A model generated the notes under the pieces. That model was not told the origin of the DNA. It made no database searches and saw nothing but the letters and a program-made list of their open reading frames with translations. From assembly GCA_004296885.1 (NCBI GenBank), contig SCVN01000007.1, positions 248,001 to 312,000 of the forward strand: a stretch of 64,000 bases of DNA. Reading direction: 5' to 3'. This stretch comes from Nitrospirota bacterium. GTDB lineage: Bacteria; Nitrospirota; Nitrospiria; Nitrospirales; Nitrospiraceae. Below, piece by piece: positions 1-64,000 of the stretch (its first letter is position 1; each line of letters begins with the position of its first letter). A program made the translations under genes and the position numbers.

Positions 1-522
1 CGGCTGACGGGGCGGCAACCGGTGATACACCACTGTGCCTCCGATTCGTTCGAGCGGCACGGGAAAATTCGGCTTGCGGAAGAGCGTGCGCAACACCTCG
101 GGCAGGTCCGGCTCGACGGCGTAGAGATGGATCTTGTTGCCCGGGATGAAGAGAGGCGTGAAGAACGGCAGCCCGATCAGGTGATCCCAGTGGAAATGGG
201 TGAACAGGAGGTGGACTTCGCCCTGGCCCTGGCCGCAGGGGCCCTTCAGCAGTTCGTAGCCCAACAAGCGGAGCCCGCTGCCTGCGTCGATGATAACCTG
301 CTGGGTCTCGGTCTGCACGTCGAGGCAGAGGGTATTGCCTCCATAGCCGCCGATCTGTTGGGGAGGCAGAGAGCCCAGGAAACGGTCGATATCCTCGGCA
401 CCCCGGTTCCCGGCGGAAAAGAAGGCGTGGAGCAGGTCGCGCGTTCTCGTAATCAGAGCTTGCGGCGCGGTAGGCGAGGGGAGCGAGCCGCGGACGCCCC
501 AGAATGTGACGCGCATGGCCAT
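1..522 (-). CDS. MBL-fold metallo-hydrolase, 3' end outside window
   Basis: The visible 174 residues begin MAMRVTFWGVRGSLPSP and carry the metal-binding motif THFHWDHLIGLPFF, preceded by GGNTLCLDV and IIDAGSGLR. This is the pattern of metallo-beta-lactamase-fold hydrolases related to ribonuclease Z and phosphodiesterase-like proteins (family knowledge). The His and Asp ligands of HxHxDH are present, so the metal site looks intact. The C-terminal half lies beyond position 1. The start at 522 is preceded by GGGAGG about 10 nt upstream; in-frame ATGs at 540 and 516 are alternatives. The substrate cannot be inferred. Confidence 0.85.
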   Translation of the reverse strand, partial: MAMRVTFWGVRGSLPSPTAPQALITRTRDLLHAFFSAGNRGAEDIDRFLGSLPPQQIGGYGGNTLCLDVQTETQQVIIDAGSGLRLLGYELLKGPCGQGQGEVHLLFTHFHWDHLIGLPFFTPLFIPGNKIHLYAVEPDLPEVLRTLFRKPNFPVPLERIGGTVVYHRLPPRQP

Positions 523-567
523 AGGGTCCAAGCCTCCCATTCTCGGCCTGGGCGAGTCAAGAGCGCC

Positions 568-1242
568 TCACCAGTCCAGGGATGGCTGCGGGACCTGCGG
601 CAACAAGGGATGGTCGGTCAGCGCCTCATAGGCCTGGCTGATCGAGCTGACCGGGGAAACTTGCACGAGAAAGGGCGTGAGCCAGTCGCTATCGGCAATG
701 TCCAGCTCGTCCGGCACCAGCACGCGGTGCATGTGCGCATAGCCGGCCGCGATGACTTTCAACGGCACAGCGCCCACCGGCGAAATGTGCCCGTCCGGCG
801 TCACGGCGCCGGTCATGACCCGATCGGAGGGAATGAATTCGCCTTTGGCCAGAGCCACCACGGCCAGGGCCACCATGGCGGATAAGCTATCGCCATAAAT
901 GGTGACGCCGGCATAGGGCACGGACAGGATAACGTTCCAGGAATCGGTGGAGAGGCCGGCGGCCTGAGCCGCCCGCCGGATCGCCTGCTCGACGGCGGTC
1001 TGGGCCATGCGTGAGAAACGGCCGGGCGAGGTTCTGAAGTGGACGGCCAGGCCGGTCCGATCCAGCCGTTCGTCGAAAGCCAGGATGAGGTTCGCAACGG
1101 TGCCGATGGGCTGTGATTCCATCGTCACGCCGAGGATGGGGATGAGTTGCTCCCGCTGCCCGCTGAACGCCTGGGCTGGCGGCGCCTGAATCAAGATTGC
1201 GGCCAGCGCCAGGATCGAGGCCAGCGCCAATGCCGGCATCAT
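568..1242 (-). CDS. Exported stand-alone Lon-type (S16) serine protease domain
   Basis: About 224 residues. Residues 1-25 form a hydrophobic signal peptide ending AQA. The rest resembles the Lon proteolytic domain without the AAA+ module: YGDSLSAM carries the nucleophile Ser121 and SPVGAVPLKVIAAG carries Lys162, spaced like the Ser-Lys dyad of Lon. TGAVTPDGHISPVG matches the conserved TGEI-type strand. An ATP-free, probably periplasmic Lon-like protease is inferred. The start is ATG 1242 or 1239, because the upstream in-frame stretch is Arg-rich and would bury the signal peptide. No strong ribosome site is visible. The next gene upstream on the same strand ends at 1313. Confidence 0.75.
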   Translation of the reverse strand: MMPALALASILALAAILIQAPPAQAFSGQREQLIPILGVTMESQPIGTVANLILAFDERLDRTGLAVHFRTSPGRFSRMAQTAVEQAIRRAAQAAGLSTDSWNVILSVPYAGVTIYGDSLSAMVALAVVALAKGEFIPSDRVMTGAVTPDGHISPVGAVPLKVIAAGYAHMHRVLVPDELDIADSDWLTPFLVQVSPVSSISQAYEALTDHPLLPQVPQPSLDW

Positions 1243-1312
1243 GACCGGCGACCCGCGCGCGCGGCCTGGCCGCGTTGCGGTCCCCACAATCTCTGGACGC
1301 CGCCTTACCCCA

Positions 1313-1564
1313 TCAGTCGCCCTCCTGCGACACCATGCATTCGTCCAGGCTGCCCTCCCAATCCCGAGCCGGCCGATACTCCAATAATGGACAGACCGGC
1401 TGATCGTCCTGCCGTTTCCGGAGCGCCGCCGACAGCCCGTCATAGATCGCACGGGCCGACTGCGACCAGTCCACGTTGAACGGTTGCCCTTGAAAGGCCG
1501 CCTCCGCCGCTTTCATCTCATCATGCGTGAGGGGTCGCGGTCGCTTGAAAGTGTTCATGATCAT
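1313..1564 (-). CDS. Small conserved hypothetical protein
   Basis: 83 residues beginning MIMNTFKRPRPLTHDEMKAA, with a compact helical, charged sequence (AAEAAFQGQPFNVDWSQSARAIYDGL). I recognise this type as a short protein common in Nitrospira genomes, but no function is known to me. The start at 1564 has GGAG 8 nt upstream; 1558 is an alternative. It precedes the Lon-like protease on the same strand and is divergent from the flavoprotein at 1727. The roughly 160 bp between them should hold both promoters. Confidence 0.6.
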   Translation of the reverse strand: MIMNTFKRPRPLTHDEMKAAEAAFQGQPFNVDWSQSARAIYDGLSAALRKRQDDQPVCPLLEYRPARDWEGSLDECMVSQEGD

Positions 1565-1726
1565 CGCATTGACTCCGCATCCGCTTCTGCTAACCCTATC
1601 GGTCGGAGGGTAGGGGAAGCTTGAGCGGGGCCCCATTCCAGCGAAAAATCGACAAAAAGTTCCGCCAGGGAACAGCGAGACCTGTCCCCGTTGCTTTCCG
1701 AACCAGCCTCAGCCATCCTGGCCCCC

Positions 1727-2902
1727 ATGTCCCAATATGACGTCATCGTGATCGGGGCCGGCGGGGCCGGCCTCATGTGCGCCCTACAAGCGGCCAGACG
1801 AGGCAGACGGGTGCTGGCGCTCGACCATGCGCCGAAGATCGGCAAAAAGATCCTGATTTCAGGCGGCGGCCGCTGCAACTTCACCAACCTCCATGCAAGC
1901 CCGGCCAACTTCGTTTCGCACAATCCTCATTTCTGCAAGTCGGCTCTGGCCCGCTTCACCCCAGACGATTTCATACAGATGGTGAAGGACCACGACATTC
2001 CGTTTCACGAGAAGAAGCTGGGACAGTTGTTTTGCGACCGCTCCGCGCGAGATATCGTCGCCATGCTGGTCCAGGACTGCGAGAAGGCCGGCGTGACGTT
2101 CCAGCTCGACTGCCTGGTGCAGACCGTCACGAAACCCGACCGGTTTCTCGTGGAGACTTCTCGGGGCTCATTCTCGGGCGAGTCGCTGGTGGTCGCCACA
2201 GGCGGCCCTTCTGTGCCTGACACGGGCGCCACGGATTTCGGCTATGGACTCGCCAGACAGTTCGGGCTGGCCCTCGTCGAACCGGCGCCGGCCTTGGTCG
2301 GGCTCACCTGGAGCGAACCCGACCTCCGTTCGTTCGGCGATCTGGCCGGCGTCTCGGCCGAGACGGTCGTCACCTGTCGGCAGGCATCCTTCCGGGAAAA
2401 TATCCTGTTCACGCACCGCGGCCTGAGCGGCCCGGCGATTCTCCAGGCCTCCCTCTATTGGAACCAAGGCGACCCGATCACGATCGACCTGTCGCCGGAC
2501 TTCGATTTGACCACCTGGCTCCTGGAGGCCAAGCGCCTTGGCGAGAAAACCGAGTTGAAGACATGGCTGGCCTCACGTCTACCTAAACGGCTAGCTGAAA
2601 AGTTTTGCGCCCTGTATCTGCCGTCAAAACCCCTGGTGCAACTGGCGGACAAGGACCTGGCCTCCTTCGCCCAACGGCTTCACCGGTGGACCGTCACGCC
2701 GAGCGGCACCGAGGGGTTCAAGAAAGCCGAGGTCACCAGGGGCGGGGTGGATACGGACTCACTCTCCTCCCGAACCATGGAAGCCAAGCAAGTCCCAGGT
2801 CTCTATTTCATCGGGGAGGTCGTGGACGTGACCGGCCAACTGGGCGGGTATAATTTCCAATGGGCCTGGGCGTCAGGTTTCGCGGCTGGCCAGTCTGTGT
2901 AA
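1727..2902 (+). CDS. BaiN/HI0933-family NAD(P)/FAD-dependent oxidoreductase
   Basis: 391 residues. The N-terminus MSQYDVIVIGAGGAGLMCA is a Rossmann dinucleotide-binding motif (GxGxxG), and KILISGGGRCNFTN is the signature of the HI0933/BaiN flavoprotein family. The C-terminal GLYFIGEVVDVTGQLGGYNFQWAWASG matches the family's second FAD-contacting motif. Length is usual for the family, whose members are cytosolic FAD oxidoreductases of mostly unknown substrate. The start at 1727 was chosen because homologues begin right before the DVIVIGAG strand; an in-frame start at 1691 adds residues without similarity. There is no clear ribosome site at 1727. Confidence 0.88.
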   Translation: MSQYDVIVIGAGGAGLMCALQAARRGRRVLALDHAPKIGKKILISGGGRCNFTNLHASPANFVSHNPHFCKSALARFTPDDFIQMVKDHDIPFHEKKLGQLFCDRSARDIVAMLVQDCEKAGVTFQLDCLVQTVTKPDRFLVETSRGSFSGESLVVATGGPSVPDTGATDFGYGLARQFGLALVEPAPALVGLTWSEPDLRSFGDLAGVSAETVVTCRQASFRENILFTHRGLSGPAILQASLYWNQGDPITIDLSPDFDLTTWLLEAKRLGEKTELKTWLASRLPKRLAEKFCALYLPSKPLVQLADKDLASFAQRLHRWTVTPSGTEGFKKAEVTRGGVDTDSLSSRTMEAKQVPGLYFIGEVVDVTGQLGGYNFQWAWASGFAAGQSV

Positions 2903-3008
2903 CAGACGGTGAAACTTGGATCGTTGCCCTTAAGGAACTTGCAAAGAAAAGTGTGGTAGCATGACCGACATGTCATCACGGCCGGCTGGTTGATCCGGCG
3001 GAGGAACC

Positions 3009-4757
3009 ATGAGCGACCATCGAGACCCGAATGAACGAGATAAAAGGAAGGCCGGAGGAAAAGAACAAGTAACGGGACAGGGCTCCTCCTCGCCGAACGA
3101 TCCCCTGGTCTTGATCGACGACTGTTTAGCCTCCCTGCCGGACGACGATCCACGGCAGAAGATCCTCTACAAGCTCCGTCATCTGATACTGCAGGAAGGG
3201 GCGGCCCACCAGCAACGGGAAGCGGAATTCAAGAAACTCAGCGAGGTGGTAGGCAAGCTGACCGCGCCGGCCAACCGGATCGGCACCTTGTTGGAGCTGC
3301 CGGCGGACGGCTTGGCCCGCATCGTCGTGGGCGGGGCCGAGTATTACACGAATGTGGACCCGCGCGTGGCGCCGGCCGAGCTCAAGATCGGCACGCAAAT
3401 CCTGGTGAACGAGGCCTATGCCCTGATCAAGACGCTCGGCTACGACCGCAATGGTCCGGTGCTGAAGGTTTCGGATACCTTGCCGGACGGGCGCATCCGC
3501 TTCGAGCAGGAGCCGGGTCGCCAGGCCTTGATCCTCCAACGGGGGAGCGACCTGGTCGGGGTGGAGCTCAAGGCCGGCGACGAGGTGCGGATCGACCCGA
3601 GCCACCGCATCGCCATCGAGCGGCTGGAGGACCGGCAAGCAGACCGCCATCTGCTGGACGAAGTGCCGACCGTCACCTGGGAGCAGATCGGCGGGCAGAA
3701 GGCCGCGATCGAGGCCATCCGTAAGGCCATCGAATATCCCCTGCTCCATGCCAAGACCTTCGAGCAGTTCAAGTTCACCCAGCCCAAGGGCTTCCTCCTC
3801 TATGGCCCTCCCGGCTGCGGCAAGACGCTGATCGGCCAGGCGGCAGCGGCGAGCCTGTCCAAACTCGTGGGGGACTCCCAAGAAGCCCAGGCTTCACCGG
3901 ACAGGCCCAAGGTCACAGGCGGGGCTTTTCTCCACGTCAAAGGCCCCGAGATCCTCAACATGTGGCTGGGCGAATCGGAACGGATCGTCCGCGATCTGTT
4001 CGCCCAGGCCCGCGCGCGCCGCAAGGCCGGCTTGCTGCCCTTCATCTTCATCGATGAGGCCGAGTCCATCCTGGGCACCCGCCGGGCCATGCGATCGTTC
4101 AATATCAACAATACGCTCGTGCCGATGTTCTGTTCGGAAATGGACGGCATCGAGTCGCTACGCGACGTGGTGATCATCTTGGCCTCCAACCGGCCGGACC
4201 TGATCGACCCGGCGGTGCTACGGCCGGGACGGATCGACCGCAAGATTAAGGTGGCTCGCCCTGGTCGCGAGGAAGCGGCGGACATCCTGAAGGTCTACCT
4301 GACGGCCGACTTGCCGCTGGACCGGTCGCTGCTGGCTTCGCACGGCGGCAGCCAGGAGGCTGCCTGCCAGGCTCTGCTGACGCAGGCGACGGAGGCGATC
4401 TTCGGCAAGACCGATTCCAACCGGCTCCTCTCCGTCCGCCTCCGCAACGGCCAGCACAAGGTGCTCTACCGGGCCGATCTGGTCAGCGGGGCCATCCTGG
4501 CGTCCATCGTCCAGCGGGCCAAGGAACGGGCCATTGAAAGGGTGATCGGTGCGGCAGGGAGCGAAGCGGGATTGACCAAAGACGATCTGATGATTTCGAT
4601 CGACGCCGAGTTTCGTGAAGGGGAAATGCTCCCGCCGGACGACGCGGCGGAGGAGTGGCTCAAGCTCCTAGACCACCACCCGGAACAAGTGGTGGGGATT
4701 TCCTCGTTCCGCAAGGGCCGGCCGGCGGAAGAGCGGCTGATCGGCCAGATCATTTAA
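3009..4757 (+). CDS. arc: Proteasome-associated AAA ATPase ARC/Mpa
   Basis: 582 residues; hexameric unfoldase that recruits UBact-tagged substrates and feeds them to the 20S core. Residues about 50-90 form a coiled coil, the tag-binding element in Mpa/ARC, followed by OB-type domains. The AAA module has Walker A GPPGCGKT (266-273) and Walker B FIFIDEAES (about 344). The protein ends ERLIGQII. Actinobacterial Mpa ends GQYL, whose penultimate Tyr docks into the alpha ring, so here GQ is kept but Tyr is replaced by Ile. The start at 3009 has GGAGG just upstream. It opens the proteasome operon; dop follows after 83 bp. Cytoplasmic. Confidence 0.95.
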   Translation: MSDHRDPNERDKRKAGGKEQVTGQGSSSPNDPLVLIDDCLASLPDDDPRQKILYKLRHLILQEGAAHQQREAEFKKLSEVVGKLTAPANRIGTLLELPADGLARIVVGGAEYYTNVDPRVAPAELKIGTQILVNEAYALIKTLGYDRNGPVLKVSDTLPDGRIRFEQEPGRQALILQRGSDLVGVELKAGDEVRIDPSHRIAIERLEDRQADRHLLDEVPTVTWEQIGGQKAAIEAIRKAIEYPLLHAKTFEQFKFTQPKGFLLYGPPGCGKTLIGQAAAASLSKLVGDSQEAQASPDRPKVTGGAFLHVKGPEILNMWLGESERIVRDLFAQARARRKAGLLPFIFIDEAESILGTRRAMRSFNINNTLVPMFCSEMDGIESLRDVVIILASNRPDLIDPAVLRPGRIDRKIKVARPGREEAADILKVYLTADLPLDRSLLASHGGSQEAACQALLTQATEAIFGKTDSNRLLSVRLRNGQHKVLYRADLVSGAILASIVQRAKERAIERVIGAAGSEAGLTKDDLMISIDAEFREGEMLPPDDAAEEWLKLLDHHPEQVVGISSFRKGRPAEERLIGQII

Positions 4758-4840
4758 GCGTTGGAAAGTCCGTAAAGTCAGAAAGTTGGCAAGTCGCAGA
4801 CTTTTGACTTTATGACTTTTCGACTTTCACACTTTACGAC
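4758..4840 (+). repeat. GACTTT/AAAGTC heptamer-like spacer between arc and dop
   Basis: The gap holds AAAGTC-type units in its first half and four GACTTT units (gacttttgactttatgac and following) in its second half. The two halves are partly complementary, so the transcript could fold into a hairpin such as AAAGTCA pairing with TGACTTT. It could tune readthrough from arc into dop, or be a neutral repeat tract; the sequence alone cannot separate these. Confidence 0.5.
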
Positions 4841-6367
4841 ATGCGTTTATTTGGCCTCGAAACCGAGTACGGGATCACGCGCGAAGATCTGGACCAGGTT
4901 GATCCGGTCGTGGAGTCCATGGACCTGGTGCGGGCCTACCTGACTGCATCCTTCGAGCGGACCTGGGACTACCAGGGGGAAGACCCCCATGAAGACGCCC
5001 GCGGCTTCCGCGTCTCCGGCTTGCAGCAGGACAAGGAAGAGGACGAGTTCGCCAAACAGGACGCCCACCGGCCCTTTTCCTTCTATGAGATGAAGAGCGA
5101 TCTGGTCCTGCCGAACGGCGCGCGGTTCTACAACGATCATACCCATCCCGAATACTCCACCCCCGAATGCCGGACCCTGCGCGACCTGATCGCCCACGAC
5201 CGGGCCGGCGAGCGGATCGTGCAGCGGGCGGCGGACCGGCGTAACCGGGCCCTGGGCGGCCCGCACGTGCAACTGTACAAGAACAACACCGACTTCCACG
5301 GCCACAGCTACGGCTGCCACGACAACTACCTGCTCCTGCGATCCGTCCCGTTCCCAGCGCTTGTCCAGGGCCTCCTGCCGTTTCTGGTCAGCCGCCAGAT
5401 CATTGCCGGAGCCGGCAAGGTGGGCATCGAGGCTCAGGAGAGCGGATTCCAGCCGGGACGGTATCAACTGTCGCAGCGGGCGGACTTCATGGAAACCGAG
5501 TTGAGCGTGGACACGATGCACAACCGGCCGATCTTGAACACGCGCGACGAGCCCCACGCGGACCGGACCCGCTTCCGGCGGCTCCACCTGATCGTCGGCG
5601 ACGCGAACATGTGCGAGTATGCGACCGCCTTGAAGGTGGGAACGACTCGACTTGTCCTGGACCTGATCGAACTGGGCCAGGCCCCCGCAATACAGCTCGA
5701 CGAGCCTGTGGCCGCCATCAAGGTCCTCTCGCAGGACCCGGACTTGAAAGCGCTGGTGCGCCGAAACGGCGGCGGCACGATCTCCGGGCTGGAGATTCAA
5801 AGCCTCTATCAGCAAGCGGCGCAGCAACACCTTTCCGGCTCGGACGAGGAAACCGACTGGGTGATCCGCGAATGGGGCGAGACCTTGCGGCTGCTACAGA
5901 GCGACCGGAGCCGGCTCGTCGGCCTGCTGGACTGGGTCACCAAGCTCTGGCTCCTGGACGCGTTCATGGAGGCCGAACATGTTGCCTGGGACGACCCCTG
6001 GCTGACGAGCCTGGACCTGGAATATCATAATGTGAATCAGGCACGGGGCCTCTTTCTCGGCCTGGAGGCCGAAGGCAAGACGAGGCGGCTTGCAACCGAG
6101 GTGGAAATCGAGCAAGCTCTGCGCGAAGGGCCGGCGGACACCCGCGGCGGGATCAGGGGACTCTGCGTCCGGCGGTTTCCGGACCAAGTTAAATCGGTAC
6201 AATGGGAACAGGTGCGGTTCAAGGGACTGCTGAAGCCGCATACCCTCGACATGGGCGACCTGTTCGAGCCGGATCGAGTGCAGGAGCTGGGACGGATTCT
6301 GGCCAAGGCCGCCTCTCCGTCGGAGGCCTTGACGGAGTGGAAGGAAAGAAAGGATCGGCAACCATGA
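4841..6367 (+). CDS. dop: Dop, deamidase/deligase for the Pup-like modifier (here UBact)
   Basis: 508 residues of the glutamine-synthetase-like Dop/PafA family. MRLFGLETEYGI carries the metal-binding Glu7 and Glu9. LPNGARFYNDHTHPEYSTPE carries the catalytic-type Asp99. The stretch at about residues 40-85, rich in Asp, Glu and Gln, corresponds to the Dop loop that distinguishes Dop from PafA. Known Dop enzymes deamidate a C-terminal Gln and hydrolyse the tag-lysine isopeptide bond. Because UBact here already ends in Glu, tag removal and recycling is the likely role. The stop overlaps the ubact ATG (ATGA), implying translational coupling. Cytoplasmic. Confidence 0.93.
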   Translation: MRLFGLETEYGITREDLDQVDPVVESMDLVRAYLTASFERTWDYQGEDPHEDARGFRVSGLQQDKEEDEFAKQDAHRPFSFYEMKSDLVLPNGARFYNDHTHPEYSTPECRTLRDLIAHDRAGERIVQRAADRRNRALGGPHVQLYKNNTDFHGHSYGCHDNYLLLRSVPFPALVQGLLPFLVSRQIIAGAGKVGIEAQESGFQPGRYQLSQRADFMETELSVDTMHNRPILNTRDEPHADRTRFRRLHLIVGDANMCEYATALKVGTTRLVLDLIELGQAPAIQLDEPVAAIKVLSQDPDLKALVRRNGGGTISGLEIQSLYQQAAQQHLSGSDEETDWVIREWGETLRLLQSDRSRLVGLLDWVTKLWLLDAFMEAEHVAWDDPWLTSLDLEYHNVNQARGLFLGLEAEGKTRRLATEVEIEQALREGPADTRGGIRGLCVRRFPDQVKSVQWEQVRFKGLLKPHTLDMGDLFEPDRVQELGRILAKAASPSEALTEWKERKDRQP

Positions 6368-6558
6368 ATGAACGTATAGACCTGGAACGGCGCGAGCGGC
6401 CGTTCGACCCGATGCCCAAACCGACCGGCCCGGGCGAAGAGGGCGGTGGCCCGAAGCGGCCAGAGACCGGTTCGCCGGACAAGGACAATTTGCTGAAACG
6501 GATGCGCAAGGTGGACCCGAAGCAGGCGGAGCGGTACCGCCAAAGAACCGGGGAGTAG
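6364..6558 (+). CDS. ubact: UBact, prokaryotic ubiquitin-like protein modifier
   Basis: 64 residues, MNERIDLERRERPFDPMPKP onward, ending ERYRQRTGE. It is highly charged and rich in Gly, Pro, Lys and Arg with almost no hydrophobic core, so intrinsic disorder is expected as in Pup. The C-terminal RTGE fits UBact proteins described from Nitrospirota and other Gram-negative bacteria; the terminal Glu is the residue PafA would join to substrate lysines. ATG 6364 overlaps the dop stop by 4 bp and has AAAGGA about 9 nt upstream. It sits in the place pup occupies in actinobacteria, between dop and prcB. The ending Glu means no Dop deamidation is needed. Confidence 0.93.
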   Translation: MNERIDLERRERPFDPMPKPTGPGEEGGGPKRPETGSPDKDNLLKRMRKVDPKQAERYRQRTGE

Positions 6559-6563
6559 GCGCG

Positions 6564-7337
6564 ATGGGTATGCAGGGTGATTTCTTGCAGCTCCTGAAGG
6601 AGCAGGGCTATCAGATCGGCACCTCGGTCCCAGCCGGCACGGGGGTGGAGATCACGCGCGGCACGACGATCCTGGCCATGAAATACCGGGACGGGGTCCT
6701 GGTGGCCGGCGACCGTCGGGCCACAGCCGGCAACATGGTCATGTACGACCGCACCGACAAAGTTCTGGAACTGGACCGCCACAGCGTGATGGCGATCGCC
6801 GGCGTCCCCGCCACCGCCTACGAGATGGTGCGGGTGCTGGAACATTCCTTCAAATACTACCGCCGCACCCAGCTCCAGGAATTGAGTTTCGAGGGCAAGC
6901 TACGGGCCGTGTCCAAACTGCTGAAGGAAAATGTAGCCGCGGCGCTGGCCGGCACAGGCGCGGTGGCGCCCATCTTCGCCGGCTACGATTTCGAGCAGGG
7001 CTCGGCCAAGATTTTCTTCTACGACATTCTGGGCGCCGAGTTCGAAGGGGTGGAATATGCCGTGTCCGGTTCCGGCTCGCCGACGATCCGCGGCATCCTG
7101 CACTACGTGAACACCTGGGGCGGGCAACCCCTGGCGGCGCTGCCCGAGGAAGAGGCGACGATCCAGGCCTTGCGGCTCCTCACCTGCGCCGCCGAGTTCG
7201 ACTCGGCCACCGGCGGGGTCAACCACGAGGCGAACCTCTATCCGGTCGTGAAACTCATCACCGAGCGCGGCGTCCGGACGGTTCCTGACGGGACGTTGAA
7301 GCCGCTGTTCGAATCCAAGGTGATCCGCCATGTATGA
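6564..7337 (+). CDS. prcB: Proteasome beta subunit PrcB
   Basis: 257 residues; catalytic beta ring of the 20S proteasome. A 33-residue propeptide precedes the autocleavage site ITRG|TTILAMKY, giving Thr34 as the N-terminal nucleophile (Thr1 of the mature chain). Mature Asp17 (VAGDRRAT) and Lys33 (RTDKVLEL) are both present, so the active site is complete. GSGSPT, near the middle of the chain, is the usual beta-subunit motif. The start is 5 bp after the ubact stop; ATG 6570 is an alternative. The 3' end overlaps prcA by 8 bp, consistent with co-translation of the two rings. Confidence 0.95.
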   Translation: MGMQGDFLQLLKEQGYQIGTSVPAGTGVEITRGTTILAMKYRDGVLVAGDRRATAGNMVMYDRTDKVLELDRHSVMAIAGVPATAYEMVRVLEHSFKYYRRTQLQELSFEGKLRAVSKLLKENVAAALAGTGAVAPIFAGYDFEQGSAKIFFYDILGAEFEGVEYAVSGSGSPTIRGILHYVNTWGGQPLAALPEEEATIQALRLLTCAAEFDSATGGVNHEANLYPVVKLITERGVRTVPDGTLKPLFESKVIRHV

Positions 7338-8145
7338 AGAGCCTTATCGCTGGGTGGAGGCGGTCGGCAACCGCCGCCAGTATCTCGACGAGCAGCTCAA
7401 GCAGGGGAGCCCGGTCGTCGCCCTCTCCTATGCGGACGGGATTCTGCTCCTGACCGTCAGCCGCGGCACGCCCAAACTCTACGAAATCTACGACCGCATC
7501 GCGCTGGGCGGCATCGGCCACCCGGCCGATCTGGAAAAGCTCCGTTTCAGCCTGCTCGAAATGGCCCATCTGGAGGGTTTCAACCGCTCGCCGTCCGACG
7601 TGACCGGCGCACGCATGATGAAACTCGGGCTGGCGCCGATCATCAAGCAGGCCTTCGAGGAGATCTTCAAGGCGCCCTTCATCGTCAAGATTCTCCTGGC
7701 AGAGTTGAGCCTGAAACCTGGCAAGGACATGTTCCTAACCATCGACTATGACGGGACGTTCGAAGAGACCTCCGGCTATGCCGTGCTGGCCGCCACCAAG
7801 GCCATCCAGACTCGCATGGTCGCTTATCTGAAGAAGGCGGGACACGCACCGCCCCTGTCGCTGGACGCAGCGTTGGCTCTAACCGCCAAGACCTGGTCCG
7901 TTGGGTCTCTGGCGCAAGCGGCTGAGTCGGAGGCCGATCACAAGGACGAGAAGGAATCCGCCATACCCGTCGCGCAGGAGCCGGACGACGCCCAGCTGCT
8001 GGCGCACTTGCGGGAAACGCTCGCCGACAAGATCCTCGAAGGCGCCGTCCTGGAACGACAGGCTCCCGGCTCGTCGAAATACCGAGCGCTCACGAGAGAG
8101 GAGTTGGCCTTTCTGGTCCCGAAGTCCGCGCAGGCATCTGCCTGA
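7330..8145 (+). CDS. prcA: Proteasome alpha subunit PrcA
   Basis: 271 residues; outer ring of the 20S core that gates substrate entry and binds the ATPase. It begins MYEEPYRWVEAVGNRRQYLD, the region that forms the gating extension and first helix, then the NTN-fold strands SPVVALSYADGILLLT. There is no N-terminal Thr nucleophile, as expected for alpha. After about residue 195 the chain becomes a charged C-terminal extension (AAESEADHKDEKES) and then ends FLVPKSAQASA; similar flexible tails occur in actinobacterial PrcA. It overlaps prcB by 8 bp and is followed by pafA after 15 bp. Confidence 0.93.
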   Translation: MYEEPYRWVEAVGNRRQYLDEQLKQGSPVVALSYADGILLLTVSRGTPKLYEIYDRIALGGIGHPADLEKLRFSLLEMAHLEGFNRSPSDVTGARMMKLGLAPIIKQAFEEIFKAPFIVKILLAELSLKPGKDMFLTIDYDGTFEETSGYAVLAATKAIQTRMVAYLKKAGHAPPLSLDAALALTAKTWSVGSLAQAAESEADHKDEKESAIPVAQEPDDAQLLAHLRETLADKILEGAVLERQAPGSSKYRALTREELAFLVPKSAQASA

Positions 8146-8160
8146 GATCACGCCACTTCC

Positions 8161-9651
8161 ATGCTCAATAGAATCTTTGGCCTGGAAACCGAGTACGGGC
8201 TCCTGATCAACAGGGACCGGCCCGACCATTCTCCCTCCTGGGTCGCCCATCAAATCCGCGACCACCTGTTCCACCGACAGCAGCTCGGGGTGCTGGACCT
8301 GCACCACCGGGGACACGACGAGCCGCCCGGCAACGGGGGCTTCCTCACCAACGCCGGCCGCATCTATCTGGACATGGGGCACCTGGAATATGCCTCGCCG
8401 GAATGCGGGTCTCTCACCGATCTCGTCGCCTCCGACCGGGCCGGCGATCAGCTCATCCAGCAGGCGATCGAGGAAATGGGGCTCGGCGACCAGGTCTCGC
8501 TGATCAAGAACAACATCGACCACGAGACGGATGCCACCTTCGGCTCGCATGAAAACTACCTGGTCACCCGCCGGTTTCCCTTTTCGCGCCGGGGTCTCGG
8601 CCTCCTGGTGCCGTTCCTGATCACGCGACAGATTTTCACCGGGGCCGGACGGATCGGCTCCGCCGATACGCCGGACGGCTGGATTCCGGTGGAACAACTG
8701 CTCATCCGCCGGCCCGGGCTGCGCAACGCGGGGGACCGGCCGTCGCTGCCCTTCCAGATTTCCCAGCGAGCCGACCATATCGTCAATGACTTCTTCGAGT
8801 GGGTCCAGCAGAACCGAGCCATCGTGAACACGCGCGACGAGCCCCTGGCCGACCCGAACCAATTCCGCCGCATCCACCTCTTATTGGGCGATTCCAACCT
8901 GGCGGAAACGGCGACCGCCTTGAAGCTGGGGACGACCGGGTTGGTGCTGCAACTGATCGAGGAGGGCCATGCGCCGACCGGCTTCGACTTCGAGGACCCG
9001 GTGGAGACGCTGAAAGAGATTTCCCGGGATCAGGACTTCACCTGGCTGGTGGCCCTACGCTCGGGCAAAACCATCTCGGCGATCGACATCCAGGAGCAAT
9101 TCCTCGACGCAGCCAGAAAACAGTACCGGGGACAGGACGAGGAAACTGATTGGGTGCTGGACCAGTGGGAAGCGGTCCTCACGGACTTGCGCGGCGACTA
9201 CCGCAAGCTGGTCGGCCGCGTGGACTGGGCATCGAAGCTCTGGCTCCTGGAATCGTTCCGGGAGGCAGAGAAGGTGAAATGGAACGATCCCTGGCTGAAA
9301 AGCCTGGACTTGGAGTATCACAATCTTCATCCGGACAAGGGGCTCTACTTCGGCCTGCTGGAAGAAGGGAAGGTCCCCCGCGTGACCACCGACCAGGCGG
9401 TAGCCCTGGCCCAGAAGCAGCCGCCCCGGAACACCAGAGCCTTCGGACGAGGGGAGTTGGTCCGGCACCTGCTGGACCATGGCGTGCCGGAATCGGACGA
9501 ACCGGAGGACGAGACACAGGGCCGTCAGCGGTTTATCCCGGACTACGTGATCAACTGGTCTATCTTTCAAGTGCGCGGACGTCCACCTTTTCCGATGCCG
9601 GACCCTTTCAAAACTTATGCGCAGGAAGTCCGCAGCCATTTGTCCGGCTAA
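8161..9651 (+). CDS. pafA: PafA, ligase joining UBact to substrate lysines
   Basis: 496 residues, same glutamine-synthetase-like fold as Dop. MLNRIFGLETEYGL supplies Glu9 and Glu11 for metal/ATP binding, and FLTNAGRIYLDMGHLEYASPE supplies Asp71, the equivalent of the catalytic Asp of PafA. The long acidic Dop loop is absent, which separates ligase from deligase. Known PafA phosphorylates the tag's terminal Glu and transfers it to a lysine. The other conserved blocks (NTRDEPLADPNQFRRIH, LGDSNLAETATALKLG) are also in Dop at 4841. It is the last core gene of the operon, 15 bp after prcA. Confidence 0.93.
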   Translation: MLNRIFGLETEYGLLINRDRPDHSPSWVAHQIRDHLFHRQQLGVLDLHHRGHDEPPGNGGFLTNAGRIYLDMGHLEYASPECGSLTDLVASDRAGDQLIQQAIEEMGLGDQVSLIKNNIDHETDATFGSHENYLVTRRFPFSRRGLGLLVPFLITRQIFTGAGRIGSADTPDGWIPVEQLLIRRPGLRNAGDRPSLPFQISQRADHIVNDFFEWVQQNRAIVNTRDEPLADPNQFRRIHLLLGDSNLAETATALKLGTTGLVLQLIEEGHAPTGFDFEDPVETLKEISRDQDFTWLVALRSGKTISAIDIQEQFLDAARKQYRGQDEETDWVLDQWEAVLTDLRGDYRKLVGRVDWASKLWLLESFREAEKVKWNDPWLKSLDLEYHNLHPDKGLYFGLLEEGKVPRVTTDQAVALAQKQPPRNTRAFGRGELVRHLLDHGVPESDEPEDETQGRQRFIPDYVINWSIFQVRGRPPFPMPDPFKTYAQEVRSHLSG

Positions 9652-9734
9652 GCCCGTTCGTTCAAGTTCCAGTCTTTCCTGAATGATTCTTGTTTGGCTC
9701 TCCTGCGCACCACGCGCCGTTGAAGAGGTGCTGT

Positions 9735-10511
9735 ATGCAATCTTGGGATTGGGCCGCCGCCGGGCTCGTCGGCCTCATGGCCGCGCTGCTCGCCGGCAAA
9801 TTCATCGAAGCGCTGTCCGGCAAGGCCAAGCTGCTCATTTTCAGCATCGCCGCCCTGGCCGTCGTGCAGGGAGCCGCCACCTACGCCATCCTGCCGGGAG
9901 CCTTACTGAGAGATACGCTCTTGGCCCCCATCCTGGGCACACGGCCCGCCGCGGACCGACTGGCAAACCTCTACGAGAAAAAAATTCTGGACGACCCGCT
10001 CCTCGGCCCGCAGCTCAAGAGCCTCTCCACCGCGGACCGGAGGCAACGCATGTTCACGCTGACCGCGCACGGGATGCCACGGCTCGATGCCTCCTGGCAC
10101 GAGAAGCGCGTGGCGCTCATTAATCGCCTGCTTGCCGTGGCCACGGTGCAGGAATGCGCCGCGCTCGGACGGGGCAAGGTGACGGAAGCCGGGCTGCACA
10201 CCCTCATGGTCAAGCTGTCCGAGCCGGAGGTGGCGCAGATGCATGAGCTGTCCATTGCGGCAGCCCGGGCGGAAATCGGCAACCAGCCCTACCAGAAGGC
10301 CGACGATACGGAGCTCGGCGCGGCGGTGCGCGAACTCCTGTCCCGCTTGCCGCCCGAGGATGCGCAACGGTTCGAACGGGAATTCCCGCGCATGCTGTTC
10401 GCCGACGACCCGGATGTCTGCTGGATGGGCAAGACCCTCTACGGCGAAGTGGGCAACCTCTCGCCGCCGAACCGGGACGCGCTCCGGCAGGCGCTCAGCC
10501 GCTGGGAGTGA
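9735..10511 (+). CDS. Membrane protein of unknown function downstream of the proteasome operon
   Basis: 258 residues. Two hydrophobic segments (about 6-22 and 31-54) are followed by a soluble, helical region of about 200 residues rich in Glu, Arg and Leu with no motif I recognise. The ATG at 9735 has GAGGTG about 5 nt upstream; an upstream in-frame start would add an unsupported Cys/His-rich stretch. It lies 83 bp after pafA on the same strand, so it could be read from the proteasome transcript, but nothing in the sequence ties it to that system. Confidence 0.6.
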   Translation: MQSWDWAAAGLVGLMAALLAGKFIEALSGKAKLLIFSIAALAVVQGAATYAILPGALLRDTLLAPILGTRPAADRLANLYEKKILDDPLLGPQLKSLSTADRRQRMFTLTAHGMPRLDASWHEKRVALINRLLAVATVQECAALGRGKVTEAGLHTLMVKLSEPEVAQMHELSIAAARAEIGNQPYQKADDTELGAAVRELLSRLPPEDAQRFEREFPRMLFADDPDVCWMGKTLYGEVGNLSPPNRDALRQALSRWE

Positions 10512-10597
10512 GCCGGGGCACGGCTGCCTGCCGACCCACTTCCGGCCTCGCTTGACTCTCGCCCATCGACTCAGTAGCGTGGGCCCACGAGGACGCG

Positions 10598-11506
10598 ATG
10601 GCACCCACAGCCGGCCCAGTTCTGAGCGAATACCGGACCAAAGAACGCTTCGTCCGGAACGGCTTCCTGGCCAGCTTTTCGACGTTCACGCTCAAACTCA
10701 CCGCCGCCCTGCTCAGCAATTCCCTGACGATTTTCACCGATCTGCTGCGCAACGTCGGGGAAACGATCGCCTGCTTCTTCGCCTGGCAGACCATGCGGCG
10801 GATCGCGAAGGGCAAGGCGGGCACCTATGACTACGGGTATGGGAAGGCGGAAAGCCTGTCGAGCCTGCTGGTCGCCGGCGTGATGGTCGTCTCGCTGATC
10901 ATCGCACTGGCCGGAGCCGTCGATCGGTTCCGCCACCCAGTGGACACGCACCGGGTGGAGCTGGGGTTCTTCGTGGCCGTCTATGCCACGGGGTTGAACA
11001 CGCTCCTCTGGCGGAGGAAGTATCGCCTCACCCGCGCCGCCCCCTCGCCGATCATGGAATCCCAGTGGCACCTCTTCCGCAACAAGGCCCTGGTCAACGG
11101 CTGCGTGGTCGGAGGACTCGGGCTGGACCAGGCGTTCGACGGCGCGCCCTGGGCCCTTTACATCGATCCCGCCGCCTCGCTCGTCGTCTGCGGATTTCTG
11201 GCCTATTCGATCTATAACATCGCCACCAAAAACACCGCCGACCTCCTCGACCGGGCGCTGGACGAGTCGCTGCAACTGGTGATCCTGCGCGCGCTGGCCG
11301 GACATTTCGATGAGTATGCGGCCTTTCACGGCCTGCGGTCGCGCCGCTCCGGCACCGCCGTCTACGTCGAACTCTTTCTGGAGTTCGAGGGCAGCAAGAC
11401 CATGGCCGAGGTGCAGCGGACGATCGAATCGCTGAAGACCGAGCTGGAACGTCACATTCCAGGGAGCCGGATCGTCATCGCCCCCGCCACGGCCAAAGTG
11501 GTCTGA
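10598..11506 (+). CDS. Cation diffusion facilitator family transporter
   Basis: 302 residues with about six hydrophobic segments in the first 210 residues and a C-terminal cytoplasmic domain of about 90 residues. LLSNSLTIFTDLLRNVGE in TM2 and YDYGYGKAESLSSLL in the TM2-3 loop are CDF signatures (usual forms SxxxxxDAxxH and YGHGKAE). The TM2 site is altered: Asp is kept (TDLLRN) but the usual His/Asp partner position reads Asn/Glu, so metal choice cannot be stated. CDF proteins exchange divalent metals for protons across the inner membrane. The start has GAGGACGCG upstream. Confidence 0.82.
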   Translation: MAPTAGPVLSEYRTKERFVRNGFLASFSTFTLKLTAALLSNSLTIFTDLLRNVGETIACFFAWQTMRRIAKGKAGTYDYGYGKAESLSSLLVAGVMVVSLIIALAGAVDRFRHPVDTHRVELGFFVAVYATGLNTLLWRRKYRLTRAAPSPIMESQWHLFRNKALVNGCVVGGLGLDQAFDGAPWALYIDPAASLVVCGFLAYSIYNIATKNTADLLDRALDESLQLVILRALAGHFDEYAAFHGLRSRRSGTAVYVELFLEFEGSKTMAEVQRTIESLKTELERHIPGSRIVIAPATAKVV

Positions 11507-11675
11507 GTTTCGGACAAGACCGCTCCGCAGCTGCCATCTCGTCCCCGACATGCCAGCCTTGCATTAACGACTTCTAATCCCTCCTTAATCGTCCGCTCAT
11601 CTTGCGGTGCTACCGTTTCGCCCAGAGACAAGGGATCGTGGGCGGGCAGGATCATGGACAAAAGGAGGCGGAATC

Positions 11676-11891
11676 ATGGAATGCCGCAAGTGCAGGGGAT
11701 TGATGGTGCAGGAGTGGTGGGCGGACTTTTTCGAGGAGACGCGCGCCTGGCGGTGCCTGAACTGCGGTTCGGTGTTGGATCGGATGATCCTGCACAATCA
11801 GGAGGCCGTGGTGGCGCTGAAAAAGGAGCCGCGAGGGCCGAGAGCAGTCGCGCGCGTCGGAGCTCGTCGCCTCGAGCCGGCGATCCGGTAA
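11676..11891 (+). CDS. Small zinc-ribbon protein
   Basis: 71 residues beginning MECRKCRGLMVQEWWADFFE. CRKC and CLNC form two CxxC knuckles about 24 residues apart, the layout of a zinc ribbon. The C-terminal tail is basic (RGPRAVARVGARRLEP). ATG 11676 has an excellent ribosome site, AAAGGAGG, 8 nt upstream. Proteins of this kind recur in Nitrospira genomes; nucleic-acid binding or a chaperone-like role is possible but not shown. Confidence 0.75.
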   Translation: MECRKCRGLMVQEWWADFFEETRAWRCLNCGSVLDRMILHNQEAVVALKKEPRGPRAVARVGARRLEPAIR

Positions 11892-12043
11892 ATCCGCGGT
11901 AAGATTCGGCAGGAACGAAGCGTTTGTCGGGCCGACTGAAGTCCCAATGCTGGACTCCGTCCTCTGAAATCGTTACAAGAGGAGTCGTCTGAGTCGGCAT
12001 TGCGCAGCCGATGCAGACAGCACCAACAGCCGGGGCTCTGTCC

Positions 12044-12406
12044 ATGCCGATTCCGGAGCTGACGATCCGTCAACAACTGGCCGAGTTGCTCATGGGGACC
12101 CTCCGTTCCTCACGACAGTTGGCCGAACTGGTCGGAATTCCCGAGCGCCAAGTCGAAGACCATCTCGGCCATCTCATCAAATCGCTGGGGCGGAATCGGC
12201 AGAAGCGGTTCGTCATGGACCCGCCTGCCTGCCAAGACTGTGGGTTTCTGTTCAGAGAACGTACGAGACTGACCAAGCCAAGCCGGTGCCCCCGCTGTCG
12301 AAGTGAAGCCGTTTTGCCGCCCCGATTCGGCATCACTCCTCTCTGCTCGATCAGCGGCAGTGACAATTCCGCAACCGACGCTCGCAGCCTAGATCGCAGG
12401 TCGTGA
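12044..12406 (+). CDS. HTH plus zinc-ribbon regulator (COG3357-like)
   Basis: 120 residues. Residues 5-55 (LTIRQQLAELLMGTLRSSRQ...LAELVGIPERQVEDHLGHL) look like a winged helix-turn-helix. CQDCGFLF and CPRCRSEA form a zinc ribbon about 20 residues apart. A winged HTH fused to a zinc ribbon is the layout of COG3357, a family of predicted regulators frequent in archaea and scattered in bacteria. The ATG at 12044 is preferred over 12011, since similarity starts there; no ribosome site is clear. The likely role is a DNA-binding regulator with unknown target. Confidence 0.65.
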   Translation: MPIPELTIRQQLAELLMGTLRSSRQLAELVGIPERQVEDHLGHLIKSLGRNRQKRFVMDPPACQDCGFLFRERTRLTKPSRCPRCRSEAVLPPRFGITPLCSISGSDNSATDARSLDRRS

Positions 12407-12509
12407 CCACCTAGGCAAGGAAGTGGATGAAGCCCATCCATTTCTATCCCGGACCGGCGGGAACGATGAGGTATGGGCAGCATCCCCATTCCATGCTAAA
12501 ACTGCGGGA

Positions 12510-13469
12510 ATGGAATCAGTCACCTTTCAAGATATTAAGCGGGCCGCGGAACGGCTCCGCGGGATCGCCCACGTGACCCCGGTCGTCACCGGCCGCCAAT
12601 TGGACGAAATGTCCGGCGCATCGGCTTTTCTCAAGTGCGAGAACTTTCAGCGCGTCGGGGCCTTCAAGTTTCGCGGCGCCTACCATGCCATCCTCATGTT
12701 GCCTCCGGAAGAACAGGGCCGGCCGATCGTGACCATTTCGTCCGGCAATCACGCGCAGGGGGTCGCCCTGGCCTGCCGGCTGCTGGGACGGCAGGCCCAC
12801 ATCCTCATGGGCGGCTTGACCAACCCCATCAAGCGCCAGGCCGTGCTCGGCTATGGAGCGACGATTCACGAAGCAACCGATCATCTGGATGCAGAGCGGA
12901 AACTGCCGGCCCTGCTGGAGCGACTCCACGCCCGCTACATCCACCCTTTCAACGACCCGCTGGTCATTGCCGGCCAGGGTACCGTCATGCTGGAATTTCT
13001 CTCCACCGTCCCGGATCTGGACGTGGTGCTGGCCCCCGTGGGCGGAGGCGGGCTCCTCTCCGGCACCTGCCTGGCGGCACATGGGCTCAACCCCAAGCTA
13101 CAGGTCTATGCCTGCGAACCGGCCGGGGCCCTGGATGCGATGCATTCCGTGCGGGAAAATCGGATCGTGCCGATGCCAGAGCCCCACACGCTGGCCGAAG
13201 GCCTCAAGACCAGCCTGGGCGACGTGACCTTGCCGGTGCTCCGGCAACATCTGGCCGGTTTCTTCGTGGTGGAGGAGGACGAGATTCCCCGCGCCATGCG
13301 GTTCGCCTTCGAGCGGCTCAAGCTGGTGATCGAACCATCCAGCGCGGTGGCCCTGGCGCCGCTGCTGCGCCGCGAGCCGGCGCTGGTCGGCAAACGGGTG
13401 GGCGTCATCCTGACCGGCGGCAACGTGGACCTGACGAAGTTCTTCGAGCAGCTCTCATCACGGGCTTAA
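12510..13469 (+). CDS. Threonine dehydratase / serine racemase-like PLP enzyme
   Basis: 319 residues of PLP fold type II. FKFRGAYHA holds the Schiff-base lysine Lys53, SSGNHAQGVA is the substrate/cofactor-binding Asn loop, and PVGGGGLLSG is the phosphate-binding Gly loop. The C-terminal ACT domain of biosynthetic IlvA is missing, so a catabolic threonine ammonia-lyase or serine racemase/dehydratase is more likely. The start at 12510 is a poor ribosome context (GCGGGA); homologues begin near the VTFQDI helix. Cytoplasmic. Confidence 0.85.
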   Translation: MESVTFQDIKRAAERLRGIAHVTPVVTGRQLDEMSGASAFLKCENFQRVGAFKFRGAYHAILMLPPEEQGRPIVTISSGNHAQGVALACRLLGRQAHILMGGLTNPIKRQAVLGYGATIHEATDHLDAERKLPALLERLHARYIHPFNDPLVIAGQGTVMLEFLSTVPDLDVVLAPVGGGGLLSGTCLAAHGLNPKLQVYACEPAGALDAMHSVRENRIVPMPEPHTLAEGLKTSLGDVTLPVLRQHLAGFFVVEEDEIPRAMRFAFERLKLVIEPSSAVALAPLLRREPALVGKRVGVILTGGNVDLTKFFEQLSSRA

Positions 13470-13574
13470 GCCATACACCGATCGGCCTATTGCCGGTTCA
13501 GATTGGCCTTGCCATTATCATTCCTTAAAACTAGACTGTTCTCCGATCTATGTAGATTCTTCCTCAATCGATCG

Positions 13575-15944
13575 ATGTCCATAGCAAAGCTTCCATTCCT
13601 CATTCTAATCCTGCTTTCAGTCACGTCATGCGCACGTGTTATGGATGAAATGATGGCCCTAAATGCCGGACCTCGTCGGGCATCAAGCGACATGAACGAA
13701 CAGAGCAGGAAGTTGGGTCAACTGACAGAAGGTCGCTACGAGCAGCTTGTCGAGGAGTTAGAGGGCAGGTATCCGGATCTATCTTCTGCATACATGGACG
13801 ATCTTGGGCCGTTGTGCAAAGCCTACAGCGAATTAAAGAAATATAACAGACTGTTCACTTGCTTGGATGAACTTGAGCGTAAGACAAACAAGTACCGCAA
13901 CGAAGACTATCCATTGCTCGTCGAGGAATATGAAATTGCCTTCCTTCGAGCGCAAGCCTTATTGGACATTGGAGATTACCAGAATGCCCTTCCCCATGCG
14001 CAACACGCCTTCGGGCTCTTGAATAAGAACGAAGTGAAAGAAGCCGAGTTTCAGCATGGGCGTCATGCGACTCTGACTTTGCTTGGCCTAGCTCAAGCCC
14101 TGAGCGGGAATCGTCAGGAGGCGCTTGCGAGCGCACGCCGCATTGAAAGTAACGGCGTCACGTCGAAAGATTCCATGGTGCAGGAAGAAGAAGAGGCTTT
14201 GGAGGATTTGTCTCGTATCCCTATTTACCTTGTCCTGCAAGACGACGAGAAATGTCTCCCTCTTATGCCGAAGGCTCAGCGAGCGGTGAACCGGTGGGAA
14301 GCTCAGGGAGCCAGGTGGCTGAAAAGGGGCTTGTACAATTATTTCTTTGGTGGTGTCATCAGGGGCCGTTATCTCATCAGCAAATGTTTCTTCGAAAACA
14401 AAAGGTTCGCCGAGGCCAAGGCCGCATACGATAAACTCTTAAGCTACCCCCAAATTGCCAATCAAGGTGGTCTGTATAGGATCATTCTCTTTGACCGAGG
14501 ACGAATTGCCGAAGCCGAAGGAGACCGCAAGATGGCCCAAACTTATTATCAGCGGGCCATCGAAGTCATCGAACAGCAGCGCTCCACCATCAACACTGAA
14601 GCCAGCCGTATCGGATTCGTGGGAGACAAGCAGCAGGTTTATCATCTCTTGATATCCGACCTAATCGCAGAAGGCCGGCCCGCTCAAGCCTTTGAATACG
14701 TCGAGCGCGCCAAGGCACGAGCCTTGGTGGATATTCTGGCCTCCAAACAGGACTTCGCCGCTGCTGGATCAGCCTCTCAGCAGATCGTCTCGCTTGTGAC
14801 TGAAATAGACCAGGCCGATCAAGACTTGCGCGTTCCTGTCTCGTCATCCGAGGAATCCCGCCGCCGCAGCGCACGGGGCGTCCAGGTAAAAGCCAATCTG
14901 CGAGCTGCCGCTCCAGAGTTGGCCTCGCTGGTCATGGTGACGGAAACGGCCAGCGGCGCGGTTCAAGCCCTACTGGAGCCGGATGAGACGCTGCTCGAAT
15001 ATTACTATCATGACGACGACCTCTATGCCTTTGTAGTGACTCGCGAGCGGGTCCAGGCCGTCAAGCTGCCAGGCAAGGGCCTGCTCGCCGACGTGGAAGA
15101 GTTTCGGAAATCACTGGAGGACCCGAAATCCGATGAGACAAAAGCGCTCTCACAAAAACTCTATGGCCGATTGGTTCAGCCCATTGCCGGGCAGCTCGCG
15201 ACAAAGCGCTTGCTGATCGTCGGCCATGGTATTCTGCATTATTTGCCCTTCGCCGCCTTGTCGGATGACGCCGGTTACCTGGCGGACCGATACAGTTTGA
15301 GGCTCCTGCCCAGCGCGAGCGTGCTACAGTTTCTCAAGGGACGGCAAGCTCAAAAGGGCGGCAGTCTGCTGGCCTTCGGCAATCCCGATCTCGGCGACCG
15401 GCGGCTGGATCTCAAATTTGCCGAGGACGAAGTGCAGACCATTGCCAGAGCCTTTCCCAACACCAAGGTTCTCCTCCGTCAGGACGCCACCAAGAACGCC
15501 TTCAAGACCCTTGGCCCGCAGTTTACTTATCTTCATCTGGCCACCCACGGAAAATTCGATCCGGATGCACCGTTGAAGTCGGGACTGTTCTTGGCCGGTG
15601 ATGCGCAAGGCGAGGGTTTTCTGAGCCTGGGCGATCTCTATTCGATGCGGCTGAACGCCGAATTGGTGACCTTGAGCGCCTGCGAGACCGGTCTGGGCAA
15701 GGTCAGCAACGGGGACGATGTGGTGGGATTAACGCGCGGGTTTCTCTATGCCGGGAGCAATTCCATCGTGGCAAGTCTCTGGGAAGTTGACGACCTGGCA
15801 ACCTCCCTCTTGATGACCGAGTTCTACGCCCACCTCAAGAAGGGCGATAAGCAGGAAGCCCTGCGCCAAGCACAACTGGCAACCAAGGCCAAGTATCCGC
15901 ATCCCTACTACTGGGCCGCCTTCCAACTCACCGGATTGCCGTAG
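13575..15944 (+). CDS. Lipid-anchored TPR-CHAT protease-like protein
   Basis: 789 residues. Residues 1-20 (MSIAKLPFLILILLSVTSCA) look like a lipoprotein signal with Cys19. Residues about 40-420 are helical repeats of TPR type (YYQRAIEVIEQQRS, AFEYVERAKARALVDIL). The last 300 residues are a CHAT (caspase-like) domain with catalytic His658 in LATHG and Cys703 in SACETGLG, so the dyad is intact. CHAT domains are cysteine proteases related to separase and caspases. The 5' half is visibly richer in A+T and uses rarer codons than its neighbours, while the CHAT part looks native. The true substrate is unknown. Confidence 0.8.
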   Translation: MSIAKLPFLILILLSVTSCARVMDEMMALNAGPRRASSDMNEQSRKLGQLTEGRYEQLVEELEGRYPDLSSAYMDDLGPLCKAYSELKKYNRLFTCLDELERKTNKYRNEDYPLLVEEYEIAFLRAQALLDIGDYQNALPHAQHAFGLLNKNEVKEAEFQHGRHATLTLLGLAQALSGNRQEALASARRIESNGVTSKDSMVQEEEEALEDLSRIPIYLVLQDDEKCLPLMPKAQRAVNRWEAQGARWLKRGLYNYFFGGVIRGRYLISKCFFENKRFAEAKAAYDKLLSYPQIANQGGLYRIILFDRGRIAEAEGDRKMAQTYYQRAIEVIEQQRSTINTEASRIGFVGDKQQVYHLLISDLIAEGRPAQAFEYVERAKARALVDILASKQDFAAAGSASQQIVSLVTEIDQADQDLRVPVSSSEESRRRSARGVQVKANLRAAAPELASLVMVTETASGAVQALLEPDETLLEYYYHDDDLYAFVVTRERVQAVKLPGKGLLADVEEFRKSLEDPKSDETKALSQKLYGRLVQPIAGQLATKRLLIVGHGILHYLPFAALSDDAGYLADRYSLRLLPSASVLQFLKGRQAQKGGSLLAFGNPDLGDRRLDLKFAEDEVQTIARAFPNTKVLLRQDATKNAFKTLGPQFTYLHLATHGKFDPDAPLKSGLFLAGDAQGEGFLSLGDLYSMRLNAELVTLSACETGLGKVSNGDDVVGLTRGFLYAGSNSIVASLWEVDDLATSLLMTEFYAHLKKGDKQEALRQAQLATKAKYPHPYYWAAFQLTGLP

Positions 15945-15969
15945 TTATTGCTTTTAGTAGCTTTCTCTC

Positions 15970-16138
15970 CAGAACGCTCAAAAAAGTTACAGTTCTCACC
16001 CACCCACCCCGGCGCGCAAGACGCGCCTGTTCCACGGGCAAGGCCGCAGGGAGCGAGGCCCCCGAGGCGTACTGAAGAAGTACGTTGAGCGGGGTCGAGC
16101 GACCGAGAACAAAGTTGGGGACCTTTTTCAGCGTTCTG
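15970..16138 (-). repeat. Stop-associated inverted-end repeat, copy A
   Basis: 169 bp with ends CAGAACGCTCAAAAAAGT and ACCTTTTTCAGCGTTCTG, which are near-perfect inverted copies. The core contains GAGGCGTACTGAAGAAGTACGTTGAG, a short hairpin also seen in copy B. Read on the minus strand it begins inside the last codons of the TPR-oxygenase gene, so the repeat end supplies the terminal residues and stop codon of that protein. It is longer than the other copies because of an extra segment at 15998-16040. Confidence 0.75.
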
Positions 16139-17819
16139 TGCTGCGGCGGCCGTAGAGGAGGGTGATGTTGATCCGCCGGCTCTCATAGTCGTCCTTGAAC
16201 CGGATCGTGTCCGACTCGTGGAACAGATCTGAATTGAAAATGAGGGCGCGGTTCTGCCGGTAGGGGACCGTGATCGCCTTGGCCCCGCTGTTTCGCAGGA
16301 ATTCCCGCACCATCGGCTCGTGAGCCGAGCTGTTGTACGCCTTGAAATGCCACTCCTTCGGCGCTTCCTTGTCCCAGACGACGAGCCCCCCGTGCTCCTG
16401 GTCCAGATTGGCCTCGTCAGGCGTGATCCAGAAGTTCACATTCACGGCCGCTGCGTCCGCATGGAGGTTGAGCGCCTTTCTCTCGCTGTCGCACTTGAAC
16501 GACCAGGCCTGCATCAGCCGATGCTGCTTGAAGATGCCGGGGAACCGGAGCCGCAGCTCCTCGGACAGTTGGAGAAAGAGCGGGCAGGAGAAGCCCTCGC
16601 CGATGAAGGCCCCCACGTAGCCGTTCACATATTCCTTCTTCCAGATCGTCGAATCCAGACAGAACCGGCGTAAGGATTCGAGGGCCTCCTTCGTCAAGAG
16701 ACCGTCGACGTAGACGATGCCCGGCTGGGCTGCCTCATAGCGGGCTTCGATGGCCGTCACGTCGAGGGCCGGATTCAGCGCGCCGCCGGGCAAAGCGGGA
16801 CAGTCGGCATAATGGAGGATGCGGTTGAAGGAGGGACCGATCTCCGTCAGCGCCTCCTTGGGCACCGGCACCGCAAGCTGGCCGGCCGGCAGTTCGTGAG
16901 CCAGCTGTTGCAGCCGCTTCCACCCATTCACGCAGGAGACGGAAGCCACCGGGATCAGTCCCAGGGCGAGCAATCGCTCCAGCTGCTCCACTTCATGCTT
17001 GATACGGGACCGATGCACCGTCGCCGGAGCGACCGGCTTGCCGTGATTCTGTTTCACATCCGCCGCCCGGCGAAACCATCGCAGCGCCTCGTCGAGCCGC
17101 CCTTGCCACAAATTGGCGAATCCCAAGTTGGTCTGAGCTTTGACATGGTCCGGGCTCAGCCCCAGGACCTTCTGATACGCGGCGACCGCTTCCTCCACCT
17201 TCCCTTGCTCCATCAGCGCGACTCCCAGATTGCACTGGGCTTCCAGGTGAGTCGGCTTGAGGTCCAACGCGCGCCGGTAGCAGGCGGCCGCCTCCTCCAG
17301 CTTCCCCTGTTCCTTGAGCGCCACCCCCAGATTGTTGTGGGCTTCGACGTAGGAAGGGTTGGCCTCCAGGGCTTTGCGGTAGGCAAGGACCGCCGCCTCC
17401 GGACTCCCTTGCTCCAAGCGGACATTGCCCAGGTTGCTCAGCGCTTCCGCATGGGCGGGAAACAGCTTCACGGCTTTCTCGTAAGCCGCCGCCGCTTCGT
17501 CCAGTTTGCCCTGCTTCTGAAGGACGACGCCCAGGTTGAACCGATAGGGGGCCTGGCTCGAATCGTTCCGGATCGCTTGGGTGAGGAGCGCGACGGCCTG
17601 ATCCAGTTTGCCGACTTGGTAGGCCAGCAAGCCAAGCAGGTGGAGCGCTTCGGCATGGTTCGGGTCGAGGGCGAGGATCTGGCGGTAGAAGGGCTCGGCC
17701 TGGGCCAACCGGCCGGCCTTGTGATGGGCCGATCCCTCCCGCAGCAGCGGCTGGATCTCGGCCTGGGCCGGGCCGCGCTTGTGGGTTTTTTCCTGACGGC
17801 GTCGATCGGCTCGATTCAT
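16128..17819 (-). CDS. TPR protein fused to a 2OG-Fe(II) oxygenase domain
   Basis: 563 residues. After a basic N-terminus, about seven TPR units of 34 residues (NHAEALHLLGLLAYQVGKLD, HAEALSNLGNVRLEQG, and so on) run to about residue 265. The C-terminal 200 residues hold an oxygenase-like core: LNLHADAAAVNVNFWIT gives the HxD iron ligands and NSDLFHESD the distal His, followed by RRINITLLYG with the Arg expected for 2-oxoglutarate. TPR-oxygenase fusions are usually protein or glycan hydroxylases (inference). The final residues STER and the stop lie within repeat copy A. A single-gene minus-strand unit. Confidence 0.8.
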   Translation of the reverse strand: MNRADRRRQEKTHKRGPAQAEIQPLLREGSAHHKAGRLAQAEPFYRQILALDPNHAEALHLLGLLAYQVGKLDQAVALLTQAIRNDSSQAPYRFNLGVVLQKQGKLDEAAAAYEKAVKLFPAHAEALSNLGNVRLEQGSPEAAVLAYRKALEANPSYVEAHNNLGVALKEQGKLEEAAACYRRALDLKPTHLEAQCNLGVALMEQGKVEEAVAAYQKVLGLSPDHVKAQTNLGFANLWQGRLDEALRWFRRAADVKQNHGKPVAPATVHRSRIKHEVEQLERLLALGLIPVASVSCVNGWKRLQQLAHELPAGQLAVPVPKEALTEIGPSFNRILHYADCPALPGGALNPALDVTAIEARYEAAQPGIVYVDGLLTKEALESLRRFCLDSTIWKKEYVNGYVGAFIGEGFSCPLFLQLSEELRLRFPGIFKQHRLMQAWSFKCDSERKALNLHADAAAVNVNFWITPDEANLDQEHGGLVVWDKEAPKEWHFKAYNSSAHEPMVREFLRNSGAKAITVPYRQNRALIFNSDLFHESDTIRFKDDYESRRINITLLYGRRSTER

Positions 17820-17905
17820 GCGGGCAGGCTAGACTTGTCCTTGGCACCTGTCAAGCATCGGTTCGCCCGGGGGAAACGGCCAAGCCGGCCGCGAGGGAGC
17901 CGGGC

Positions 17906-18697
17906 TTACAGAGAGAATGAGGCCCAGAGAAACGTGTGGTCGGAGGGGTCTTTGGCGCGGCGCGGTTCGATGTCCACCGCCACCTCGGTGCAGCGGTCGG
18001 CCAGCGGCTTGGTGGCGAGGATGTGATCGATGCGCCAGCCCTTGTTGGCGTCCAACGAGCTGGGCTGGCGATAGTCCCAGAAAGTATATTGCTGCCGGTC
18101 CGGGTAGAGTTTCAGAAACACGTCCTGGAACCCCCAGGCGATGGTTTGCTCGTAGGCCTGGCGCGCATCCTCATGGTAGCAGACGTGCTTGAGGTGCTTC
18201 TCCGGACTGTGCACGTCGATCGGGCGAGGCGCCACGTTCATATCGCCGCACCAGATCGCCGGCTTGTCGGGAGACAAATGCTTGGCGAAGTAGCCGCGGA
18301 GCCGCTTGTACCAGTCCAGCTTGTAGGCGTATTTGGGGGACTCGATTTCGAAGCCCTGGGGCACGTAGGTATTGATGATGGGAATGCCCCGGTAGAGAAT
18401 GCGCAGCAGCCGCGCCTCGTCCGGCTCTCCTCCGTCGTCGAACCCGTACCAGACTTGCTCGGGCGGCTGCTTGGTCAAGATCGCGACCCCGTTGTAGGCC
18501 TTCATGCCCCGAAAGGTCACCTGGTAGCCGGACGGATGAAGGTCCATCAGCGGGAACTCCGTATCCTGAACTTTCGTCTCCTGCAAGCAAAGCACGTCGG
18601 GCTGGTGTTTGGCCAGCCAATCGAGGACGATCGGGAACCGTTTGCGGAGCGAGTTGACGTTGAACGTGGCGATCTTGATCGACGATGCGGCGCTCAT
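17906..18697 (-). CDS. xth: Exodeoxyribonuclease III
   Basis: 263 residues, the usual length. It begins SIKIATFNVNSLRKR and has LCLQETKVQD (metal-binding Glu), WCGDMNVAP (catalytic Asp and Asn) and DPSDHTFLWA (catalytic Asp-His), the complete exonuclease-endonuclease-phosphatase set of XthA. It acts as AP endonuclease and 3' repair exonuclease in base excision repair. The ATG overlaps the stop of the lipoprotein gene before it by ATGA, so the two are translationally coupled. Confidence 0.93.
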   Translation of the reverse strand: MSAASSIKIATFNVNSLRKRFPIVLDWLAKHQPDVLCLQETKVQDTEFPLMDLHPSGYQVTFRGMKAYNGVAILTKQPPEQVWYGFDDGGEPDEARLLRILYRGIPIINTYVPQGFEIESPKYAYKLDWYKRLRGYFAKHLSPDKPAIWCGDMNVAPRPIDVHSPEKHLKHVCYHEDARQAYEQTIAWGFQDVFLKLYPDRQQYTFWDYRQPSSLDANKGWRIDHILATKPLADRCTEVAVDIEPRRAKDPSDHTFLWASFSL

Positions 18698-19011
18698 TCA
18701 ACACACTCCTGTTTGAGCCAATAGGTCAGTACCTGTCGTTCATTAAACGTCAAGATGTACTCCTGGCAGTCCGGCTCGGCAGGATGCCCTTTGTAGGCAT
18801 AATTGAACGGGGAATCGGGAAAGTAGTGGTAGACCCATTCGGTCCCGCCGCGGTCCAGCTTCTTGACCTCGGTCGGTTTGCCCAAGCGGGCCGTCACCTC
18901 CTCCTGCGAGGCCTTGTGGATCTGTTGCGTCAGGTAATCGGCTTGCCAGGAAGTGCAGGCCGGCAGCGCAACAAACAGCAGCGCGGCCAGCAACCGGACG
19001 GCGACGCTCAT
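18694..19011 (-). CDS. Small lipoprotein
   Basis: 105 residues. MSVAVRLLAALLFVALPACTSW is a lipoprotein signal with lipobox LPAC. The mature part (LTQQIHKASQEEVTARLGKP, EVKKLDRGGTEWVYHYFPD) resembles the short SmpA/BamE-like fold in which a helical ARLGKPT motif precedes a strand, but the match is weak. Start 19011 forms an ATGA overlap with the upstream GNAT stop; 19017 is an alternative two codons earlier. The 3' end overlaps xth by ATGA, so three genes form a tightly coupled operon. Confidence 0.7.
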   Translation of the reverse strand: MSVAVRLLAALLFVALPACTSWQADYLTQQIHKASQEEVTARLGKPTEVKKLDRGGTEWVYHYFPDSPFNYAYKGHPAEPDCQEYILTFNERQVLTYWLKQECVE

Positions 19012-19472
19012 CGGCATTCGCTTGGAGCCGGTGGCAAGACCAGCGTCATAGCGCGATGGGGAATTCCGGCATCGTCGAAGATCGCGCCCATCGCTTGGAA
19101 GCCCTGTTTTTCGTAAAAGCCGACAACAGGAACCTGCGCTGCCAGATAGACTTTCGTCATCCCACGAGTCTGGGCCAAGTCAAGCAAGGCCAAGAGGAGC
19201 GCCCGCCCGACGCCCCTGCCTCGATGTTCCTTCAGCACAGCCATACGGCCAAACCGTGCTTGCTTCCCATCCTGGTACAAGCGGCCCGTGCCGGTGGGCT
19301 CTCCTTGCTCGTCCCACGCCAGTACATGCCAGCTGGTCGGGTCCAACCCATCCCATTCGAGCTCAAGCGGCACGCCTTGCTCGCGCACGAAGACCGTTTC
19401 ACGGATAAGGCGGATCGCCGGCTGAGCCTGCGTCCATTCCACCAATTCAATATGGATGGCTGTGCGAGTCAT
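19008..19472 (-). CDS. GNAT family N-acetyltransferase
   Basis: 154 residues. RFGRMAVLKEHRGRGVGRALL is the acetyl-CoA-binding motif A (R/QxxGxG/A form RGRGVG), preceded by GTGRLYQDG and followed by YLAAQVPVVGFYEKQGF, the typical GNAT C-terminal strand. The architecture is that of ElaA/YjcF-like acetyltransferases. The substrate is unknown. Start 19472 was chosen because it begins directly before the first strand (AIHIELVEW); the longer frame adds low-complexity basic residues. First gene of the GNAT-lipoprotein-xth operon. Confidence 0.82.
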   Translation of the reverse strand: MTRTAIHIELVEWTQAQPAIRLIRETVFVREQGVPLELEWDGLDPTSWHVLAWDEQGEPTGTGRLYQDGKQARFGRMAVLKEHRGRGVGRALLLALLDLAQTRGMTKVYLAAQVPVVGFYEKQGFQAMGAIFDDAGIPHRAMTLVLPPAPSECR

Positions 19473-19500
19473 AGGGTGCCGCACGGGGAGCCGGACGTTT

Positions 19501-19716
19501 CTATCTGGTCCCGTCGTTCTTTTCTTGCAGTCGTTTGAGCGTGCAATACAGAGCGTACCCCTGGGCCAGCATCCCGGTCGCAATCAGGCCCAGCGAGGTC
19601 TGCAGCCAGACGGATTCCGGATGATCCAATCCGTGCATGCCGGCCACAAATCCCAGCGCGATACAGACGATCCCGACCGACCGGGCGATCATGGCCCCGG
19701 TCCGGTGGTTGCCCAT
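19501..19716 (-). CDS. Small inner-membrane protein
   Basis: 71 residues with two hydrophobic helices (about 10-27 and 37-57) separated by a short loop HGLDHPES. There is no family I recognise. ATG 19716 has GGAGG about 8 nt upstream, a strong site, and is preferred over longer in-frame starts. It lies between the methyltransferase gene and the GNAT gene on the same strand. Confidence 0.6.
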   Translation of the reverse strand: MGNHRTGAMIARSVGIVCIALGFVAGMHGLDHPESVWLQTSLGLIATGMLAQGYALYCTLKRLQEKNDGTR

Positions 19717-19806
19717 GCCGCGTTCCTCCTCCACGCCCGGCACCCCACGCCCTTGCAGAATAACAGCACAGTACACCGGATGCCGGACCCGACGCAACGG
19801 GAGTCG

Positions 19807-20469
19807 CTATCGCTTGCGGAGCTTGGCCAAAAACCACATAGGCACCGCCTCCCGGCCTTCGGTAAAGGCCAGCAGTTCGAAGCGATCCAGCACAAAGGGG
19901 GTGAAGTACTCCGAGAAGGTGTGTGCCGGCTGGCGGATCGCGCAAGGAGGCTGCATGTCCGGGATCGTAAACGTGATGGTCTCCTTGCGATGGTAGGTCC
20001 GGTGTTGTTTGCGTTGAAAGACGAACAGCGGATGCTGGACGAGATAGATGAACAGTCCGCCGGGTTTCAGAATCCGGTGCATCTCCCGAAAGGCCGGCTG
20101 CAAGTCCGGCTCATTGTGCAAGGCGTAAATACTGGTCACCAGGTCGAAGAACCGGTCGGGGAAGGAGGTCTTCTGGATTGGCTGAACGGAGAGGCGATCC
20201 GAGACATCCGGACACTGCTGCCGGGCCAAGACGATCATGGCCGTGGACGGGTCCGTACCGTAGACGGTGGCCCCGCGCTTCGCATAGAAGGGCAGGTCAT
20301 GGCCGTAGCCGCACCCGGCGTCCAATACCTTCTTCCCCTTGAGCGGCACCGTGAGCTGAGTCCGGAACGCCCGCCGGTGATCCCGCATCGGCGACGACTG
20401 TTGCGCACGCATGAAGGCCCGGCCCTCCCGGTCATACTGTGCGAAGAACGTCTTCCCCCGTCCTGCCAT
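19807..20469 (-). CDS. Class I SAM-dependent methyltransferase
   Basis: 220 residues. VLDAGCGYGHDLPFYA is motif I for AdoMet binding, VYGTDPSTAMI is motif post-I, and FDLVTSIYALHNEPD/HRILKPGGLFIYLV are motifs II and III of the Methyltransf_11 type. The C-terminal part (FTEGREAVPMWFLAKLRKR) is common to small-molecule methyltransferases. The substrate cannot be inferred. The start has a GAGGAGG ribosome site a few bases upstream. Confidence 0.85.
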   Translation of the reverse strand: MAGRGKTFFAQYDREGRAFMRAQQSSPMRDHRRAFRTQLTVPLKGKKVLDAGCGYGHDLPFYAKRGATVYGTDPSTAMIVLARQQCPDVSDRLSVQPIQKTSFPDRFFDLVTSIYALHNEPDLQPAFREMHRILKPGGLFIYLVQHPLFVFQRKQHRTYHRKETITFTIPDMQPPCAIRQPAHTFSEYFTPFVLDRFELLAFTEGREAVPMWFLAKLRKR

Positions 20470-20500
20470 GCCTCCTCCTCTCCTGCGGGATCGGCCTCCA

Positions 20501-21178
20501 TTATCGTGGTGCGATGACGGAAGCCTCCACGATCGCCGCCTCCTGGACCCGTTTCATCTTGCGAAGCAGCGCCGCATAGCCGAGCCGGCTTTTGACCGTT
20601 TCCGCATGCGCCGGCCCCAGTGTCTGCGTACGGATCGCCAAGGCCCTCCGGTACAGGGGCTCCGCCGGTTCGTACCGACCCTGCGTTTCGTAGAGCATGG
20701 CCAGATTGTGCAGGCCCAAGGCCACTTCCTGGTGCTCGGGACCGAACGCCTTTTCCTTGATCGCAAGCGCCCGTTTCAGCAACGGCTCCGCCTCGGCATA
20801 CTGGCCGTGCAGGCGATGCAGCACGCCCAGGTTGTTCAAAATGGCCGCCACGTCCGGGTGCTCCGCGCCCCGGACCTCCTGCAGGAGTTTCAAGGCCTGG
20901 CCGTAATGCAGTTCGGCCTGATCGAACTTGCGCTGCGCCTGCTCCGCCTGCGCCAACTGATACAAGGCAAAGGCGGGCCGCGCATCGTCCGCGCCGAACC
21001 GTTCTGCCTTGGCGACGGCCGCCAGAAACAACCGCTCGGCCTCGGCCGGATCGCCGCGCCCCAGCGCTTGCCGGCCGGCGGCCATCGTCTCTTCCCACCC
21101 GGCGGACTGGCCGCAGCCGGTCAAGGCCCACCCGATCAGCAAGCAACAGCCTAGCGCCTGCATGGAGTCTTTTCTCAC
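20501..21178 (-). CDS. TPR lipoprotein
   Basis: 225 residues from a GTG start. RKDSMQALGCCLLIGWALTGC is a lipoprotein signal with lipobox LTGC. The mature chain consists of four to five tetratricopeptide repeats of the Nephrocystin/kinesin-light-chain kind (HPDVAAILNNLGVLHRLHGQ, HQEVALGLHNLAMLYETQGR, about 42 residues each). GTG 21178 is preferred over ATG 21163 because it brings the Arg-Lys needed before the hydrophobic stretch and has GAGGA 5 nt upstream. Probably a protein-protein interaction scaffold at the cell envelope. Confidence 0.75.
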   Translation of the reverse strand: MRKDSMQALGCCLLIGWALTGCGQSAGWEETMAAGRQALGRGDPAEAERLFLAAVAKAERFGADDARPAFALYQLAQAEQAQRKFDQAELHYGQALKLLQEVRGAEHPDVAAILNNLGVLHRLHGQYAEAEPLLKRALAIKEKAFGPEHQEVALGLHNLAMLYETQGRYEPAEPLYRRALAIRTQTLGPAHAETVKSRLGYAALLRKMKRVQEAAIVEASVIAPR

Positions 21179-21256
21179 GACACTGTCCTCACAACATCTT
21201 CCTCGTCGGACGAATGTGCCTGTACGCGGCCGTGTGGACAGCAACGCCGGCGGCGC

Positions 21257-21517
21257 TCAGGGCCTGGGCTTCTCGTCGACTTGCTGGAGCTCCGCGCAGG
21301 TCTTCGGATCGCCCCAGGAGAAGGCTCGTTCCAGGTACCGGGCCGACGGGAAGACGCCCCGGCAATGATAATGAAGCGTCGCGATCGCCACGCCTCTCTC
21401 ATAAGCCACCCGCTCGCCTTGCAGCAACCCCTGCCCCAACGACAACCCGATGGCCAGAAGCACCAGAGTCGCCAGCACACCGGGCAAGAGCCAGCCCTGA
21501 AGTCCAGCCATGGGCAT
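21257..21517 (-). CDS. Small single-pass membrane protein
   Basis: 86 residues. MPMAGLQGWLLPGVLATLVL starts a single long hydrophobic segment to about residue 28, then a soluble tail with a HYHCRGVFPSARYLERAF motif and one further Cys. It is not recognised. The start has GAGGAGG about 5 nt upstream. It lies 78 bp before the TPR lipoprotein gene on the same strand and could be co-transcribed with it. Confidence 0.6.
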   Translation of the reverse strand: MPMAGLQGWLLPGVLATLVLLAIGLSLGQGLLQGERVAYERGVAIATLHYHCRGVFPSARYLERAFSWGDPKTCAELQQVDEKPRP

Positions 21518-21828
21518 CCCCGCCTCCTCACTGTGGGCCACAGCACAAAACCAGCGCGCGAGGCCGGTAACACCGCAAGCCTCTGCGCAGAAATGCGGAA
21601 GTGTTGACGATCTTCCCACTCCGCGGCTTCGGAGGCAAGCCCATCGAGGCGAGGGCTCTTCGTCCGATCGCCCAGGCGCCCCGCCTAAGGCCTCCGTAAG
21701 GCGTGTCGAAGCTCGCGATGATGCGGGAGTTTCACGTTCAACTTGACCGTTGTGTGAAAAAGTCCTACAACCGTCCTATCATGCCCAAGATCCTCTACAT
21801 TCATCGTCCGATTCGGGGAGGTGCCGTT

Positions 21829-22311
21829 ATGGTTGAACCTGTTCCGAAGGGGAATCCGTTGCTGGTTGGAGTGACCGCGATGTTGGTACTCGCGATCTTT
21901 ATTCTGGATCTCTTTACCCCGGCCGGCATTACCATTCCCTTGCTCTATACTATCCCGCTCTTGTTCGCTCTCTTGATTTCTGATCGCCGTTTTTTTCTTT
22001 CGGTGGCCGCCGCCGCCGCAATCCTGACGCCCATGGGCTTTTACTTCTCTCCGCCCGGCGGCGTTGCCTGGATGGGTATCGTGAACCGCATAATGGCCGT
22101 GCTGGCATTGGGCGTCACCGCGGGATTTTATTGGCGGCTCAAGTCCTTGCAGGCGTTGCTGCCTTTTTGTTCCGGCTGTCAGAAGATCCGCGACGACAGG
22201 GGATACTGGAAGCAATTGGAGCTCTATCTGGAAGAGCATTCGGGCACGCAGTTCAGCCGAGGTCTCTGTCCAGCCTGTATGACCAAGGACGCCAAGGCCC
22301 TCTCGGCCTAA
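21829..22311 (+). CDS. Membrane protein with C-terminal CxxC...CxxC sensor-type motif
   Basis: 160 residues. Three or four hydrophobic segments (about 10-105) are followed by LPFCSGCQKIRDDRGYWKQL and FSRGLCPACM. That last stretch is a recurrent C-terminal block of PAS and response-regulator proteins (general form CxxCKKIRDxxGYW...SHGxCPxC), probably a zinc- or redox-responsive tail. No kinase or output domain is attached. ATG 21829 has GGGGAGG 8 nt upstream; ATG 21781 is an alternative. Function unknown; a membrane-anchored sensor module is inferred. Confidence 0.65.
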   Translation: MVEPVPKGNPLLVGVTAMLVLAIFILDLFTPAGITIPLLYTIPLLFALLISDRRFFLSVAAAAAILTPMGFYFSPPGGVAWMGIVNRIMAVLALGVTAGFYWRLKSLQALLPFCSGCQKIRDDRGYWKQLELYLEEHSGTQFSRGLCPACMTKDAKALSA

Positions 22312-22330
22312 CCAGGCGCAGGCCGCCTGC

Positions 22331-23707
22331 TCAGGTCAATTGGGCCGCCAGGGCTTCGGCCGGATAGGTGAGGATCTCCGCCAAGGTCGGATGGTAGTGC
22401 GGGATACGGAGCAGGTCCCGCACGGTACCGTGGTAGTACATGACCGCGATCAGCTCATGGATCAGTTCGCCGGCCTCCGGCCCGACGATATGCGCCCCGA
22501 GCAGTTCGCCGGTCTTCGGCCGGCAGAGCAACTTGACCTGTCCGTAAGTCTCGCCCAGGCACAAGGCTTTGCCATGGTCGCTGAAGGGATGGGACGCCGC
22601 TAAGTACGGGATGTCCCGCGTCCGGCATGCCTTCTCGGTCAAGCCCAGCGTGGCCACCTGCGGATCGGTGAAGATCACCTCGCAGGTCAGTCGGTTATCC
22701 AGCCGCCGCGGGGGCCCCTGCGGATGCACCGCGTTGTAAGCCGCGATCTCGCCTTGCAGGATCGCTTCGTGGACGACGTTGTGCAGATCCGCGACATCCC
22801 CGACCGCAAAGATATGGGGCTGGCTCGTCCGCATCTCACCGTTGACGAGGGGGCGACCGTTCTGCACCTGGATCTGGGCCGCCTCCAGATTCAGGCCGTC
22901 GATATTCGGACGACGGCCCAACGCCTGCAAGATCAACTCGCCTGACGCGGTCTTCTCCCGTCCCTCATGCACGAAGTAGACGGTCTTGCCGGGCCCTTGC
23001 TTCGTACACCGCTGGAGCTGCGCCCCCGTATAGACGACCATGCCTTCGTCGCGGAACCGCGCCTCCACGGGTCGAGCCAGATCCTCGTCCAGGTACGAAT
23101 GGACATGGGGCGCCCGCTGAATGAGCGTCACCGCCGTGCCGATCCGTTGATAGAACTGCGCCAACTCGGTCGCCACCGGCCCGCCGCCGAGCACCAGCAG
23201 CGAAGCCGGCTGGACCTTCAGTTCCAACAGGTCATCGCTGGTCAGATAGCCGGCCGCTTCCAAACCGGGGATGGGCATCCGGGAAGGAACCGAGCCGGTG
23301 GCGATGATGAACGTCTTGGCACTCAGCACATGCCGGCCGACCTGTACCTCCTGCGGGGAACGAAACGTCGCCCGCTCCTCGTAGAGGGTGAAGCGGGGAG
23401 CGTGGAGCGCCTTGATCCGGTCCTCGGCAAACTCCCGAACCAGCCGGTCTTTGCGGGTGATGATGGCGGCCAGGTCGGCCTTGGCCGGGACGGGATTCAG
23501 CCCGAACTCGCCGGCGCGCCGCATCAACGCGATCACCTCCGAGGAGCGCAGGATCGTCTTCGTGGGCATACAGCCCCGAAGGATACAAAGCCCCCCCAAG
23601 GGACCTTGATCCACGATCGCCACGTCCGCGCCGGCCTCCTGCGCCGTGCGCGCCGCCGCGTAGCCGGCCGAGCCGCCGCCGATCACGATAACATCATGCG
23701 TCGTCAC
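22331..23707 (-). CDS. Class I pyridine nucleotide-disulfide oxidoreductase
   Basis: 458 residues from a GTG start with AAGGA upstream. VIVIGGGSAGYAAA is the FAD Rossmann motif, GLCILRGCMPTK holds the redox-active CxxxxC pair, LVLGGGPVATELAQ is the NAD(P) motif, HIFAVGDVAD the second FAD motif, and HYHPTLAEILTYPAE the C-terminal dimerisation His-Glu. The family covers dihydrolipoamide dehydrogenase, glutathione and mercuric reductases. No lipoate or mercury genes are adjacent, so the specific substrate is open; a lipoamide dehydrogenase-like role is the default. Confidence 0.85.
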   Translation of the reverse strand: MTTHDVIVIGGGSAGYAAARTAQEAGADVAIVDQGPLGGLCILRGCMPTKTILRSSEVIALMRRAGEFGLNPVPAKADLAAIITRKDRLVREFAEDRIKALHAPRFTLYEERATFRSPQEVQVGRHVLSAKTFIIATGSVPSRMPIPGLEAAGYLTSDDLLELKVQPASLLVLGGGPVATELAQFYQRIGTAVTLIQRAPHVHSYLDEDLARPVEARFRDEGMVVYTGAQLQRCTKQGPGKTVYFVHEGREKTASGELILQALGRRPNIDGLNLEAAQIQVQNGRPLVNGEMRTSQPHIFAVGDVADLHNVVHEAILQGEIAAYNAVHPQGPPRRLDNRLTCEVIFTDPQVATLGLTEKACRTRDIPYLAASHPFSDHGKALCLGETYGQVKLLCRPKTGELLGAHIVGPEAGELIHELIAVMYYHGTVRDLLRIPHYHPTLAEILTYPAEALAAQLT

Positions 23708-23754
23708 AGAATATCCTTCATAGGCTCATCAGCACATGCTCAATTTTATTCAGA

Positions 23755-23874
23755 GGATGCTCAAAAGGGCCAGCCAACGAGGCCGCAGGGCGTGAGGACC
23801 CCGAGGCGTACTGAAGAAGTACGTTGAGGGGTTCGAGCGCCCGAGAACAAAGTTGGGGGCCGTTTTCAGCATCC
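23755..23874 (-). repeat. Stop-associated inverted-end repeat, copy B
   Basis: 120 bp with ends GGATGCTCAAAAGGGCC and GGCCGTTTTCAGCATCC in inverted orientation. The core CCCGAGGCGTACTGAAGAAG and following TACGTTGAG matches copy A almost base for base. On the minus strand the repeat begins 2 bp after the selO stop codon. Confidence 0.75.
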
Positions 23875-23876
23875 GA

Positions 23877-25346
23877 TTACGACGAACAACTCACGATGAT
23901 CTGCGTTCCCCAATCCGGCGGCGGCGCCGCATAGGCCTCCATGCCCGGACGTTCGGTAAAGGGATCGCTCAACAGCTCCAGCAGCCGCGCAATCTCGGCA
24001 TAATCCTTGTGCTTGGTGGCTTGCTCGATGGCCGCCTGAGCCAGATAGTTCCGCAGCACGTATTGGGGATTCACTTGGTCCATGCGCGCTTTCCGTTCTT
24101 CATCACGGCTGCCTTCCGCCCGCAGCCGTTCTTTGTATCGGACAGCCCAGGCATCGAACGCCTCCTGGTCGAGAAAGTAGTCGCGCACCGAGTCGTTCTT
24201 GGCTTCCGTCGCCTGTTTGAAATCCCCCAGCGCCCGGAAGACGTTCGTGTAGTCGGCGCGAGCGGCTTCCATCAACCCGAGCCAGTCGTCGACCAGGGCC
24301 TGGTCCCCCGTCTTCGCTTCACGCAAGCCCAACTTGTCCCGCATCAGGGCGTCATACCGAGCGGCGAAGACCGCCTCGTACCGGTCCAGCGCCGCCTGCG
24401 CCTCCTGCTGCGGCAGAAAGGGCGAGAGGGCCTGGGCCAGACAGCGTAAGTTGAAGTACCCGATGTCCGGCTGGTGATGAAACGCATAGCGGCCCTGGTG
24501 GTCCGAATGGTTGCAGACGAAGGCCGGATTGTACTCGTCCAGAAATCCGAACGGACCATAGTCCAGCGTCAGGCCGAGGATGGACATGTTGTCGCTGTTC
24601 ATCACCCCATGGGCAAAGCCCACGGCCTGCCACCGGGCCATCAAATGGGCCGTCCGCTCCGCCACCTCCCCGAACAACCGGACATACTTGTCCGCCTCGT
24701 TCGCCAGGTGCGGAAAGAAGTGGCCGATCACATAGTCGGCCAGGAGCGCCACATGGTCGTGCTGCCGCCGATAGTAGAAGGCTTCGAACGAACCGAAGCG
24801 GACATGCGTCGGCGCCATACGTAGGAGCATCGCACCGGTTTCGACCGTCTCGCGTCTGACCGGCTCGTCCCCGGCTACGACGCAGAGGGCCCTGGTGGTC
24901 GGAATGCCCAGCCCGTGCATGGCTTCGCCGCAGAGGTACTCGCGGATGCACGACCGCAGCACGGCGCGCCCGTCCCCGTCGCGTGAAAAGGGCGTCGCGC
25001 CGGCCCCCTTCAAATGCAAATCCCACTTCTCGCCGGCTTGGTTTCGTACCTCGCCCAGCAACATCGCCCGGCCGTCCCCCAATTGCCCGGCATAAACGCC
25101 GAACTGATGGCCGTAATAGAGCATCGCGACCGGATCGGCCCCCGGCGGCAAGAGATCGCCGCCGAAACAACGGGGGAACTCCGGCCGCTGAGCCTCGTCC
25201 GGGTCCAGGTCGATCAAGGCTGCGGCCGCCTGATTAAAGCTCACCAGATGGGGAACGGGCAGGGGCGTGGGCATCACCCGCCGGTAGAAGGCCTCCGGCA
25301 GGCGCGCATAGGTATTGTCGAACTGGAGTGTTTCGAGCTGGCGCAT
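23877..25346 (-). CDS. selO: SelO protein adenylyltransferase (YdiU family)
   Basis: 489 residues, the usual length. It begins ETLQFDNTYARLPEAFYRRV, and contains YYGHQFGVYAGQLGDGRA, LHLKGAGATPFSRDGDGRAV and HGVMNSDNMSILGLTLDYG, the conserved pseudokinase-like SelO motifs; the last carries the metal-binding Asn and Asp. SelO transfers AMP to Ser, Thr or Tyr of target proteins in response to redox stress. The chain ends IIVSCSS, with the C-terminal Cys at the position where eukaryotic SelO carries selenocysteine. The start is ATG 25346. Confidence 0.93.
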   Translation of the reverse strand: MRQLETLQFDNTYARLPEAFYRRVMPTPLPVPHLVSFNQAAAALIDLDPDEAQRPEFPRCFGGDLLPPGADPVAMLYYGHQFGVYAGQLGDGRAMLLGEVRNQAGEKWDLHLKGAGATPFSRDGDGRAVLRSCIREYLCGEAMHGLGIPTTRALCVVAGDEPVRRETVETGAMLLRMAPTHVRFGSFEAFYYRRQHDHVALLADYVIGHFFPHLANEADKYVRLFGEVAERTAHLMARWQAVGFAHGVMNSDNMSILGLTLDYGPFGFLDEYNPAFVCNHSDHQGRYAFHHQPDIGYFNLRCLAQALSPFLPQQEAQAALDRYEAVFAARYDALMRDKLGLREAKTGDQALVDDWLGLMEAARADYTNVFRALGDFKQATEAKNDSVRDYFLDQEAFDAWAVRYKERLRAEGSRDEERKARMDQVNPQYVLRNYLAQAAIEQATKHKDYAEIARLLELLSDPFTERPGMEAYAAPPPDWGTQIIVSCSS

Positions 25347-25410
25347 CGGTTGTCTGCGCCATCATACCATGGCGCACGGCGGGGACGGACTCTGGTGAGG
25401 CTCCCCACCG

Positions 25411-26493
25411 TTACTTGGGAAACTCAACCGGCGGCGCGACCTGCCAGCCCTCGCCGTTCAGCGCCCGCATATATTCGACGAGGTCCGCCTTTTCCTGATC
25501 GGTCAGGCTGAGCGGGACCATCAAGTTGGACAGGTGTGGATTCTGGATGCCGCCCTTGTCGTAAAACTCGACGACCTCTTCCAGCGTGACGAACCGCCCG
25601 TCATGCATATAGGGGGCGGTTCGTGAGATTTCCCTGAGCGTCGGCGTCTTGAAGGCGCCGATATCCTCCGGGTCTTTGGACACTTTGTACCGTCCCACGT
25701 CGATCTGGTCCCCATCCCAATCGATGCCCAAGTTGTGGAAGGCCTCATCGGTAAAGTTGAAGCCGGAATGGCAGCGCGTGCAGCGGGCTTTGCCTTGAAA
25801 GAGCGCCAGGCCTCGCTTGGCCGATTCCGAGATCGCATGCTCTTCCCCGCCCATATCGAACCGGTCCGCCGGACTGTTGCCCGAGAGGATGGTGCGCTCA
25901 AAAGCCGCAATGGCCTTGGCCAACCCGTCCAGCGTCACGTCCGTGCCGAAGACTTTTTGGAACCGTTCCCGATAGCCCTTGATATCGTTCAGCTTGGCCA
26001 CTTCCGCCTCGTAGGAGGGCATGCCCATCCGAACCGGCTTGTGGAGGGGATTGATCGCCTGCGCCTCCAACGACGGCGACTTGCCGTGCCAGAGCTGCGC
26101 CTTGCTGTACAACCGATTGACGATCGTCTGCGTGTTGCGGGTGGCCAATTGCCGGTGGATGCCGATGCCCACCTGCTGCCCGTCGGTCCAGGCCAGCTGC
26201 GGCATATGGCAACTCGCGCAAGAGACGGTATTGTTCTGCGAAAGCCTGGTGTCGAAGAAAAGGAGCTTGCCCAGCTCGACTTTCTCCTGAGTGAGCGGGT
26301 TATCCGCCTGGATATAGCCGGCGGCTGCGTCCAACCCGAAGGGAATCGTGAGCGTATAGGAGGTCGGGCCTGGTTTAGCCGGCGCCGCAGTTCCCTCCGC
26401 CGTAGCCCTGCTGCCGGCCGGCAACAGAAGCAAGACGCTCAGCATGCACACAAGTCTTCCAGGCCTAATCTTCAGAATAAGACCTTGTGCCAT
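25411..26493 (-). CDS. Di-haem cytochrome c peroxidase, MauG/CcpA type
   Basis: 360 residues. Residues 1-33 are a signal peptide. VELGKLLFFDTRLSQNNTVS precedes CASCH, and ARCTRCHSGFNFTDEAFHNLG holds the second CxxCH, giving two covalent c-haems as in bacterial cytochrome c peroxidases. TPTLREISRTAPYMHDGRF is the conserved C-terminal block. Such enzymes reduce hydrogen peroxide in the periplasm with electrons from small cytochromes; MauG-like catalysis is an alternative. The start at 26493 has GAGGAGG about 4 nt upstream. Confidence 0.9.
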   Translation of the reverse strand: MAQGLILKIRPGRLVCMLSVLLLLPAGSRATAEGTAAPAKPGPTSYTLTIPFGLDAAAGYIQADNPLTQEKVELGKLLFFDTRLSQNNTVSCASCHMPQLAWTDGQQVGIGIHRQLATRNTQTIVNRLYSKAQLWHGKSPSLEAQAINPLHKPVRMGMPSYEAEVAKLNDIKGYRERFQKVFGTDVTLDGLAKAIAAFERTILSGNSPADRFDMGGEEHAISESAKRGLALFQGKARCTRCHSGFNFTDEAFHNLGIDWDGDQIDVGRYKVSKDPEDIGAFKTPTLREISRTAPYMHDGRFVTLEEVVEFYDKGGIQNPHLSNLMVPLSLTDQEKADLVEYMRALNGEGWQVAPPVEFPK

Positions 26494-26628
26494 ACGACCT
26501 CCTCTGTTCGCCCCTGCCACACGTCTTCACGCCACCGGGCAGGGCCCCATCGCCGGACTCAAGTTTCACGCTCACTCGTCCGACAGTATAGCACTGGGGG
26601 TCTCATCCACTTGGAAAGGCTGACGATC

Positions 26629-27354
26629 GTGCACCGAGCGGCCCGTTTCGTGCGGTGGCATCTTGCTCCGCCGGCTCTCGTCCTGGGTCTGACCATGTGT
26701 TTCGCGGCGGCAACCGCTGTCGCCGCCCCGCAGGACGGGCGGGCGCTCCGTCTCACCATGAGCGATGGGAAGGTCGTCGAAGGCACCGTCCTCGACGGAA
26801 CGCTGACCATCACGAATGCCTTCGGGTCCCGGCAAATTGACGCCGCAAACCTCCGTGCCTTGTCCCCCGCTGGGTTGATGCTGGATACAGGCCTGACATT
26901 GACCGGCAACGTGTCTATCGCGGCCGGCACCCTCCGCGTGGAAACGGAGCAGGGAGTCGTGACGATCTCGGGCCCGGCCTTGAGAATCGTCCAGGGGACC
27001 GGCACCTATCTGCCGCCAAGCAGCCCCGGCTCGATGCCCGGCAAGATCCAGGGCGATCCCCGGACGCTCCTCCTCGGCAAATGGCAGGACAGTAACGGAC
27101 AGACGTGGGAATTCCTCAAGGACGGCACCGCCCTCATGGGCCAAATGACGGCGCGGTACCACGTGCCCGACGAGCGGCATCTCACAGTGGATGTCAACCT
27201 CGGCATCGGGATGATGGTCCCCGGCTCCCCGGCCGTGCTGTCGGGGCAGGGGCAGGGAATTGGGCGCCTGTACGAGATCGTCTCCCTGGATCAACAGCAC
27301 ATGACCTGGCATCTACAGGGCAATGAAATCACGCTGACGCGCATCCGCCGGTGA
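26629..27354 (+). CDS. Exported hypothetical protein
   Basis: 241 residues from a GTG start with AAAGG about 9 nt upstream. A signal peptide (RFVRWHLAPPALVLGLTMCF, then AAATAVAAPQ) leads to a small beta-rich domain (LRLTMSDGKVVEGTVLDGTL) that resembles strand-rich modules found in periplasmic proteins. The C-terminal half (LLGKWQDSNGQTWEFLKDGT) looks like a lipocalin-type strand pattern. The function is unknown. The ORF reads open for nearly 900 bp upstream, but that part is the antisense of the peroxidase and was excluded. Confidence 0.65.
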   Translation: MHRAARFVRWHLAPPALVLGLTMCFAAATAVAAPQDGRALRLTMSDGKVVEGTVLDGTLTITNAFGSRQIDAANLRALSPAGLMLDTGLTLTGNVSIAAGTLRVETEQGVVTISGPALRIVQGTGTYLPPSSPGSMPGKIQGDPRTLLLGKWQDSNGQTWEFLKDGTALMGQMTARYHVPDERHLTVDVNLGIGMMVPGSPAVLSGQGQGIGRLYEIVSLDQQHMTWHLQGNEITLTRIRR

Positions 27355-27398
27355 CCTTTCGCGACCGGGCCGAGGCGGTCCGGAGAAAGGGGAGTCCG

Positions 27399-27767
27399 AT
27401 GCTGACGACGCTCGCATCATTCCTGACGACCTGCTGCCCCGTCTGCCGATTCCGTTCCGGGAGTCCGCGCTTCCCGACACAGACCGACCGACTCCTGGCC
27501 CTGCTCTGCATTCATCCATTCGAATGCCGATCCTGCAATTTTCGGTATCACGCCCTCGCGTGGCGCACCTCGATACGGCGTTCGCTGTCCTTGAGAATCG
27601 CCTCGTCCCAATCTATGATACAGCGGTACAGGGAAATCGAGGGCGCGTACGATGATCCCACCGGGTCGATATCGTCACTACAAGGGCAAGGACTACGAGG
27701 TGCTCGGCAGCGCCACACATTCCGAGACGGAGGAGGAACTCGTCGTCTATCGCGCGCTCTACGGTGA
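27399..27767 (+). CDS. Small zinc-ribbon protein, possibly run past its original stop
   Basis: Up to 122 residues. The first 65, from MLTTLASFLTTCCPVCRFRS to about residue 64, hold CPVC and CRSC separated by a basic segment with LLALLCIHPFECRSC, the same plan as the zinc ribbon at 37372. After about residue 85 the frame runs through the start of the DUF1653 gene and looks non-native, so a lost stop or frameshift is suspected. GGGGAG lies 4-5 nt before ATG 27399. A nucleic-acid or metal-binding role is conceivable. Confidence 0.45.
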   Translation: MLTTLASFLTTCCPVCRFRSGSPRFPTQTDRLLALLCIHPFECRSCNFRYHALAWRTSIRRSLSLRIASSQSMIQRYREIEGAYDDPTGSISSLQGQGLRGARQRHTFRDGGGTRRLSRALR

Positions 27768-27876
27768 GCGCGGCTTGTGGGTTCGCCCTGAGGCGATGTT
27801 CGTCGAGGAGGTCGTCGTGGACGGCCGCCGAGTCCCACGCTTCCAATTCATCGAAACGGATAACCAGACCAGGTAG
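27652..27876 (+). CDS. DUF1653 domain protein
   Basis: 74 residues. GRYRHYKGKDYEVLGSATHS and GLWVRPEAMFVEEV are the hallmarks of DUF1653, a short SH3-like beta protein of unknown biochemical function. Length is typical. The start is ATG 27652 with GAGGG shortly upstream. Its first third is overlapped by the end of the reading frame from 27399 in another frame. Confidence 0.85.
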   Translation: MIPPGRYRHYKGKDYEVLGSATHSETEEELVVYRALYGERGLWVRPEAMFVEEVVVDGRRVPRFQFIETDNQTR

Positions 27877-28043
27877 CCGGCCGACCGCTGCCATTTCTTC
27901 CCCTTCCACCCGGGCTCATAACCTTCCGCCCCTTGCCGCTCATGGCCGCTTCTGGCACATCGCTTGCTTTTTATCCGATGCAGTTGCGTTGCCTCACTGA
28001 TAAGGGGAATGTTCTGCCGAACCAAGGGGTCAGATGTGCCAGG

Positions 28044-28928
28044 ATGGGCCGATTCCTGCCCATCGGTTTCGCGCTCCTAGCCCTGCTCTCGTTCCCGCTC
28101 GGCGCCCGGGGCGAAACCAAGCCGGCCGAACCGCAGAAGTCCTGGTGGGTGGAGCCGCAGGTCAACTGGTGGTTTCCATCCCTGCACGCCAAGTTTCTGA
28201 GTTCCACGGCGAATGCGCCCGGCACGGCGCTGAACCCGAACAGCGACTTGGGGATGAACACGACACGGAACTTCGTCTGGCCGTCCCTCACCATTCAGCC
28301 AGCCGATCGGCACCGGCTGATCCTGTCGTACCTGCCGATGCACTACGGGGGAGACAAGACCCTGACGCAAAACATCGCCTTTGCAGGACGGACGTTCGCC
28401 GCCGGATCAAGCCTGCATAGCGATCTGAGTTTCACCGACGCCTCCGCCACCTATGCCTACGATGTGGCCAGAGGCGCCGCGGGCAACTTCTATCTCGACG
28501 TGCAGGTACACTACCTGGATGTCGGCACCCGCTTGCAGGGAATTTCCGGGAGCGGCAAGGTGGAGGTTGAAAAACGGCTGCAGGCTCCGATTCCCACGAT
28601 CGGCGGAGGCATCCGGACCGCCTCGGCCTATGGACTTTCGCTCGATGGGGATTTCAACATTTTCAAGCTCGGCATTCCCGGCTTCAAAGGCGAACTGATC
28701 GACAGCCAGGTCGGAGTCAAGCTGGACCCGCTCGCCTGGGCCAAACAGAATCCCGGCCGCATCTGCAACCCCTTCGCCCCCTCGATGTGCTTCACCCCCG
28801 AGGCTGACCGGGTGGCGCTGACCGGCGGGTTCCGCTACTTCCGCGTCCTGGAGCGCGACACGAAGGGGACGACCCAGTTGGACTGGCTTCAGAAGGGGCC
28901 CTACGTCGGGCTCAGCATCCGGTTCTGA
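28044..28928 (+). CDS. Outer-membrane beta-barrel protein
   Basis: 294 residues. MGRFLPIGFALLALLSFPLG is a signal peptide. The mature chain has alternating amphipathic strands, aromatic girdles (WWVEPQVNWWFPSLHAKF, HRLILSYLPMHYGGD) and ends in ...PYVGLSIRF, a C-terminal Phe typical of BAM-inserted barrels. The loop CNPFAPSMC could form a disulfide. Substrate unknown. The upstream 160 bp holds no clear ribosome site. Confidence 0.7.
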   Translation: MGRFLPIGFALLALLSFPLGARGETKPAEPQKSWWVEPQVNWWFPSLHAKFLSSTANAPGTALNPNSDLGMNTTRNFVWPSLTIQPADRHRLILSYLPMHYGGDKTLTQNIAFAGRTFAAGSSLHSDLSFTDASATYAYDVARGAAGNFYLDVQVHYLDVGTRLQGISGSGKVEVEKRLQAPIPTIGGGIRTASAYGLSLDGDFNIFKLGIPGFKGELIDSQVGVKLDPLAWAKQNPGRICNPFAPSMCFTPEADRVALTGGFRYFRVLERDTKGTTQLDWLQKGPYVGLSIRF

Positions 28929-28950
28929 GTCCACCTCGGAAGCCAGACGT

Positions 28951-29448
28951 TCAGCCAGATCCGGAGCGGCCGCTTGACGTCAGGAACGTCCAACGGGAGA
29001 AGGTCGCGGCTTGGCCCTGCTTCTGACCCGTTTCATCCGCCACATTCCACACCAGCGCGTTCTCGACCAAGAAGCGCCGACCGGTTCGGGAAATGCGGAC
29101 GCCCCGGTAGTCGTCAATGAAGCCGCGCGTCGCCGCCTGCGCCAACATCCGTTCACGCTCCGCCCGGTTCTCCGGCTCCGCCGTGAGCCGCGAGGGCGTG
29201 CGGGAGAAGGCCTCCCAGTCCATCTCCCAGAGCTCCAACGCGATCCGGTTGCCGTAGTTCAGCGCCGGGTCCGGCTCGATGCCGTGCGACACCACCACAA
29301 AGGGCGCCGCAAACAGCCGCGCCGCTTGCGTTTCGACCGTTCCGCTCCGCTCGATCAGGTCGCGCCCGGTCCAGCGGCGAAAACTGTCCAGCAGCAGTTG
29401 CGCCCAAATAATCTTGGCCGACTCCATCCACCACTCCTTGGGGGTCAT
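28951..29448 (-). CDS. MEKHLA domain protein
   Basis: 165 residues. LLLDSFRRWTGRDLI, APFVVVSHGIEPDPALNYGN, LELWEMDWEAF and TRGFIDDYRGVRISRTGRRF are the conserved blocks of the MEKHLA domain, a PAS-related sensory fold. Length suggests a stand-alone domain. The substrate or ligand is unknown. Start 29448 has AGGA shortly upstream. It is divergent from the CBS protein at 29555; the roughly 100 bp between them should hold both promoters. Confidence 0.82.
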   Translation of the reverse strand: MTPKEWWMESAKIIWAQLLLDSFRRWTGRDLIERSGTVETQAARLFAAPFVVVSHGIEPDPALNYGNRIALELWEMDWEAFSRTPSRLTAEPENRAERERMLAQAATRGFIDDYRGVRISRTGRRFLVENALVWNVADETGQKQGQAATFSRWTFLTSSGRSGSG

Positions 29449-29554
29449 TCCTATAGCTCCCGCAAATGTTGGGGGGGCCAACCTACGACAAGTCCGAGGC
29501 TCAAGTTCATACCCTTCTCTGCCGACACGAGAGATGGAGGGGAAGGAGGCTTCT

Positions 29555-30175
29555 ATGCCCGTCATCCTGGCCGTCAATGGAACCGTCGAATCCTACCAGC
29601 CGAGGTCCGATGGACGTCGGCCGAAGGTGCCCCGTCCCGCCCGCCGCGAGCACGAGGATGAGGCGCAGTCCGATCAGGAGCAAGCTCCAGACCAAACCGT
29701 GACGGTCTTAGCCGCGCGGCAGGCTTATGCGCAAGTCGGTTCGCCACAGGCCAGAAAGCCGGCCGTCCTGGCCCAGGACATCATGAGCGCCCCCGTGCAA
29801 ACGCTCCGACCGGACACGTCGCTGAAAGAGGCCTGGGCCTTGATGAAGACCCAGGGCTTCCGCCACCTCCCCATCGCATCAACAGACGGAACGCTGGCGG
29901 GCATCATCTCGGATCGGGACTTGCTGCGCTACTCCAGCCTGCTGGAGAACCATGCGCCCCAGACCGTGCAGCAGACCGTCGCCACGATCATGGCCACGCA
30001 GGTGCTGACCGCAACACCCACGACGGAGATTCACGAACTCGCCCGCGTGATGCTGGCCGAGCGCATCAGCGCCCTGCCGGTCATCGACAACCACCACCGG
30101 CCCATCGGGATCGTGACGATCAGCGACATCCTGCGCTGCGTGATGCTCCGCGCGCCACTCGAATTGTGGACATAG
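29555..30175 (+). CDS. CBS-domain pair protein
   Basis: 206 residues. After a basic, disordered N-terminus (residues 1-65) come two CBS domains: DIMSAPVQTLRPDTSLKEAW to IISDRDLL, and TIMATQVLTATPTTEIHELA to VTISDIL. CBS pairs bind adenosyl ligands and act as energy sensors. No effector domain is fused. ATG 29555 has AAGGAGG a few bases upstream. It probably regulates a partner protein in trans (inference). Confidence 0.82.
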   Translation: MPVILAVNGTVESYQPRSDGRRPKVPRPARREHEDEAQSDQEQAPDQTVTVLAARQAYAQVGSPQARKPAVLAQDIMSAPVQTLRPDTSLKEAWALMKTQGFRHLPIASTDGTLAGIISDRDLLRYSSLLENHAPQTVQQTVATIMATQVLTATPTTEIHELARVMLAERISALPVIDNHHRPIGIVTISDILRCVMLRAPLELWT

Positions 30176-30256
30176 CCCATCGCGATCCGTCGCTCGTATC
30201 TCGTGAAGCGTATCTCGCAATCCGACTCAGCGGCGTGACGAAAGGCGTGGGCGGCT

Positions 30257-31057
30257 TCACTGAGGCGCGGCGCAGACGGCTTGCGGAGCCGGCTCGGTCA
30301 CCATCTTGTCGTATTGCGACCGGCCGGGAGTCCCTTTCACACCCCAGACCTCGTTCAGCACCTCGGGCGTGTACCGGTTCAAAAACTGGACCGTCAAGTA
30401 AAGCTGGTAGGGATCGTGGCTGGACTCCAGGATCTTCCGTTGCGCGGCCCGATCGTCCGGGCCGGCGGCGGCGGGGTCGGTCTTCCAGGACGTCACCTCC
30501 TGGATGGCCTTGACGAGCTGGGCATAATCGGGGTTGAGGTCGCTGTAGAGTCCCTGCTCATGCTCGACTCCGCCGGAGTCCTCGTAACGACCCTTCCTAT
30601 CGTGTTTGAGAAAGACCAGGCTCCTGAGCGAGCCTTGCCGGTGGGCCTTCCACCAGCAAGGTGACTGGATCGCAAAAACATAAATTTGCTTCGGGAGCGG
30701 AGTCGTCTTCCCGCCGGGAAGGGGCTTGAGCACCCGCTCGCTCTTCGCCTCTTTCATGGCCCGATCGAAGAGCACCCGGGGAAAGGACAGGCCTTTGGGA
30801 TCGTCGGCCTTCGCCGGCATGTGCTTGGGGATCGGCTGGTCCAGCGGCAAACGCACCTCGACGATGCTTTCCGCCTGAAAGACCTTGTCCGCCAGCGTCA
30901 TCCGGATACCGCCCTCGCCGAGCGCGGCGGGCGGAGACGCGAGCAGGAGGAGAGCCCATCCCATCGCACCCATCGCACCGCCCGGCAGGCCGAGACGCAG
31001 CCGACCGGCCGTCGGGACCGGCTTTGATCGCGAACCGCTGTCAGGCACCCCGCTCAT
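30257..31057 (-). CDS. Exported hypothetical protein
   Basis: 266 residues. A hydrophobic segment at about 30-46 (MGWALLLLASPPAALGEGG) serves as signal peptide, preceded by a basic stretch. The mature chain is mostly hydrophilic with one WWKAHRQGSLRSLVFLK segment, and ends in QAVCAAPQ. It is not recognised. Start 31057 may be a few codons upstream of the true one (Met29 or Met32 are alternatives). Confidence 0.55.
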   Translation of the reverse strand: MSGVPDSGSRSKPVPTAGRLRLGLPGGAMGAMGWALLLLASPPAALGEGGIRMTLADKVFQAESIVEVRLPLDQPIPKHMPAKADDPKGLSFPRVLFDRAMKEAKSERVLKPLPGGKTTPLPKQIYVFAIQSPCWWKAHRQGSLRSLVFLKHDRKGRYEDSGGVEHEQGLYSDLNPDYAQLVKAIQEVTSWKTDPAAAGPDDRAAQRKILESSHDPYQLYLTVQFLNRYTPEVLNEVWGVKGTPGRSQYDKMVTEPAPQAVCAAPQ

Positions 31058-31129
31058 GGGGAACCACCGTACAGAAAAATTGGATGGAGTGCAATCACCG
31101 GAAATGATTGGGGAGAAAAAGAGTTGGCG

Positions 31130-31215
31130 GTGATCAGTATTCAGTCCTCAGTTTCCGGAACTGCCGACGGAGAACTGTTTACTGAAAACTCCCTCTTCAC
31201 GCTTCACGCTTCACG
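31130..31215. repeat. Heptamer-like intergenic tract with TTCACGC units
   Basis: The tract contains CAGT every seven to ten bases (atcagtattcagtcctcagt) and then three tandem copies of TTCACGC (ttcacgcttcacgcttcacg). The stop codon of the small ORF at 31197 lies inside the TTCACGC run. A similar CAGTNNN tract occurs at 55150-55280. Confidence 0.5.
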
Positions 31216-31397
31216 CTTTTGCGGCGGGGCACAAACTCGTCCGCCACCACCCGGCAGACGCAGAAGAACACCTGTCGTTGCTCGGCCCGAACCCGCACGA
31301 TCATCGAGCCGCAAGCGGGGCAGGCGGGAGGCAGGGCCTCCCGCTGGATGGTCCAGCGCGGGATCGTGATCAGATCGAAAGAGATGGGCCTGCTCAT
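31197..31397 (-). CDS. Small Cys-containing ORF, possible zinc ribbon
   Basis: 66 residues beginning MSRPISFDLITIPRWTIQRE. CPACG and CVC form a CxxC...CxC pair about 20 residues apart, and the segment between is beta-rich (MIVRVRAEQRQVFFC). Gene density here and the Nitrospira habit of small zinc ribbons support coding, but its C-terminus runs into a heptamer repeat. It is divergent from leuC. Confidence 0.42.
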   Translation of the reverse strand: MSRPISFDLITIPRWTIQREALPPACPACGSMIVRVRAEQRQVFFCVCRVVADEFVPRRKSVKREA

Positions 31398-31579
31398 ATC
31401 TGTTCCATCGGACGTCCAGCGCAAAACTTGAGTCTTCCGTGACGGCCCGCTTCGCCCGGCGATTCTCCCGGATGCAGATTCGATAGGAACATTGGTATAA
31501 TAGGCGTCCGATTGCGGACCGAGACCGAGTATCGGCCGGCATCCATAATTCATAATTGCCGGCTGGCAAGGAGTGTGTC

Positions 31580-32983
31580 ATGGCAGCGAAAACGATGTTC
31601 GAAAAGATCTGGGACGCCCACGTGGTGCGGGCGGAAGCGGACGGGACCACGCTCCTTTACATTGACCGCCACCTCGTCCACGAAGTCACGTCGCCGCAGG
31701 CGTTCGAGGGCTTGAAGCTGGCCGGCCGCGCGCCCCGCCGCCCCAAGACCGTCCTGGCCGTGCCCGACCACAATATCCCCACCACGGACCGGCGGCTGGG
31801 CATCGCGGACCCGATCAGCGCCAAACAGATCGCCACGCTCGAAGAGAACTGCAAAGACTTCGGCCTGACCCTGTTCGGGATGCACGATGTCCGCCAGGGC
31901 GTCGTGCACGTCATCGGACCGGAGCAAGGCTTCACGCTGCCGGGCATGACGATCGTCTGCGGGGATTCGCACACCTCGACCCACGGCGCCTTCGGCGCGC
32001 TGGCCTTCGGCATCGGCACCAGCGAAGTGGAACACGTGCTGGCCACCCAATGTCTCTTGCAGAAGCGCCCCAAGACCATGATGATCCGCGTGGACGGCGT
32101 CCTGTCGAACCGCTGCTCGGCCAAGGACATTATCCTGGCCATCATCGGCAAAATCGGCACCGCCGGCGGGACCGGGTACGTCATCGAGTACGCCGGCCCG
32201 GCCATCCGCGCGCTGACCATGGAAGGTCGCATGACGCTGTGCAATATGTCCATCGAAGCCGGGGCCCGCGCCGGCATGGTCGCGCCGGACGAGCAAACCG
32301 TGGCCTACATCAAGGGGCGGCCCATGGCGCCCCAGGGAGCCTTGTTCGACCAGGCCGCGAAATCCTGGCTGGAACTGCGGACAGACCCGGGGGCAACCTA
32401 CGACCGCACCGTCGAACTGCGCGCGGAGGAGATCGCCCCGCAAGTGACCTGGGGCACCAGCCCCGGCATGGTCACCGGCGTGGACGGCACCGTGCCGGAC
32501 CCGAAGACCATGCAAGACGAGAAACTCCGCCAGGCGACGGAACATGCCCTGGCCTATATGGCGCTGACACCGGGCACGCCCATCACGGAGATCGCGATCG
32601 ACAAGGTTTTCATCGGCTCCTGCACCAACGCGCGCATCGAGGATTTGCGCCTGGCGGCCGGCTTCGCCAAGGGCAAGAAGGTAGCCAAGAGCGTGCAGGC
32701 CATGGTCGTCCCCGGATCGGGTCTGGTGAAACAGCAGGCCGAGGCCGAAGGGCTGGACCGGATTTTCCGGGAGGCCGGGTTCGAGTGGCGCGAGGCCGGC
32801 TGCAGCATGTGCCTCGCCATGAACGCCGATGTCCTCCAGCCGGGCGAGCGTTGCGCCTCCACCAGCAACCGGAACTTCGAAGGACGGCAGGGCAAGGGAG
32901 GGCGCACCCATCTGGTGTCGCCGGCCATGGCGGTCGCCGCCGCGGTCGAAGGACACTTTGTGGATATCAGGACCTGGTCCTAA
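31580..32983 (+). CDS. leuC: 3-isopropylmalate dehydratase large subunit
   Basis: 467 residues. [54 protein letters not shown] and [13 protein letters not shown] (one cluster Cys) with [14 protein letters not shown] (the other two) are LeuC signatures; three Cys hold a 4Fe-4S cluster. With LeuD it isomerises 2- to 3-isopropylmalate in leucine synthesis. AAGGAG lies 8 nt before ATG 31580. leuD follows after 80 bp, so the two form one transcription unit; leuA and leuB are not in this window. Confidence 0.95.
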
Positions 32984-32989
32984 AAACGC

Positions 32990-33056
32990 GGACTGATGAC
33001 CGGCATGACTTCGCAATTCATCATGCATCGTTCATCGTTCATCATTATGGCCAAGG
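32990..33056 (+). repeat. ATTCATCATGCATCGTTCATCG-type spacer between leuC and leuD
   Basis: Short direct units of TTCATCG/TTCATCA occur three to four times in this 80-bp spacer (catcgttcatcgttcatcat). No ORF or strong hairpin is seen. A neutral heptamer tract in the leuCD transcript is the likely reading. Confidence 0.45.
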
Positions 33057-33063
33057 ATTAATC

Positions 33064-33687
33064 ATGCAAGCATTCACAACATTGACCGGCCTGGTCGCGC
33101 CGCTGGATCGGCTGAACGTGGACACGGACCAGATCATTCCCAAGCAGTATCTCAAAACCATCAAGCGCACGGGGTTGCGCGAGGGGCTCTTCTTCGACTG
33201 GCGGAGCAAGAAGGACGGATCGCCGGACCAGGATTTCTTCATCAACCAAGCCCGATATCGGGACGCGACGATCCTGCTCACGCGCGACAACTTCGGCTGC
33301 GGCTCCTCGCGCGAGCATGCGCCCTGGGCCCTGCTCGATCAGGGGTTCCGTTGCATCATCGCCCCCAGTTTCGCCGATATCTTCTACAACAACTGCTTTC
33401 AGAACGGCATCCTGCCGGTGGTGCTGACGGCGGAGGAAGTGCAGGCGCTTTTCCAAGGGGTCAAGGCTACACCAGGGTACCGGCTGACCGTGGATCTGGC
33501 GGCCCAGACCGTCAGCACCCCGGACGGAACGCGTTACCGCTTCGACGTGGATCCGTTTCGAAAGGACTGTCTGTTCAAGGGACTGGATTCGATCGGGCTC
33601 AGCCTGCAGCACGAACCGGCCATCACGGCCTACGAACGTCGGCGCAAAGCCGAAGCCCCCTGGCTGTTTACCGACCTGTCGGCCTGA
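33064..33687 (+). CDS. leuD: 3-isopropylmalate dehydratase small subunit
   Basis: 207 residues. [54 protein letters not shown] and [19 protein letters not shown] are LeuD motifs, with the GCGSSREH loop that contacts substrate. It forms a heterodimer with LeuC. ATG 33064 has AAGGA about 8 nt upstream. Cytoplasmic. Confidence 0.95.
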
Positions 33688-33729
33688 TCGCATGGATCGG
33701 GTGACGCTGGCCGCCGATTACTCCGAGCA

Positions 33730-33848
33730 GGACGTTCAAAAAGGCTGTCCAGCGAGGCCGCAACGAGCGAAAGGCCGAGGCGTACTTTTCTTGTACGTCG
33801 AGGACTTGAGCGATGCGAGAACGAAGCTGGCAGGCTTTTTCAACGTCC
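33730..33848 (-). repeat. Stop-associated inverted-end repeat, copy C
   Basis: 119 bp with ends GGACGTTCAAAAAGGCTGTC and GGCAGGCTTTTTCAACGTCC, inverted with few mismatches. The core holds GAGGCGTACTTTTCTTGTACGTCGAG, a variant of the hairpin of copies A and B. On the minus strand it begins 1 bp after the stop of the barrel-protein gene at 33850. It also lies 43 bp after the leuD stop on +. Confidence 0.78.
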
Positions 33849-33849
33849 G

Positions 33850-34752
33850 TTAGAAGCCGTACGCGATCCCGACCGAGAGGGCGTAGGCAGGCGCCCCGTC
33901 CGACAGGCCGATCTGCGTGGACCCGTTCAACGACCAGCCTCCCGACAACGTATAGTTGGCTGCGAAGAGAAAATCCTGCGGGGCCTGATAACCGGCCAGC
34001 AGGCTGCGGTAATATTCATAGTACCCGCTGACCAAGAAGTCTTTGGTGACGTAGTAGCCGATCCCCACGTCGTAATACCACTGGTTCCTGAGATCCACGC
34101 CGGGCGGCTTGCCGATAATCGTATACCCCGCATCCGCGAACGACACCCACTTCGCACCCATCGTTTTCGTCAACTCGATACCCACGCCTTCGTCCGGCTC
34201 CCCGGTGCCCAACCCCTTGTTGGCGTCGGCCGTGGGAATCTTCAACCGCCCGGTCACGGCGATCGTCGGGATCCAATCTTTGCCATCCATGAGATAGTAC
34301 CGGCCCCGCAATACCACGTCGCCCAACCCGCTGTTGGTGACGATCGGATCGGGCGTCGCCGGGTCGCGCTTGCGCCGGCCCCGTTCCGGCGTGGGAGCGC
34401 CGCATTGATGGTTGGTGCGGTTCGGCACGCCGCTGAGCAGCGTGACGGAACAGTCGCCGGTCACACTGACATAGGGCACCACCAGGGTGATGTCGCCGTC
34501 TTTGAACAGGCGCTGCAGGCTGAGGGGCGCGTACCAGATTGTGGTCTTGGACCCGGCTCCGTAATCGCCGCTGGAAAAGTTCGGCGTCAGCGATACCTGC
34601 CAGGTCGTATCGTCGGCATGGACCGGCTCGCCAGGGCGGGACTCTTCAGCTTGCACGGGACCTGGCAGGAGGCAGAGGCCCAGGCAAGCCAGGAACGCGC
34701 AGGCGACGCGGCGACGGGCGACGGGCAGGATAGGCTCCGACGTTGTCGGCAT
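33850..34752 (-). CDS. Outer-membrane barrel protein
   Basis: 300 residues. RRRVACAFLACLGLCLLPGPVQA is a signal peptide. The mature chain alternates strands and loops (TTWQVSLTPNFSSGDYGAGS, FLVSGYYEYYRSLLAGY) and ends ALSVGIAYGF, with a terminal Phe. It resembles the transporter-like barrels often annotated near phenol-degradation genes (MetA_deg family). GDCSVTLLSGVPNRTNHQC may form an extracellular disulfide loop. The next gene upstream on the same strand ends 8 bp before the start, so they may be co-translated. Confidence 0.72.
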   Translation of the reverse strand: MPTTSEPILPVARRRVACAFLACLGLCLLPGPVQAEESRPGEPVHADDTTWQVSLTPNFSSGDYGAGSKTTIWYAPLSLQRLFKDGDITLVVPYVSVTGDCSVTLLSGVPNRTNHQCGAPTPERGRRKRDPATPDPIVTNSGLGDVVLRGRYYLMDGKDWIPTIAVTGRLKIPTADANKGLGTGEPDEGVGIELTKTMGAKWVSFADAGYTIIGKPPGVDLRNQWYYDVGIGYYVTKDFLVSGYYEYYRSLLAGYQAPQDFLFAANYTLSGGWSLNGSTQIGLSDGAPAYALSVGIAYGF

Positions 34753-34760
34753 GGGAGGGA

Positions 34761-35063
34761 TCAGCGGTGGAACCGCTCGGGACGGTGCGGCCGTTCGGGA
34801 CGGGCGGGGCGGTCCGGCCGGCTGTCGCGCGAGGACTCTTGTTTCGCGTCCGCCTCTCGTTTTTCGGCCGGCACGTCCTTGCTTCCGCTTTGCGGTTCCT
34901 GCCCTTCCTTCAGCTGGGCGCTTTCGCCCGAACTGGACGCCTGGCGATCCCCGGCCTGGTCCCGCTCGCTGCTCTCCAACGCCCCCTGCGCATAGGCATG
35001 GGGTCCGGTCGCAAGGAACAGGGCCAGCGCAAGCACCGCCGACCTGATGGGCAAAACGTTCAT
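34761..35063 (-). CDS. Exported Pro/Arg-rich hypothetical protein
   Basis: 100 residues. MNVLPIRSAVLALALFLATG to AYAQG is a signal peptide. The mature part is hydrophilic and disordered, with an ESSERDQAGDRQASSSGESA segment and a C-terminal repeat SRDSRPDRPARPERPHRPER. No function is recognised. It lies directly before the barrel gene. ATG 35063 has only a weak ribosome site. Confidence 0.5.
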   Translation of the reverse strand: MNVLPIRSAVLALALFLATGPHAYAQGALESSERDQAGDRQASSSGESAQLKEGQEPQSGSKDVPAEKREADAKQESSRDSRPDRPARPERPHRPERFHR

Positions 35064-35101
35064 CGTTTCACACCTGACGCGCAAGCCCTCAGCCGCCCGG
35101 C

Positions 35102-35818
35102 TTATCCGGCCAAGACCGTTCGAAGAAACGTGCTCAGTCGGTTGAGGACCGCCTCGGGAATCTCGTGCCCGCCCCGAAAACTGTTCCAGTCTACCACCAT
35201 TCCGGCCCCTTTGAGGAGATCGCGCAGCCGTTCGGCTTGGCTGAACGGAAGCAGGGGATCTTGGCTGCCGTGACTCTGCAGAACCCGGAGTCCCTTCCGC
35301 TTCGGCATCAGCGGCTCCCATTCCCGTTGCGACACCAGCGTGCCCGAGAGCAGGACCAACCCGGCCAGGGGCCTGGGGCTCCGCAGCGCCACATCACAGG
35401 CCAACATGGCGCCCTGCGAGAAACCGCCCAAGACGGTCTTCTTCGGATCGGCCCCTCCTCGGTGGTCGAGATCGTGCAAGAGGGCCAGGACCTTCTCGCG
35501 GGCTTCGGCCAGACCTTTGGGCACTTCGTGCGAAAGGTCGCGGGGGCGCCCGGCTTCACGGTCCTGGGTGATCCGGTCCAGGTCCAGCATCCACCAGGCC
35601 CGGGACTCGCCGAATCCCATCGGCAAGGACAGGGGACCGACCGGAAAGAGAAACCTGGTCCCGCGCGGCGCATCCAGATACTGCCAGAGCGACACCAGGT
35701 CATCGCCCGGGGCGCCAAACCCATGCAACAGGATCACGACCGGACCGTTGCCGCCTCCATGACCGTCCGCGCCCCCGGTCAGGCGGACGGTGAGCCCGCC
35801 CATAGTCTCTTGCCTCAT
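35102..35818 (-). CDS. Alpha/beta hydrolase, phospholipase/carboxylesterase family
   Basis: 238 residues. VILLHGFGAPGDDL is the oxyanion-hole motif, GGFSQGAMLA carries the nucleophile Ser, HGSQDPLLPF the catalytic Asp and RGGHEIPEAV the catalytic His. This triad and length fit the YpfH/EstB esterase and phospholipase group (Abhydrolase_2). The protein is cytoplasmic, with no signal peptide. The substrate is unknown. Confidence 0.87.
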   Translation of the reverse strand: MRQETMGGLTVRLTGGADGHGGGNGPVVILLHGFGAPGDDLVSLWQYLDAPRGTRFLFPVGPLSLPMGFGESRAWWMLDLDRITQDREAGRPRDLSHEVPKGLAEAREKVLALLHDLDHRGGADPKKTVLGGFSQGAMLACDVALRSPRPLAGLVLLSGTLVSQREWEPLMPKRKGLRVLQSHGSQDPLLPFSQAERLRDLLKGAGMVVDWNSFRGGHEIPEAVLNRLSTFLRTVLAG

Positions 35819-35915
35819 AGCGTGTTGCCTTGGATGGTGATTAACCTATCCATGTCGCCAGCCACTTCATCATGCGCAGCCAGGAAAAACCAGGTTGCTG
35901 GGGTCAATCTTTCAA

Positions 35916-36018
35916 GGACGTTCAAACAGGCTCTATCGCACCCACCCCGCATGCGTCGAAACGCACGCCGCTTCCGTGGCGCGACCGAGAACATCGCTGG
36001 AGGCCTTTTTCAACATCC
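35916..36018 (-). repeat. Stop-associated inverted-end repeat, copy D
   Basis: 103 bp with ends GGACGTTCAAACAGGCTCTA and GGAGGCCTTTTTCAACATCC, inverted with some mismatches. The middle is more diverged than in the other copies but CGACCGAGAACATCGCTGG is shared with the usual GAGAACGAAGCTGG. On the minus strand it begins 2 bp after the DUF5676 stop codon. Confidence 0.65.
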
Positions 36019-36020
36019 GC

Positions 36021-36281
36021 CTATTTCGTCCAGCGGTTGTAGAAGAAGGCCCAGCAATAGCCGAACAGCCAGGCGCCGACCAGCATGATCAGGAGATCGC
36101 CCAGCAGCCTCGCGATGCCGGGCCGAGCGGGAAGCAGCGAGGCGACGTCCGCCCCGAAAAACTGCGCGTTGAAAAAATAGACGAAGAAGGCCGGGGCGAC
36201 TTCCCGCAAGCCGATCAGAACAACGAACAGACCCGTGGCGGTCAGCGTCAGGGCGTTGGCAAACGGGATGGGGCGGATCAT
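36021..36281 (-). CDS. DUF5676 family membrane protein
   Basis: 86 residues with two hydrophobic helices (about 10-30 and 58-80). PFANALTLTATGLFVVLIGL and VGAWLFGYCWAFFYNRW are characteristic of DUF5676, a small inner-membrane family often near metal-handling genes. No metal ligands are obvious here. ATG 36281 is the only start. Confidence 0.75.
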   Translation of the reverse strand: MIRPIPFANALTLTATGLFVVLIGLREVAPAFFVYFFNAQFFGADVASLLPARPGIARLLGDLLIMLVGAWLFGYCWAFFYNRWTK

Positions 36282-36348
36282 GGCATCACGCAGCTCCGGC
36301 TGTCATGGTAGGGGAATCGTGGAGAAGAATGCAAACCACCGGCGCCGG

Positions 36349-37329
36349 TCAGCGCACGGCCGCCGCGTGGCGCGGATCGAGCGGCGGCACGCAGTATCGT
36401 TGCCGCAGGCTCGCGACAGGCTCCTCCGCAACGGCCCAAAAGTCCCAATCCGGTTCGAACAGGTCCACCCTGGTGTCGGACCCGCGCGCCCAGGCGACCC
36501 AGAACTTCTCCGGGTCCATGGCGCCCCGTGCCGATCCGGCAAACTTGTTGATCTCGATACCCAGGTGCCAACTGAAAATCACCGGCAGGATGTGGCCCTC
36601 CATCGGCAGCTTCGGGTGCATCCCGGCCGTAAAGGTCGACACCAGGATCTCCCCTTGCGGCGAGGTATCGTAGCCGCTGAGCACGTGCGTCGAGTCATGG
36701 GGTCGCGCGAACGCGGCATTGACTCCGCGCGGATCGCCGGGAAACGCATAGCCATTCGCCTTGTAGATCCCCCAATAGGCCCGACCGAAGGAGCCTTCCG
36801 GCAACCTTCCCAACGCCTCGTGCCGCGCCGCGAGCGCCGGATCCGCGCGCCCTTCTTGGTATGGCAGGATCAAGGCCATGACATCGTTCTCGTCGCGCCA
36901 CGGTTGATCCCACAGGCTCTTGATATTTTGGCGCGTCATGTCGGCCAAGGCCCAGCTCAGCCGCCCGCTGATCGCCGCCTCGAGTTGTCTCAGATAATCC
37001 TCCTGGCTGCCGAGCGCCGCGGCATAGTCCAGCGCCAACGCAACCTTGCCTGCGTCCAGAGTTCCGTCCACGAGGGCCGTCACGGCCAGGAACCGCGCCG
37101 CCATCGTCCTCGACGGCGGTTCCGACAGGACCGAGCCGAGGTCCGGCGGGGTGATCGGCGACAGAGCATCCGCGTCGGGAGCATCGGCGAGACGGAACAG
37201 ATGCCGCGCCGTGGCCTGAATCGAGCGGCGGCCTGCGTCGGTCAGGGGTTGCCGGTTCCCAGCCGTGACCACTTGACCCATGGCGCGGAGAATCGCTCCC
37301 GCCTGCTCGACGGTGACGGCGATCAGCAT
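36349..37329 (-). CDS. Coq4-like protein with TerB-like N-terminus
   Basis: 326 residues. Residues about 75-145 (ARFLAVTALVDGTLDAGKVA) resemble the helical TerB/tellurite-resistance fold. Residues 205-225 hold HDSTHVLSGYDTSPQGEI; HDxxHxxxGY is the metal site of the Coq4 family of quinone-synthesis scaffolds, with His211, Asp212 and His215. The C-terminal third (GHILPVIFSWHLGIEINKFA) is helical. A combined TerB/Coq4 protein is inferred from motifs only. Cytoplasmic, not adjacent to quinone genes. Confidence 0.62.
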   Translation of the reverse strand: MLIAVTVEQAGAILRAMGQVVTAGNRQPLTDAGRRSIQATARHLFRLADAPDADALSPITPPDLGSVLSEPPSRTMAARFLAVTALVDGTLDAGKVALALDYAAALGSQEDYLRQLEAAISGRLSWALADMTRQNIKSLWDQPWRDENDVMALILPYQEGRADPALAARHEALGRLPEGSFGRAYWGIYKANGYAFPGDPRGVNAAFARPHDSTHVLSGYDTSPQGEILVSTFTAGMHPKLPMEGHILPVIFSWHLGIEINKFAGSARGAMDPEKFWVAWARGSDTRVDLFEPDWDFWAVAEEPVASLRQRYCVPPLDPRHAAAVR

Positions 37330-37371
37330 GATCCTGTCCGTTTCACGATGGACACAGCCTGCGGAGCGATG

Positions 37372-37584
37372 TTACGAAGAACGAGCCGCCCGGGACTGAG
37401 GCGAGGGCGCCTTTCGAGCCGGCCTGAAGCGGAAGAAGCGGCGCTTGCAGGATTGGCACCGGAAGACATAGAGGCCCACCCGCCGCAGCACACTCTTCAA
37501 GATCAGGCGCCGATTGGAGATGCCGCCCGGCCCGCCACACCTGGGGCAAGCGGCATCAAACTGTTGGGCGGCGGCACGAAACAT
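37372..37584 (-). CDS. Small zinc-ribbon protein
   Basis: 70 residues beginning MFRAAAQQFDAACPRCGGPG. CPRCGGPGG and CQSCKRRFFRF form a two-knuckle zinc ribbon with RLILKSVLRRVGLYVFRCQS between them. It has the same plan as the ORF at 27399. A basic C-terminal tail follows. A GTG at 37617 is an alternative start. Confidence 0.62.
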   Translation of the reverse strand: MFRAAAQQFDAACPRCGGPGGISNRRLILKSVLRRVGLYVFRCQSCKRRFFRFRPARKAPSPQSRAARSS

Positions 37585-37931
37585 GGCTTGCGTCCCGAAG
37601 GTCGCTCCCTCGACCACCGCACCCCGACGGATTCGGCCAGTTTCCGCTTTCCTCCCGGCCGAGTCAACTGGCCGATCTGACTAAGACTGGGTGATGAACG
37701 GCGAGCAGTGGGGTGAAGAAGTCGGTGTGGCGCACCCTTCGCTCCCGCACCTCCGCGATGGCACCCCTTCCACGCCGTTCGAACCGGAATGGCCTTCCGG
37801 TATTCCCGCCGCCATGATCTTCGATCATGTTGCGTTGGTCAGTACCGGCTTTCCGGCCTCGAACGGCGGGCGGGGACCCCGCCGCTCCGGTGAAGTCCGC
37901 TCCAGAGCGCGCCACACCTCCACGTCTGCAC
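37585..37931. other. Gene-free stretch before the inverted-repeat island
   Basis: About 350 bp. Small ORFs occur on both strands, but none shows a ribosome site, known motif or convincing codon use. GC content is normal, unlike the island that follows. The region could be a decayed gene edge; I see no promoter or RNA I can support. Confidence 0.4.
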
Positions 37932-37985
37932 TTAAAAAAGAGAGGGTTAACGGGCACAGGTCGCTTCACAAACCTGTGCCCTCAC
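37932..37985 (+). repeat. Left inverted repeat of the AT-rich island
   Basis: 54 bp. Starting TTAAAAAAGAGAGGG, it contains a perfect palindrome GGGCACAGGT / ACCTGTGCCC (37952-37961 and 37972-37981, loop 10 nt). Its reverse complement matches 38933-38983: 39 bp identical, then a 3-bp insertion, then 12 bp identical. The outer ends read TTAA. Confidence 0.85.
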
Positions 37986-38080
37986 AGGGTAGCTTCGCTC
38001 TATTAGTATTCACGATTGTTTAATTGCTACAGGCTACGGAAAACCGCTACCATTGGGCACCATCTCACCAGAGGTGCGCT

Positions 38081-38890
38081 ATGGTTAAGCCTTGCTTGTG
38101 CAAGGAATGTTGGATGTTTATCTGTCGTGCCCTAGAAGAGACCTGCAAGGCTCTCGATTGGAAAAATAAAGGGGCCTACATCCTCTCTGCATTCCTCGCG
38201 GTTCCCATTGCATGGTTTTATTTATGGTTCTTTGGTCAAGGCAAAGTTGTGTTTGGAGAAATGAATACTGCTGCGGCTTATATAGGTGCCCTCGCCACTA
38301 TTGCCACATTCTTCTTCATAGGAAATCTAGTGCGGGTGCCCTTCTTGATTGTTCGCGAGAAAACTAAAGACATTGATGATTTGACACAAAGGAATGCCTT
38401 ACTGGAAGACAAACTAAAACCTCGCTTTTCATTTCTATACGATCGCGATAATTCGTCATATCGTCATGAGGGCACACATTTTAAGCTTGCGAGAATAGGG
38501 GTATTTAATGAGAGCTATGGAGAGCCATTGACGGATGTACACGTAAATTTGAAACGAGTTGCTGTTTGCCTCAGCGCAGAAGGGAAGTTGCCTACCCCGC
38601 TACATTTCAAGGGAGATAACAAGGCAGACAATGACCCGAGGCCATACAAAACTTCTGCAGACATCAATCCAAGGGATGAACTCTTAGTAGATGTCGCGCA
38701 GTGGCAATGGGATGGTCAAAATCTACCGAAGATTCTTTTTCCGAGCGTTGAGGCGCAAATATATGGTGACCCCGGCATATATGAATTTGAGATTGTAATC
38801 CAAGTCACAGCTAAGAACTCTGCTGATTGCATGGTGACATATAAGACTGCACTCGATGGCACAAAGTTCATACTCAAGCGGATTCCGTAA
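38081..38890 (+). CDS. Membrane protein of unknown function on an AT-rich island
   Basis: 269 residues from ATG 38081, with AGAGGTG upstream. After a Cys-rich start (MVKPCLCKECWMFIC), two hydrophobic helices (about 32-55 and 66-90) are followed by a coiled-coil (KTKDIDDLTQRNALLEDKLK) and a beta-rich domain of about 150 residues (FSFLYDRDNSSYRHEGTHFK, IYEFEIVIQVTAKN). No family is recognised. A+T content and codon use are clearly different from neighbours, which points to recent transfer. It is the only gene between the inverted repeats. Confidence 0.75.
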   Translation: MVKPCLCKECWMFICRALEETCKALDWKNKGAYILSAFLAVPIAWFYLWFFGQGKVVFGEMNTAAAYIGALATIATFFFIGNLVRVPFLIVREKTKDIDDLTQRNALLEDKLKPRFSFLYDRDNSSYRHEGTHFKLARIGVFNESYGEPLTDVHVNLKRVAVCLSAEGKLPTPLHFKGDNKADNDPRPYKTSADINPRDELLVDVAQWQWDGQNLPKILFPSVEAQIYGDPGIYEFEIVIQVTAKNSADCMVTYKTALDGTKFILKRIP

Positions 38891-38932
38891 GCCGACTAAC
38901 TCCTGAATCCATCTAATAGGCGGAGACACCTC

Positions 38933-38983
38933 GTGAGGGCACAGGTTTGTGAAGCGACCTGTGCCCGTTAATCTCTTTTTTAA
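38933..38983 (-). repeat. Right inverted repeat of the AT-rich island
   Basis: 51 bp, inverted copy of 37932-37985, with the same 10-bp stem and 10-nt loop (stem arms 38937-38946 and 38957-38966). A T6 run at 38976-38981 follows the stem by about 9 nt. On + this could end transcription of the island gene, and the left copy could do the same on -. Confidence 0.85.
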
Positions 38984-39184
38984 ACCCGGCTGGAACGGAT
39001 GCGTGCTGAGGCGAGCGGCTTGGCGGGAAACTGCCTGTCGGAAGCGGAGAGGACGCCGCTTGCCGGACTCTTCTATTCCTATGAGGCAAGCGGCCAACGG
39101 TCGGGTTGAAGGAAGCTGCCCGGGATCAACGCATCGAGCCGCCGCCGAACGCAGGCGCCATTCGTCAGCCGCGCCATCCGAATC

Positions 39185-40342
39185 TTATTGAAGCTTTTCG
39201 ATTCTTCGACAGGCTTCGTCCAGGACTGCGTCGGTCTTCGCGAAGCAGAAGCGCATGAAGCGCCGGCCCGTGTCGCCGGAGAAGAAGGCTTCGCCCGGCA
39301 CACCGGCCACACCGGTCTTGTCCAGCACGTGCATCGCCCGCTCCTTGCTCGTCGTACCCGGCAAACGGGAGACGTCGGCCAGCACATAGTAGGCCCCCTG
39401 GGGGACGGAGGGAGGCAAGCCCGCCTGCTTGAGCGCTTGGCAGAACCGGTCCCGCTTGCCCTGATAGTCGCGGGCAAGACCGTCGTAGAAGGATCGTGGC
39501 AGCTCGTTGATCCCCACCGCCACGCCGTACTGCAGCGGCGCCGGCGCGCAGACGTAGAGCAAATCGTTCATCGCGCCGATCGCCTGCGCCCACTTGGCAT
39601 CCGCCACGCTGTAGCCGATCCGCCAGCCGGTGATGCTGAACGTCTTCGAGTAGCCGCCGATGGTGATCGTCCGTTCCGCCATGCCGGGCAGGGTGGCGAA
39701 GCTGCAATGTGTCCGTCCGTCGAAGAGGAAGTATTCGTAGATCTCGTCCGTGAAGACAAACACATCGTGCCGGTCGGCGAACGCAGCGATCCAGTCCAGT
39801 TCGGTCCGGCTATAGACCTTGCCCGAGGGATTGCCCGGCGTATTGACGATAATGCCTTTGGTGCGCGCCGTCACCGCGCGATCGAGATCGGCCGGCGCAA
39901 ACGTCCAGTCGGGGGGCCGCATCGGAACGAACTTGGGGACAGCCTCGACCGCTACCAGGGCGTGGATGTGGTAGGCATAGAAAGGCTCGAAGACGAGGAC
40001 CTCGTCGCCGGGATTCAGCAGCGCCAGACAGGCGGCATGAAAGGCGCCGGTGGCACCGGCGCTGACCGTGATGTCGGTCTCAGGATCGGCCCTCATCCCG
40101 TTGTACCCGGCCAGCTTGTGCGCAAGGGCGGCCCGCAACTCGGGCAGCCCGTCGTAGCGGGTATAGGTATTGAAGCCCGCCTCGATCCCGCGTTGCGCGC
40201 CCTGCAGCACCGTCCGGGGCGCGGGAGTGTCGCAGACCCCCTGGGCCATGTTGAGCCCCTTCACGCGATCGCAGGCAATCGTCATGGCGCGGATTTCCGC
40301 TTGCGACAATCCTTCCATCCGTCTGCTCAACTCACGCGGCAT
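39185..40342 (-). CDS. Class I/II pyridoxal-phosphate aminotransferase
   Basis: 385 residues. NMAQGVCDTPAP, GFNTYTRYDGLPELRAALAH, VNTPGNPSGKVYSRTEL and GGYSKTFSITGWRIGY, with Lys233 for the Schiff base, mark a fold-type I aminotransferase of the kynurenine/methionine (YbdL-like) subgroup. Length is usual. It probably acts on an aromatic or sulfur amino acid; the exact substrate is unproven. No regulator is close by. Confidence 0.9.
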   Translation of the reverse strand: MPRELSRRMEGLSQAEIRAMTIACDRVKGLNMAQGVCDTPAPRTVLQGAQRGIEAGFNTYTRYDGLPELRAALAHKLAGYNGMRADPETDITVSAGATGAFHAACLALLNPGDEVLVFEPFYAYHIHALVAVEAVPKFVPMRPPDWTFAPADLDRAVTARTKGIIVNTPGNPSGKVYSRTELDWIAAFADRHDVFVFTDEIYEYFLFDGRTHCSFATLPGMAERTITIGGYSKTFSITGWRIGYSVADAKWAQAIGAMNDLLYVCAPAPLQYGVAVGINELPRSFYDGLARDYQGKRDRFCQALKQAGLPPSVPQGAYYVLADVSRLPGTTSKERAMHVLDKTGVAGVPGEAFFSGDTGRRFMRFCFAKTDAVLDEACRRIEKLQ

Positions 40343-40369
40343 GCCTGCCTCCCATGGCTTCTGCGTCCG

Positions 40370-40951
40370 TCAGTTCTGCGATTCCCGCGCCTTCGGTTTC
40401 ACTTTCATCCTCCGCCACTCCCAGGGCGGGACCGGCTCCGGATCGGCCCAGAGGCCGCGCTGCGCCGCATGGGCCTCGGCCTCCAGGAGCGGGAGCGCAT
40501 CGTCGCCCTGGTACCGTCGGGCCCACCAGCAGAGACCGGCGCGAACCAGCTCCTGATTGAGGACGCGGCCGTCCGGCAGCGTCACCGACCCAGCCAGCCC
40601 CTCGGTCCCAGGCCCCTCCTCCTTGACCGTCACTTCCTGATTGAGCGCCAGTTGCGCGGCATGGCGCTTGGCCTGCTTTCCGTAGGGCTGCTTGAGTTCG
40701 GGGCAATCGATCCCGGCCAGTTGCACCGGCCGAGCCATCCCTTCCCGCATCACGGTGAGCGTATCCCCGTCGGTCACGTTCACGACCAGTCCCGTGAAGC
40801 GCCGCGCGTTATCCTCGCCGGCCGGGGATGGAGCGGACGCCGACGGGGTTGCGCAGCCGCCCAGCGCCAGCCCCACCAGCACCCAGCAGGCGCGCCGGCC
40901 GATCCGGCCGGCCTCCTTGCGCCGGGCACCGGCTCGGCAAATGCGGCTCAT
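40370..40951 (-). CDS. Thermonuclease-like lipoprotein
   Basis: 193 residues. RRACWVLVGLALGGCATPSA is a lipoprotein signal with lipobox ALGGC. VVNVTDGDTLTVMREGMARP and LAGIDCPELKQPYGKQAK are staphylococcal-nuclease (TNase) motifs. The catalytic Arg/Glu/Arg triad is only partly recognisable: the Asp cluster (DGDT) is present while the second Arg is uncertain. ATG 40951 overlaps the stop of the phosphatase gene before it (ATGA). It is attached to the cell envelope. Confidence 0.78.
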   Translation of the reverse strand: MSRICRAGARRKEAGRIGRRACWVLVGLALGGCATPSASAPSPAGEDNARRFTGLVVNVTDGDTLTVMREGMARPVQLAGIDCPELKQPYGKQAKRHAAQLALNQEVTVKEEGPGTEGLAGSVTLPDGRVLNQELVRAGLCWWARRYQGDDALPLLEAEAHAAQRGLWADPEPVPPWEWRRMKVKPKARESQN

Positions 40952-41622
40952 GACGGCTCGGGGGCTTCCCACCATTTCGACAGGTGCACGTGACGCCGCG
41001 CCGGGTAATCGGCATAGTGGGACACGTCGTTGAAAAGCATCAGACGCGCGCGGATCGGGTCCTTGAAGTCCACCACGTTCAGGCAGGCCGGAGATTGGTC
41101 CATCCGATCGCGGTACCCGCGCGCGTCGAAGCCGAGCAGGCTGCTGAGGATCAGCCGCAAGGTCGCCTTGTGCGAGACCACCAGGACGTTGGCGCCGGCA
41201 TGCCGCACGACGATGTCCCGGACGACCGGCAGGGCCCGCGCCATCACGCTCACCCCGGACTCGCCGCCGGCCGGGGCGAAAGTGAAGGGGTCGGCCTCCC
41301 AGGCTGCATACTCGTCGGGAAACTGCGACTCCACCTCTTTGCGCGTGAGGCCCTCCCAGCGGCCGTGGTTGATTTCGCGCAGCCCGTCGCGGGGGATCGG
41401 CGCGAGGGCATGGGCGCCAACGATGATGGCCGCGGTTTCCAGGGTGCGCTTCATCGGACTGGCATAGACCGCCGCCAGTTCGGCCCCGGCCAGTCGTTCG
41501 GCCAGCCGTTCCGCCTGTGCGCGCCCCTCGTCGGACAGTTCGACGTCCGTCGCGCCGGCGAAGCGGTCTTCCGCGCTCAGCACGGTGGCACCGTGGCGGA
41601 CCAGAAACATTCGTGTCGTCAC
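40948..41622 (-). CDS. Histidine phosphatase family protein
   Basis: 224 residues from GTG 41622 with AGAGG about 4 nt upstream. MFLVRHGATVLSAEDRFAGA carries the RHG catalytic His, and NVLVVSHKATLRLIL the second His. YASPMKRTLETA supplies the conserved Arg. This is the phosphoglycerate-mutase-like acid phosphatase fold (CobC/GpmB group). The substrate is unknown; alpha-ribazole phosphate or a sugar phosphate are family possibilities. Translationally coupled to the nuclease gene by ATGA. Confidence 0.85.
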   Translation of the reverse strand: MTTRMFLVRHGATVLSAEDRFAGATDVELSDEGRAQAERLAERLAGAELAAVYASPMKRTLETAAIIVGAHALAPIPRDGLREINHGRWEGLTRKEVESQFPDEYAAWEADPFTFAPAGGESGVSVMARALPVVRDIVVRHAGANVLVVSHKATLRLILSSLLGFDARGYRDRMDQSPACLNVVDFKDPIRARLMLFNDVSHYADYPARRHVHLSKWWEAPEPS

Positions 41623-41751
41623 ATGACCTCTTTGCTCGTCGGGCACCAAGTTCCCGTGCCATGATCGCCGGGCCGTATTTCCATGTCAAGGATCGGGGAG
41701 CCGGTTTCAGTATTCGGTATAATGGCACGAATCGCAGTTCAGGAGGCGGCA

Positions 41752-41979
41752 ATGAAACAACTCTGGTGGCCGACATGGCTCTGCCTTGCGGTACTGGCCC
41801 TGTCGGGCTGCAATGGGAGCAAGGCCGACGAGCTTCTGGATACCGCGCAGTTCGAGGAGAAGCAGAACAACCGGGACCATGCCCGGCAACTCTACGAAGA
41901 GATTTTGCGGGACTATCCAAAGAGCGAGGCGGCGCGGAAAGCGCAGGACCGGCTGGACCGGATCAAGGCAGACCGTTGA
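41752..41979 (+). CDS. Small TPR-like lipoprotein
   Basis: 75 residues from ATG 41752 with AGGAGG 6 nt upstream. PTWLCLAVLALSGCNG is a lipoprotein signal (lipobox LSGC). The short mature part, ADELLDTAQFEEKQNNRDHA to ARKAQDRLDRIKADR, is one amphipathic helical repeat of the TPR/YbgF kind. It may be an envelope assembly factor. Confidence 0.72.
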   Translation: MKQLWWPTWLCLAVLALSGCNGSKADELLDTAQFEEKQNNRDHARQLYEEILRDYPKSEAARKAQDRLDRIKADR

Positions 41980-42028
41980 GCGGGAAGCGAGGGCGGAATC
42001 GTGCCCGGTCGGGACAGGGTATCCCGGC

Positions 42029-42607
42029 TTATTCGCCCGACAACTCTTTCTGTCTCGCCTTGCGGCGGCGGCGCTGTTCGTCCTCGATGCCCATCTGCTC
42101 GATCGGGCCGATCGACTGCAGCGTCGGGACCTCGGATTTGAACTTCAGAGACTCGGCCTGCCGCTTGAGTTGCTCCCGCTGCCCGGCCAGTTGATTCGCC
42201 TCCGAGTTCAGGCCCTCCAGCCGCCGATTGACCTCGTTCAGTTGCCGATTCACCTCCGCGCCCCCGCTGGAGATCTGGGCTTTGTCGAAGGCACATTGGG
42301 CCGGGCTCGTGTAAGAATACCCTTCGCCTGAAGCATAGCCCCCGGTCTCGCAAGCCTTGCTGTACGAGGCCCGCTCTTCGCTGTTCCGTCCGGCCTCATT
42401 CAAAATCCGCTTGCGCTCCCTTTCCAGCTCCTGGCGTTTCGCCTGGCTTTCGGCCAGTCTGGACTCCACGTCTTGCTGCTCCTTGAGCACCGAGGAACTG
42501 TCGTTGGGCGGTTGCGCCGGAGTCCCGTCCCCGGCCAGAGCCGCGACGCCACCCCAGAACGACACCGCGCAGACCGTCATCAGAGCCAGGCCGAGTTGTT
42601 TGGTCAT
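42029..42607 (-). CDS. Exported coiled-coil protein
   Basis: 192 residues. LGLALMTVCAVSFWGGVAAL is a signal peptide. Most of the mature chain is coiled coil (VESRLAESQAKRQELERERK, NRRLEGLNSEANQLAGQREQ), interrupted by a segment with two Cys, ACETGGYASGEGYSYTSPAQC. No enzyme motif. Likely a periplasmic structural or chaperone-like protein. Ribosome site AGGAGGG is good. Confidence 0.62.
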   Translation of the reverse strand: MTKQLGLALMTVCAVSFWGGVAALAGDGTPAQPPNDSSSVLKEQQDVESRLAESQAKRQELERERKRILNEAGRNSEERASYSKACETGGYASGEGYSYTSPAQCAFDKAQISSGGAEVNRQLNEVNRRLEGLNSEANQLAGQREQLKRQAESLKFKSEVPTLQSIGPIEQMGIEDEQRRRRKARQKELSGE

Positions 42608-42644
42608 GGGATCACCCTCCTGCCTTATTGGCCCCGCCCTTCCG

Positions 42645-44324
42645 TCACTTCGTCAATTTCCGATAGCGAATCCGGTGGGGCTGGTCGGCTTCCTTGCCCA
42701 GCCGCTTCTTGCGGTCGGCTTCATATTCGCTGTAGTTGCCCTCGAACCAGGCGACCTTGCTCTCGCCTTCGAAAGCCAGAATGTGGGTGGCGACCCGGTC
42801 CAGGAACCAGCGGTCGTGGCTGCTGACGACGGCGCAGCCGCCGAACCGCTCGAGCCCCTCTTCCAGCGCCCGAAGGGTATTGACGTCCAGATCGTTGGTC
42901 GGCTCGTCCAGGATGATCAGGTTGGCCCCCTCCCGGAGCATGCGCGCCAGGTGCACCCGATTGCGCTCGCCGCCCGAGAGATCCTTGACCTTCTTCTGCT
43001 GCTCCGTGCCGCCGAAATTGAACTTGCCGCAGTAGGCCCGCGAGTTGACCTCCGACTTGCCCAGCTTGATCGTGTCGGACCCGTCCGAGATCACTTCCCA
43101 GACCGTCTTCTTGGGGTCCAGGGTCCGGTCCTGATCCACGTAGCCCAACGTGACGGTCTCGCCGATGCGCAAGGTTCCCGCGTCCGGCTTCTCCTTGCCC
43201 ACGATCATCCTGAACAGGGTGGTCTTGCCCGCCCCGTTGGGTCCGATGACGCCGACGATCCCGCCCCTGGGCAGGTTGAAGTTCAGACCGTCGAACAGCA
43301 ATTTGTCGCCGAAGGCTTTGGTCAGCCCCTTGGCCTCCACCACGATATCCCCCAGGCGCGGGCCCGGCGGAATGTAGATTTCCAAGTCGTCCGCCGCTTT
43401 TTCGTTCTCCTGGCTGAGCAAGTCCTCGTAGCGTTGGATGCGGGCCTTGCCCTTGGCGTGCCGGCCTTTGGGGGACATGCGGATCCACTCCAATTCCCGC
43501 TCCAGAGTCTTGCGCCGCCGGGACTCGGCCTTTTCTTCTTTTTCGAGCCGCGCCTGTTTCTGTTCCAACCAGGAGGAGTAGTTGCCTTCGAAGGGGATGC
43601 CTTGGCCCCGGTCCAGCTCCAGAATCCAGCCGGCCACATTGTCCAGAAAATACCGGTCGTGCGTCACGGCGATCACCGTGCCCTTATATTGTTGGAGATG
43701 TTGCTCCAGCCATTGCACGGACTCCGCGTCCAGATGGTTGGTCGGCTCGTCCAGCAACAGAATGTCCGGCTCCTGGATCAGGAGCCGGCACAAGGCCACC
43801 CGCCGCTTTTCGCCGCCGGAGAGCTGGTCCACCTTCGCATCCGGCGGGGGACAGCGCAGCGCGTCCATGGCGATTTCGAGCTGGTGTTCCAGCTCCCAGC
43901 CGTTGGCCGCCTCGATCTTCTCCTGGAGCTGGCTCTGCTTCTCCAACAGCTTGTCCATTTCATCGGGGGTACAGTCGCCCAGCTTGTTGCTGATCGTTTC
44001 ATAGTCCTTCAGCAGTGTGACCAGCTCCTTGCGGCCCTCTTCGACCACTTCCTTGACGGTCTTGCCCGCCTCCAGTTGCGGCTCCTGCTCCTGAAGCCCG
44101 ACCGTGTAGCCCTTCGACATGGTGATCTCGCCCAAGTAATCCTTGTCCAGCCCGGCGATGATCCGCAGGAGCGTGCTTTTGCCGGACCCGTTCAACCCGA
44201 GGACGCCGATCTTGGCCCCGTAGTAGAAGGAGAGGTAGATGTCCTTGAGGACCTGCTTCTTGGGCGGGTAGACCCGGCCGACTCCGATCAGGGAAAAAAT
44301 AATCTGCTTGTCGTTGGTGCTCAT
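42645..44324 (-). CDS. ettA: EttA, energy-dependent translational throttle (ABC-F ATPase)
   Basis: 559 residues, the usual length. There are two nucleotide-binding domains: [12 protein letters not shown] with [12 protein letters not shown], and [12 protein letters not shown] with [12 protein letters not shown], each followed by [10 protein letters not shown] or [10 protein letters not shown]. The linker carries the P-site tRNA interaction motif of ABC-F. There is no membrane domain. EttA binds the ribosomal E site and links ATP level to translation. ATG 44324. Confidence 0.95.
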
Positions 44325-44341
44325 GGATTCTTCAGTGTCTC

Positions 44342-45130
44342 CTATCGATCCTTTTCCGCCCGTTCGATCGCTTCTGCCTGATCCTTGCCCAGATCCGCGT
44401 CCAGGAAGTCGCCGCAGTCCGGCACTTCCATGTGCAGATCCGACGTCACGTCGATCTCCACCGTCGCGTCCCTCATGCGAAAATCCAGCACATGGCCGCC
44501 GGTGGTCCGCTCTCCGTTGAGGAAGTGGACATGGTAGCCCGGCACGTTCACGCCCTGGGCATAATCGGGGAAGCGAAACCCCACCAAGGTCCCGCGCAGC
44601 CCCTCATGGACATAGACCGGCTGATGCTTGGCCACCTCTACGAGCGGCGGATAGGGCTTCTCCTGCCGGGGCACGGTCCGCACCTTAATATAGTCGAAGA
44701 CCGCCCGCACTTTCACCGCGTAGAAAATGTTCTTGCTGGGCACGGCCTTGTCCACGGCCTGTTGAAAATGGGCCCAGTCGGTCAGCTCCTCCCACAGGAC
44801 CTTGACCGTCGGATCGAACCGCATCACGACCGCGAAGGGGGTCTTGGCGGAAGCCGCGACCGGGTAGGCCTTGCCGTCCACCTTCATCTGGTAGAACGTC
44901 CCATCAAACGCAATCATCTCGCCGTCGAGCGCATTGAAGGTGCCGAGCCCGAAGTCCCCGTGCTTGGCCAACTCTCCGTAGGTCACCTCGCCGTCGTAGA
45001 CTCCCTCCATCAAGGCTCCGATGGTCGAGGTCTGGAACAGTTCATGGGCCTGATGCGAATCGTGATGGAACAGATCGCCCTGCTGCCGATGGGCGCGAAA
45101 GGCTTTGATAAACACGTCGTCAATTGCCAT
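44342..45130 (-). CDS. budA: Alpha-acetolactate decarboxylase
   Basis: 262 residues. [40 protein letters not shown] and [20 protein letters not shown] (zinc-binding His ligands) are BudA/AlsD signatures. It converts 2-acetolactate to acetoin with release of CO2. ATG 45130 has AGGAG 8 nt upstream. It sits just before cydA, which is divergent from it, and 3.2 kb from the acetolactate synthase gene, its usual partner. Confidence 0.92.
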
Positions 45131-45299
45131 GGAAGGGCTCCTCGGCTGCTTCAGGGCTTGTAACACAGATCGAAACGGCCGCACAACTGTTCGGCCCGGC
45201 ATTTGACGCGCCACTACGCCGGTGCTAGCATCCCCCACCGGCGCAATCCATACGCCGGCGGCCGTCACCCTCAACCCTCTCCTGCTTCCAGAGAGCCTT

Positions 45300-46652
45300 A
45301 TGGCCAGCGCCCTGCTGTATGACCGCCTGCAATTCGCCTTCACGGCGACCTTCCATTACCTCTTTCCCCAACTGACCATGGGCCTGGCGCTGCTGATCGT
45401 CTACTTCAAGAGTCGCGCCCTCTGGACCGGCGACGACCATTACCACCGGGTCGCGCGCTTCTGGATCAAGATCTTCGCGATCAGCTTCGCCTTCGGCGTC
45501 GTCACCGGCATCCCCCTGGAATTCCAGTTCGGCACCAACTGGGCCAGGTTTTCCAACTATGCCGGCGGGGTCATCGGCCAGACCCTCGGCATGGAGGGGC
45601 TCTTCGCCTTTTTCCTGGAATCCTCGTTCCTCGGCATTCTGCTGTTCGGCGAAGAGAAACTGGGGCCCAGGGTCCATTGGGTCGCTTCGGTGATGCTCTT
45701 CCTCGGCTCCTGGCTCTCGGGATGGCTCATCATCGCCACCAACGCCTGGATGCAGCACCCGGTCGCCTACCGCGTGGCCGAAGACGGGACGCTGCACGTC
45801 ACGAGTTTATGGGGGCTGTTCACGAACGACTGGCTGCTCTGGCAATACCCGCACAACATGGCGGCATCGGTCGCCACCAGTGCCTTCGTCATGGCGGCCG
45901 TCGGCGCCTATTACCGGCTCTCGGGCAGCCATGACCTCTACGCCAGGACCTTCCTGCGCACAGGCCTGGTCGCGGCCGCCATTGCCAGTTTCCTCCTCCT
46001 GTTCCCGACCGGACACGAAGCGGGCAAGCAGGTCTTTACCTATCAGCCCGCGACCGGAGCCGCCTTCGAAGGCGTGTTTCACAATGAGACGGGAGCCGGC
46101 ATCGTCCTCGTCGGCCAGCCCAACATGGACACGCTGACCATCGACAATGCCATCACGGTCCCCTGGGCCCTCAGCATCCTGGTCTATCAGCGGGCCAAGG
46201 CCGAGGTACGAGGGCTGGATACCTTTCCCCGGGATACCTGGCCGGACAACGTGCCGTTGCTCTACTACGCCTACCACATCATGATCGGGCTGGGCACGCT
46301 CTTCGTCGCCGTCACCGGAACGGCCCTGCTGTGGCTCTGGCGGGGCAAGCTCTTCGACTGTCCCTGGCTCTTGTGGGTCCTCATGTTGAGCGCGCCCTTT
46401 CCCTATATCGCCACCACGGCCGGCTGGATGACCGCGGAACTCGGCCGCCAGCCCTGGCTCGTCTATGGATTGCTCCGGACGTCGGACGGCGCCTCGCCCC
46501 TCGTCAGCTCCGGCAACGCGCTGTTCACCCTGTTGGGATTCATGGGTCTCTATACGCTTCTGGGCCTGCTCTTTCTCTTTCTGATCTTCGACACCATCAA
46601 TAAGGGACCGGCCAAGGCGCCGCATCCCCGGCCGGCGACAGGAGACCGGTGA
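45300..46652 (+). CDS. cydA: Cytochrome bd-type quinol oxidase subunit I
   Basis: 450 residues with nine hydrophobic segments. LQFAFTATFHYLFPQLTMGL holds a haem His near the N-terminus. FSNYAGGVIGQTLGMEGLFA and MAASVATSAFVMAAVGAY are conserved CydA helices. The quinol-binding loop reads YQPATGAAFEGVF: the Glu of the E. coli K-x4-E motif is kept, but the Lys is replaced by Thr, and the loop is short, as in cyanide-insensitive oxidases. ATG 45300. The stop overlaps cydB by TGATG. Inner membrane; oxidises quinol and reduces O2 to water. Confidence 0.87.
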   Translation: MASALLYDRLQFAFTATFHYLFPQLTMGLALLIVYFKSRALWTGDDHYHRVARFWIKIFAISFAFGVVTGIPLEFQFGTNWARFSNYAGGVIGQTLGMEGLFAFFLESSFLGILLFGEEKLGPRVHWVASVMLFLGSWLSGWLIIATNAWMQHPVAYRVAEDGTLHVTSLWGLFTNDWLLWQYPHNMAASVATSAFVMAAVGAYYRLSGSHDLYARTFLRTGLVAAAIASFLLLFPTGHEAGKQVFTYQPATGAAFEGVFHNETGAGIVLVGQPNMDTLTIDNAITVPWALSILVYQRAKAEVRGLDTFPRDTWPDNVPLLYYAYHIMIGLGTLFVAVTGTALLWLWRGKLFDCPWLLWVLMLSAPFPYIATTAGWMTAELGRQPWLVYGLLRTSDGASPLVSSGNALFTLLGFMGLYTLLGLLFLFLIFDTINKGPAKAPHPRPATGDR

Positions 46653-47698
46653 TGGAGACTCTGTGGTTTGCCATCGTGGCGCTGATGCTGGCGATCTACG
46701 TCGTCCTGGACGGATTCGATTTCGGAACGGGCATCGTCTACCTCTTCGTGGCCCGCACGGACATGGAACGGAGGACCGTCTTGCAGGCTATCGAACCGGT
46801 CTGGGACGGGAACGAAGTCTGGCTCATCGCCGGCGGAGGCCTGTTGTTCATGGCCTTCCCCCGGGTCTACGCGGCCGGGTTCAGCGGATTTTACCTGGCG
46901 CTCATGCTCGTGCTCTGGCTGCTGATTCTGCGCGGCATCTCGCTGCCCCTGCGCTCGCACCTGGCCAACCCCCTCTGGCGGACGTTCTGGGATTGGGTCT
47001 TCGCCGGCGCAAGCCTCCTGCTGGCGATCGTGTTGGGCGCGGCGCTGGGCAACCTCATCCGCGGCGTGCCGCTGAATGCCGAGGGCTACTTTTTCGCCGC
47101 GCTCTGGACGGACTTCCTGCCAGGCCCCGCGCCGGGCATCCTGGATTGGTACACGCTGCTGATGGGGTTGGAGGGGGCGGCGATCCTCACGGTGCATGGG
47201 GCGAATTATCTGGCGATGAAGACGGAGGGACCGGTCCGCGATCGGGCCCGGTGCGTCGCGGCGCTGGGCCAATGGGCCGTTGTCACGCTCACGCTGGCTG
47301 CGATCCTGGCCATCCCCCTCGTGCAACCGGGCCTGCGCCGCAATTACGATGCGCACCCGGTCGGGTATGGCTTGCTCCTGCTGGCCCTGGGTTCGCTGGC
47401 AAGCCTGTTCTACTGGCGCCGGCGGCAGCAAGATGTGGCGTCGTTCCTGGCGTCCGGCCTCCTGATTCTCGGGTTGCTGGGCAGCACGGCCTGGGGGCTC
47501 TATCCGAACCTGCTGATCTCGACCGTCCATCCGGCGCACAGTCTCACCATCTCGAACGCCGCCGCTTCCCGCGAGAGCTTGCAGACGGGGCTCGGCTGGT
47601 TCCTCGTCGGCTTCAGCCTGGTCGTGGCCTATTCGGTCTACGTCTACCGCTGCTTTTGGGGAACAGTGGATGCGGCCTCAGGCGACGAGGAGTCGTGA
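46652..47698 (+). CDS. cydB: Cytochrome bd-type quinol oxidase subunit II
   Basis: 348 residues, eight to nine hydrophobic helices. It begins METLWFAIVALMLAIYVVLD, followed by GFDFGTGIVYLF and VWDGNEVWLIAGGGLLFMAF, strong CydB signatures. It has no haem but stabilises CydA. ATG 46652 overlaps the cydA stop; AGGAG lies about 8 nt upstream. No cydX or cydDC is visible here. Confidence 0.9.
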   Translation: METLWFAIVALMLAIYVVLDGFDFGTGIVYLFVARTDMERRTVLQAIEPVWDGNEVWLIAGGGLLFMAFPRVYAAGFSGFYLALMLVLWLLILRGISLPLRSHLANPLWRTFWDWVFAGASLLLAIVLGAALGNLIRGVPLNAEGYFFAALWTDFLPGPAPGILDWYTLLMGLEGAAILTVHGANYLAMKTEGPVRDRARCVAALGQWAVVTLTLAAILAIPLVQPGLRRNYDAHPVGYGLLLLALGSLASLFYWRRRQQDVASFLASGLLILGLLGSTAWGLYPNLLISTVHPAHSLTISNAAASRESLQTGLGWFLVGFSLVVAYSVYVYRCFWGTVDAASGDEES

Positions 47699-47735
47699 CT
47701 GGCGACTCGCCCGCCACCGTCAGGCTCGTCTGGTT

Positions 47736-48299
47736 TTAGGCTGCCTGCCGATACAGCCAGCCGGAAAAGAGGCGCGTGACCGCTCCGACGAGTAGGTAGT
47801 CCACTGAAACGACCGAGACCACGACCAGCACCAGCGTATGGATCGGATGCGGCAATGTCCGCAGCCAGGGGCCGAAGATCAATTGGAACACCATCAGGAC
47901 GCAGTAGAGGGAACCGATGACCAGGAACGCCATCTTATGCTTCGGCGGTCTGGACGCAGGGGTAAACCAGAATTCCAGCCCCGCCGTCCGTTCGACTTGC
48001 GGCTCCCCCTCGATCAAATCTCGCGATTGCTCCAGCCACTTCCGACGCTCGGAAGATTCTTCCCACTCCCTGAGGTTAGCGTACCGGTCAAACCGACAGA
48101 TAACGACGTACTCAGGGCGGGCCGGGTCAGACGGACGGATCACATCCACCCCCAACAGGCCTTGAAGCCCGGTCGCCTTGCCGGTGAAGGCGTCCAGCCA
48201 GGCCTCAAACCGGTCTTCTTGCCCCCTGCGCACTAGACGTTTAATGATGAAAGTCACGGGATTGTTTCCGTGACCAGCCGGATCGGGTGAGCCCTCCAT
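47736..48299 (-). CDS. Antibiotic-biosynthesis-monooxygenase-like protein with membrane tail
   Basis: 187 residues. FIIKRLVRRGQEDRFEAWLD and YVVICRFDRYANLREWEESS are the ABM dimeric alpha+beta barrel motif. From about residue 120 two or three hydrophobic helices follow (MAFLVIGSLYCVLMVFQLIF, HTLVLVVVSVVSVDYLLVGA). A soluble ABM domain tethered to the membrane is typical of COG3224 proteins of unknown substrate. Start 48299. It lies between cydB and alsS, which are convergent to one another around it. Confidence 0.72.
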   Translation of the reverse strand: MEGSPDPAGHGNNPVTFIIKRLVRRGQEDRFEAWLDAFTGKATGLQGLLGVDVIRPSDPARPEYVVICRFDRYANLREWEESSERRKWLEQSRDLIEGEPQVERTAGLEFWFTPASRPPKHKMAFLVIGSLYCVLMVFQLIFGPWLRTLPHPIHTLVLVVVSVVSVDYLLVGAVTRLFSGWLYRQAA

Positions 48300-48343
48300 G
48301 TGCCTACCTTTCTTTTGGTTGGCTTCCTGTGTCATCAGGGGGG

Positions 48344-50005
48344 TCAATGCATGGCCGAGGCATCCATCGTCTGCACCAACTGCGCATTATCCCGGTAATC
48401 GATCGGCATCTCGATCAGCGCCGGCCCTTCGCAGGCCAACGCCTTCTTCAACATGGGCGCAATCTGGTCGGCGGCGCCGATCCGGAACGAGGCGGCGCCG
48501 AAGGCCTCGCCCAGCGTGACGAAGTCCGGGTCGCCGAAGGTCGCGCCGAAGATCCGGCCATAGTCCCGTCTCTGCAGCGTCTGGATCAGATTGTAGCCTC
48601 CGTCCTTCCAGATGACGTGCACGATGGGCAATTTCAACCGGACCGCCGTCTCCAGTTCCATGCAGGTCATCAGGAAAGACCCGTCGCCAGAAACGGACAC
48701 CACCTTCTGTCCCGGCCTGGCCAGGGCCGTACCGATCGCCCAGGGGAGCGCCACACCCATGGTCTGATGGCCCATGCTGAACAGAACCCGGCGGGGCTCG
48801 TAGCTGAAAAAGTAGCGCGCCATCCAGATCTCATGCGCGCCCGTGTCGCAGGTGACGGTCACGTCGTCCCCGATCGTCTGCCGGAGATCGTGGATGAAGC
48901 GGAGAGGATGAATCGGCGTGCCGGACAGCGTCGCGCCCTTCGCCTGCTCGTCCAGTAGAACCTTTCGCGCAGCCGCCACTTCGGCCCATTCGCCTGCCGC
49001 GGAGAGACGCAGCCGTTCTGATAGGCCATCCAGGTTGCGGGCGATGTTTCCCGGCAATTCCACCGAGGGCCGATAGGCCCGGTCCACGGTACAGGGGATT
49101 TCATCCAGGTGAATGATCTGCGCCCGGCCCGAAACGTTCCAGGCCGTGGGATCATATTCCACCGTGTCGTAGCCGATGGTGAGAATAACATCGGCCTTCT
49201 GGAGGACGAGGTCCCCGGGCTGGTTACGGACATAGCCGACACGTCCGACAAACCGATCCACCAACTCGCGCGGCACGACCCCGGCCGCCTCGAAGGTGCC
49301 GATCACCGGCAGGGGGTGCTTGCGAATCAAGCGGCGGACGGCAGCCGCCGCCGAGGAACGACTGGCGCCGACGCCCAGGAGGATCACCGGGAATGTGGCC
49401 GTACTCAGGAGCGCCGCCGCCCGCTCCAAAGCCTCGGCTGCCGCGGCGCCCGGACTCGGAGACTCAACGGCGGGGATCGGCTTGGCGGTGACGGCCGACT
49501 TGGACACGTCCACCGGCATCGAGATGTGGACGGCACCGGGGCGCGGACGGGCGGCGATCCGGAAGGCGTTCGCGACGATCTCCGGAATGCTGTCGGGCTC
49601 TTCCGCTTCAACACTCCATTTCGTGATCGGCGCGAAGAGGTTGACCGTATCCACGTTCATGTGACTCTGCTTGAACCGCATCCCGCGCGGCACCTGCCCG
49701 GTGATGATGACCAGCGGGTCCCGGTCCTCCGTCGCGGTGGACACGCCGCAGACCGCGTTGATCAACCCGGGTCCGGAGGTGGTCAGGACCACGCCCGGTT
49801 TGCCCGTCACCCGCCCCCAGGCCTGGGCCATGAAGGCGGCGCCGGTCTCGTGGCGGCAGACGATGAATGTCGGCCCATGGTCCGCCAACACATCCAGGAT
49901 CGGCAGCACCGCCCCGCCGGGCACGCCGAAGATGTACTCGACGCCCTGCGCCTCGAGCGACTGCACCAGCAACTCCGCACCGTTTCGCGCTGCGCTTAAT
50001 TCCAT
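48344..50005 (-). CDS. alsS: Catabolic acetolactate synthase
   Basis: 553 residues, a thiamine-diphosphate enzyme. GVEYIFGVPGGAVLPILDVL, ETGAAFMAQAWGRVTGKPGV, PGLINAVCGV and GDGSFLMTCMELETAVR with WKDGGYNLIQTLQRRDYGR mark the N-terminal Pyr, central and C-terminal PP domains. The YGR block is seen in AlsS, where no regulatory small subunit is needed. It joins two pyruvate into 2-acetolactate. BudA at 44342 would take the product to acetoin. ATG 50005 with GAGGTGAGGAA upstream. Confidence 0.82.
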   Translation of the reverse strand: MELSAARNGAELLVQSLEAQGVEYIFGVPGGAVLPILDVLADHGPTFIVCRHETGAAFMAQAWGRVTGKPGVVLTTSGPGLINAVCGVSTATEDRDPLVIITGQVPRGMRFKQSHMNVDTVNLFAPITKWSVEAEEPDSIPEIVANAFRIAARPRPGAVHISMPVDVSKSAVTAKPIPAVESPSPGAAAAEALERAAALLSTATFPVILLGVGASRSSAAAAVRRLIRKHPLPVIGTFEAAGVVPRELVDRFVGRVGYVRNQPGDLVLQKADVILTIGYDTVEYDPTAWNVSGRAQIIHLDEIPCTVDRAYRPSVELPGNIARNLDGLSERLRLSAAGEWAEVAAARKVLLDEQAKGATLSGTPIHPLRFIHDLRQTIGDDVTVTCDTGAHEIWMARYFFSYEPRRVLFSMGHQTMGVALPWAIGTALARPGQKVVSVSGDGSFLMTCMELETAVRLKLPIVHVIWKDGGYNLIQTLQRRDYGRIFGATFGDPDFVTLGEAFGAASFRIGAADQIAPMLKKALACEGPALIEMPIDYRDNAQLVQTMDASAMH

Positions 50006-50053
50006 TTCCTCACCTCATCCAAGTTGCAAGCCGCAAACCGATTGACGTGCATC

Positions 50054-51772
50054 CTAGGCCGATCGTTTTGTCAACCGGGCATAGCGCGGCACCCACATGC
50101 GCTGCTCCACGAGCCGGGCGATTTCATCTGCCGACGTCCGCTCGGCCACGCCGGCCTTCTGGGCCTCGGCGGCGACCGCCAGCGCGATGCGCCGCGACAC
50201 CTTGCGGATGTCTTCCAACGACGGCAGCAGCGGCGCATCCGGCTTCGTCAGGGCCGGCGAGCCCTCCGCCAGCGCAAGCGACGCGGCCATAAACATGCCG
50301 TCCGTCACCCGGCGCGCCTTGGCGGCCAGGATGCCGAGGCCCAGGCCGGGAAAGATATAGCTGTTGTTGCATTGGGTGACGGGGATCGTCCGGCCCTTGT
50401 AGGCGATATCGGCGAAAGGACTGCCGGTCGCCACCAACGCCCGGCCCTCAGTCCAGGCGAGCAGGTCCGCCGGAGTCGCTTCGCAGCGCGAGGTCGGGTT
50501 CGAGAGCGGGAAGATGATCGGACGCGGGACGCCGCGGGCCATCTCGCGCACGACGCCCTGGGTGAAGGCGCCGGGAACGCCGGACACTCCGATCAGGATG
50601 GTGGGCTTCACGTTCTTGACGACATCCACAAAACCGACCTGCCCGGCCTGCGCCAAGGTCCAGCCGGACCAAGCCGCGCGGGGCTGGACGAATTTCTGCT
50701 GGAAGGGGAGCAGGCCCGTGAGCCCTTCGCGCAAGAGGCCCGGCCGGTCGATCAACCAGAACCGGGAACGGGCCTCCGCCTCCGACAGCCCTTCCCTGAC
50801 CATGGCCGCGCAGATCTGCTCACTGATCCCGCAGCCGGCCGATCCGGCGCCGAACGTCACCACGCGCTGGTCACGGAGCGGGGAGCCGGTGACTTTGACG
50901 GCCGCCAGCAAGGTCCCGGTCGTGACCGACGCGGTTCCCTGGATATCGTCGTTGAAGGTGCAGAGCTGGTCCCGGTACCGGTCCAGCATGCGGCCGGCGT
51001 TCGCCTGGGCGAAGTCTTCCCATTGCAACAGGACGTTGGGGAGCTTGCGTTTCACCGCCTGGACGAAGGCGTCCACGAACTCGTCATACTCCTGCCCGCG
51101 CACCCGTTCGTGGCGCCACCCCACATACAAGGGATCGCGCAACGCCTCGGCGTTGTTCGTCCCCGCGTCCAGAATGATAGGCAGCGTCCGGGCCGGATGG
51201 ATGCCGCCGCACAGGGTATAGAGCGACAGCTTGCCGATGGGAATACCCATGCCGCCGGCCCCCTGATCGCCCAGGCCGAGAATCCGCTCCCCGTCGGTCA
51301 CCACGATCACGTCCACGTCCCGATAGGGCCGGTTGTCGAGGATGCGTTCGATGTCCGTCTGTTCGGGAACCGATATAAACAAGCCGCGCGGCCGCCGGTA
51401 GATGTGACTGAATTGCTGGCAGGCGGTGCCGACGACGGGGGTGTACACGATAGGCATCATCTCGGCGACGTGTCCCAGCAACAGGGCGTAAAAGAGCGTT
51501 TCGTTCTCATCCTGCAGCGCCCGCAGAAAGATATGCCGCTCCAGGTCGGTGACCTTTTGCTGGTAGGCCTGATAGGCCCGCTCCAACTGGACCTCCAGCG
51601 TTTCTTCATGGGGCGGCAGCAGCCCTTGCAGCCCCAGCTCGCGCCGCTCTTCGAACGTAAAGGCCAGGCCCTTGTTCAGGAACGGCTGCTCCTCGAGCGT
51701 CTGGCCGGTCAGGGAAGAGACCAGGACTTCCTCGCCGGTTTTCGGGTCACGAGTCGGTTGAATCTCGATCAT
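50054..51772 (-). CDS. maeA: NAD-dependent malic enzyme
   Basis: 572 residues. GHVAEMMPIVYTPVVGTACQ is the malic-enzyme signature with its Tyr. VVTDGERILGLGDQGAGGMG and FNDDIQGTASVTTGTLLAAV (metal-binding Asp) are conserved. VVTFGAGSAGCGI is the NAD-binding motif. It oxidatively decarboxylates malate to pyruvate with NAD. ATG 51772 has GGAGG about 7 nt upstream. It follows alsS after 48 bp on the same strand, so pyruvate from it could feed AlsS directly. Confidence 0.9.
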   Translation of the reverse strand: MIEIQPTRDPKTGEEVLVSSLTGQTLEEQPFLNKGLAFTFEERRELGLQGLLPPHEETLEVQLERAYQAYQQKVTDLERHIFLRALQDENETLFYALLLGHVAEMMPIVYTPVVGTACQQFSHIYRRPRGLFISVPEQTDIERILDNRPYRDVDVIVVTDGERILGLGDQGAGGMGIPIGKLSLYTLCGGIHPARTLPIILDAGTNNAEALRDPLYVGWRHERVRGQEYDEFVDAFVQAVKRKLPNVLLQWEDFAQANAGRMLDRYRDQLCTFNDDIQGTASVTTGTLLAAVKVTGSPLRDQRVVTFGAGSAGCGISEQICAAMVREGLSEAEARSRFWLIDRPGLLREGLTGLLPFQQKFVQPRAAWSGWTLAQAGQVGFVDVVKNVKPTILIGVSGVPGAFTQGVVREMARGVPRPIIFPLSNPTSRCEATPADLLAWTEGRALVATGSPFADIAYKGRTIPVTQCNNSYIFPGLGLGILAAKARRVTDGMFMAASLALAEGSPALTKPDAPLLPSLEDIRKVSRRIALAVAAEAQKAGVAERTSADEIARLVEQRMWVPRYARLTKRSA

Positions 51773-51923
51773 TACATTCCTCCATGCAACGGCAGCATAC
51801 CGCAAGGACTGGTTTGAATCCATGAACTCCTGTCCTCGTTGCTTTTCCCGCTGCGTTTCCGATAAGAGAACAGGGGCTCGTTCACCATCCTGCACGAGGA
51901 GCGACGCAAACGGTGCGGTGCCT

Positions 51924-53189
51924 GTGAGTCAACTCCATTCCCACGGGTCGCCCTGGCGCGCCCTCTCCCACCGCAACTTCGCCCTGTTCCTGGCCGGACA
52001 CGGCATCTCCGTTTGCGGCACCTGGATGCAAAGCCTGGCCCAGGCCTGGCTGGTCTGGCGGCTGACCCATTCCCCCTTTCTGCTGGGGCTCGTGGAGTTT
52101 CTGAACCGAGCACCGATCTTGTTCCTCGGCGTGTTCGCCGGACTCGCGGCGGACCGCTGGCCCCGTTACCGCCTGATGGTCATCGCCCAGATGCTGCTCA
52201 TGGTCCTGGCCGGCACGCTGGCGGCGCTCACCCTCAGCGGGACCGTCACGGTCGGCTGGATCATGGGGCTGGCCTTTCTCCAAGGACTGGTCTACGCGCT
52301 GGAAACACCGGTGCGGCAGACCTTCATGACCGACCTGGTGCCGCGCGCCGACATGCCCTCGGCCATCGGCTTGAACTCGTCCATGTTCAATTCGGCGCGC
52401 GTCATCGGCCCCTCGATCGCCGGGCTGCTGGTCAGCCAGGTCGGCGAAGGGATCTGCTTTCTGATCAATACGGCCAGCTTCCTCGTGATCCTCGGCTGCC
52501 TGGCGGCCATGCGCCTTCCTCCGCCGCAGCCGGGCGCGACCGCCGGGTCGCTCGGGCTGCTCCGCGAAGCCTTCGGCTATGCCTGGCGGACCCCGCATGC
52601 CCGCGCTTTGCTGCTCCTGGCCCTGGTGTTGAGCGTCGCCGCCATGCCCTATACGACGCTCCTGCCTGTGTTCGCCGCCGAGGTGCTGGACACCGGGCCC
52701 AACGGGCTGGGACTCTTGATGGCCGCGACCGGGGTCGGTGCCCTGACCGCGGCGCTCCGGCTGGCCAGACGCAGTACCTTGCTGGGGCTCAAGACCTCCA
52801 TCGCCAAGGCCGTGACCCTGTTCGGATCGGGCCTGCTGGCCCTGGCCCTGAGCCAGACCCTGTGGCTCTCCATGCTGATCCTGGTGGTCGTCGGGTTCAG
52901 CATGGTCAGCAGCCTGGCCGGCACCAACACGATGCTGCAAAGCCTGGCGCCAGAAGGCATGCGCGGGCGGGTGGTCAGCCTGTATACGACGGCGTCGTTG
53001 GGCTGCACGATCTTCGGCAGTCTGCTGGCCGGCTCCAGCGCCAACTATTTTGGCGCCCAGGCCACGGCCGCGGCGGGCGGAGTCCTGACGCTGATCGCGG
53101 CCCTGATCTTTTGGCGCGCACTGCCGGCGATCGCCAAACACTTGCAGGAACATCAGCTCCTGCCGCCCGAGAACGTGCCCGCCGGTTGA
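51924..53189 (+). CDS. MFS exporter, EntS/MFS_3-like
   Basis: About 421 residues with twelve hydrophobic helices. GTWMQSLAQAWLVWRLTHSP, ETPVRQTFMTDLVPRADMPS and NSARVIGPSIAGLLVSQVGE are characteristic of the MFS_3/EntS group of drug and siderophore exporters. The start is uncertain: a GTG at 51924 gives SQLHSHGSPWRALSHRNFAL and lacks a good ribosome site; ATG 51822 is a longer alternative. Inner membrane. Substrate unknown. Confidence 0.85.
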   Translation: MSQLHSHGSPWRALSHRNFALFLAGHGISVCGTWMQSLAQAWLVWRLTHSPFLLGLVEFLNRAPILFLGVFAGLAADRWPRYRLMVIAQMLLMVLAGTLAALTLSGTVTVGWIMGLAFLQGLVYALETPVRQTFMTDLVPRADMPSAIGLNSSMFNSARVIGPSIAGLLVSQVGEGICFLINTASFLVILGCLAAMRLPPPQPGATAGSLGLLREAFGYAWRTPHARALLLLALVLSVAAMPYTTLLPVFAAEVLDTGPNGLGLLMAATGVGALTAALRLARRSTLLGLKTSIAKAVTLFGSGLLALALSQTLWLSMLILVVVGFSMVSSLAGTNTMLQSLAPEGMRGRVVSLYTTASLGCTIFGSLLAGSSANYFGAQATAAAGGVLTLIAALIFWRALPAIAKHLQEHQLLPPENVPAG

Positions 53190-53239
53190 ACCGTCCGGAC
53201 AGGCTTGCATAGGCCGGGGGAAATCCCTACCATGAGCCC

Positions 53240-53773
53240 ATGATCGACTGGGCCCTTATCATCCCGGGGCAGAGGCGACGGTTCATCCCCACAACGTCGC
53301 TCTGGCTTTTGTTATCCCTCTGTCTGCTGACCGGCTGTGTCGGCACCAGCTCGCTGGTGCTCGGGGCAGGGGCCGGCACCGCAACCGGGTCCGGCGTCGC
53401 CTATACCATGGACAGCATCGCCTACAAGACCTTCACCGCCCCGCTCGACCAGGTCGCCGAGGCTACCAGGACGACTCTGCAATCCATGGAGTTTCCCATC
53501 CGGTGGGAGTCGCGCAATACCTCCGGGGTGGACCTCATGGCCAAGGCCGGCAACCTGTCCGAAACGCTGGAAATCGAGATCGACCTCGAACGGCTGAGCC
53601 CCCAGGTCACCCGGATGCGCATCGTGGCCAGCCGCGGGTTCTTTTTGAAGGACGCAGCGACCGCCACGGAGATCATCCGGCTGGTCTCAAAGCAACTGGA
53701 CGAGCGGGATCGGGCCGCCGCCTTGGCTCAGGATCAGCCGGCCCAGCCGTCCGCTCCCCCGGCCAAACCGTGA
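53240..53773 (+). CDS. DUF3568 lipoprotein
   Basis: 177 residues. SLWLLLSLCLLTGCVGTSSL is a lipoprotein signal (lipobox LTGC). AGTATGSGVAYTMDSIAYKT and the strand-rich part (PIRWESRNTSGVDLMAKAGN) fit DUF3568, a family of small lipoproteins with unknown role. The C-terminus is low-complexity (DQPAQPSAPPAKP). The AsmA-like gene follows after 13 bp. Confidence 0.78.
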   Translation: MIDWALIIPGQRRRFIPTTSLWLLLSLCLLTGCVGTSSLVLGAGAGTATGSGVAYTMDSIAYKTFTAPLDQVAEATRTTLQSMEFPIRWESRNTSGVDLMAKAGNLSETLEIEIDLERLSPQVTRMRIVASRGFFLKDAATATEIIRLVSKQLDERDRAAALAQDQPAQPSAPPAKP

Positions 53774-53786
53774 TCGATACGATGGC

Positions 53787-54449
53787 ATGAAACGGACCTG
53801 GGTCATCGTCCTTGCGGCCCTGTGCCTGCTCGGCCTCACGGGGCTGGTCACGCTGTACCTGTGGCTCGGTTCGCTGATCAAAGCGGGCATCGAACGGATC
53901 GGGCCGCAAGTCACCAAGACCCCCGTCTCCGTGGAAGCCGTCACGATCTCGCTCCTCTCCGGCTGCGCGACCGTCAACGGGTTGGTCATCGGCAACCCGC
54001 CAGGCTATCGTGCCCCCAGAACCATCTCCATCGGACAGGCACGGGTCTGTGTGGCGCCTTTGTCCATCTTCTCAAACCCGCTCGTGGTGACCGAGATCAC
54101 CGTGACGAGTCCGGAAGTCACCGTTGAGGGAATGTTCGGCGGCAGCAATATCAACAAAATTCGCGACCATGTGCAGGCCTTTGCCGCTTCCGAAAAAGCC
54201 ACGCCTGAAGCCACGCCGGCTCAGGCCGGAAGCCGGCGTATCCTGGTCAGGGAGTTCCGCCTGTCCAACGGACACACGCGCCTTTGGTTGAACGCCGGCC
54301 CGTTGGGGGAGAGAGGCGCAACCGTCGGGATGCCCGACATCCATCTCCAGAACATCGGCAAAGAGACCAACGGGGCCAAGCCGGCCGAGCTGGCCTCGGC
54401 CATCTCGGCGGCTTTGTTCAACGCCATCAAGCGCGCCGTGACCGGCTAG
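53787..54449 (+). CDS. AsmA-like membrane-anchored protein
   Basis: 220 residues. One N-terminal TM (VIVLAALCLLGLTGLVTLYL) is followed by strands GPQVTKTPVSVEAVTISLLS and ITVTSPEVTVEGMFGGSNIN that resemble AsmA/DUF748-like repeats linked with lipid transport across the periplasm. Length is short for AsmA. It lies 13 bp after the DUF3568 lipoprotein, so the two may form an operon. Confidence 0.65.
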   Translation: MKRTWVIVLAALCLLGLTGLVTLYLWLGSLIKAGIERIGPQVTKTPVSVEAVTISLLSGCATVNGLVIGNPPGYRAPRTISIGQARVCVAPLSIFSNPLVVTEITVTSPEVTVEGMFGGSNINKIRDHVQAFAASEKATPEATPAQAGSRRILVREFRLSNGHTRLWLNAGPLGERGATVGMPDIHLQNIGKETNGAKPAELASAISAALFNAIKRAVTG

Positions 54450-54487
54450 CCACCGAACCTTCCTCGGAGACCCTGTTCAACGGCCGG

Positions 54488-54901
54488 TTATTCCTGGCGG
54501 GCCTGGCGGGACCGGGACCAGACCATGCCGGTCTGTTCCTTGGCGGTGAAGCCCAGCTTTTCGTAGAAGGCCTGCTTGTCGCGGGTGCAGAGCCAGAACA
54601 GCTCCACGCGCTTCAGGTCGGGATGCTGCAGAATGCGCTGCATGATCTGGGTGCCGATGTCCTGGCCCTGATAATCCTGGTCCACGATCACATCCCAGAT
54701 CGACGCGCGGTAGACATAGTCGGTGAGCACACGGCCGAAGCCGACCAGTTTGGAACCGTCCCAGACCGAGAGGACCAGGTCCGAATGCGCCAGCATGTCC
54801 CGCGCATCGTCCGCCGTCCGCCCGGCCGCCCAAGGAGCCTGGGCATAGAGCCGCACCAACTGCGCCGGATCGAAGTCCTTTCGCTCCGAGAAGGTCAACA
54901 T
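54488..54901 (-). CDS. GNAT family N-acetyltransferase
   Basis: 137 residues. DVIVDQDYQGQDIGTQIMQR is the acetyl-CoA motif (Q/RxxGxG/A as QGQDIG), with FYEKLGFTAKEQTGMVW as the C-terminal strand. Length is typical of a small GNAT enzyme. Substrate unknown. The start ATG 54901 lies a short distance from a divergent zinc-ribbon gene at 54971. Confidence 0.82.
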   Translation of the reverse strand: MLTFSERKDFDPAQLVRLYAQAPWAAGRTADDARDMLAHSDLVLSVWDGSKLVGFGRVLTDYVYRASIWDVIVDQDYQGQDIGTQIMQRILQHPDLKRVELFWLCTRDKQAFYEKLGFTAKEQTGMVWSRSRQARQE

Positions 54902-54970
54902 GGGCTTGAGCCAGAGGGCTCCCTTGTATTACAGTAGGGCCCTTCGCGTCCACCGTCGTTGAGGGTGAAG

Positions 54971-55150
54971 ATGGCCCAACTCGTCAAAGCTTGTCCCCGA
55001 TGCAGCCTGCTCATGTGGGTCCAAGAAGGCCGGATCGAGTACCTGGACGAAAATACCGTGCGCACCACCTGCCCCCATTGCAAACAACTGGTCCGGGTCA
55101 CGCTCGTGTCGCGGGGGGCCAATGCAGCCGGCCCCAAGATGGGCCACTAA
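54971..55150 (+). CDS. Small zinc-ribbon protein
   Basis: 59 residues, MAQLVKACPRCSLLMWVQEG onward. CPRC and CPHC lie about 24 residues apart with an acidic link (GRIEYLDENTVRTTCPHCKQ). This is a compact zinc ribbon. GAGG precedes ATG 54971 by about 6 nt. Role unknown. Confidence 0.7.
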   Translation: MAQLVKACPRCSLLMWVQEGRIEYLDENTVRTTCPHCKQLVRVTLVSRGANAAGPKMGH

Positions 55151-55280
55151 TTTCAGGTTTTCAGTTCACAGTTGTCAGTGATCAGTGATTGACCAGTCGG
55201 CCAGAAGCAATAGTCGCCACGACGCTAATGCTCTCCGAAGGCTTCCTGACTGAGAACTGAACACTGTAAACTGTCCACTC
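55150..55280. repeat. CAGTNNN heptamer-like intergenic tract
   Basis: Two blocks (about 55155-55190 and 55245-55278) contain CAGT or ACTG every seven to nine bases, for example cagttgtcagtgatcagtga and actgagaactgaacactgta. The blocks are roughly inverted relative to each other, with an unrelated 55 bp between them. It contains no gene, and it separates two convergent genes. Confidence 0.5.
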
Positions 55281-55716
55281 ACAACAGCCCCTTCCCCGCG
55301 CCTTCCAATTCGGGCTGGTTCCCCGGCATGATTTTATAGAGCGCCTGGCGGTAGTCGCCGAAGCGTTTTTCCTCGGCCGCCGCAACCTGGATTTCCTTGT
55401 CCCGCTGCATCCGCTCCAGATGGTCCAAGACCGCGAGCAACGGTTGGACCGCCGCCAGCACCTTGCCCGCTTCGAATGCCTCCAGTGACTCGATGAACAG
55501 ATCCGTCAGTTTGCGAAACGGCGTCGGCGTGCTCTGCGCTCGAAAACGGTAGACGGTCTGCTCGTACGCCTCGATCGCCTCCGGAGTCGGCTTGACCCCG
55601 CCGGGAATCATCGAGAGATGCACCACCGTCGGCAACTTGGCGCAGTAGGCCTTCAGCGCCGACACCAGACTGCCGAAAATTTCAAGCACCTCGCCGGTGG
55701 TCATGCCGGTTGTCAT
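55279..55716 (-). CDS. Hypothetical protein
   Basis: 145 residues, mostly alpha-helical by composition (LEIFGSLVSALKAYCAKLPT, IESLEAFEAGKVLAAVQPLL), with no signal peptide, TM or motif I recognise. The start ATG 55716 has an alternative Met5. It lies upstream of the rluD gene on the same strand with 70 bp between them. Confidence 0.55.
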   Translation of the reverse strand: MTTGMTTGEVLEIFGSLVSALKAYCAKLPTVVHLSMIPGGVKPTPEAIEAYEQTVYRFRAQSTPTPFRKLTDLFIESLEAFEAGKVLAAVQPLLAVLDHLERMQRDKEIQVAAAEEKRFGDYRQALYKIMPGNQPELEGAGKGLL

Positions 55717-55787
55717 GATGGAGCCTTTCGAGTGGCTGAGAAATACTCTGCTGTGGCCAAGGTGTCAAGCAGCTCGTGCGAGGCCGT

Positions 55788-56738
55788 TTATTTCCGGGAG
55801 GCAACGGCTCGAAGCGCCTCAAAGACCGCTTCGAAATCCGCCGGTGCCGGAGCTGAGAATTCCCGATACTCGCCGCTGAGGGGATGCGTAAATCCCAGCG
55901 TTCGCGCATGGAGCATCACGCGAGGAATCATGACGCCTTCCAGCGTCTTCACCTTGCTGCCGCCATAGGTGGGGTCGCCCAGCACCGGATGCCCGAGCGC
56001 CGTGAGATGCACCCGGATTTGATGGGTACGGCCGGTGCGCGGACGCAACTCCACGCGGGTCGCCAGCTTGCCGAGCCGGGACAGTACCTTGTAGCCGGTG
56101 GCGGAGGCTTTCGGGTTGCTGGTGCGGGCGGAAAACTTCTTCCGCTCCTTCGTGTCCCGTCCGATCGCCAGCTCGATCACGCCTTCCTGTTTCTTGATCG
56201 CGCCCCAGGCCAGGGCTTCATAGGCCCGCGTGATGCTGTGGTGCTTGAACTGCCCGGCCAGCGACCGATGCGCCTGGTCGGTCTTGGCCACCACCATCAC
56301 GCCGGAGGTCTCCTTGTCCAGCCGGTGAACCAAGCCCGGCCGCTCCTTGCCGCCGATGGTCGAGAGCGATCCGCCCGGCCGCTCAAAATGATGGAGCAGC
56401 GCATTGACCAGGGTGCCCGACCAATGGCCGGGAGCCGGATGCACCACCAGCCCGACCGGTTTGTTCAAGACGACCAGGGCATCGTCTTCGTGAAGGATGT
56501 CCAGCGGGATCGGCTCACCGTGCAACGTCAGCGGCTCGGCCTTGGGCGTGTCCATCGTGATCCGGTCGCCCGGCTTGATCTTCAAGCTCGGTTTGGCCGG
56601 GAGGCCGTTCACCAGGATCCTTCCCTTTTCAATGAACCGCTGGATGGCCGATCGGGAAAGGTCCGGCTGCCGGTGGGTCAGAAACACATCCAGGCGTTTG
56701 GGGGTTTCGCCGGCCGTGATAATCAGTTCGGTGTGCAT
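55788..56738 (-). CDS. rluD: RluD-type ribosomal large-subunit pseudouridine synthase
   Basis: 316 residues. Residues 1-75 are an S4 RNA-binding domain (RLDVFLTHRQPDLSRSAIQR). GLVHRLDKETSGVMVVAKTD carries the catalytic Asp of HRLDxxTSG. RPRTGRTHQIRVHLTALGHP is the conserved C-terminal block. RluD modifies helix 69 of 23S rRNA. Length is typical. ATG 56738. Confidence 0.92.
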   Translation of the reverse strand: MHTELIITAGETPKRLDVFLTHRQPDLSRSAIQRFIEKGRILVNGLPAKPSLKIKPGDRITMDTPKAEPLTLHGEPIPLDILHEDDALVVLNKPVGLVVHPAPGHWSGTLVNALLHHFERPGGSLSTIGGKERPGLVHRLDKETSGVMVVAKTDQAHRSLAGQFKHHSITRAYEALAWGAIKKQEGVIELAIGRDTKERKKFSARTSNPKASATGYKVLSRLGKLATRVELRPRTGRTHQIRVHLTALGHPVLGDPTYGGSKVKTLEGVMIPRVMLHARTLGFTHPLSGEYREFSAPAPADFEAVFEALRAVASRK

Positions 56739-56966
56739 CGGCCAAGACTACTCAATCGGCCTGCCGATCCGCAAGACGGGTGCAATGAGCCAGCGAGCTG
56801 GCCGGGGCATAACGAGTCGAGGGCCTTGCGCGCCGGGGAGGACAGGCCGTAGGATATACGCATATCGTCCGGAACCTTTCGCCATCCGTCCCCACGGGGT
56901 CACGACAAGCCGTTTCGTGCGTTGCGAGCGGCGCTGTTCCAATACCTTCGCTGTGAGGCGGGGTCG

Positions 56967-58778
56967 ATGCTTCCACGTTTCTTGCAACTACCCGGGGTGC
57001 CCCTCGCGACGTCGGGCAGCATAGCCGGACTGCTCCTGGCGGGATTCCTCTGGGATCTCACGACTCCGCTGGGGTACGTGCCCTGGCTGCTCTACCTGCC
57101 GGCCCTGTTGCTCACGCTGGCCCTGCCGGCCCGCTGGGCCGCGCCGGCACTGGCGGGCCTCTGCACCCTTCTGATTCTGTTGGGACACGTCAACTCGCCC
57201 TTAAAGGGAGGAGGCAACGCTCAGGCGGCGATCTTCAATCGCACGCTGGGCATCGCCATGCTCTGGCTCATGGCGGGCAGTTGTCTCCTCTACAAACGGG
57301 CCGAGGACAGACTGCGGGAGAAGGACGCGCGCTTCCGCGTGATTTTCGAGCAGGCCGCTGTCGGAGTCGCGCAGATTGATACCGCCACCGGGCGTTTCGT
57401 CCAGGTCAATCAACGCTACTGCGAGATTGTCGGCTTGAGCGCGGAGCAGATGACCGCGTCCACCTTTATGGACCTCACGCACGCCGCAGACTTGCAAGAG
57501 GATCTGGACAACATGGCGCGGCTGGTGGCGGGAGACATCCATACCTTCACCATGGACAAACGCTACGTGCGTCCGGACGGTTCGATCGTCTGGGTCACGC
57601 TCACGGTGTCGCCCATGTGGGCGCCGGGCGACCAGCCGGATTATCACATTGCCGTCGTGGAGGATATCACCCTGCGCAAGCAGGCCGAGGCGGGGCTGGT
57701 GCAGTTGCAATTGCAGCACGAGACGATTCTGCAGGCGGCGGGCGAAGGCATCTACGGACTCGACACCGAGGGCCGGGTGACCTTCGTGAACCAGGCGGCG
57801 GCCCGAATGACCGGCTGGCAGGTGGAGGACCTGATGGGTCAACCGATGCACCGGCTTGTGCATCACTCCCTGGCCGATGGCACGCCGTACGCGGAACAGG
57901 CCTGTCCGATCGTCGCAACGATCAGGACCGGCGCAGGGCAGCGATCCGACTCGGACGTATTTTGGCGGAAGGATGGGACCAACTTCACGGCGGAATATGT
58001 GACCAGCCCGATTCGCCTGGCGGACGGCTCGCTGGGCGGGGCGGTCGTGACATTCCAAGATATTTCAGAACGGAAGCAGGCGGAGGAACAGCGCCGCCGC
58101 TCCCACGCACAGCTCCAGGCACTGGCCGCCCACTTGGAAACCGTCCGCGAGCAGGAGCGGATACGGATCGCGCGGGAGCTGCACGACGAGCTGGGGCAGA
58201 CCCTGACCGGCCTCAAAATGGACTTAGCCCAACTGTCCAAGGGACTGGCGGCGAAGCCCACCACCGATGAACGGTCGCACCTGCTGAACAAAGCCCACGA
58301 GATGCAGAACCTCATCGACGCCTCCGTGCGGGACATCCGCCGGCTGGTCCTGGAACTGCGGCCGCCCGTGCTGGACCATTCCGACCTGTCCGGCGCCCTG
58401 GAGTGGCTGACGCGGGATTTCCAGAAACGGCATGGCATCGCCTGCCGCTTCACCTGCGTGGCGCCGCCGGACACGATCGAGGCCGACGCCCAGACGGCGC
58501 TCTTCCGCATCGCACAGGAAGCCTTGACCAACGTGGCCCGGCACGCGCACGCCACGCAGGTCCACATCGAACTGGCCGGGACCGCGGAGGCCCTGCAGTT
58601 GACGATCGCCGATGACGGAAGGGGCTTCGATGAAACCGAGACGACCAAGCCGACGGCATTCGGGCTCACCGGCATCAAGGAACGGGCCCGGCTGCTGGAC
58701 GGGGCGGTTTCGTGTCAGAGCCGGTCCGGCCGTGGCACACAGATTATGGTTCGGATTCCGATGAGGAGACCGACATGA
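56967..58778 (+). CDS. Membrane PAS histidine kinase, NarL-type
   Basis: 603 residues. Four hydrophobic segments cover about 12-110. Two PAS domains follow (about 115-235: FRVIFEQAAVGVAQIDTATG; about 245-365: HETILQAAGEGIYGLDTEGR). The HisKA_3 phospho-acceptor is His406 in RIARELHDELGQTLTGLK, then the HATPase domain with DDGRGFDE. The start has GAGG 8 nt upstream. The stop overlaps the response regulator start (ATGA), so they are a cognate pair. The signal is unknown. Confidence 0.88.
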   Translation: MLPRFLQLPGVPLATSGSIAGLLLAGFLWDLTTPLGYVPWLLYLPALLLTLALPARWAAPALAGLCTLLILLGHVNSPLKGGGNAQAAIFNRTLGIAMLWLMAGSCLLYKRAEDRLREKDARFRVIFEQAAVGVAQIDTATGRFVQVNQRYCEIVGLSAEQMTASTFMDLTHAADLQEDLDNMARLVAGDIHTFTMDKRYVRPDGSIVWVTLTVSPMWAPGDQPDYHIAVVEDITLRKQAEAGLVQLQLQHETILQAAGEGIYGLDTEGRVTFVNQAAARMTGWQVEDLMGQPMHRLVHHSLADGTPYAEQACPIVATIRTGAGQRSDSDVFWRKDGTNFTAEYVTSPIRLADGSLGGAVVTFQDISERKQAEEQRRRSHAQLQALAAHLETVREQERIRIARELHDELGQTLTGLKMDLAQLSKGLAAKPTTDERSHLLNKAHEMQNLIDASVRDIRRLVLELRPPVLDHSDLSGALEWLTRDFQKRHGIACRFTCVAPPDTIEADAQTALFRIAQEALTNVARHAHATQVHIELAGTAEALQLTIADDGRGFDETETTKPTAFGLTGIKERARLLDGAVSCQSRSGRGTQIMVRIPMRRPT

Positions 58779-59407
58779 TCCAGGTCGCGATTCTCGACGA
58801 CCATGCCGTCGTCAGACGGGGCATCCGCGAGATCCTGTCCGCCGAGCCGGACATGCAGGTGTGCTGCGAAGCCGCGACCGCGCAGGGGCTGCTCGACGCG
58901 ATCCGCAAGCAAGCGTGCGACCTCGTGGTGATGGACATCACGCTGCCGGGCCGAAGCGGCTTGGAAGTGCTGCACGAACTCCGGGAGGAGCGGCCGAAGC
59001 TGCCGGTGCTGGTGCTGACCATTCATGCGGAGGAGCAGTTCGGAATTCGCACGCTCAAGGCCGGGGCCGCCGGCTATCTGAACAAGGAGGCCGCGCCGGA
59101 CGAACTCGTGAAGGCGATCAGGAAAATTGTCGGCGGCGGACGGTACCTCACCCCCTCGTTGGCCGAAGCCCTCGCGGCCGAGGTGATGTCGCCGCAGGAT
59201 CGGCCGCTCCATCAGACGCTGTCGAACCGCGAGGATGAAGTATTCCGGCTGCTGGCCTCCGGCAAGACGGTGACGGACGTGGGGCGCCAGCTGGCCCTCA
59301 GCGTCAAGACCGTCAGCACGCATCGCACGCGCATCCTGAAAAAACTCCGCCTGACCACCACCGCCGAGCTGATCCGGTACGCGATTCTAAACCGGTTGGT
59401 AAGCTAG
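58775..59407 (+). CDS. LuxR/NarL-type response regulator
   Basis: 210 residues. MIQVAILDDHAVVRRGIREI begins a receiver domain with phospho-acceptor Asp54 (VVMDITLPG) and Lys in YLNKEAAPDELVKAI. The C-terminal DNA-binding domain (LSNREDEVFRLLASGKTVTD) is LuxR-type HTH. ATG 58775 overlaps the kinase stop by 4 bp, and GAGGAG sits upstream. It should be phosphorylated by the adjacent kinase and regulate unknown promoters. Confidence 0.93.
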   Translation: MIQVAILDDHAVVRRGIREILSAEPDMQVCCEAATAQGLLDAIRKQACDLVVMDITLPGRSGLEVLHELREERPKLPVLVLTIHAEEQFGIRTLKAGAAGYLNKEAAPDELVKAIRKIVGGGRYLTPSLAEALAAEVMSPQDRPLHQTLSNREDEVFRLLASGKTVTDVGRQLALSVKTVSTHRTRILKKLRLTTTAELIRYAILNRLVS

Positions 59408-59614
59408 GGCCAGCACCCGGCGTGGAGGCACCGGCAGTGCACCCGCCGCCCGGTGTCCGCTTGATCCATCAGATCCGCCTGTCAGACAAACCCTGACCTC
59501 ACAATCAGACGATCTGACCTGTTGCGCCTCTTTCTTTCTCGTTATCCTATGATCTCTCTCGACAACTTCTCACGGCCCGGTTGTTGCGGAACATGACGGG
59601 TTTCACGACCACCT

Positions 59615-60022
59615 ATGGATAGAGCCGACAATCCCCTCCCTACCGGAACCATTCTGCTGGTCGAGGAAGACCTGCAAGTGCGCGACGTGATCCGTGAATT
59701 CCTGACCGGAGCCGGCTACCGGGTCTTGGAGGCGGAGGACGGGCCGAAGGCGTTGGCGCTGAGCGAGCAGTATGCGGGGCCGATCCATCTGCTGATAACC
59801 GATGACATCACACCCTGCATGAGCGGACCGGCCTTGGCCGCTCGGCTGGCCCACTTTCACCCCCACCTACAGAGGATCTTCATGTTGGACTATGTGGACG
59901 ACCAGCTTCTCCGCGAGATGGAAGCTACTGGATGCCGCATCTTGCAGATTCCCTTTTCGCGGGAAGCGCTCTTGGGCAAGGTGCGCGACCTGCTGGGAAA
60001 GCCCCTTCAGGATAACGGTTGA
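59615..60022 (+). CDS. Stand-alone degenerate receiver domain protein
   Basis: 135 residues of receiver fold. LLVEEDLQVRDVIREFLTGA supplies the acidic pair and LLITDDITPCMSGPALAARL the phospho-acceptor position (Asp63). The conserved Ser/Thr of the usual FMSGYTDD is changed to Leu91 (FMLDYVDD), and the Lys of KPF is replaced by Ile112 (QIPFSREAL). Signal transfer in the classic way is doubtful. No ribosome site is clear. It is 207 bp after the response regulator. A partner-binding role is inferred. Confidence 0.72.
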   Translation: MDRADNPLPTGTILLVEEDLQVRDVIREFLTGAGYRVLEAEDGPKALALSEQYAGPIHLLITDDITPCMSGPALAARLAHFHPHLQRIFMLDYVDDQLLREMEATGCRILQIPFSREALLGKVRDLLGKPLQDNG

Positions 60023-60211
60023 ACGCCCGTCTCCGACGACCGGCCCCGCGCCGGGGTTCTTGTCGCTCCACCCCGTTCAGCATCTGATTCCGCATCGGCC
60101 CTCCGCCTGCGCCAACCTTTCTTGCTCTCAGGAATGGGCGTATGATTCAAGAAGGATATGCCGCGCCCATCACGGCGCGATCGGAGGCCGGCCGCACAGG
60201 GGAGGGCAATC

Positions 60212-60796
60212 ATGGCAACCCAGCGTGTGTTGATGGCGGTGCTGACTCTGGCGTCGGCGCTGTGGAGCGGACCCCTCTGGTCCGCGGAGAAGGACTCAGG
60301 GGCTTCGATTAAGATCGCACCCGAGACCGTGGCCGACTATGTCCACGCAGTGATCGAGGCCGACCGGATTTTCTACACCCTGCACGTTGTCGAGCGCATG
60401 CAGGCCAAAGGCGTGGCGACGGCCTCAGAAAACTGGCGAGTGTCGCACACGCTGCCGCTGCCGGCCCAGTTTCTCAAGGAGTCCGGCGAACTGGCCGCCA
60501 TCACGGGGGCCAGGATTCAATACCGGCTCATCGGGCTCTGGCCGATCAATCCGCAGAATGCGGCGGTGACGGAATTCGAGAAGCAGGGTCTGGAAGCGGT
60601 GCGGGCGCACCCGGAACGTCCCCATACCGGCGTGATCACGCTCGGCGGAAATCGATATTTCCAGGCCATCTATGCGGACCGGGCCTTCGCGCAGGCCTGC
60701 ATCGGCTGCCACAACGCGCACCCGCGCAGCACGAAGCAGGACTTCAAGATCAACGACGTGATGGGCGGGGTGCTGATCAGCTTTCCGCTGGAGTAA
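60212..60796 (+). CDS. Exported Tll0287-like haem protein (DUF3365)
   Basis: 194 residues. QRVLMAVLTLASALWSGPLW is a signal peptide. The mature domain (VADYVHAVIEADRIFYTLHV, NPQNAAVTEFEKQGLEAVRA, FAQACIGCHNAHPRSTKQDF) contains CIGCH for one c-type haem and is characteristic of the Tll0287/DUF3365 fold, a sensor or electron-transfer domain. GGGAGGGC precedes ATG 60212. Periplasmic. It may act in redox sensing. Confidence 0.82.
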   Translation: MATQRVLMAVLTLASALWSGPLWSAEKDSGASIKIAPETVADYVHAVIEADRIFYTLHVVERMQAKGVATASENWRVSHTLPLPAQFLKESGELAAITGARIQYRLIGLWPINPQNAAVTEFEKQGLEAVRAHPERPHTGVITLGGNRYFQAIYADRAFAQACIGCHNAHPRSTKQDFKINDVMGGVLISFPLE

Positions 60797-60894
60797 GCGG
60801 ACCTGAGGCCCGCGTCGGCGGCAGAGGTTTGTTGCAATGTTCGCAAGTCGGGCGAAGTTCCAGCACGGCCAATCTCCTTGGTGAAGTAGTAGGC

Positions 60895-61233
60895 CTATGC
60901 CTTGACCATGACCAGGAGCATCTTGAACCGCGTCACCGCTTTGAGGGCATGAGGCCGACCGGCCGGAAGTCGCAAGAGCTGGCCGGCGGAAACACGATGC
61001 GGAGCCCCGGCGATGGAGATCTCTGCCTCTCCCTCGATCAGAATCACCAGAGCGTCAAATGGTGCCGTATGCTCGCTGAGCCCCTCGCCTTGATCGAAGG
61101 CAAAGGCCGTCACCGTACCAACAGGCTTCTTGACGATGGTCCGGCTGACAACGGCGCCCGGCTGATACTGGACCAGCTCTGCGAGCGGCACCACGCCTTC
61201 AAGTTCGTTCATTGAGTTCGACTCTGCCGGCAT
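60895..61233 (-). CDS. Cupin domain protein
   Basis: 112 residues. Motif 1 is weak (EHTAPFDALVILIEGEAEIS) and motif 2 (LLRLPAGRPHALKAVTRFK) carries a His; metal ligands are therefore partly kept. A small single-domain cupin, possibly a sensor or isomerase-type protein. ATG 61233 with GGAGG 4 nt upstream. Confidence 0.78.
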   Translation of the reverse strand: MPAESNSMNELEGVVPLAELVQYQPGAVVSRTIVKKPVGTVTAFAFDQGEGLSEHTAPFDALVILIEGEAEISIAGAPHRVSAGQLLRLPAGRPHALKAVTRFKMLLVMVKA

Positions 61234-61341
61234 GATGCCTCCATTGAACGACGTGCCAGATGGGATCGTGATCGAGGTTCCGGTTGGATGCCACCGATCG
61301 GGGTCAGCGGCGGCGCAGGCGCCGTTCGCCGCATGCCGTCG

Positions 61342-62409
61342 TTACGCCGATCCCGACTCCCGCGATGACCCGTTGAGCACGAGCACGATCTTGCCTGTCA
61401 CGCCTCCCTTCCCGAGTAACTCGTGCGCCTGTCTCGCCTCGGCAAGAGGCAATCGCTGAGCGATCAGCGGCTTGATCTTGTGCTGCTGCAGAAGGTCGAA
61501 CAAGGCGATCACATCCTGTCGAAATAAGGCCGGTCTCAGCCGCTTCAGCCACTGGATGCTGTAGGGGACGACCCGTTTCCGGCCCGGGAGAAGCCAGCCG
61601 CCGGCAATGTACAACCCGAAGATGGCGATGGCGCGAAAGCGATGACGACCACCTGAATGACCTGAAGCCAATCGTCCCCCGCGCAGCGAGCCAGTCAGGC
61701 CATAGGCCACGACCCTCCCGCCGGGACGGAGCGCCTTGCGGGAACGCCAGATATGGGTGCCACCGATGCTGTCAAAGACCACGTCGACGCCCTCGGGCGT
61801 GAGGCGGTGAACTTCTTTGACGAAGTCCTGATGCTCGTAATCGATCGGGATGCCGCCCAGGTCGGACACGGCCGACGCTCCCCGCAATGAACAGGTTCCG
61901 TACATCTCCAGCCCGGCGAGGCGCCCAAGCTGCAAGAGCGCCGAGCCGACCCCGCCTGCCGCGCCGTGGATCAGCACGCGCTGGCCCGGTCTGACGTGAG
62001 CCGAACGATGCAGCATCTGGTAGGCCGTGACGTAGTTCAGCACGAGGCTGACGGCCTCGGCGGCGTCCAACCCGGGTGGCACCGGAACCAGTTCGCGTTG
62101 CGGCAGGCAGACGAACTCCGCGTACGCGCCGCTGATCGGCAGCGCGGCCACCATCTGGCCCGGTTCGATTCCAGAGGTACCGGCGCCAAGCCGATCCACC
62201 ACACCAATCAGATCCCACCCAGGCGTGAAGGGCAGCGGGGGTGTCTCGGGATGAACGCCCTCGCGCATCAGCAGGTCGGGTAGGGAGACACCTGCGGCCA
62301 GCACTCGCACCCGCGCTTCACCCTCCTTCGGCTCGGGGCGCTCTTCTTCAACCACCCGAAGCGCGTCGGGCCCGCCGTAGTGCGTGACGATGATGCGCCT
62401 GTGTCTCAT
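61342..62409 (-). CDS. MDR-family NADPH:quinone reductase-like oxidoreductase
   Basis: 355 residues. RIIVTHYGGPDALRVVEEER starts the GroES-like domain, HGAAGGVGSALLQLGRLAGL is the NADPH-binding motif, and FTPGWDLIGVVDRLG is conserved in zinc-independent quinone oxidoreductases. No zinc-ligand Cys set is seen. The role may be in detoxifying quinones or enones. ATG 62409. The methyltransferase gene on the same strand ends 43 bp before it. Confidence 0.85.
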   Translation of the reverse strand: MRHRRIIVTHYGGPDALRVVEEERPEPKEGEARVRVLAAGVSLPDLLMREGVHPETPPLPFTPGWDLIGVVDRLGAGTSGIEPGQMVAALPISGAYAEFVCLPQRELVPVPPGLDAAEAVSLVLNYVTAYQMLHRSAHVRPGQRVLIHGAAGGVGSALLQLGRLAGLEMYGTCSLRGASAVSDLGGIPIDYEHQDFVKEVHRLTPEGVDVVFDSIGGTHIWRSRKALRPGGRVVAYGLTGSLRGGRLASGHSGGRHRFRAIAIFGLYIAGGWLLPGRKRVVPYSIQWLKRLRPALFRQDVIALFDLLQQHKIKPLIAQRLPLAEARQAHELLGKGGVTGKIVLVLNGSSRESGSA

Positions 62410-62451
62410 GGACTTCTTCCCCGACAAACTCCCGGAGATTCGCCTTTGCAA

Positions 62452-63285
62452 TTACTTCGGCACGCAACCCTTGACCGCGTTCGCCCGCGCACTATAGGTG
62501 ATACGGCCGGCGGCATCGGCCGGCAGGCGCGCGCGCATCCGTGCTTTGAGACGCGCAATATCTTCGGATGCCATCGCGGCAAGCTTTGGGCCGACGCTCG
62601 GCCCCAGGAGGATCGTCGTCCAGTAGTCGTCGAAATCGGCGAACGTCCGTTGCACGGTGATCTCCCGTGTTTCGACGGCATCCAGACCCGTGCCGGTCCA
62701 CAAGTCCCGCAGGGCGTCCATTCGAGACGCGCTGGGGCTCGGCGGTACCGGAACCGCAATGCCCATCCCGCGCATTTCAGCCTGCAACGCCTCGTAAGGA
62801 GACCCGCCGCCAGGCATGTCCCACGCATAGGCTGCGACGGCGCCGCCAGGGCGGACCACTCGCGCCATTTCGGCAACGCCCCTAGCCGGATCGGGAACGA
62901 AGAAAATCACCAGCGGCATGACCGCCGCATCGAACGTGTCGTCGGAGAAGGGCTGTGCCATGGCATCGCCCTGACGAAACTGTGCGACACGCGACGCGGG
63001 TCGCGTGCGAGCAAAGGCGAGCTGCGCCTCGGATGGGTCTATCCCCTGTACTGAAACCGGCGCACACCGCTCAACGAGCATGTCGGTAAAGGCACCGTTG
63101 CCGCAGCCGACGTCGAGCCATCGCAAACCCGATGCCGGAGCCAGCCAGTCGAGGAACGTTTCACCGGCAAGCTGGCTCCACTTCCCCATGTATCGTTCGT
63201 AGCCAGCCCCGTCGTCGAAGCGGATCTGGTCGGTCACGATGAGTTTTTCCTCCGGTTGGACCACCTGCGAAAAGTGGTGCTTCAT
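62452..63285 (-). CDS. Class I SAM-dependent methyltransferase
   Basis: 277 residues. WLDVGCGNGAFTDMLVERCA is AdoMet motif I, VQGIDPSEAQLAFAR motif post-I, and MARVVRPGGAVAAYAWD motif III, of the Methyltransf_11/25 type. The N-terminus has a YERYMGKWSQLAGETFLDWL helix common in small-molecule methyltransferases. ATG 63285 with AGGAAG upstream. Substrate unknown. Confidence 0.85.
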   Translation of the reverse strand: MKHHFSQVVQPEEKLIVTDQIRFDDGAGYERYMGKWSQLAGETFLDWLAPASGLRWLDVGCGNGAFTDMLVERCAPVSVQGIDPSEAQLAFARTRPASRVAQFRQGDAMAQPFSDDTFDAAVMPLVIFFVPDPARGVAEMARVVRPGGAVAAYAWDMPGGGSPYEALQAEMRGMGIAVPVPPSPSASRMDALRDLWTGTGLDAVETREITVQRTFADFDDYWTTILLGPSVGPKLAAMASEDIARLKARMRARLPADAAGRITYSARANAVKGCVPK

Positions 63286-63611
63286 CACGGTACTTCCTGC
63301 CTCTGCAAGTTACAATGTACACCACTTTTCCTTTGGCTCGGCTGGGCTGGAATGGATGGCCGTTCGTCAGCCCAGCCTCTTCCGCCGTTCGCCCAGGCTG
63401 AACCAAATCTTTCTATGCAAAGGGTTAAGGTTTTCCCGTTCGCCTCCGATAAAGGAACCGTCACCTTCTGCATGGTACGCGAATCTCGGCCTATGTCTCT
63501 CGTCCAGCCGACAGGACGGGAGGTCTCAATGGCAGCGTGTCGGTTAGGGACCGCGGGTTCAGGCCGGGCTCGCATTTTTTCACCATTCACTTTCAGAAGG
63601 AGACAGAAGAC
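63286..63611. other. Intergenic region before the globin gene
   Basis: About 325 bp between divergent genes (methyltransferase on -, globin on +). It should hold promoters for both. Small ORFs on + here lack ribosome sites and known motifs. No hairpin repeat or RNA gene is seen. Confidence 0.4.
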
Positions 63612-64000
63612 ATGTCTGTTCTTACGCAGAGCTCCGTGAAAGAGAGTTTCAGCCGTTGTTGCGTCAACTCCAAGTTCCTCGATCGTTTCTACGAAATCTT
63701 CCTGGCCAGTCATCCCGCTATCGCGCCCCTGTTCAGGAACACCGACTTTTCCAAGCAAAAGATGGCGCTTCGGTCCGGATTGGCCATGATGGTGATGCAC
63801 ACCGAGGGAAACAAAATCGGGACCCAAGGGCTGGATCGCATCGGCCAGAGCCACAGCCGCACGCGCATGAACATCGACCCATCGCTCTATCAGTTCTGGA
63901 TCGAGAGTCTCATCAAAGCGGTCAAGGAATGCGATCCGCAATGCAATGCCAAGCTCGAAGGTGAGTGGCGTCAGGCTCTAAAAGCCGGGGCTGCCTATAT
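63612..64000 (+). CDS. Bacterial globin, 3' end outside window
   Basis: The visible 129 residues begin MSVLTQSSVKESFSRCCVNS. FLDRFYEIFLASHPAIAPLF and KQKMALRSGLAMMVMHTEGN form the globin A-E helices, with HSRTRMNIDPSLYQFWIESL carrying the likely proximal His (SHSRTRM). This is the single-domain globin pattern of Gram-negative bacteria. It may bind O2, NO or nitrite. AAGGAG lies upstream of ATG 63612. The C-terminus is cut by the window edge. Confidence 0.85.
   Translation, partial: MSVLTQSSVKESFSRCCVNSKFLDRFYEIFLASHPAIAPLFRNTDFSKQKMALRSGLAMMVMHTEGNKIGTQGLDRIGQSHSRTRMNIDPSLYQFWIESLIKAVKECDPQCNAKLEGEWRQALKAGAAY

Follow-up and report, generated by a model that had tools for sequence, protein, structure and literature searches.

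A UBact–proteasome operon in a Nitrospira-type genome that also carries a complete Pup–proteasome system

The window, the whole 64,000-nucleotide stretch of DNA analysed here, very probably holds a working UBact–proteasome system of the kind already described, and the genome from which it comes has two complete tag–proteasome systems in all. The second, based on Pup, lies outside the window. The parts of the two systems are conserved and distinct, and the C-terminal tails of their ARC ATPases differ in a way that may be related to the choice of 20S core.

Results

The UBact operon

The operon, with the gene order arc-dop-ubact-prcB-prcA-pafA, occupies positions 3009-9651 on the + strand of the window and all six frames are intact (Table 1), in agreement with the earlier note on this DNA, which had placed the six genes on one strand. 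That note had also described their spacing as ATGA or a few bases. This is the case at dop/ubact (ATGA), ubact-prcB (5 nt), prcB/prcA (an 8-nt overlap) and prcA-pafA (15 nt), though not between arc and dop, where the gap is 83 nt as against 2 nt in the sister species. The palindromic repeat within this gap has 43 full or partial matches across the source genome and is absent from the sister species; because it is a dispersed repeat that the sister species lack, a conserved regulatory role for the hairpin was dismissed. A scan for promoters and terminators gave nothing exceeding the shuffled expectation. The order of the genes is kept in relatives, and in two sister genomes (G100 and G131) the ubact-prcB interval contains a few hundred extra bases. 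Inside these, in G100, there is a GIY-YIG gene.

Table 1. Features of the UBact operon, in window coordinates
Feature	Coordinates	Strand	Details
ARC/Mpa-type AAA unfoldase, UBact type, 582 aa	3009..4757	+	PF00004, PF17758, PF16450; TIGR03689 434.6 bits; short coiled coil, OB domains, Walker A GPPGCGKT, pore loop MWLG, C-terminus GQII
arc-dop spacer, 83 nt, with palindromic repeat	4758..4840		25-nt arms, 80% complementary
Dop-type deconjugase (putative), UBact type, 508 aa	4841..6367	+	Dop-loop WDYQGEDPHEDARGF; catalytic D99
UBact tag, 64 aa	6364..6558	+	C-terminus RQRTGE; start overlaps dop stop (ATGA)
20S beta subunit PrcB, 257 aa	6564..7337	+	33-residue propeptide; mature T1, D17, K33
20S alpha subunit PrcA, 271 aa	7330..8145	+	H0 helix; pocket lysine K49
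PafA-type UBact ligase (putative), 496 aa	8161..9651	+	without Dop-loop; catalytic D71; own alpha-loop SQRADHIVNDFFEWVQ

Profile searches with Pfam and NCBIfam put a name to every part, at scores well beyond those expected by chance. The tag passes the cut-offs of both UBact families, with 77.6 bits for PF20513 (cut-off 27.8) and 81.3 bits for NF033388 (cut-off 35). Both ligase-family proteins match Pup_ligase (PF03136), Dop with 550.6 bits and the PafA-like protein with 438.7 bits, and for Dop TIGR03688 scores higher than TIGR03686 (460 against 365.6 bits). The ARC matches the AAA domain and both proteasomal-ATPase OB domains, and PrcB matches the Proteasome family PF00227 with 94.2 bits and TIGR03690 with 165.3 bits. 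PrcA, the weakest part, is only weakly similar in sequence to known alpha subunits, with 23.8 bits for PF00227, barely above the cut-off of 22.4, and 68.3 bits for TIGR03691. Its AlphaFold model (pLDDT 90.8), which has the N-terminal H0 helix, matches the 20S structures of M. tuberculosis and Rhodococcus with a Foldseek E of 7e-16 (~1e-15), the alpha chains 1q5q_A, 3h6f and 3hf9 being among the matches, and at the level of predicted structure PrcA is confirmed as a 20S alpha subunit. A C-terminal extension of PrcA was considered as a feature of the UBact type and dropped, as the additional residues seem to be inserted internally, ahead of the last strand. The fold of the PafA-type protein resembles those of PafA and Dop, with the Pup-PafA complex 4bjr as its best fold match (E 1.2e-33). 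Profiles, operon order and the clades described below agree with the earlier reading of a complete UBact–proteasome operon in a Nitrospira-type genome.

The catalytic residues listed in that reading are also present. Thr34 of PrcB, the mature Thr1, is intact and, together with D17 and K33, is invariant in 64/64 UBact-type beta subunits; the catalytic aspartates (D99 of Dop and D71 of PafA) are invariant in all 115 aligned ligase-family sequences. In comparisons with two sister species from its genus the six genes have dN/dS of 0.05-0.12, with 0.05-0.09 for the ubact gene itself. The genes are under purifying selection and are maintained.

By sequence the PafA of the UBact type (PafA_U) is roughly equidistant from Dop and PafA. 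Its assignment as the ligase therefore rests on the missing Dop-loop, on its place in the operon and on two ligase-type residues that it shares with PafA against Dop, a glycine at aligned column 161 and a histidine at column 303. In place of the Dop-loop it has a conserved alpha-loop of its own, and a leucine replaces the otherwise invariant histidine of DEPHAD. It would seem well supported by these features that PafA_U is the ligase and Dop_U the deconjugase. Among the relatives UBact ends in either RTGE or RTGQ. A tag ending in glutamine would need deamidation, as with actinobacterial PupQ; the window tag ends in glutamate (RTGE), so this step is not needed here.

A second tag–proteasome system in the genome

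Searches of the whole genome gave a single gene each for UBact and Pup, along with four of the Pup_ligase family, two for proteasomal ATPases and four for 20S subunits. A second operon, arc-dop-prcB-prcA-pafA, is on contig C15. No second tag gene was found adjoining it; the only Pup gene of the genome stands alone on C20 between hppA and recJ, ends in VQKGGE and is the sole match to PF05639, which leaves the window tag unmatched. With a PF05639 tag ending in GGE, an ARC tail of GHYF and parts that fall in the Pup clades, the C15 and C20 genes together constitute a Pup–proteasome system. One further proteasome-family gene, on C1, resembles HslV. The five genes of the Pup operon have dN/dS of 0.01-0.08 against the two sister species.

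The genome is in 23 contigs, with completeness of 100% and contamination of 0.16%. Given these values, and since the sister genomes repeat the pattern, the second system is not contamination, and the source genome carries two complete tag–proteasome systems, UBact and Pup. One cell probably runs two parallel lines of tagging and degradation. The reading of the earlier note thus holds as far as the window goes and is incomplete for the genome. With a full Pup system present, the question is no longer just which proteins UBact targets, and becomes also why one cell keeps two systems and how they are kept apart.

The position of the Pup gene between hppA and recJ is common to all eight loci examined from the same family (recJ is off the end in one), while in families f5, f7, f9, f11 and f12 it is between dop and prcB. 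The tag gene has therefore probably been relocated within the Nitrospira lineage.

Both systems are widespread in the class

In a survey of 247 genomes sampled from the class, where the overlap was counted by hand from two tables, UBact was found in 170 genomes and Pup in 229; 159 have both tags, 70 have Pup alone, 11 have UBact alone and 7 have neither. Four ligase-family genes were present in each of 22 genomes chosen across the class (22/22), and all 20 of the relatives fetched had both operons, though one of them (G004) is without the UBact 20S genes and for another (G157) the stretch taken did not yield the UBact arc. When GTDB genomes were scanned with the alignment of UBact ligases as query, loci of the UBact type turned up in Nitrospira, Nitrospinota, Latescibacterota, Poribacteria, Verrucomicrobiota and one Gemmatimonadaceae MAG, and loci of the Pup type in Actinomycetota, Rokubacteria, Poribacteria and Nitrospirota. 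Within the published UBact family the window operon is unexceptional.

UBact-type and Pup-type parts separate in trees

In a tree of 115 ligase-family proteins DOP_U, PAFA_U, DOP_P and PAFA_P form four clades with SH-aLRT support of 98-100%, and the window genes fall inside PAFA_U (100%) and DOP_U (98%). The ARC tree splits into UBact and Pup sides at 100%. For the beta subunits PRCB_U is a clade (100%), though PRCB_P is not a single one; for the alpha subunits each type is on one side of the tree, PRCA_P with 100% and PRCA_U with only 55% support. No gene on the wrong side was found among the sampled operons. Although in a quick tree PAFA_U groups with DOP_U, and PAFA_P with DOP_P (90%), a constraint that holds the two ligases together is not rejected (p-AU 0.242), and because of this no claim is made for separate origins of PAFA_U and PAFA_P.

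The tail and pore loop of ARC distinguish the two types

In 55/57 complete sequences the UBact-type ARC ends in [IV][IV] (II in 33, VI in 16, VV in 4 and IV in 2). These tails recur in Nitrospirota, Nitrospinota, Latescibacterota, Poribacteria and Verrucomicrobiota, and the residues that precede them vary. The Pup-type ARC, on the other hand, ends in Y[LF] in 49/49, as GQYL, GHYL, GHYF or GAYL. The window ARC ends in GQII, without the penultimate tyrosine of a GQYL-type tail. The types differ in the pore loop too, which reads MW[LV]G in 57/57 UBact-type and K[YF]VG in 48/48 Pup-type sequences. A lysine in the alpha pocket, K49 of the window PrcA, which we take to be the equivalent of K52 in M. 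tuberculosis, is invariant in both types (65/65 UBact-type and 53/53 Pup-type). This lysine is consistent with docking through a C-terminal carboxylate in both. In mycobacteria the GQYL tail is needed for opening the 20S gate (PMC8142254), and we propose that the [IV][IV] tail may be the UBact counterpart of GQYL docking.

The two exceptions among the UBact-type tails can both be explained. One (L077) results from a frameshift, and EKRVI is encoded in the next frame. In the other (L043, from G004) the arc gene reads AAA AAC TGA ATC ATT TAA, with a stop directly before Ile-Ile, and this genome has lost its UBact 20S genes: between ubact and pafA there is a single frame in which a deletion has fused the beginning of PrcB (GTTIFSFKYKDGV) to the last part of PrcA (LEVAVLDKSQPGTSKYR), and apart from the Pup-type 20S pair a search of the whole genome gave just one more gene of the proteasome family. 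With its core lost the ARC tail would be free to decay, as the docking proposal predicts; this case of tail loss comes from one MAG. A contig from the same family (G015:C69, also JACQBY010000052.1) has the dop-ubact pair only.

Discussion

From these parts we infer conjugation of UBact, degradation of its targets, docking through Ile-Ile and a lack of crosstalk between the systems. The PafA-type ligase would phosphorylate the C-terminal glutamate of UBact (RTGE) and join the tag to lysines of target proteins, and Dop would take it off. The ARC hexamer would capture UBact and thread the target through the MWLG pore loop. It would then dock on its own PrcA/PrcB core through the free C-terminal Ile-Ile, which would stand in for the Gly-Gln-Tyr-Leu-type tail seen in ARCs of the Pup system, and cleavage of the target would take place at the Thr1 site of PrcB. 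The Pup system, from the C15 operon and the pup gene on C20, would run in parallel with its own parts.

We put forward tentatively that Nitrospira-type bacteria have two insulated channels from tag to proteasome in the same cytoplasm, each with a tag, ligase, deconjugase, unfoldase and 20S core of its own, and that they are kept apart by a docking code in the ARC tail, [IV][IV] for UBact and Tyr-Leu/Phe for Pup. That the parts are separate and conserved is no proof that tags and 20S cores go unshared. An alternative, which we regard as rather unlikely, is that the systems are not insulated: proteins tagged with UBact and with Pup would share ATPases or 20S cores, and the main effect of the duplication would be added capacity. 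The pocket lysine is present in both types of core and both tags end in Gly-Glu or Gly-Gln, and G004 retains arc, dop, ubact and pafA after the loss of its UBact 20S genes, with the Pup-type 20S intact. Against such sharing, ARC, Dop, PafA and PrcB sort into UBact and Pup types without exchange among the sampled genomes, and the docking tails differ without overlap. G004 itself can be read in this direction too, since its UBact-type ARC has lost the tail along with its own core and therefore has kept no tyrosine tail for the other core.

It is less likely still, and in our view improbable, that UBact mainly tags without degrading, for signalling, storage or inactivation. Pupylation without degradation does occur in bacteria that lack a proteasome, and this reading would suit both the UBact of G004, which has no 20S genes of its own, and the contig with dop and ubact alone. 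However, these reduced loci belong to MAGs from a single family (f7) and are possibly in decay, while at most loci arc and both 20S genes are retained, under purifying selection and with the catalytic threonine intact. That the operon is a relic, whether decayed or contaminating, misassigned contigs being possible in principle in a 23-contig genome, can be set aside given the completeness and contamination values above, a GC content similar to that of the window and, what already refutes it, the presence of the operon in both sister species at 88-98% protein identity and dN/dS of about 0.1.

Returning to the two proposed channels, the difference in the ARC tails is a possible basis for two tagging systems that do not interfere, and gives a specific, two-residue prediction of how bacterial proteasome ATPases choose their core. 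To our knowledge UBact has so far had little experimental study, and where one genome has UBact as well as Pup the two tags can be compared internally, in the same cytoplasm and on the same substrates.

Comparison with known systems

The UBact–proteasome system was published by Lehmann, Udasin, Livneh and Ciechanover in 2017 (BBRC 483:946). The window operon has a tag ending in RTGE, as expected for the R-T-G-[EQ] end of this family, PafA and Dop of the UBact clades, and an ARC and 20S core with Thr1. It shares with the published system the tag family (PF20513/NF033388), the full set of six genes and host phyla of the Gram-negative type, and shows no structural difference from it. What is added here is the coexistence with Pup in the genome, the signatures of the ARC tail and pore loop, and the occurrence of both RTGE and RTGQ ends. 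A literature search with most subscription papers outside it found no prior report of class-wide coexistence of UBact and Pup, of the ARC tail difference or of the clean separation in trees of most parts into the two types. We propose the ARC tail as the most useful new point, the rest belonging to the known UBact kind.

With the actinobacterial Pup system (Mpa/ARC, Dop, Pup, PrcB, PrcA and PafA) the operon has in common homologous parts, gene order and catalytic residues. It differs in a tag that PF05639 does not match and that ends in RTGE rather than the GGE of Pup, in an ARC with an [IV][IV] tail and MW[LV]G pore loop rather than GQYL, GHYL or GHYF and K[YF]VG, and in that UBact-type ARC, Dop, PafA and PrcB are in clades separate from those of the Pup type.

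Pup systems in Nitrospirae are well known from the literature. In Leptospirillum ferrooxidans there are two very divergent copies, L1 and L2, and the Pup of L2 lacks GGE (Barandun et al, 2012, PMC3511204). As these two copies have already been reported, coexistence is not new in principle. By the published description L. ferrooxidans is similar to the genome studied here in that a single Nitrospirae genome holds two systems, both complete and strongly diverged from each other; however, L1 and L2 concern a single species and were described before UBact was named, whereas here the pairing extends to 159 of 247 sampled Nitrospiria-type genomes.

A second proteasome system in the same genome

The genome from which the window derives also carries a second proteasome operon, which is complete except for a tag gene. 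A gene for the other protein tag, Pup, is not linked to this operon and lies on a different contig (C20), with hppA on one side and recJ/relA on the other. In the window itself, the gene for the Lon C-terminal (S16)-like protein is approximately 1.6 kb upstream of the UBact proteasome operon.

Positions of the features (L011 and L013 are fetched loci)
Feature	Position	Position in locus	Strand	Detail
Predicted Lon C-terminal (S16) protease-like domain, stand-alone protein	window 568-1452		minus	32.6 bits
TPR-CHAT protein	window 13503-15944		plus	813 aa; CHAT domain 243 bits
Second proteasome operon	C15:313,419-319,759	L013 9420-15760	minus
Pup gene	C20:57,174-57,371	L011 9675-9872

Variation among UBact loci

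In the related genome G004 (contig C37, locus L043) the interval between ubact and pafA holds a deletion remnant, the start of prcB being joined in frame to the end of prcA, and the ARC ATPase gene has a stop codon immediately ahead of Ile-Ile, the proposed 20S docking motif. An orphan dop-ubact pair, with no adjoining arc, prcBA or pafA, occurs on one contig, G015:C69 (L074), also listed as JACQBY010000052.1 (L119), and is a reduced or rearranged UBact locus.

Between arc and dop the window has an inserted palindromic, AAAGTC-rich repeat (4764-4840), with 43 full or partial matches across the genome, that is missing from the sister operons. A GIY-YIG endonuclease gene, absent from the window, separates ubact from prcB in the sister species G100 (L028 4398-4688); the ubact-prcB gap of G131 is about as long as that of G100. 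In G085 (contig C3, L039) dop and prcB are approximately 1.2 kb apart, with ubact close to the end of that stretch. The UBact operon of Nitrospinaceae NORP306 (L123 5196-11561) runs arc-dop-prcB1-prcA-ubact-prcB2-pafA. Each of its two beta subunits has a PQGTT start site, and the beta ring may be a mixed or an alternative one.
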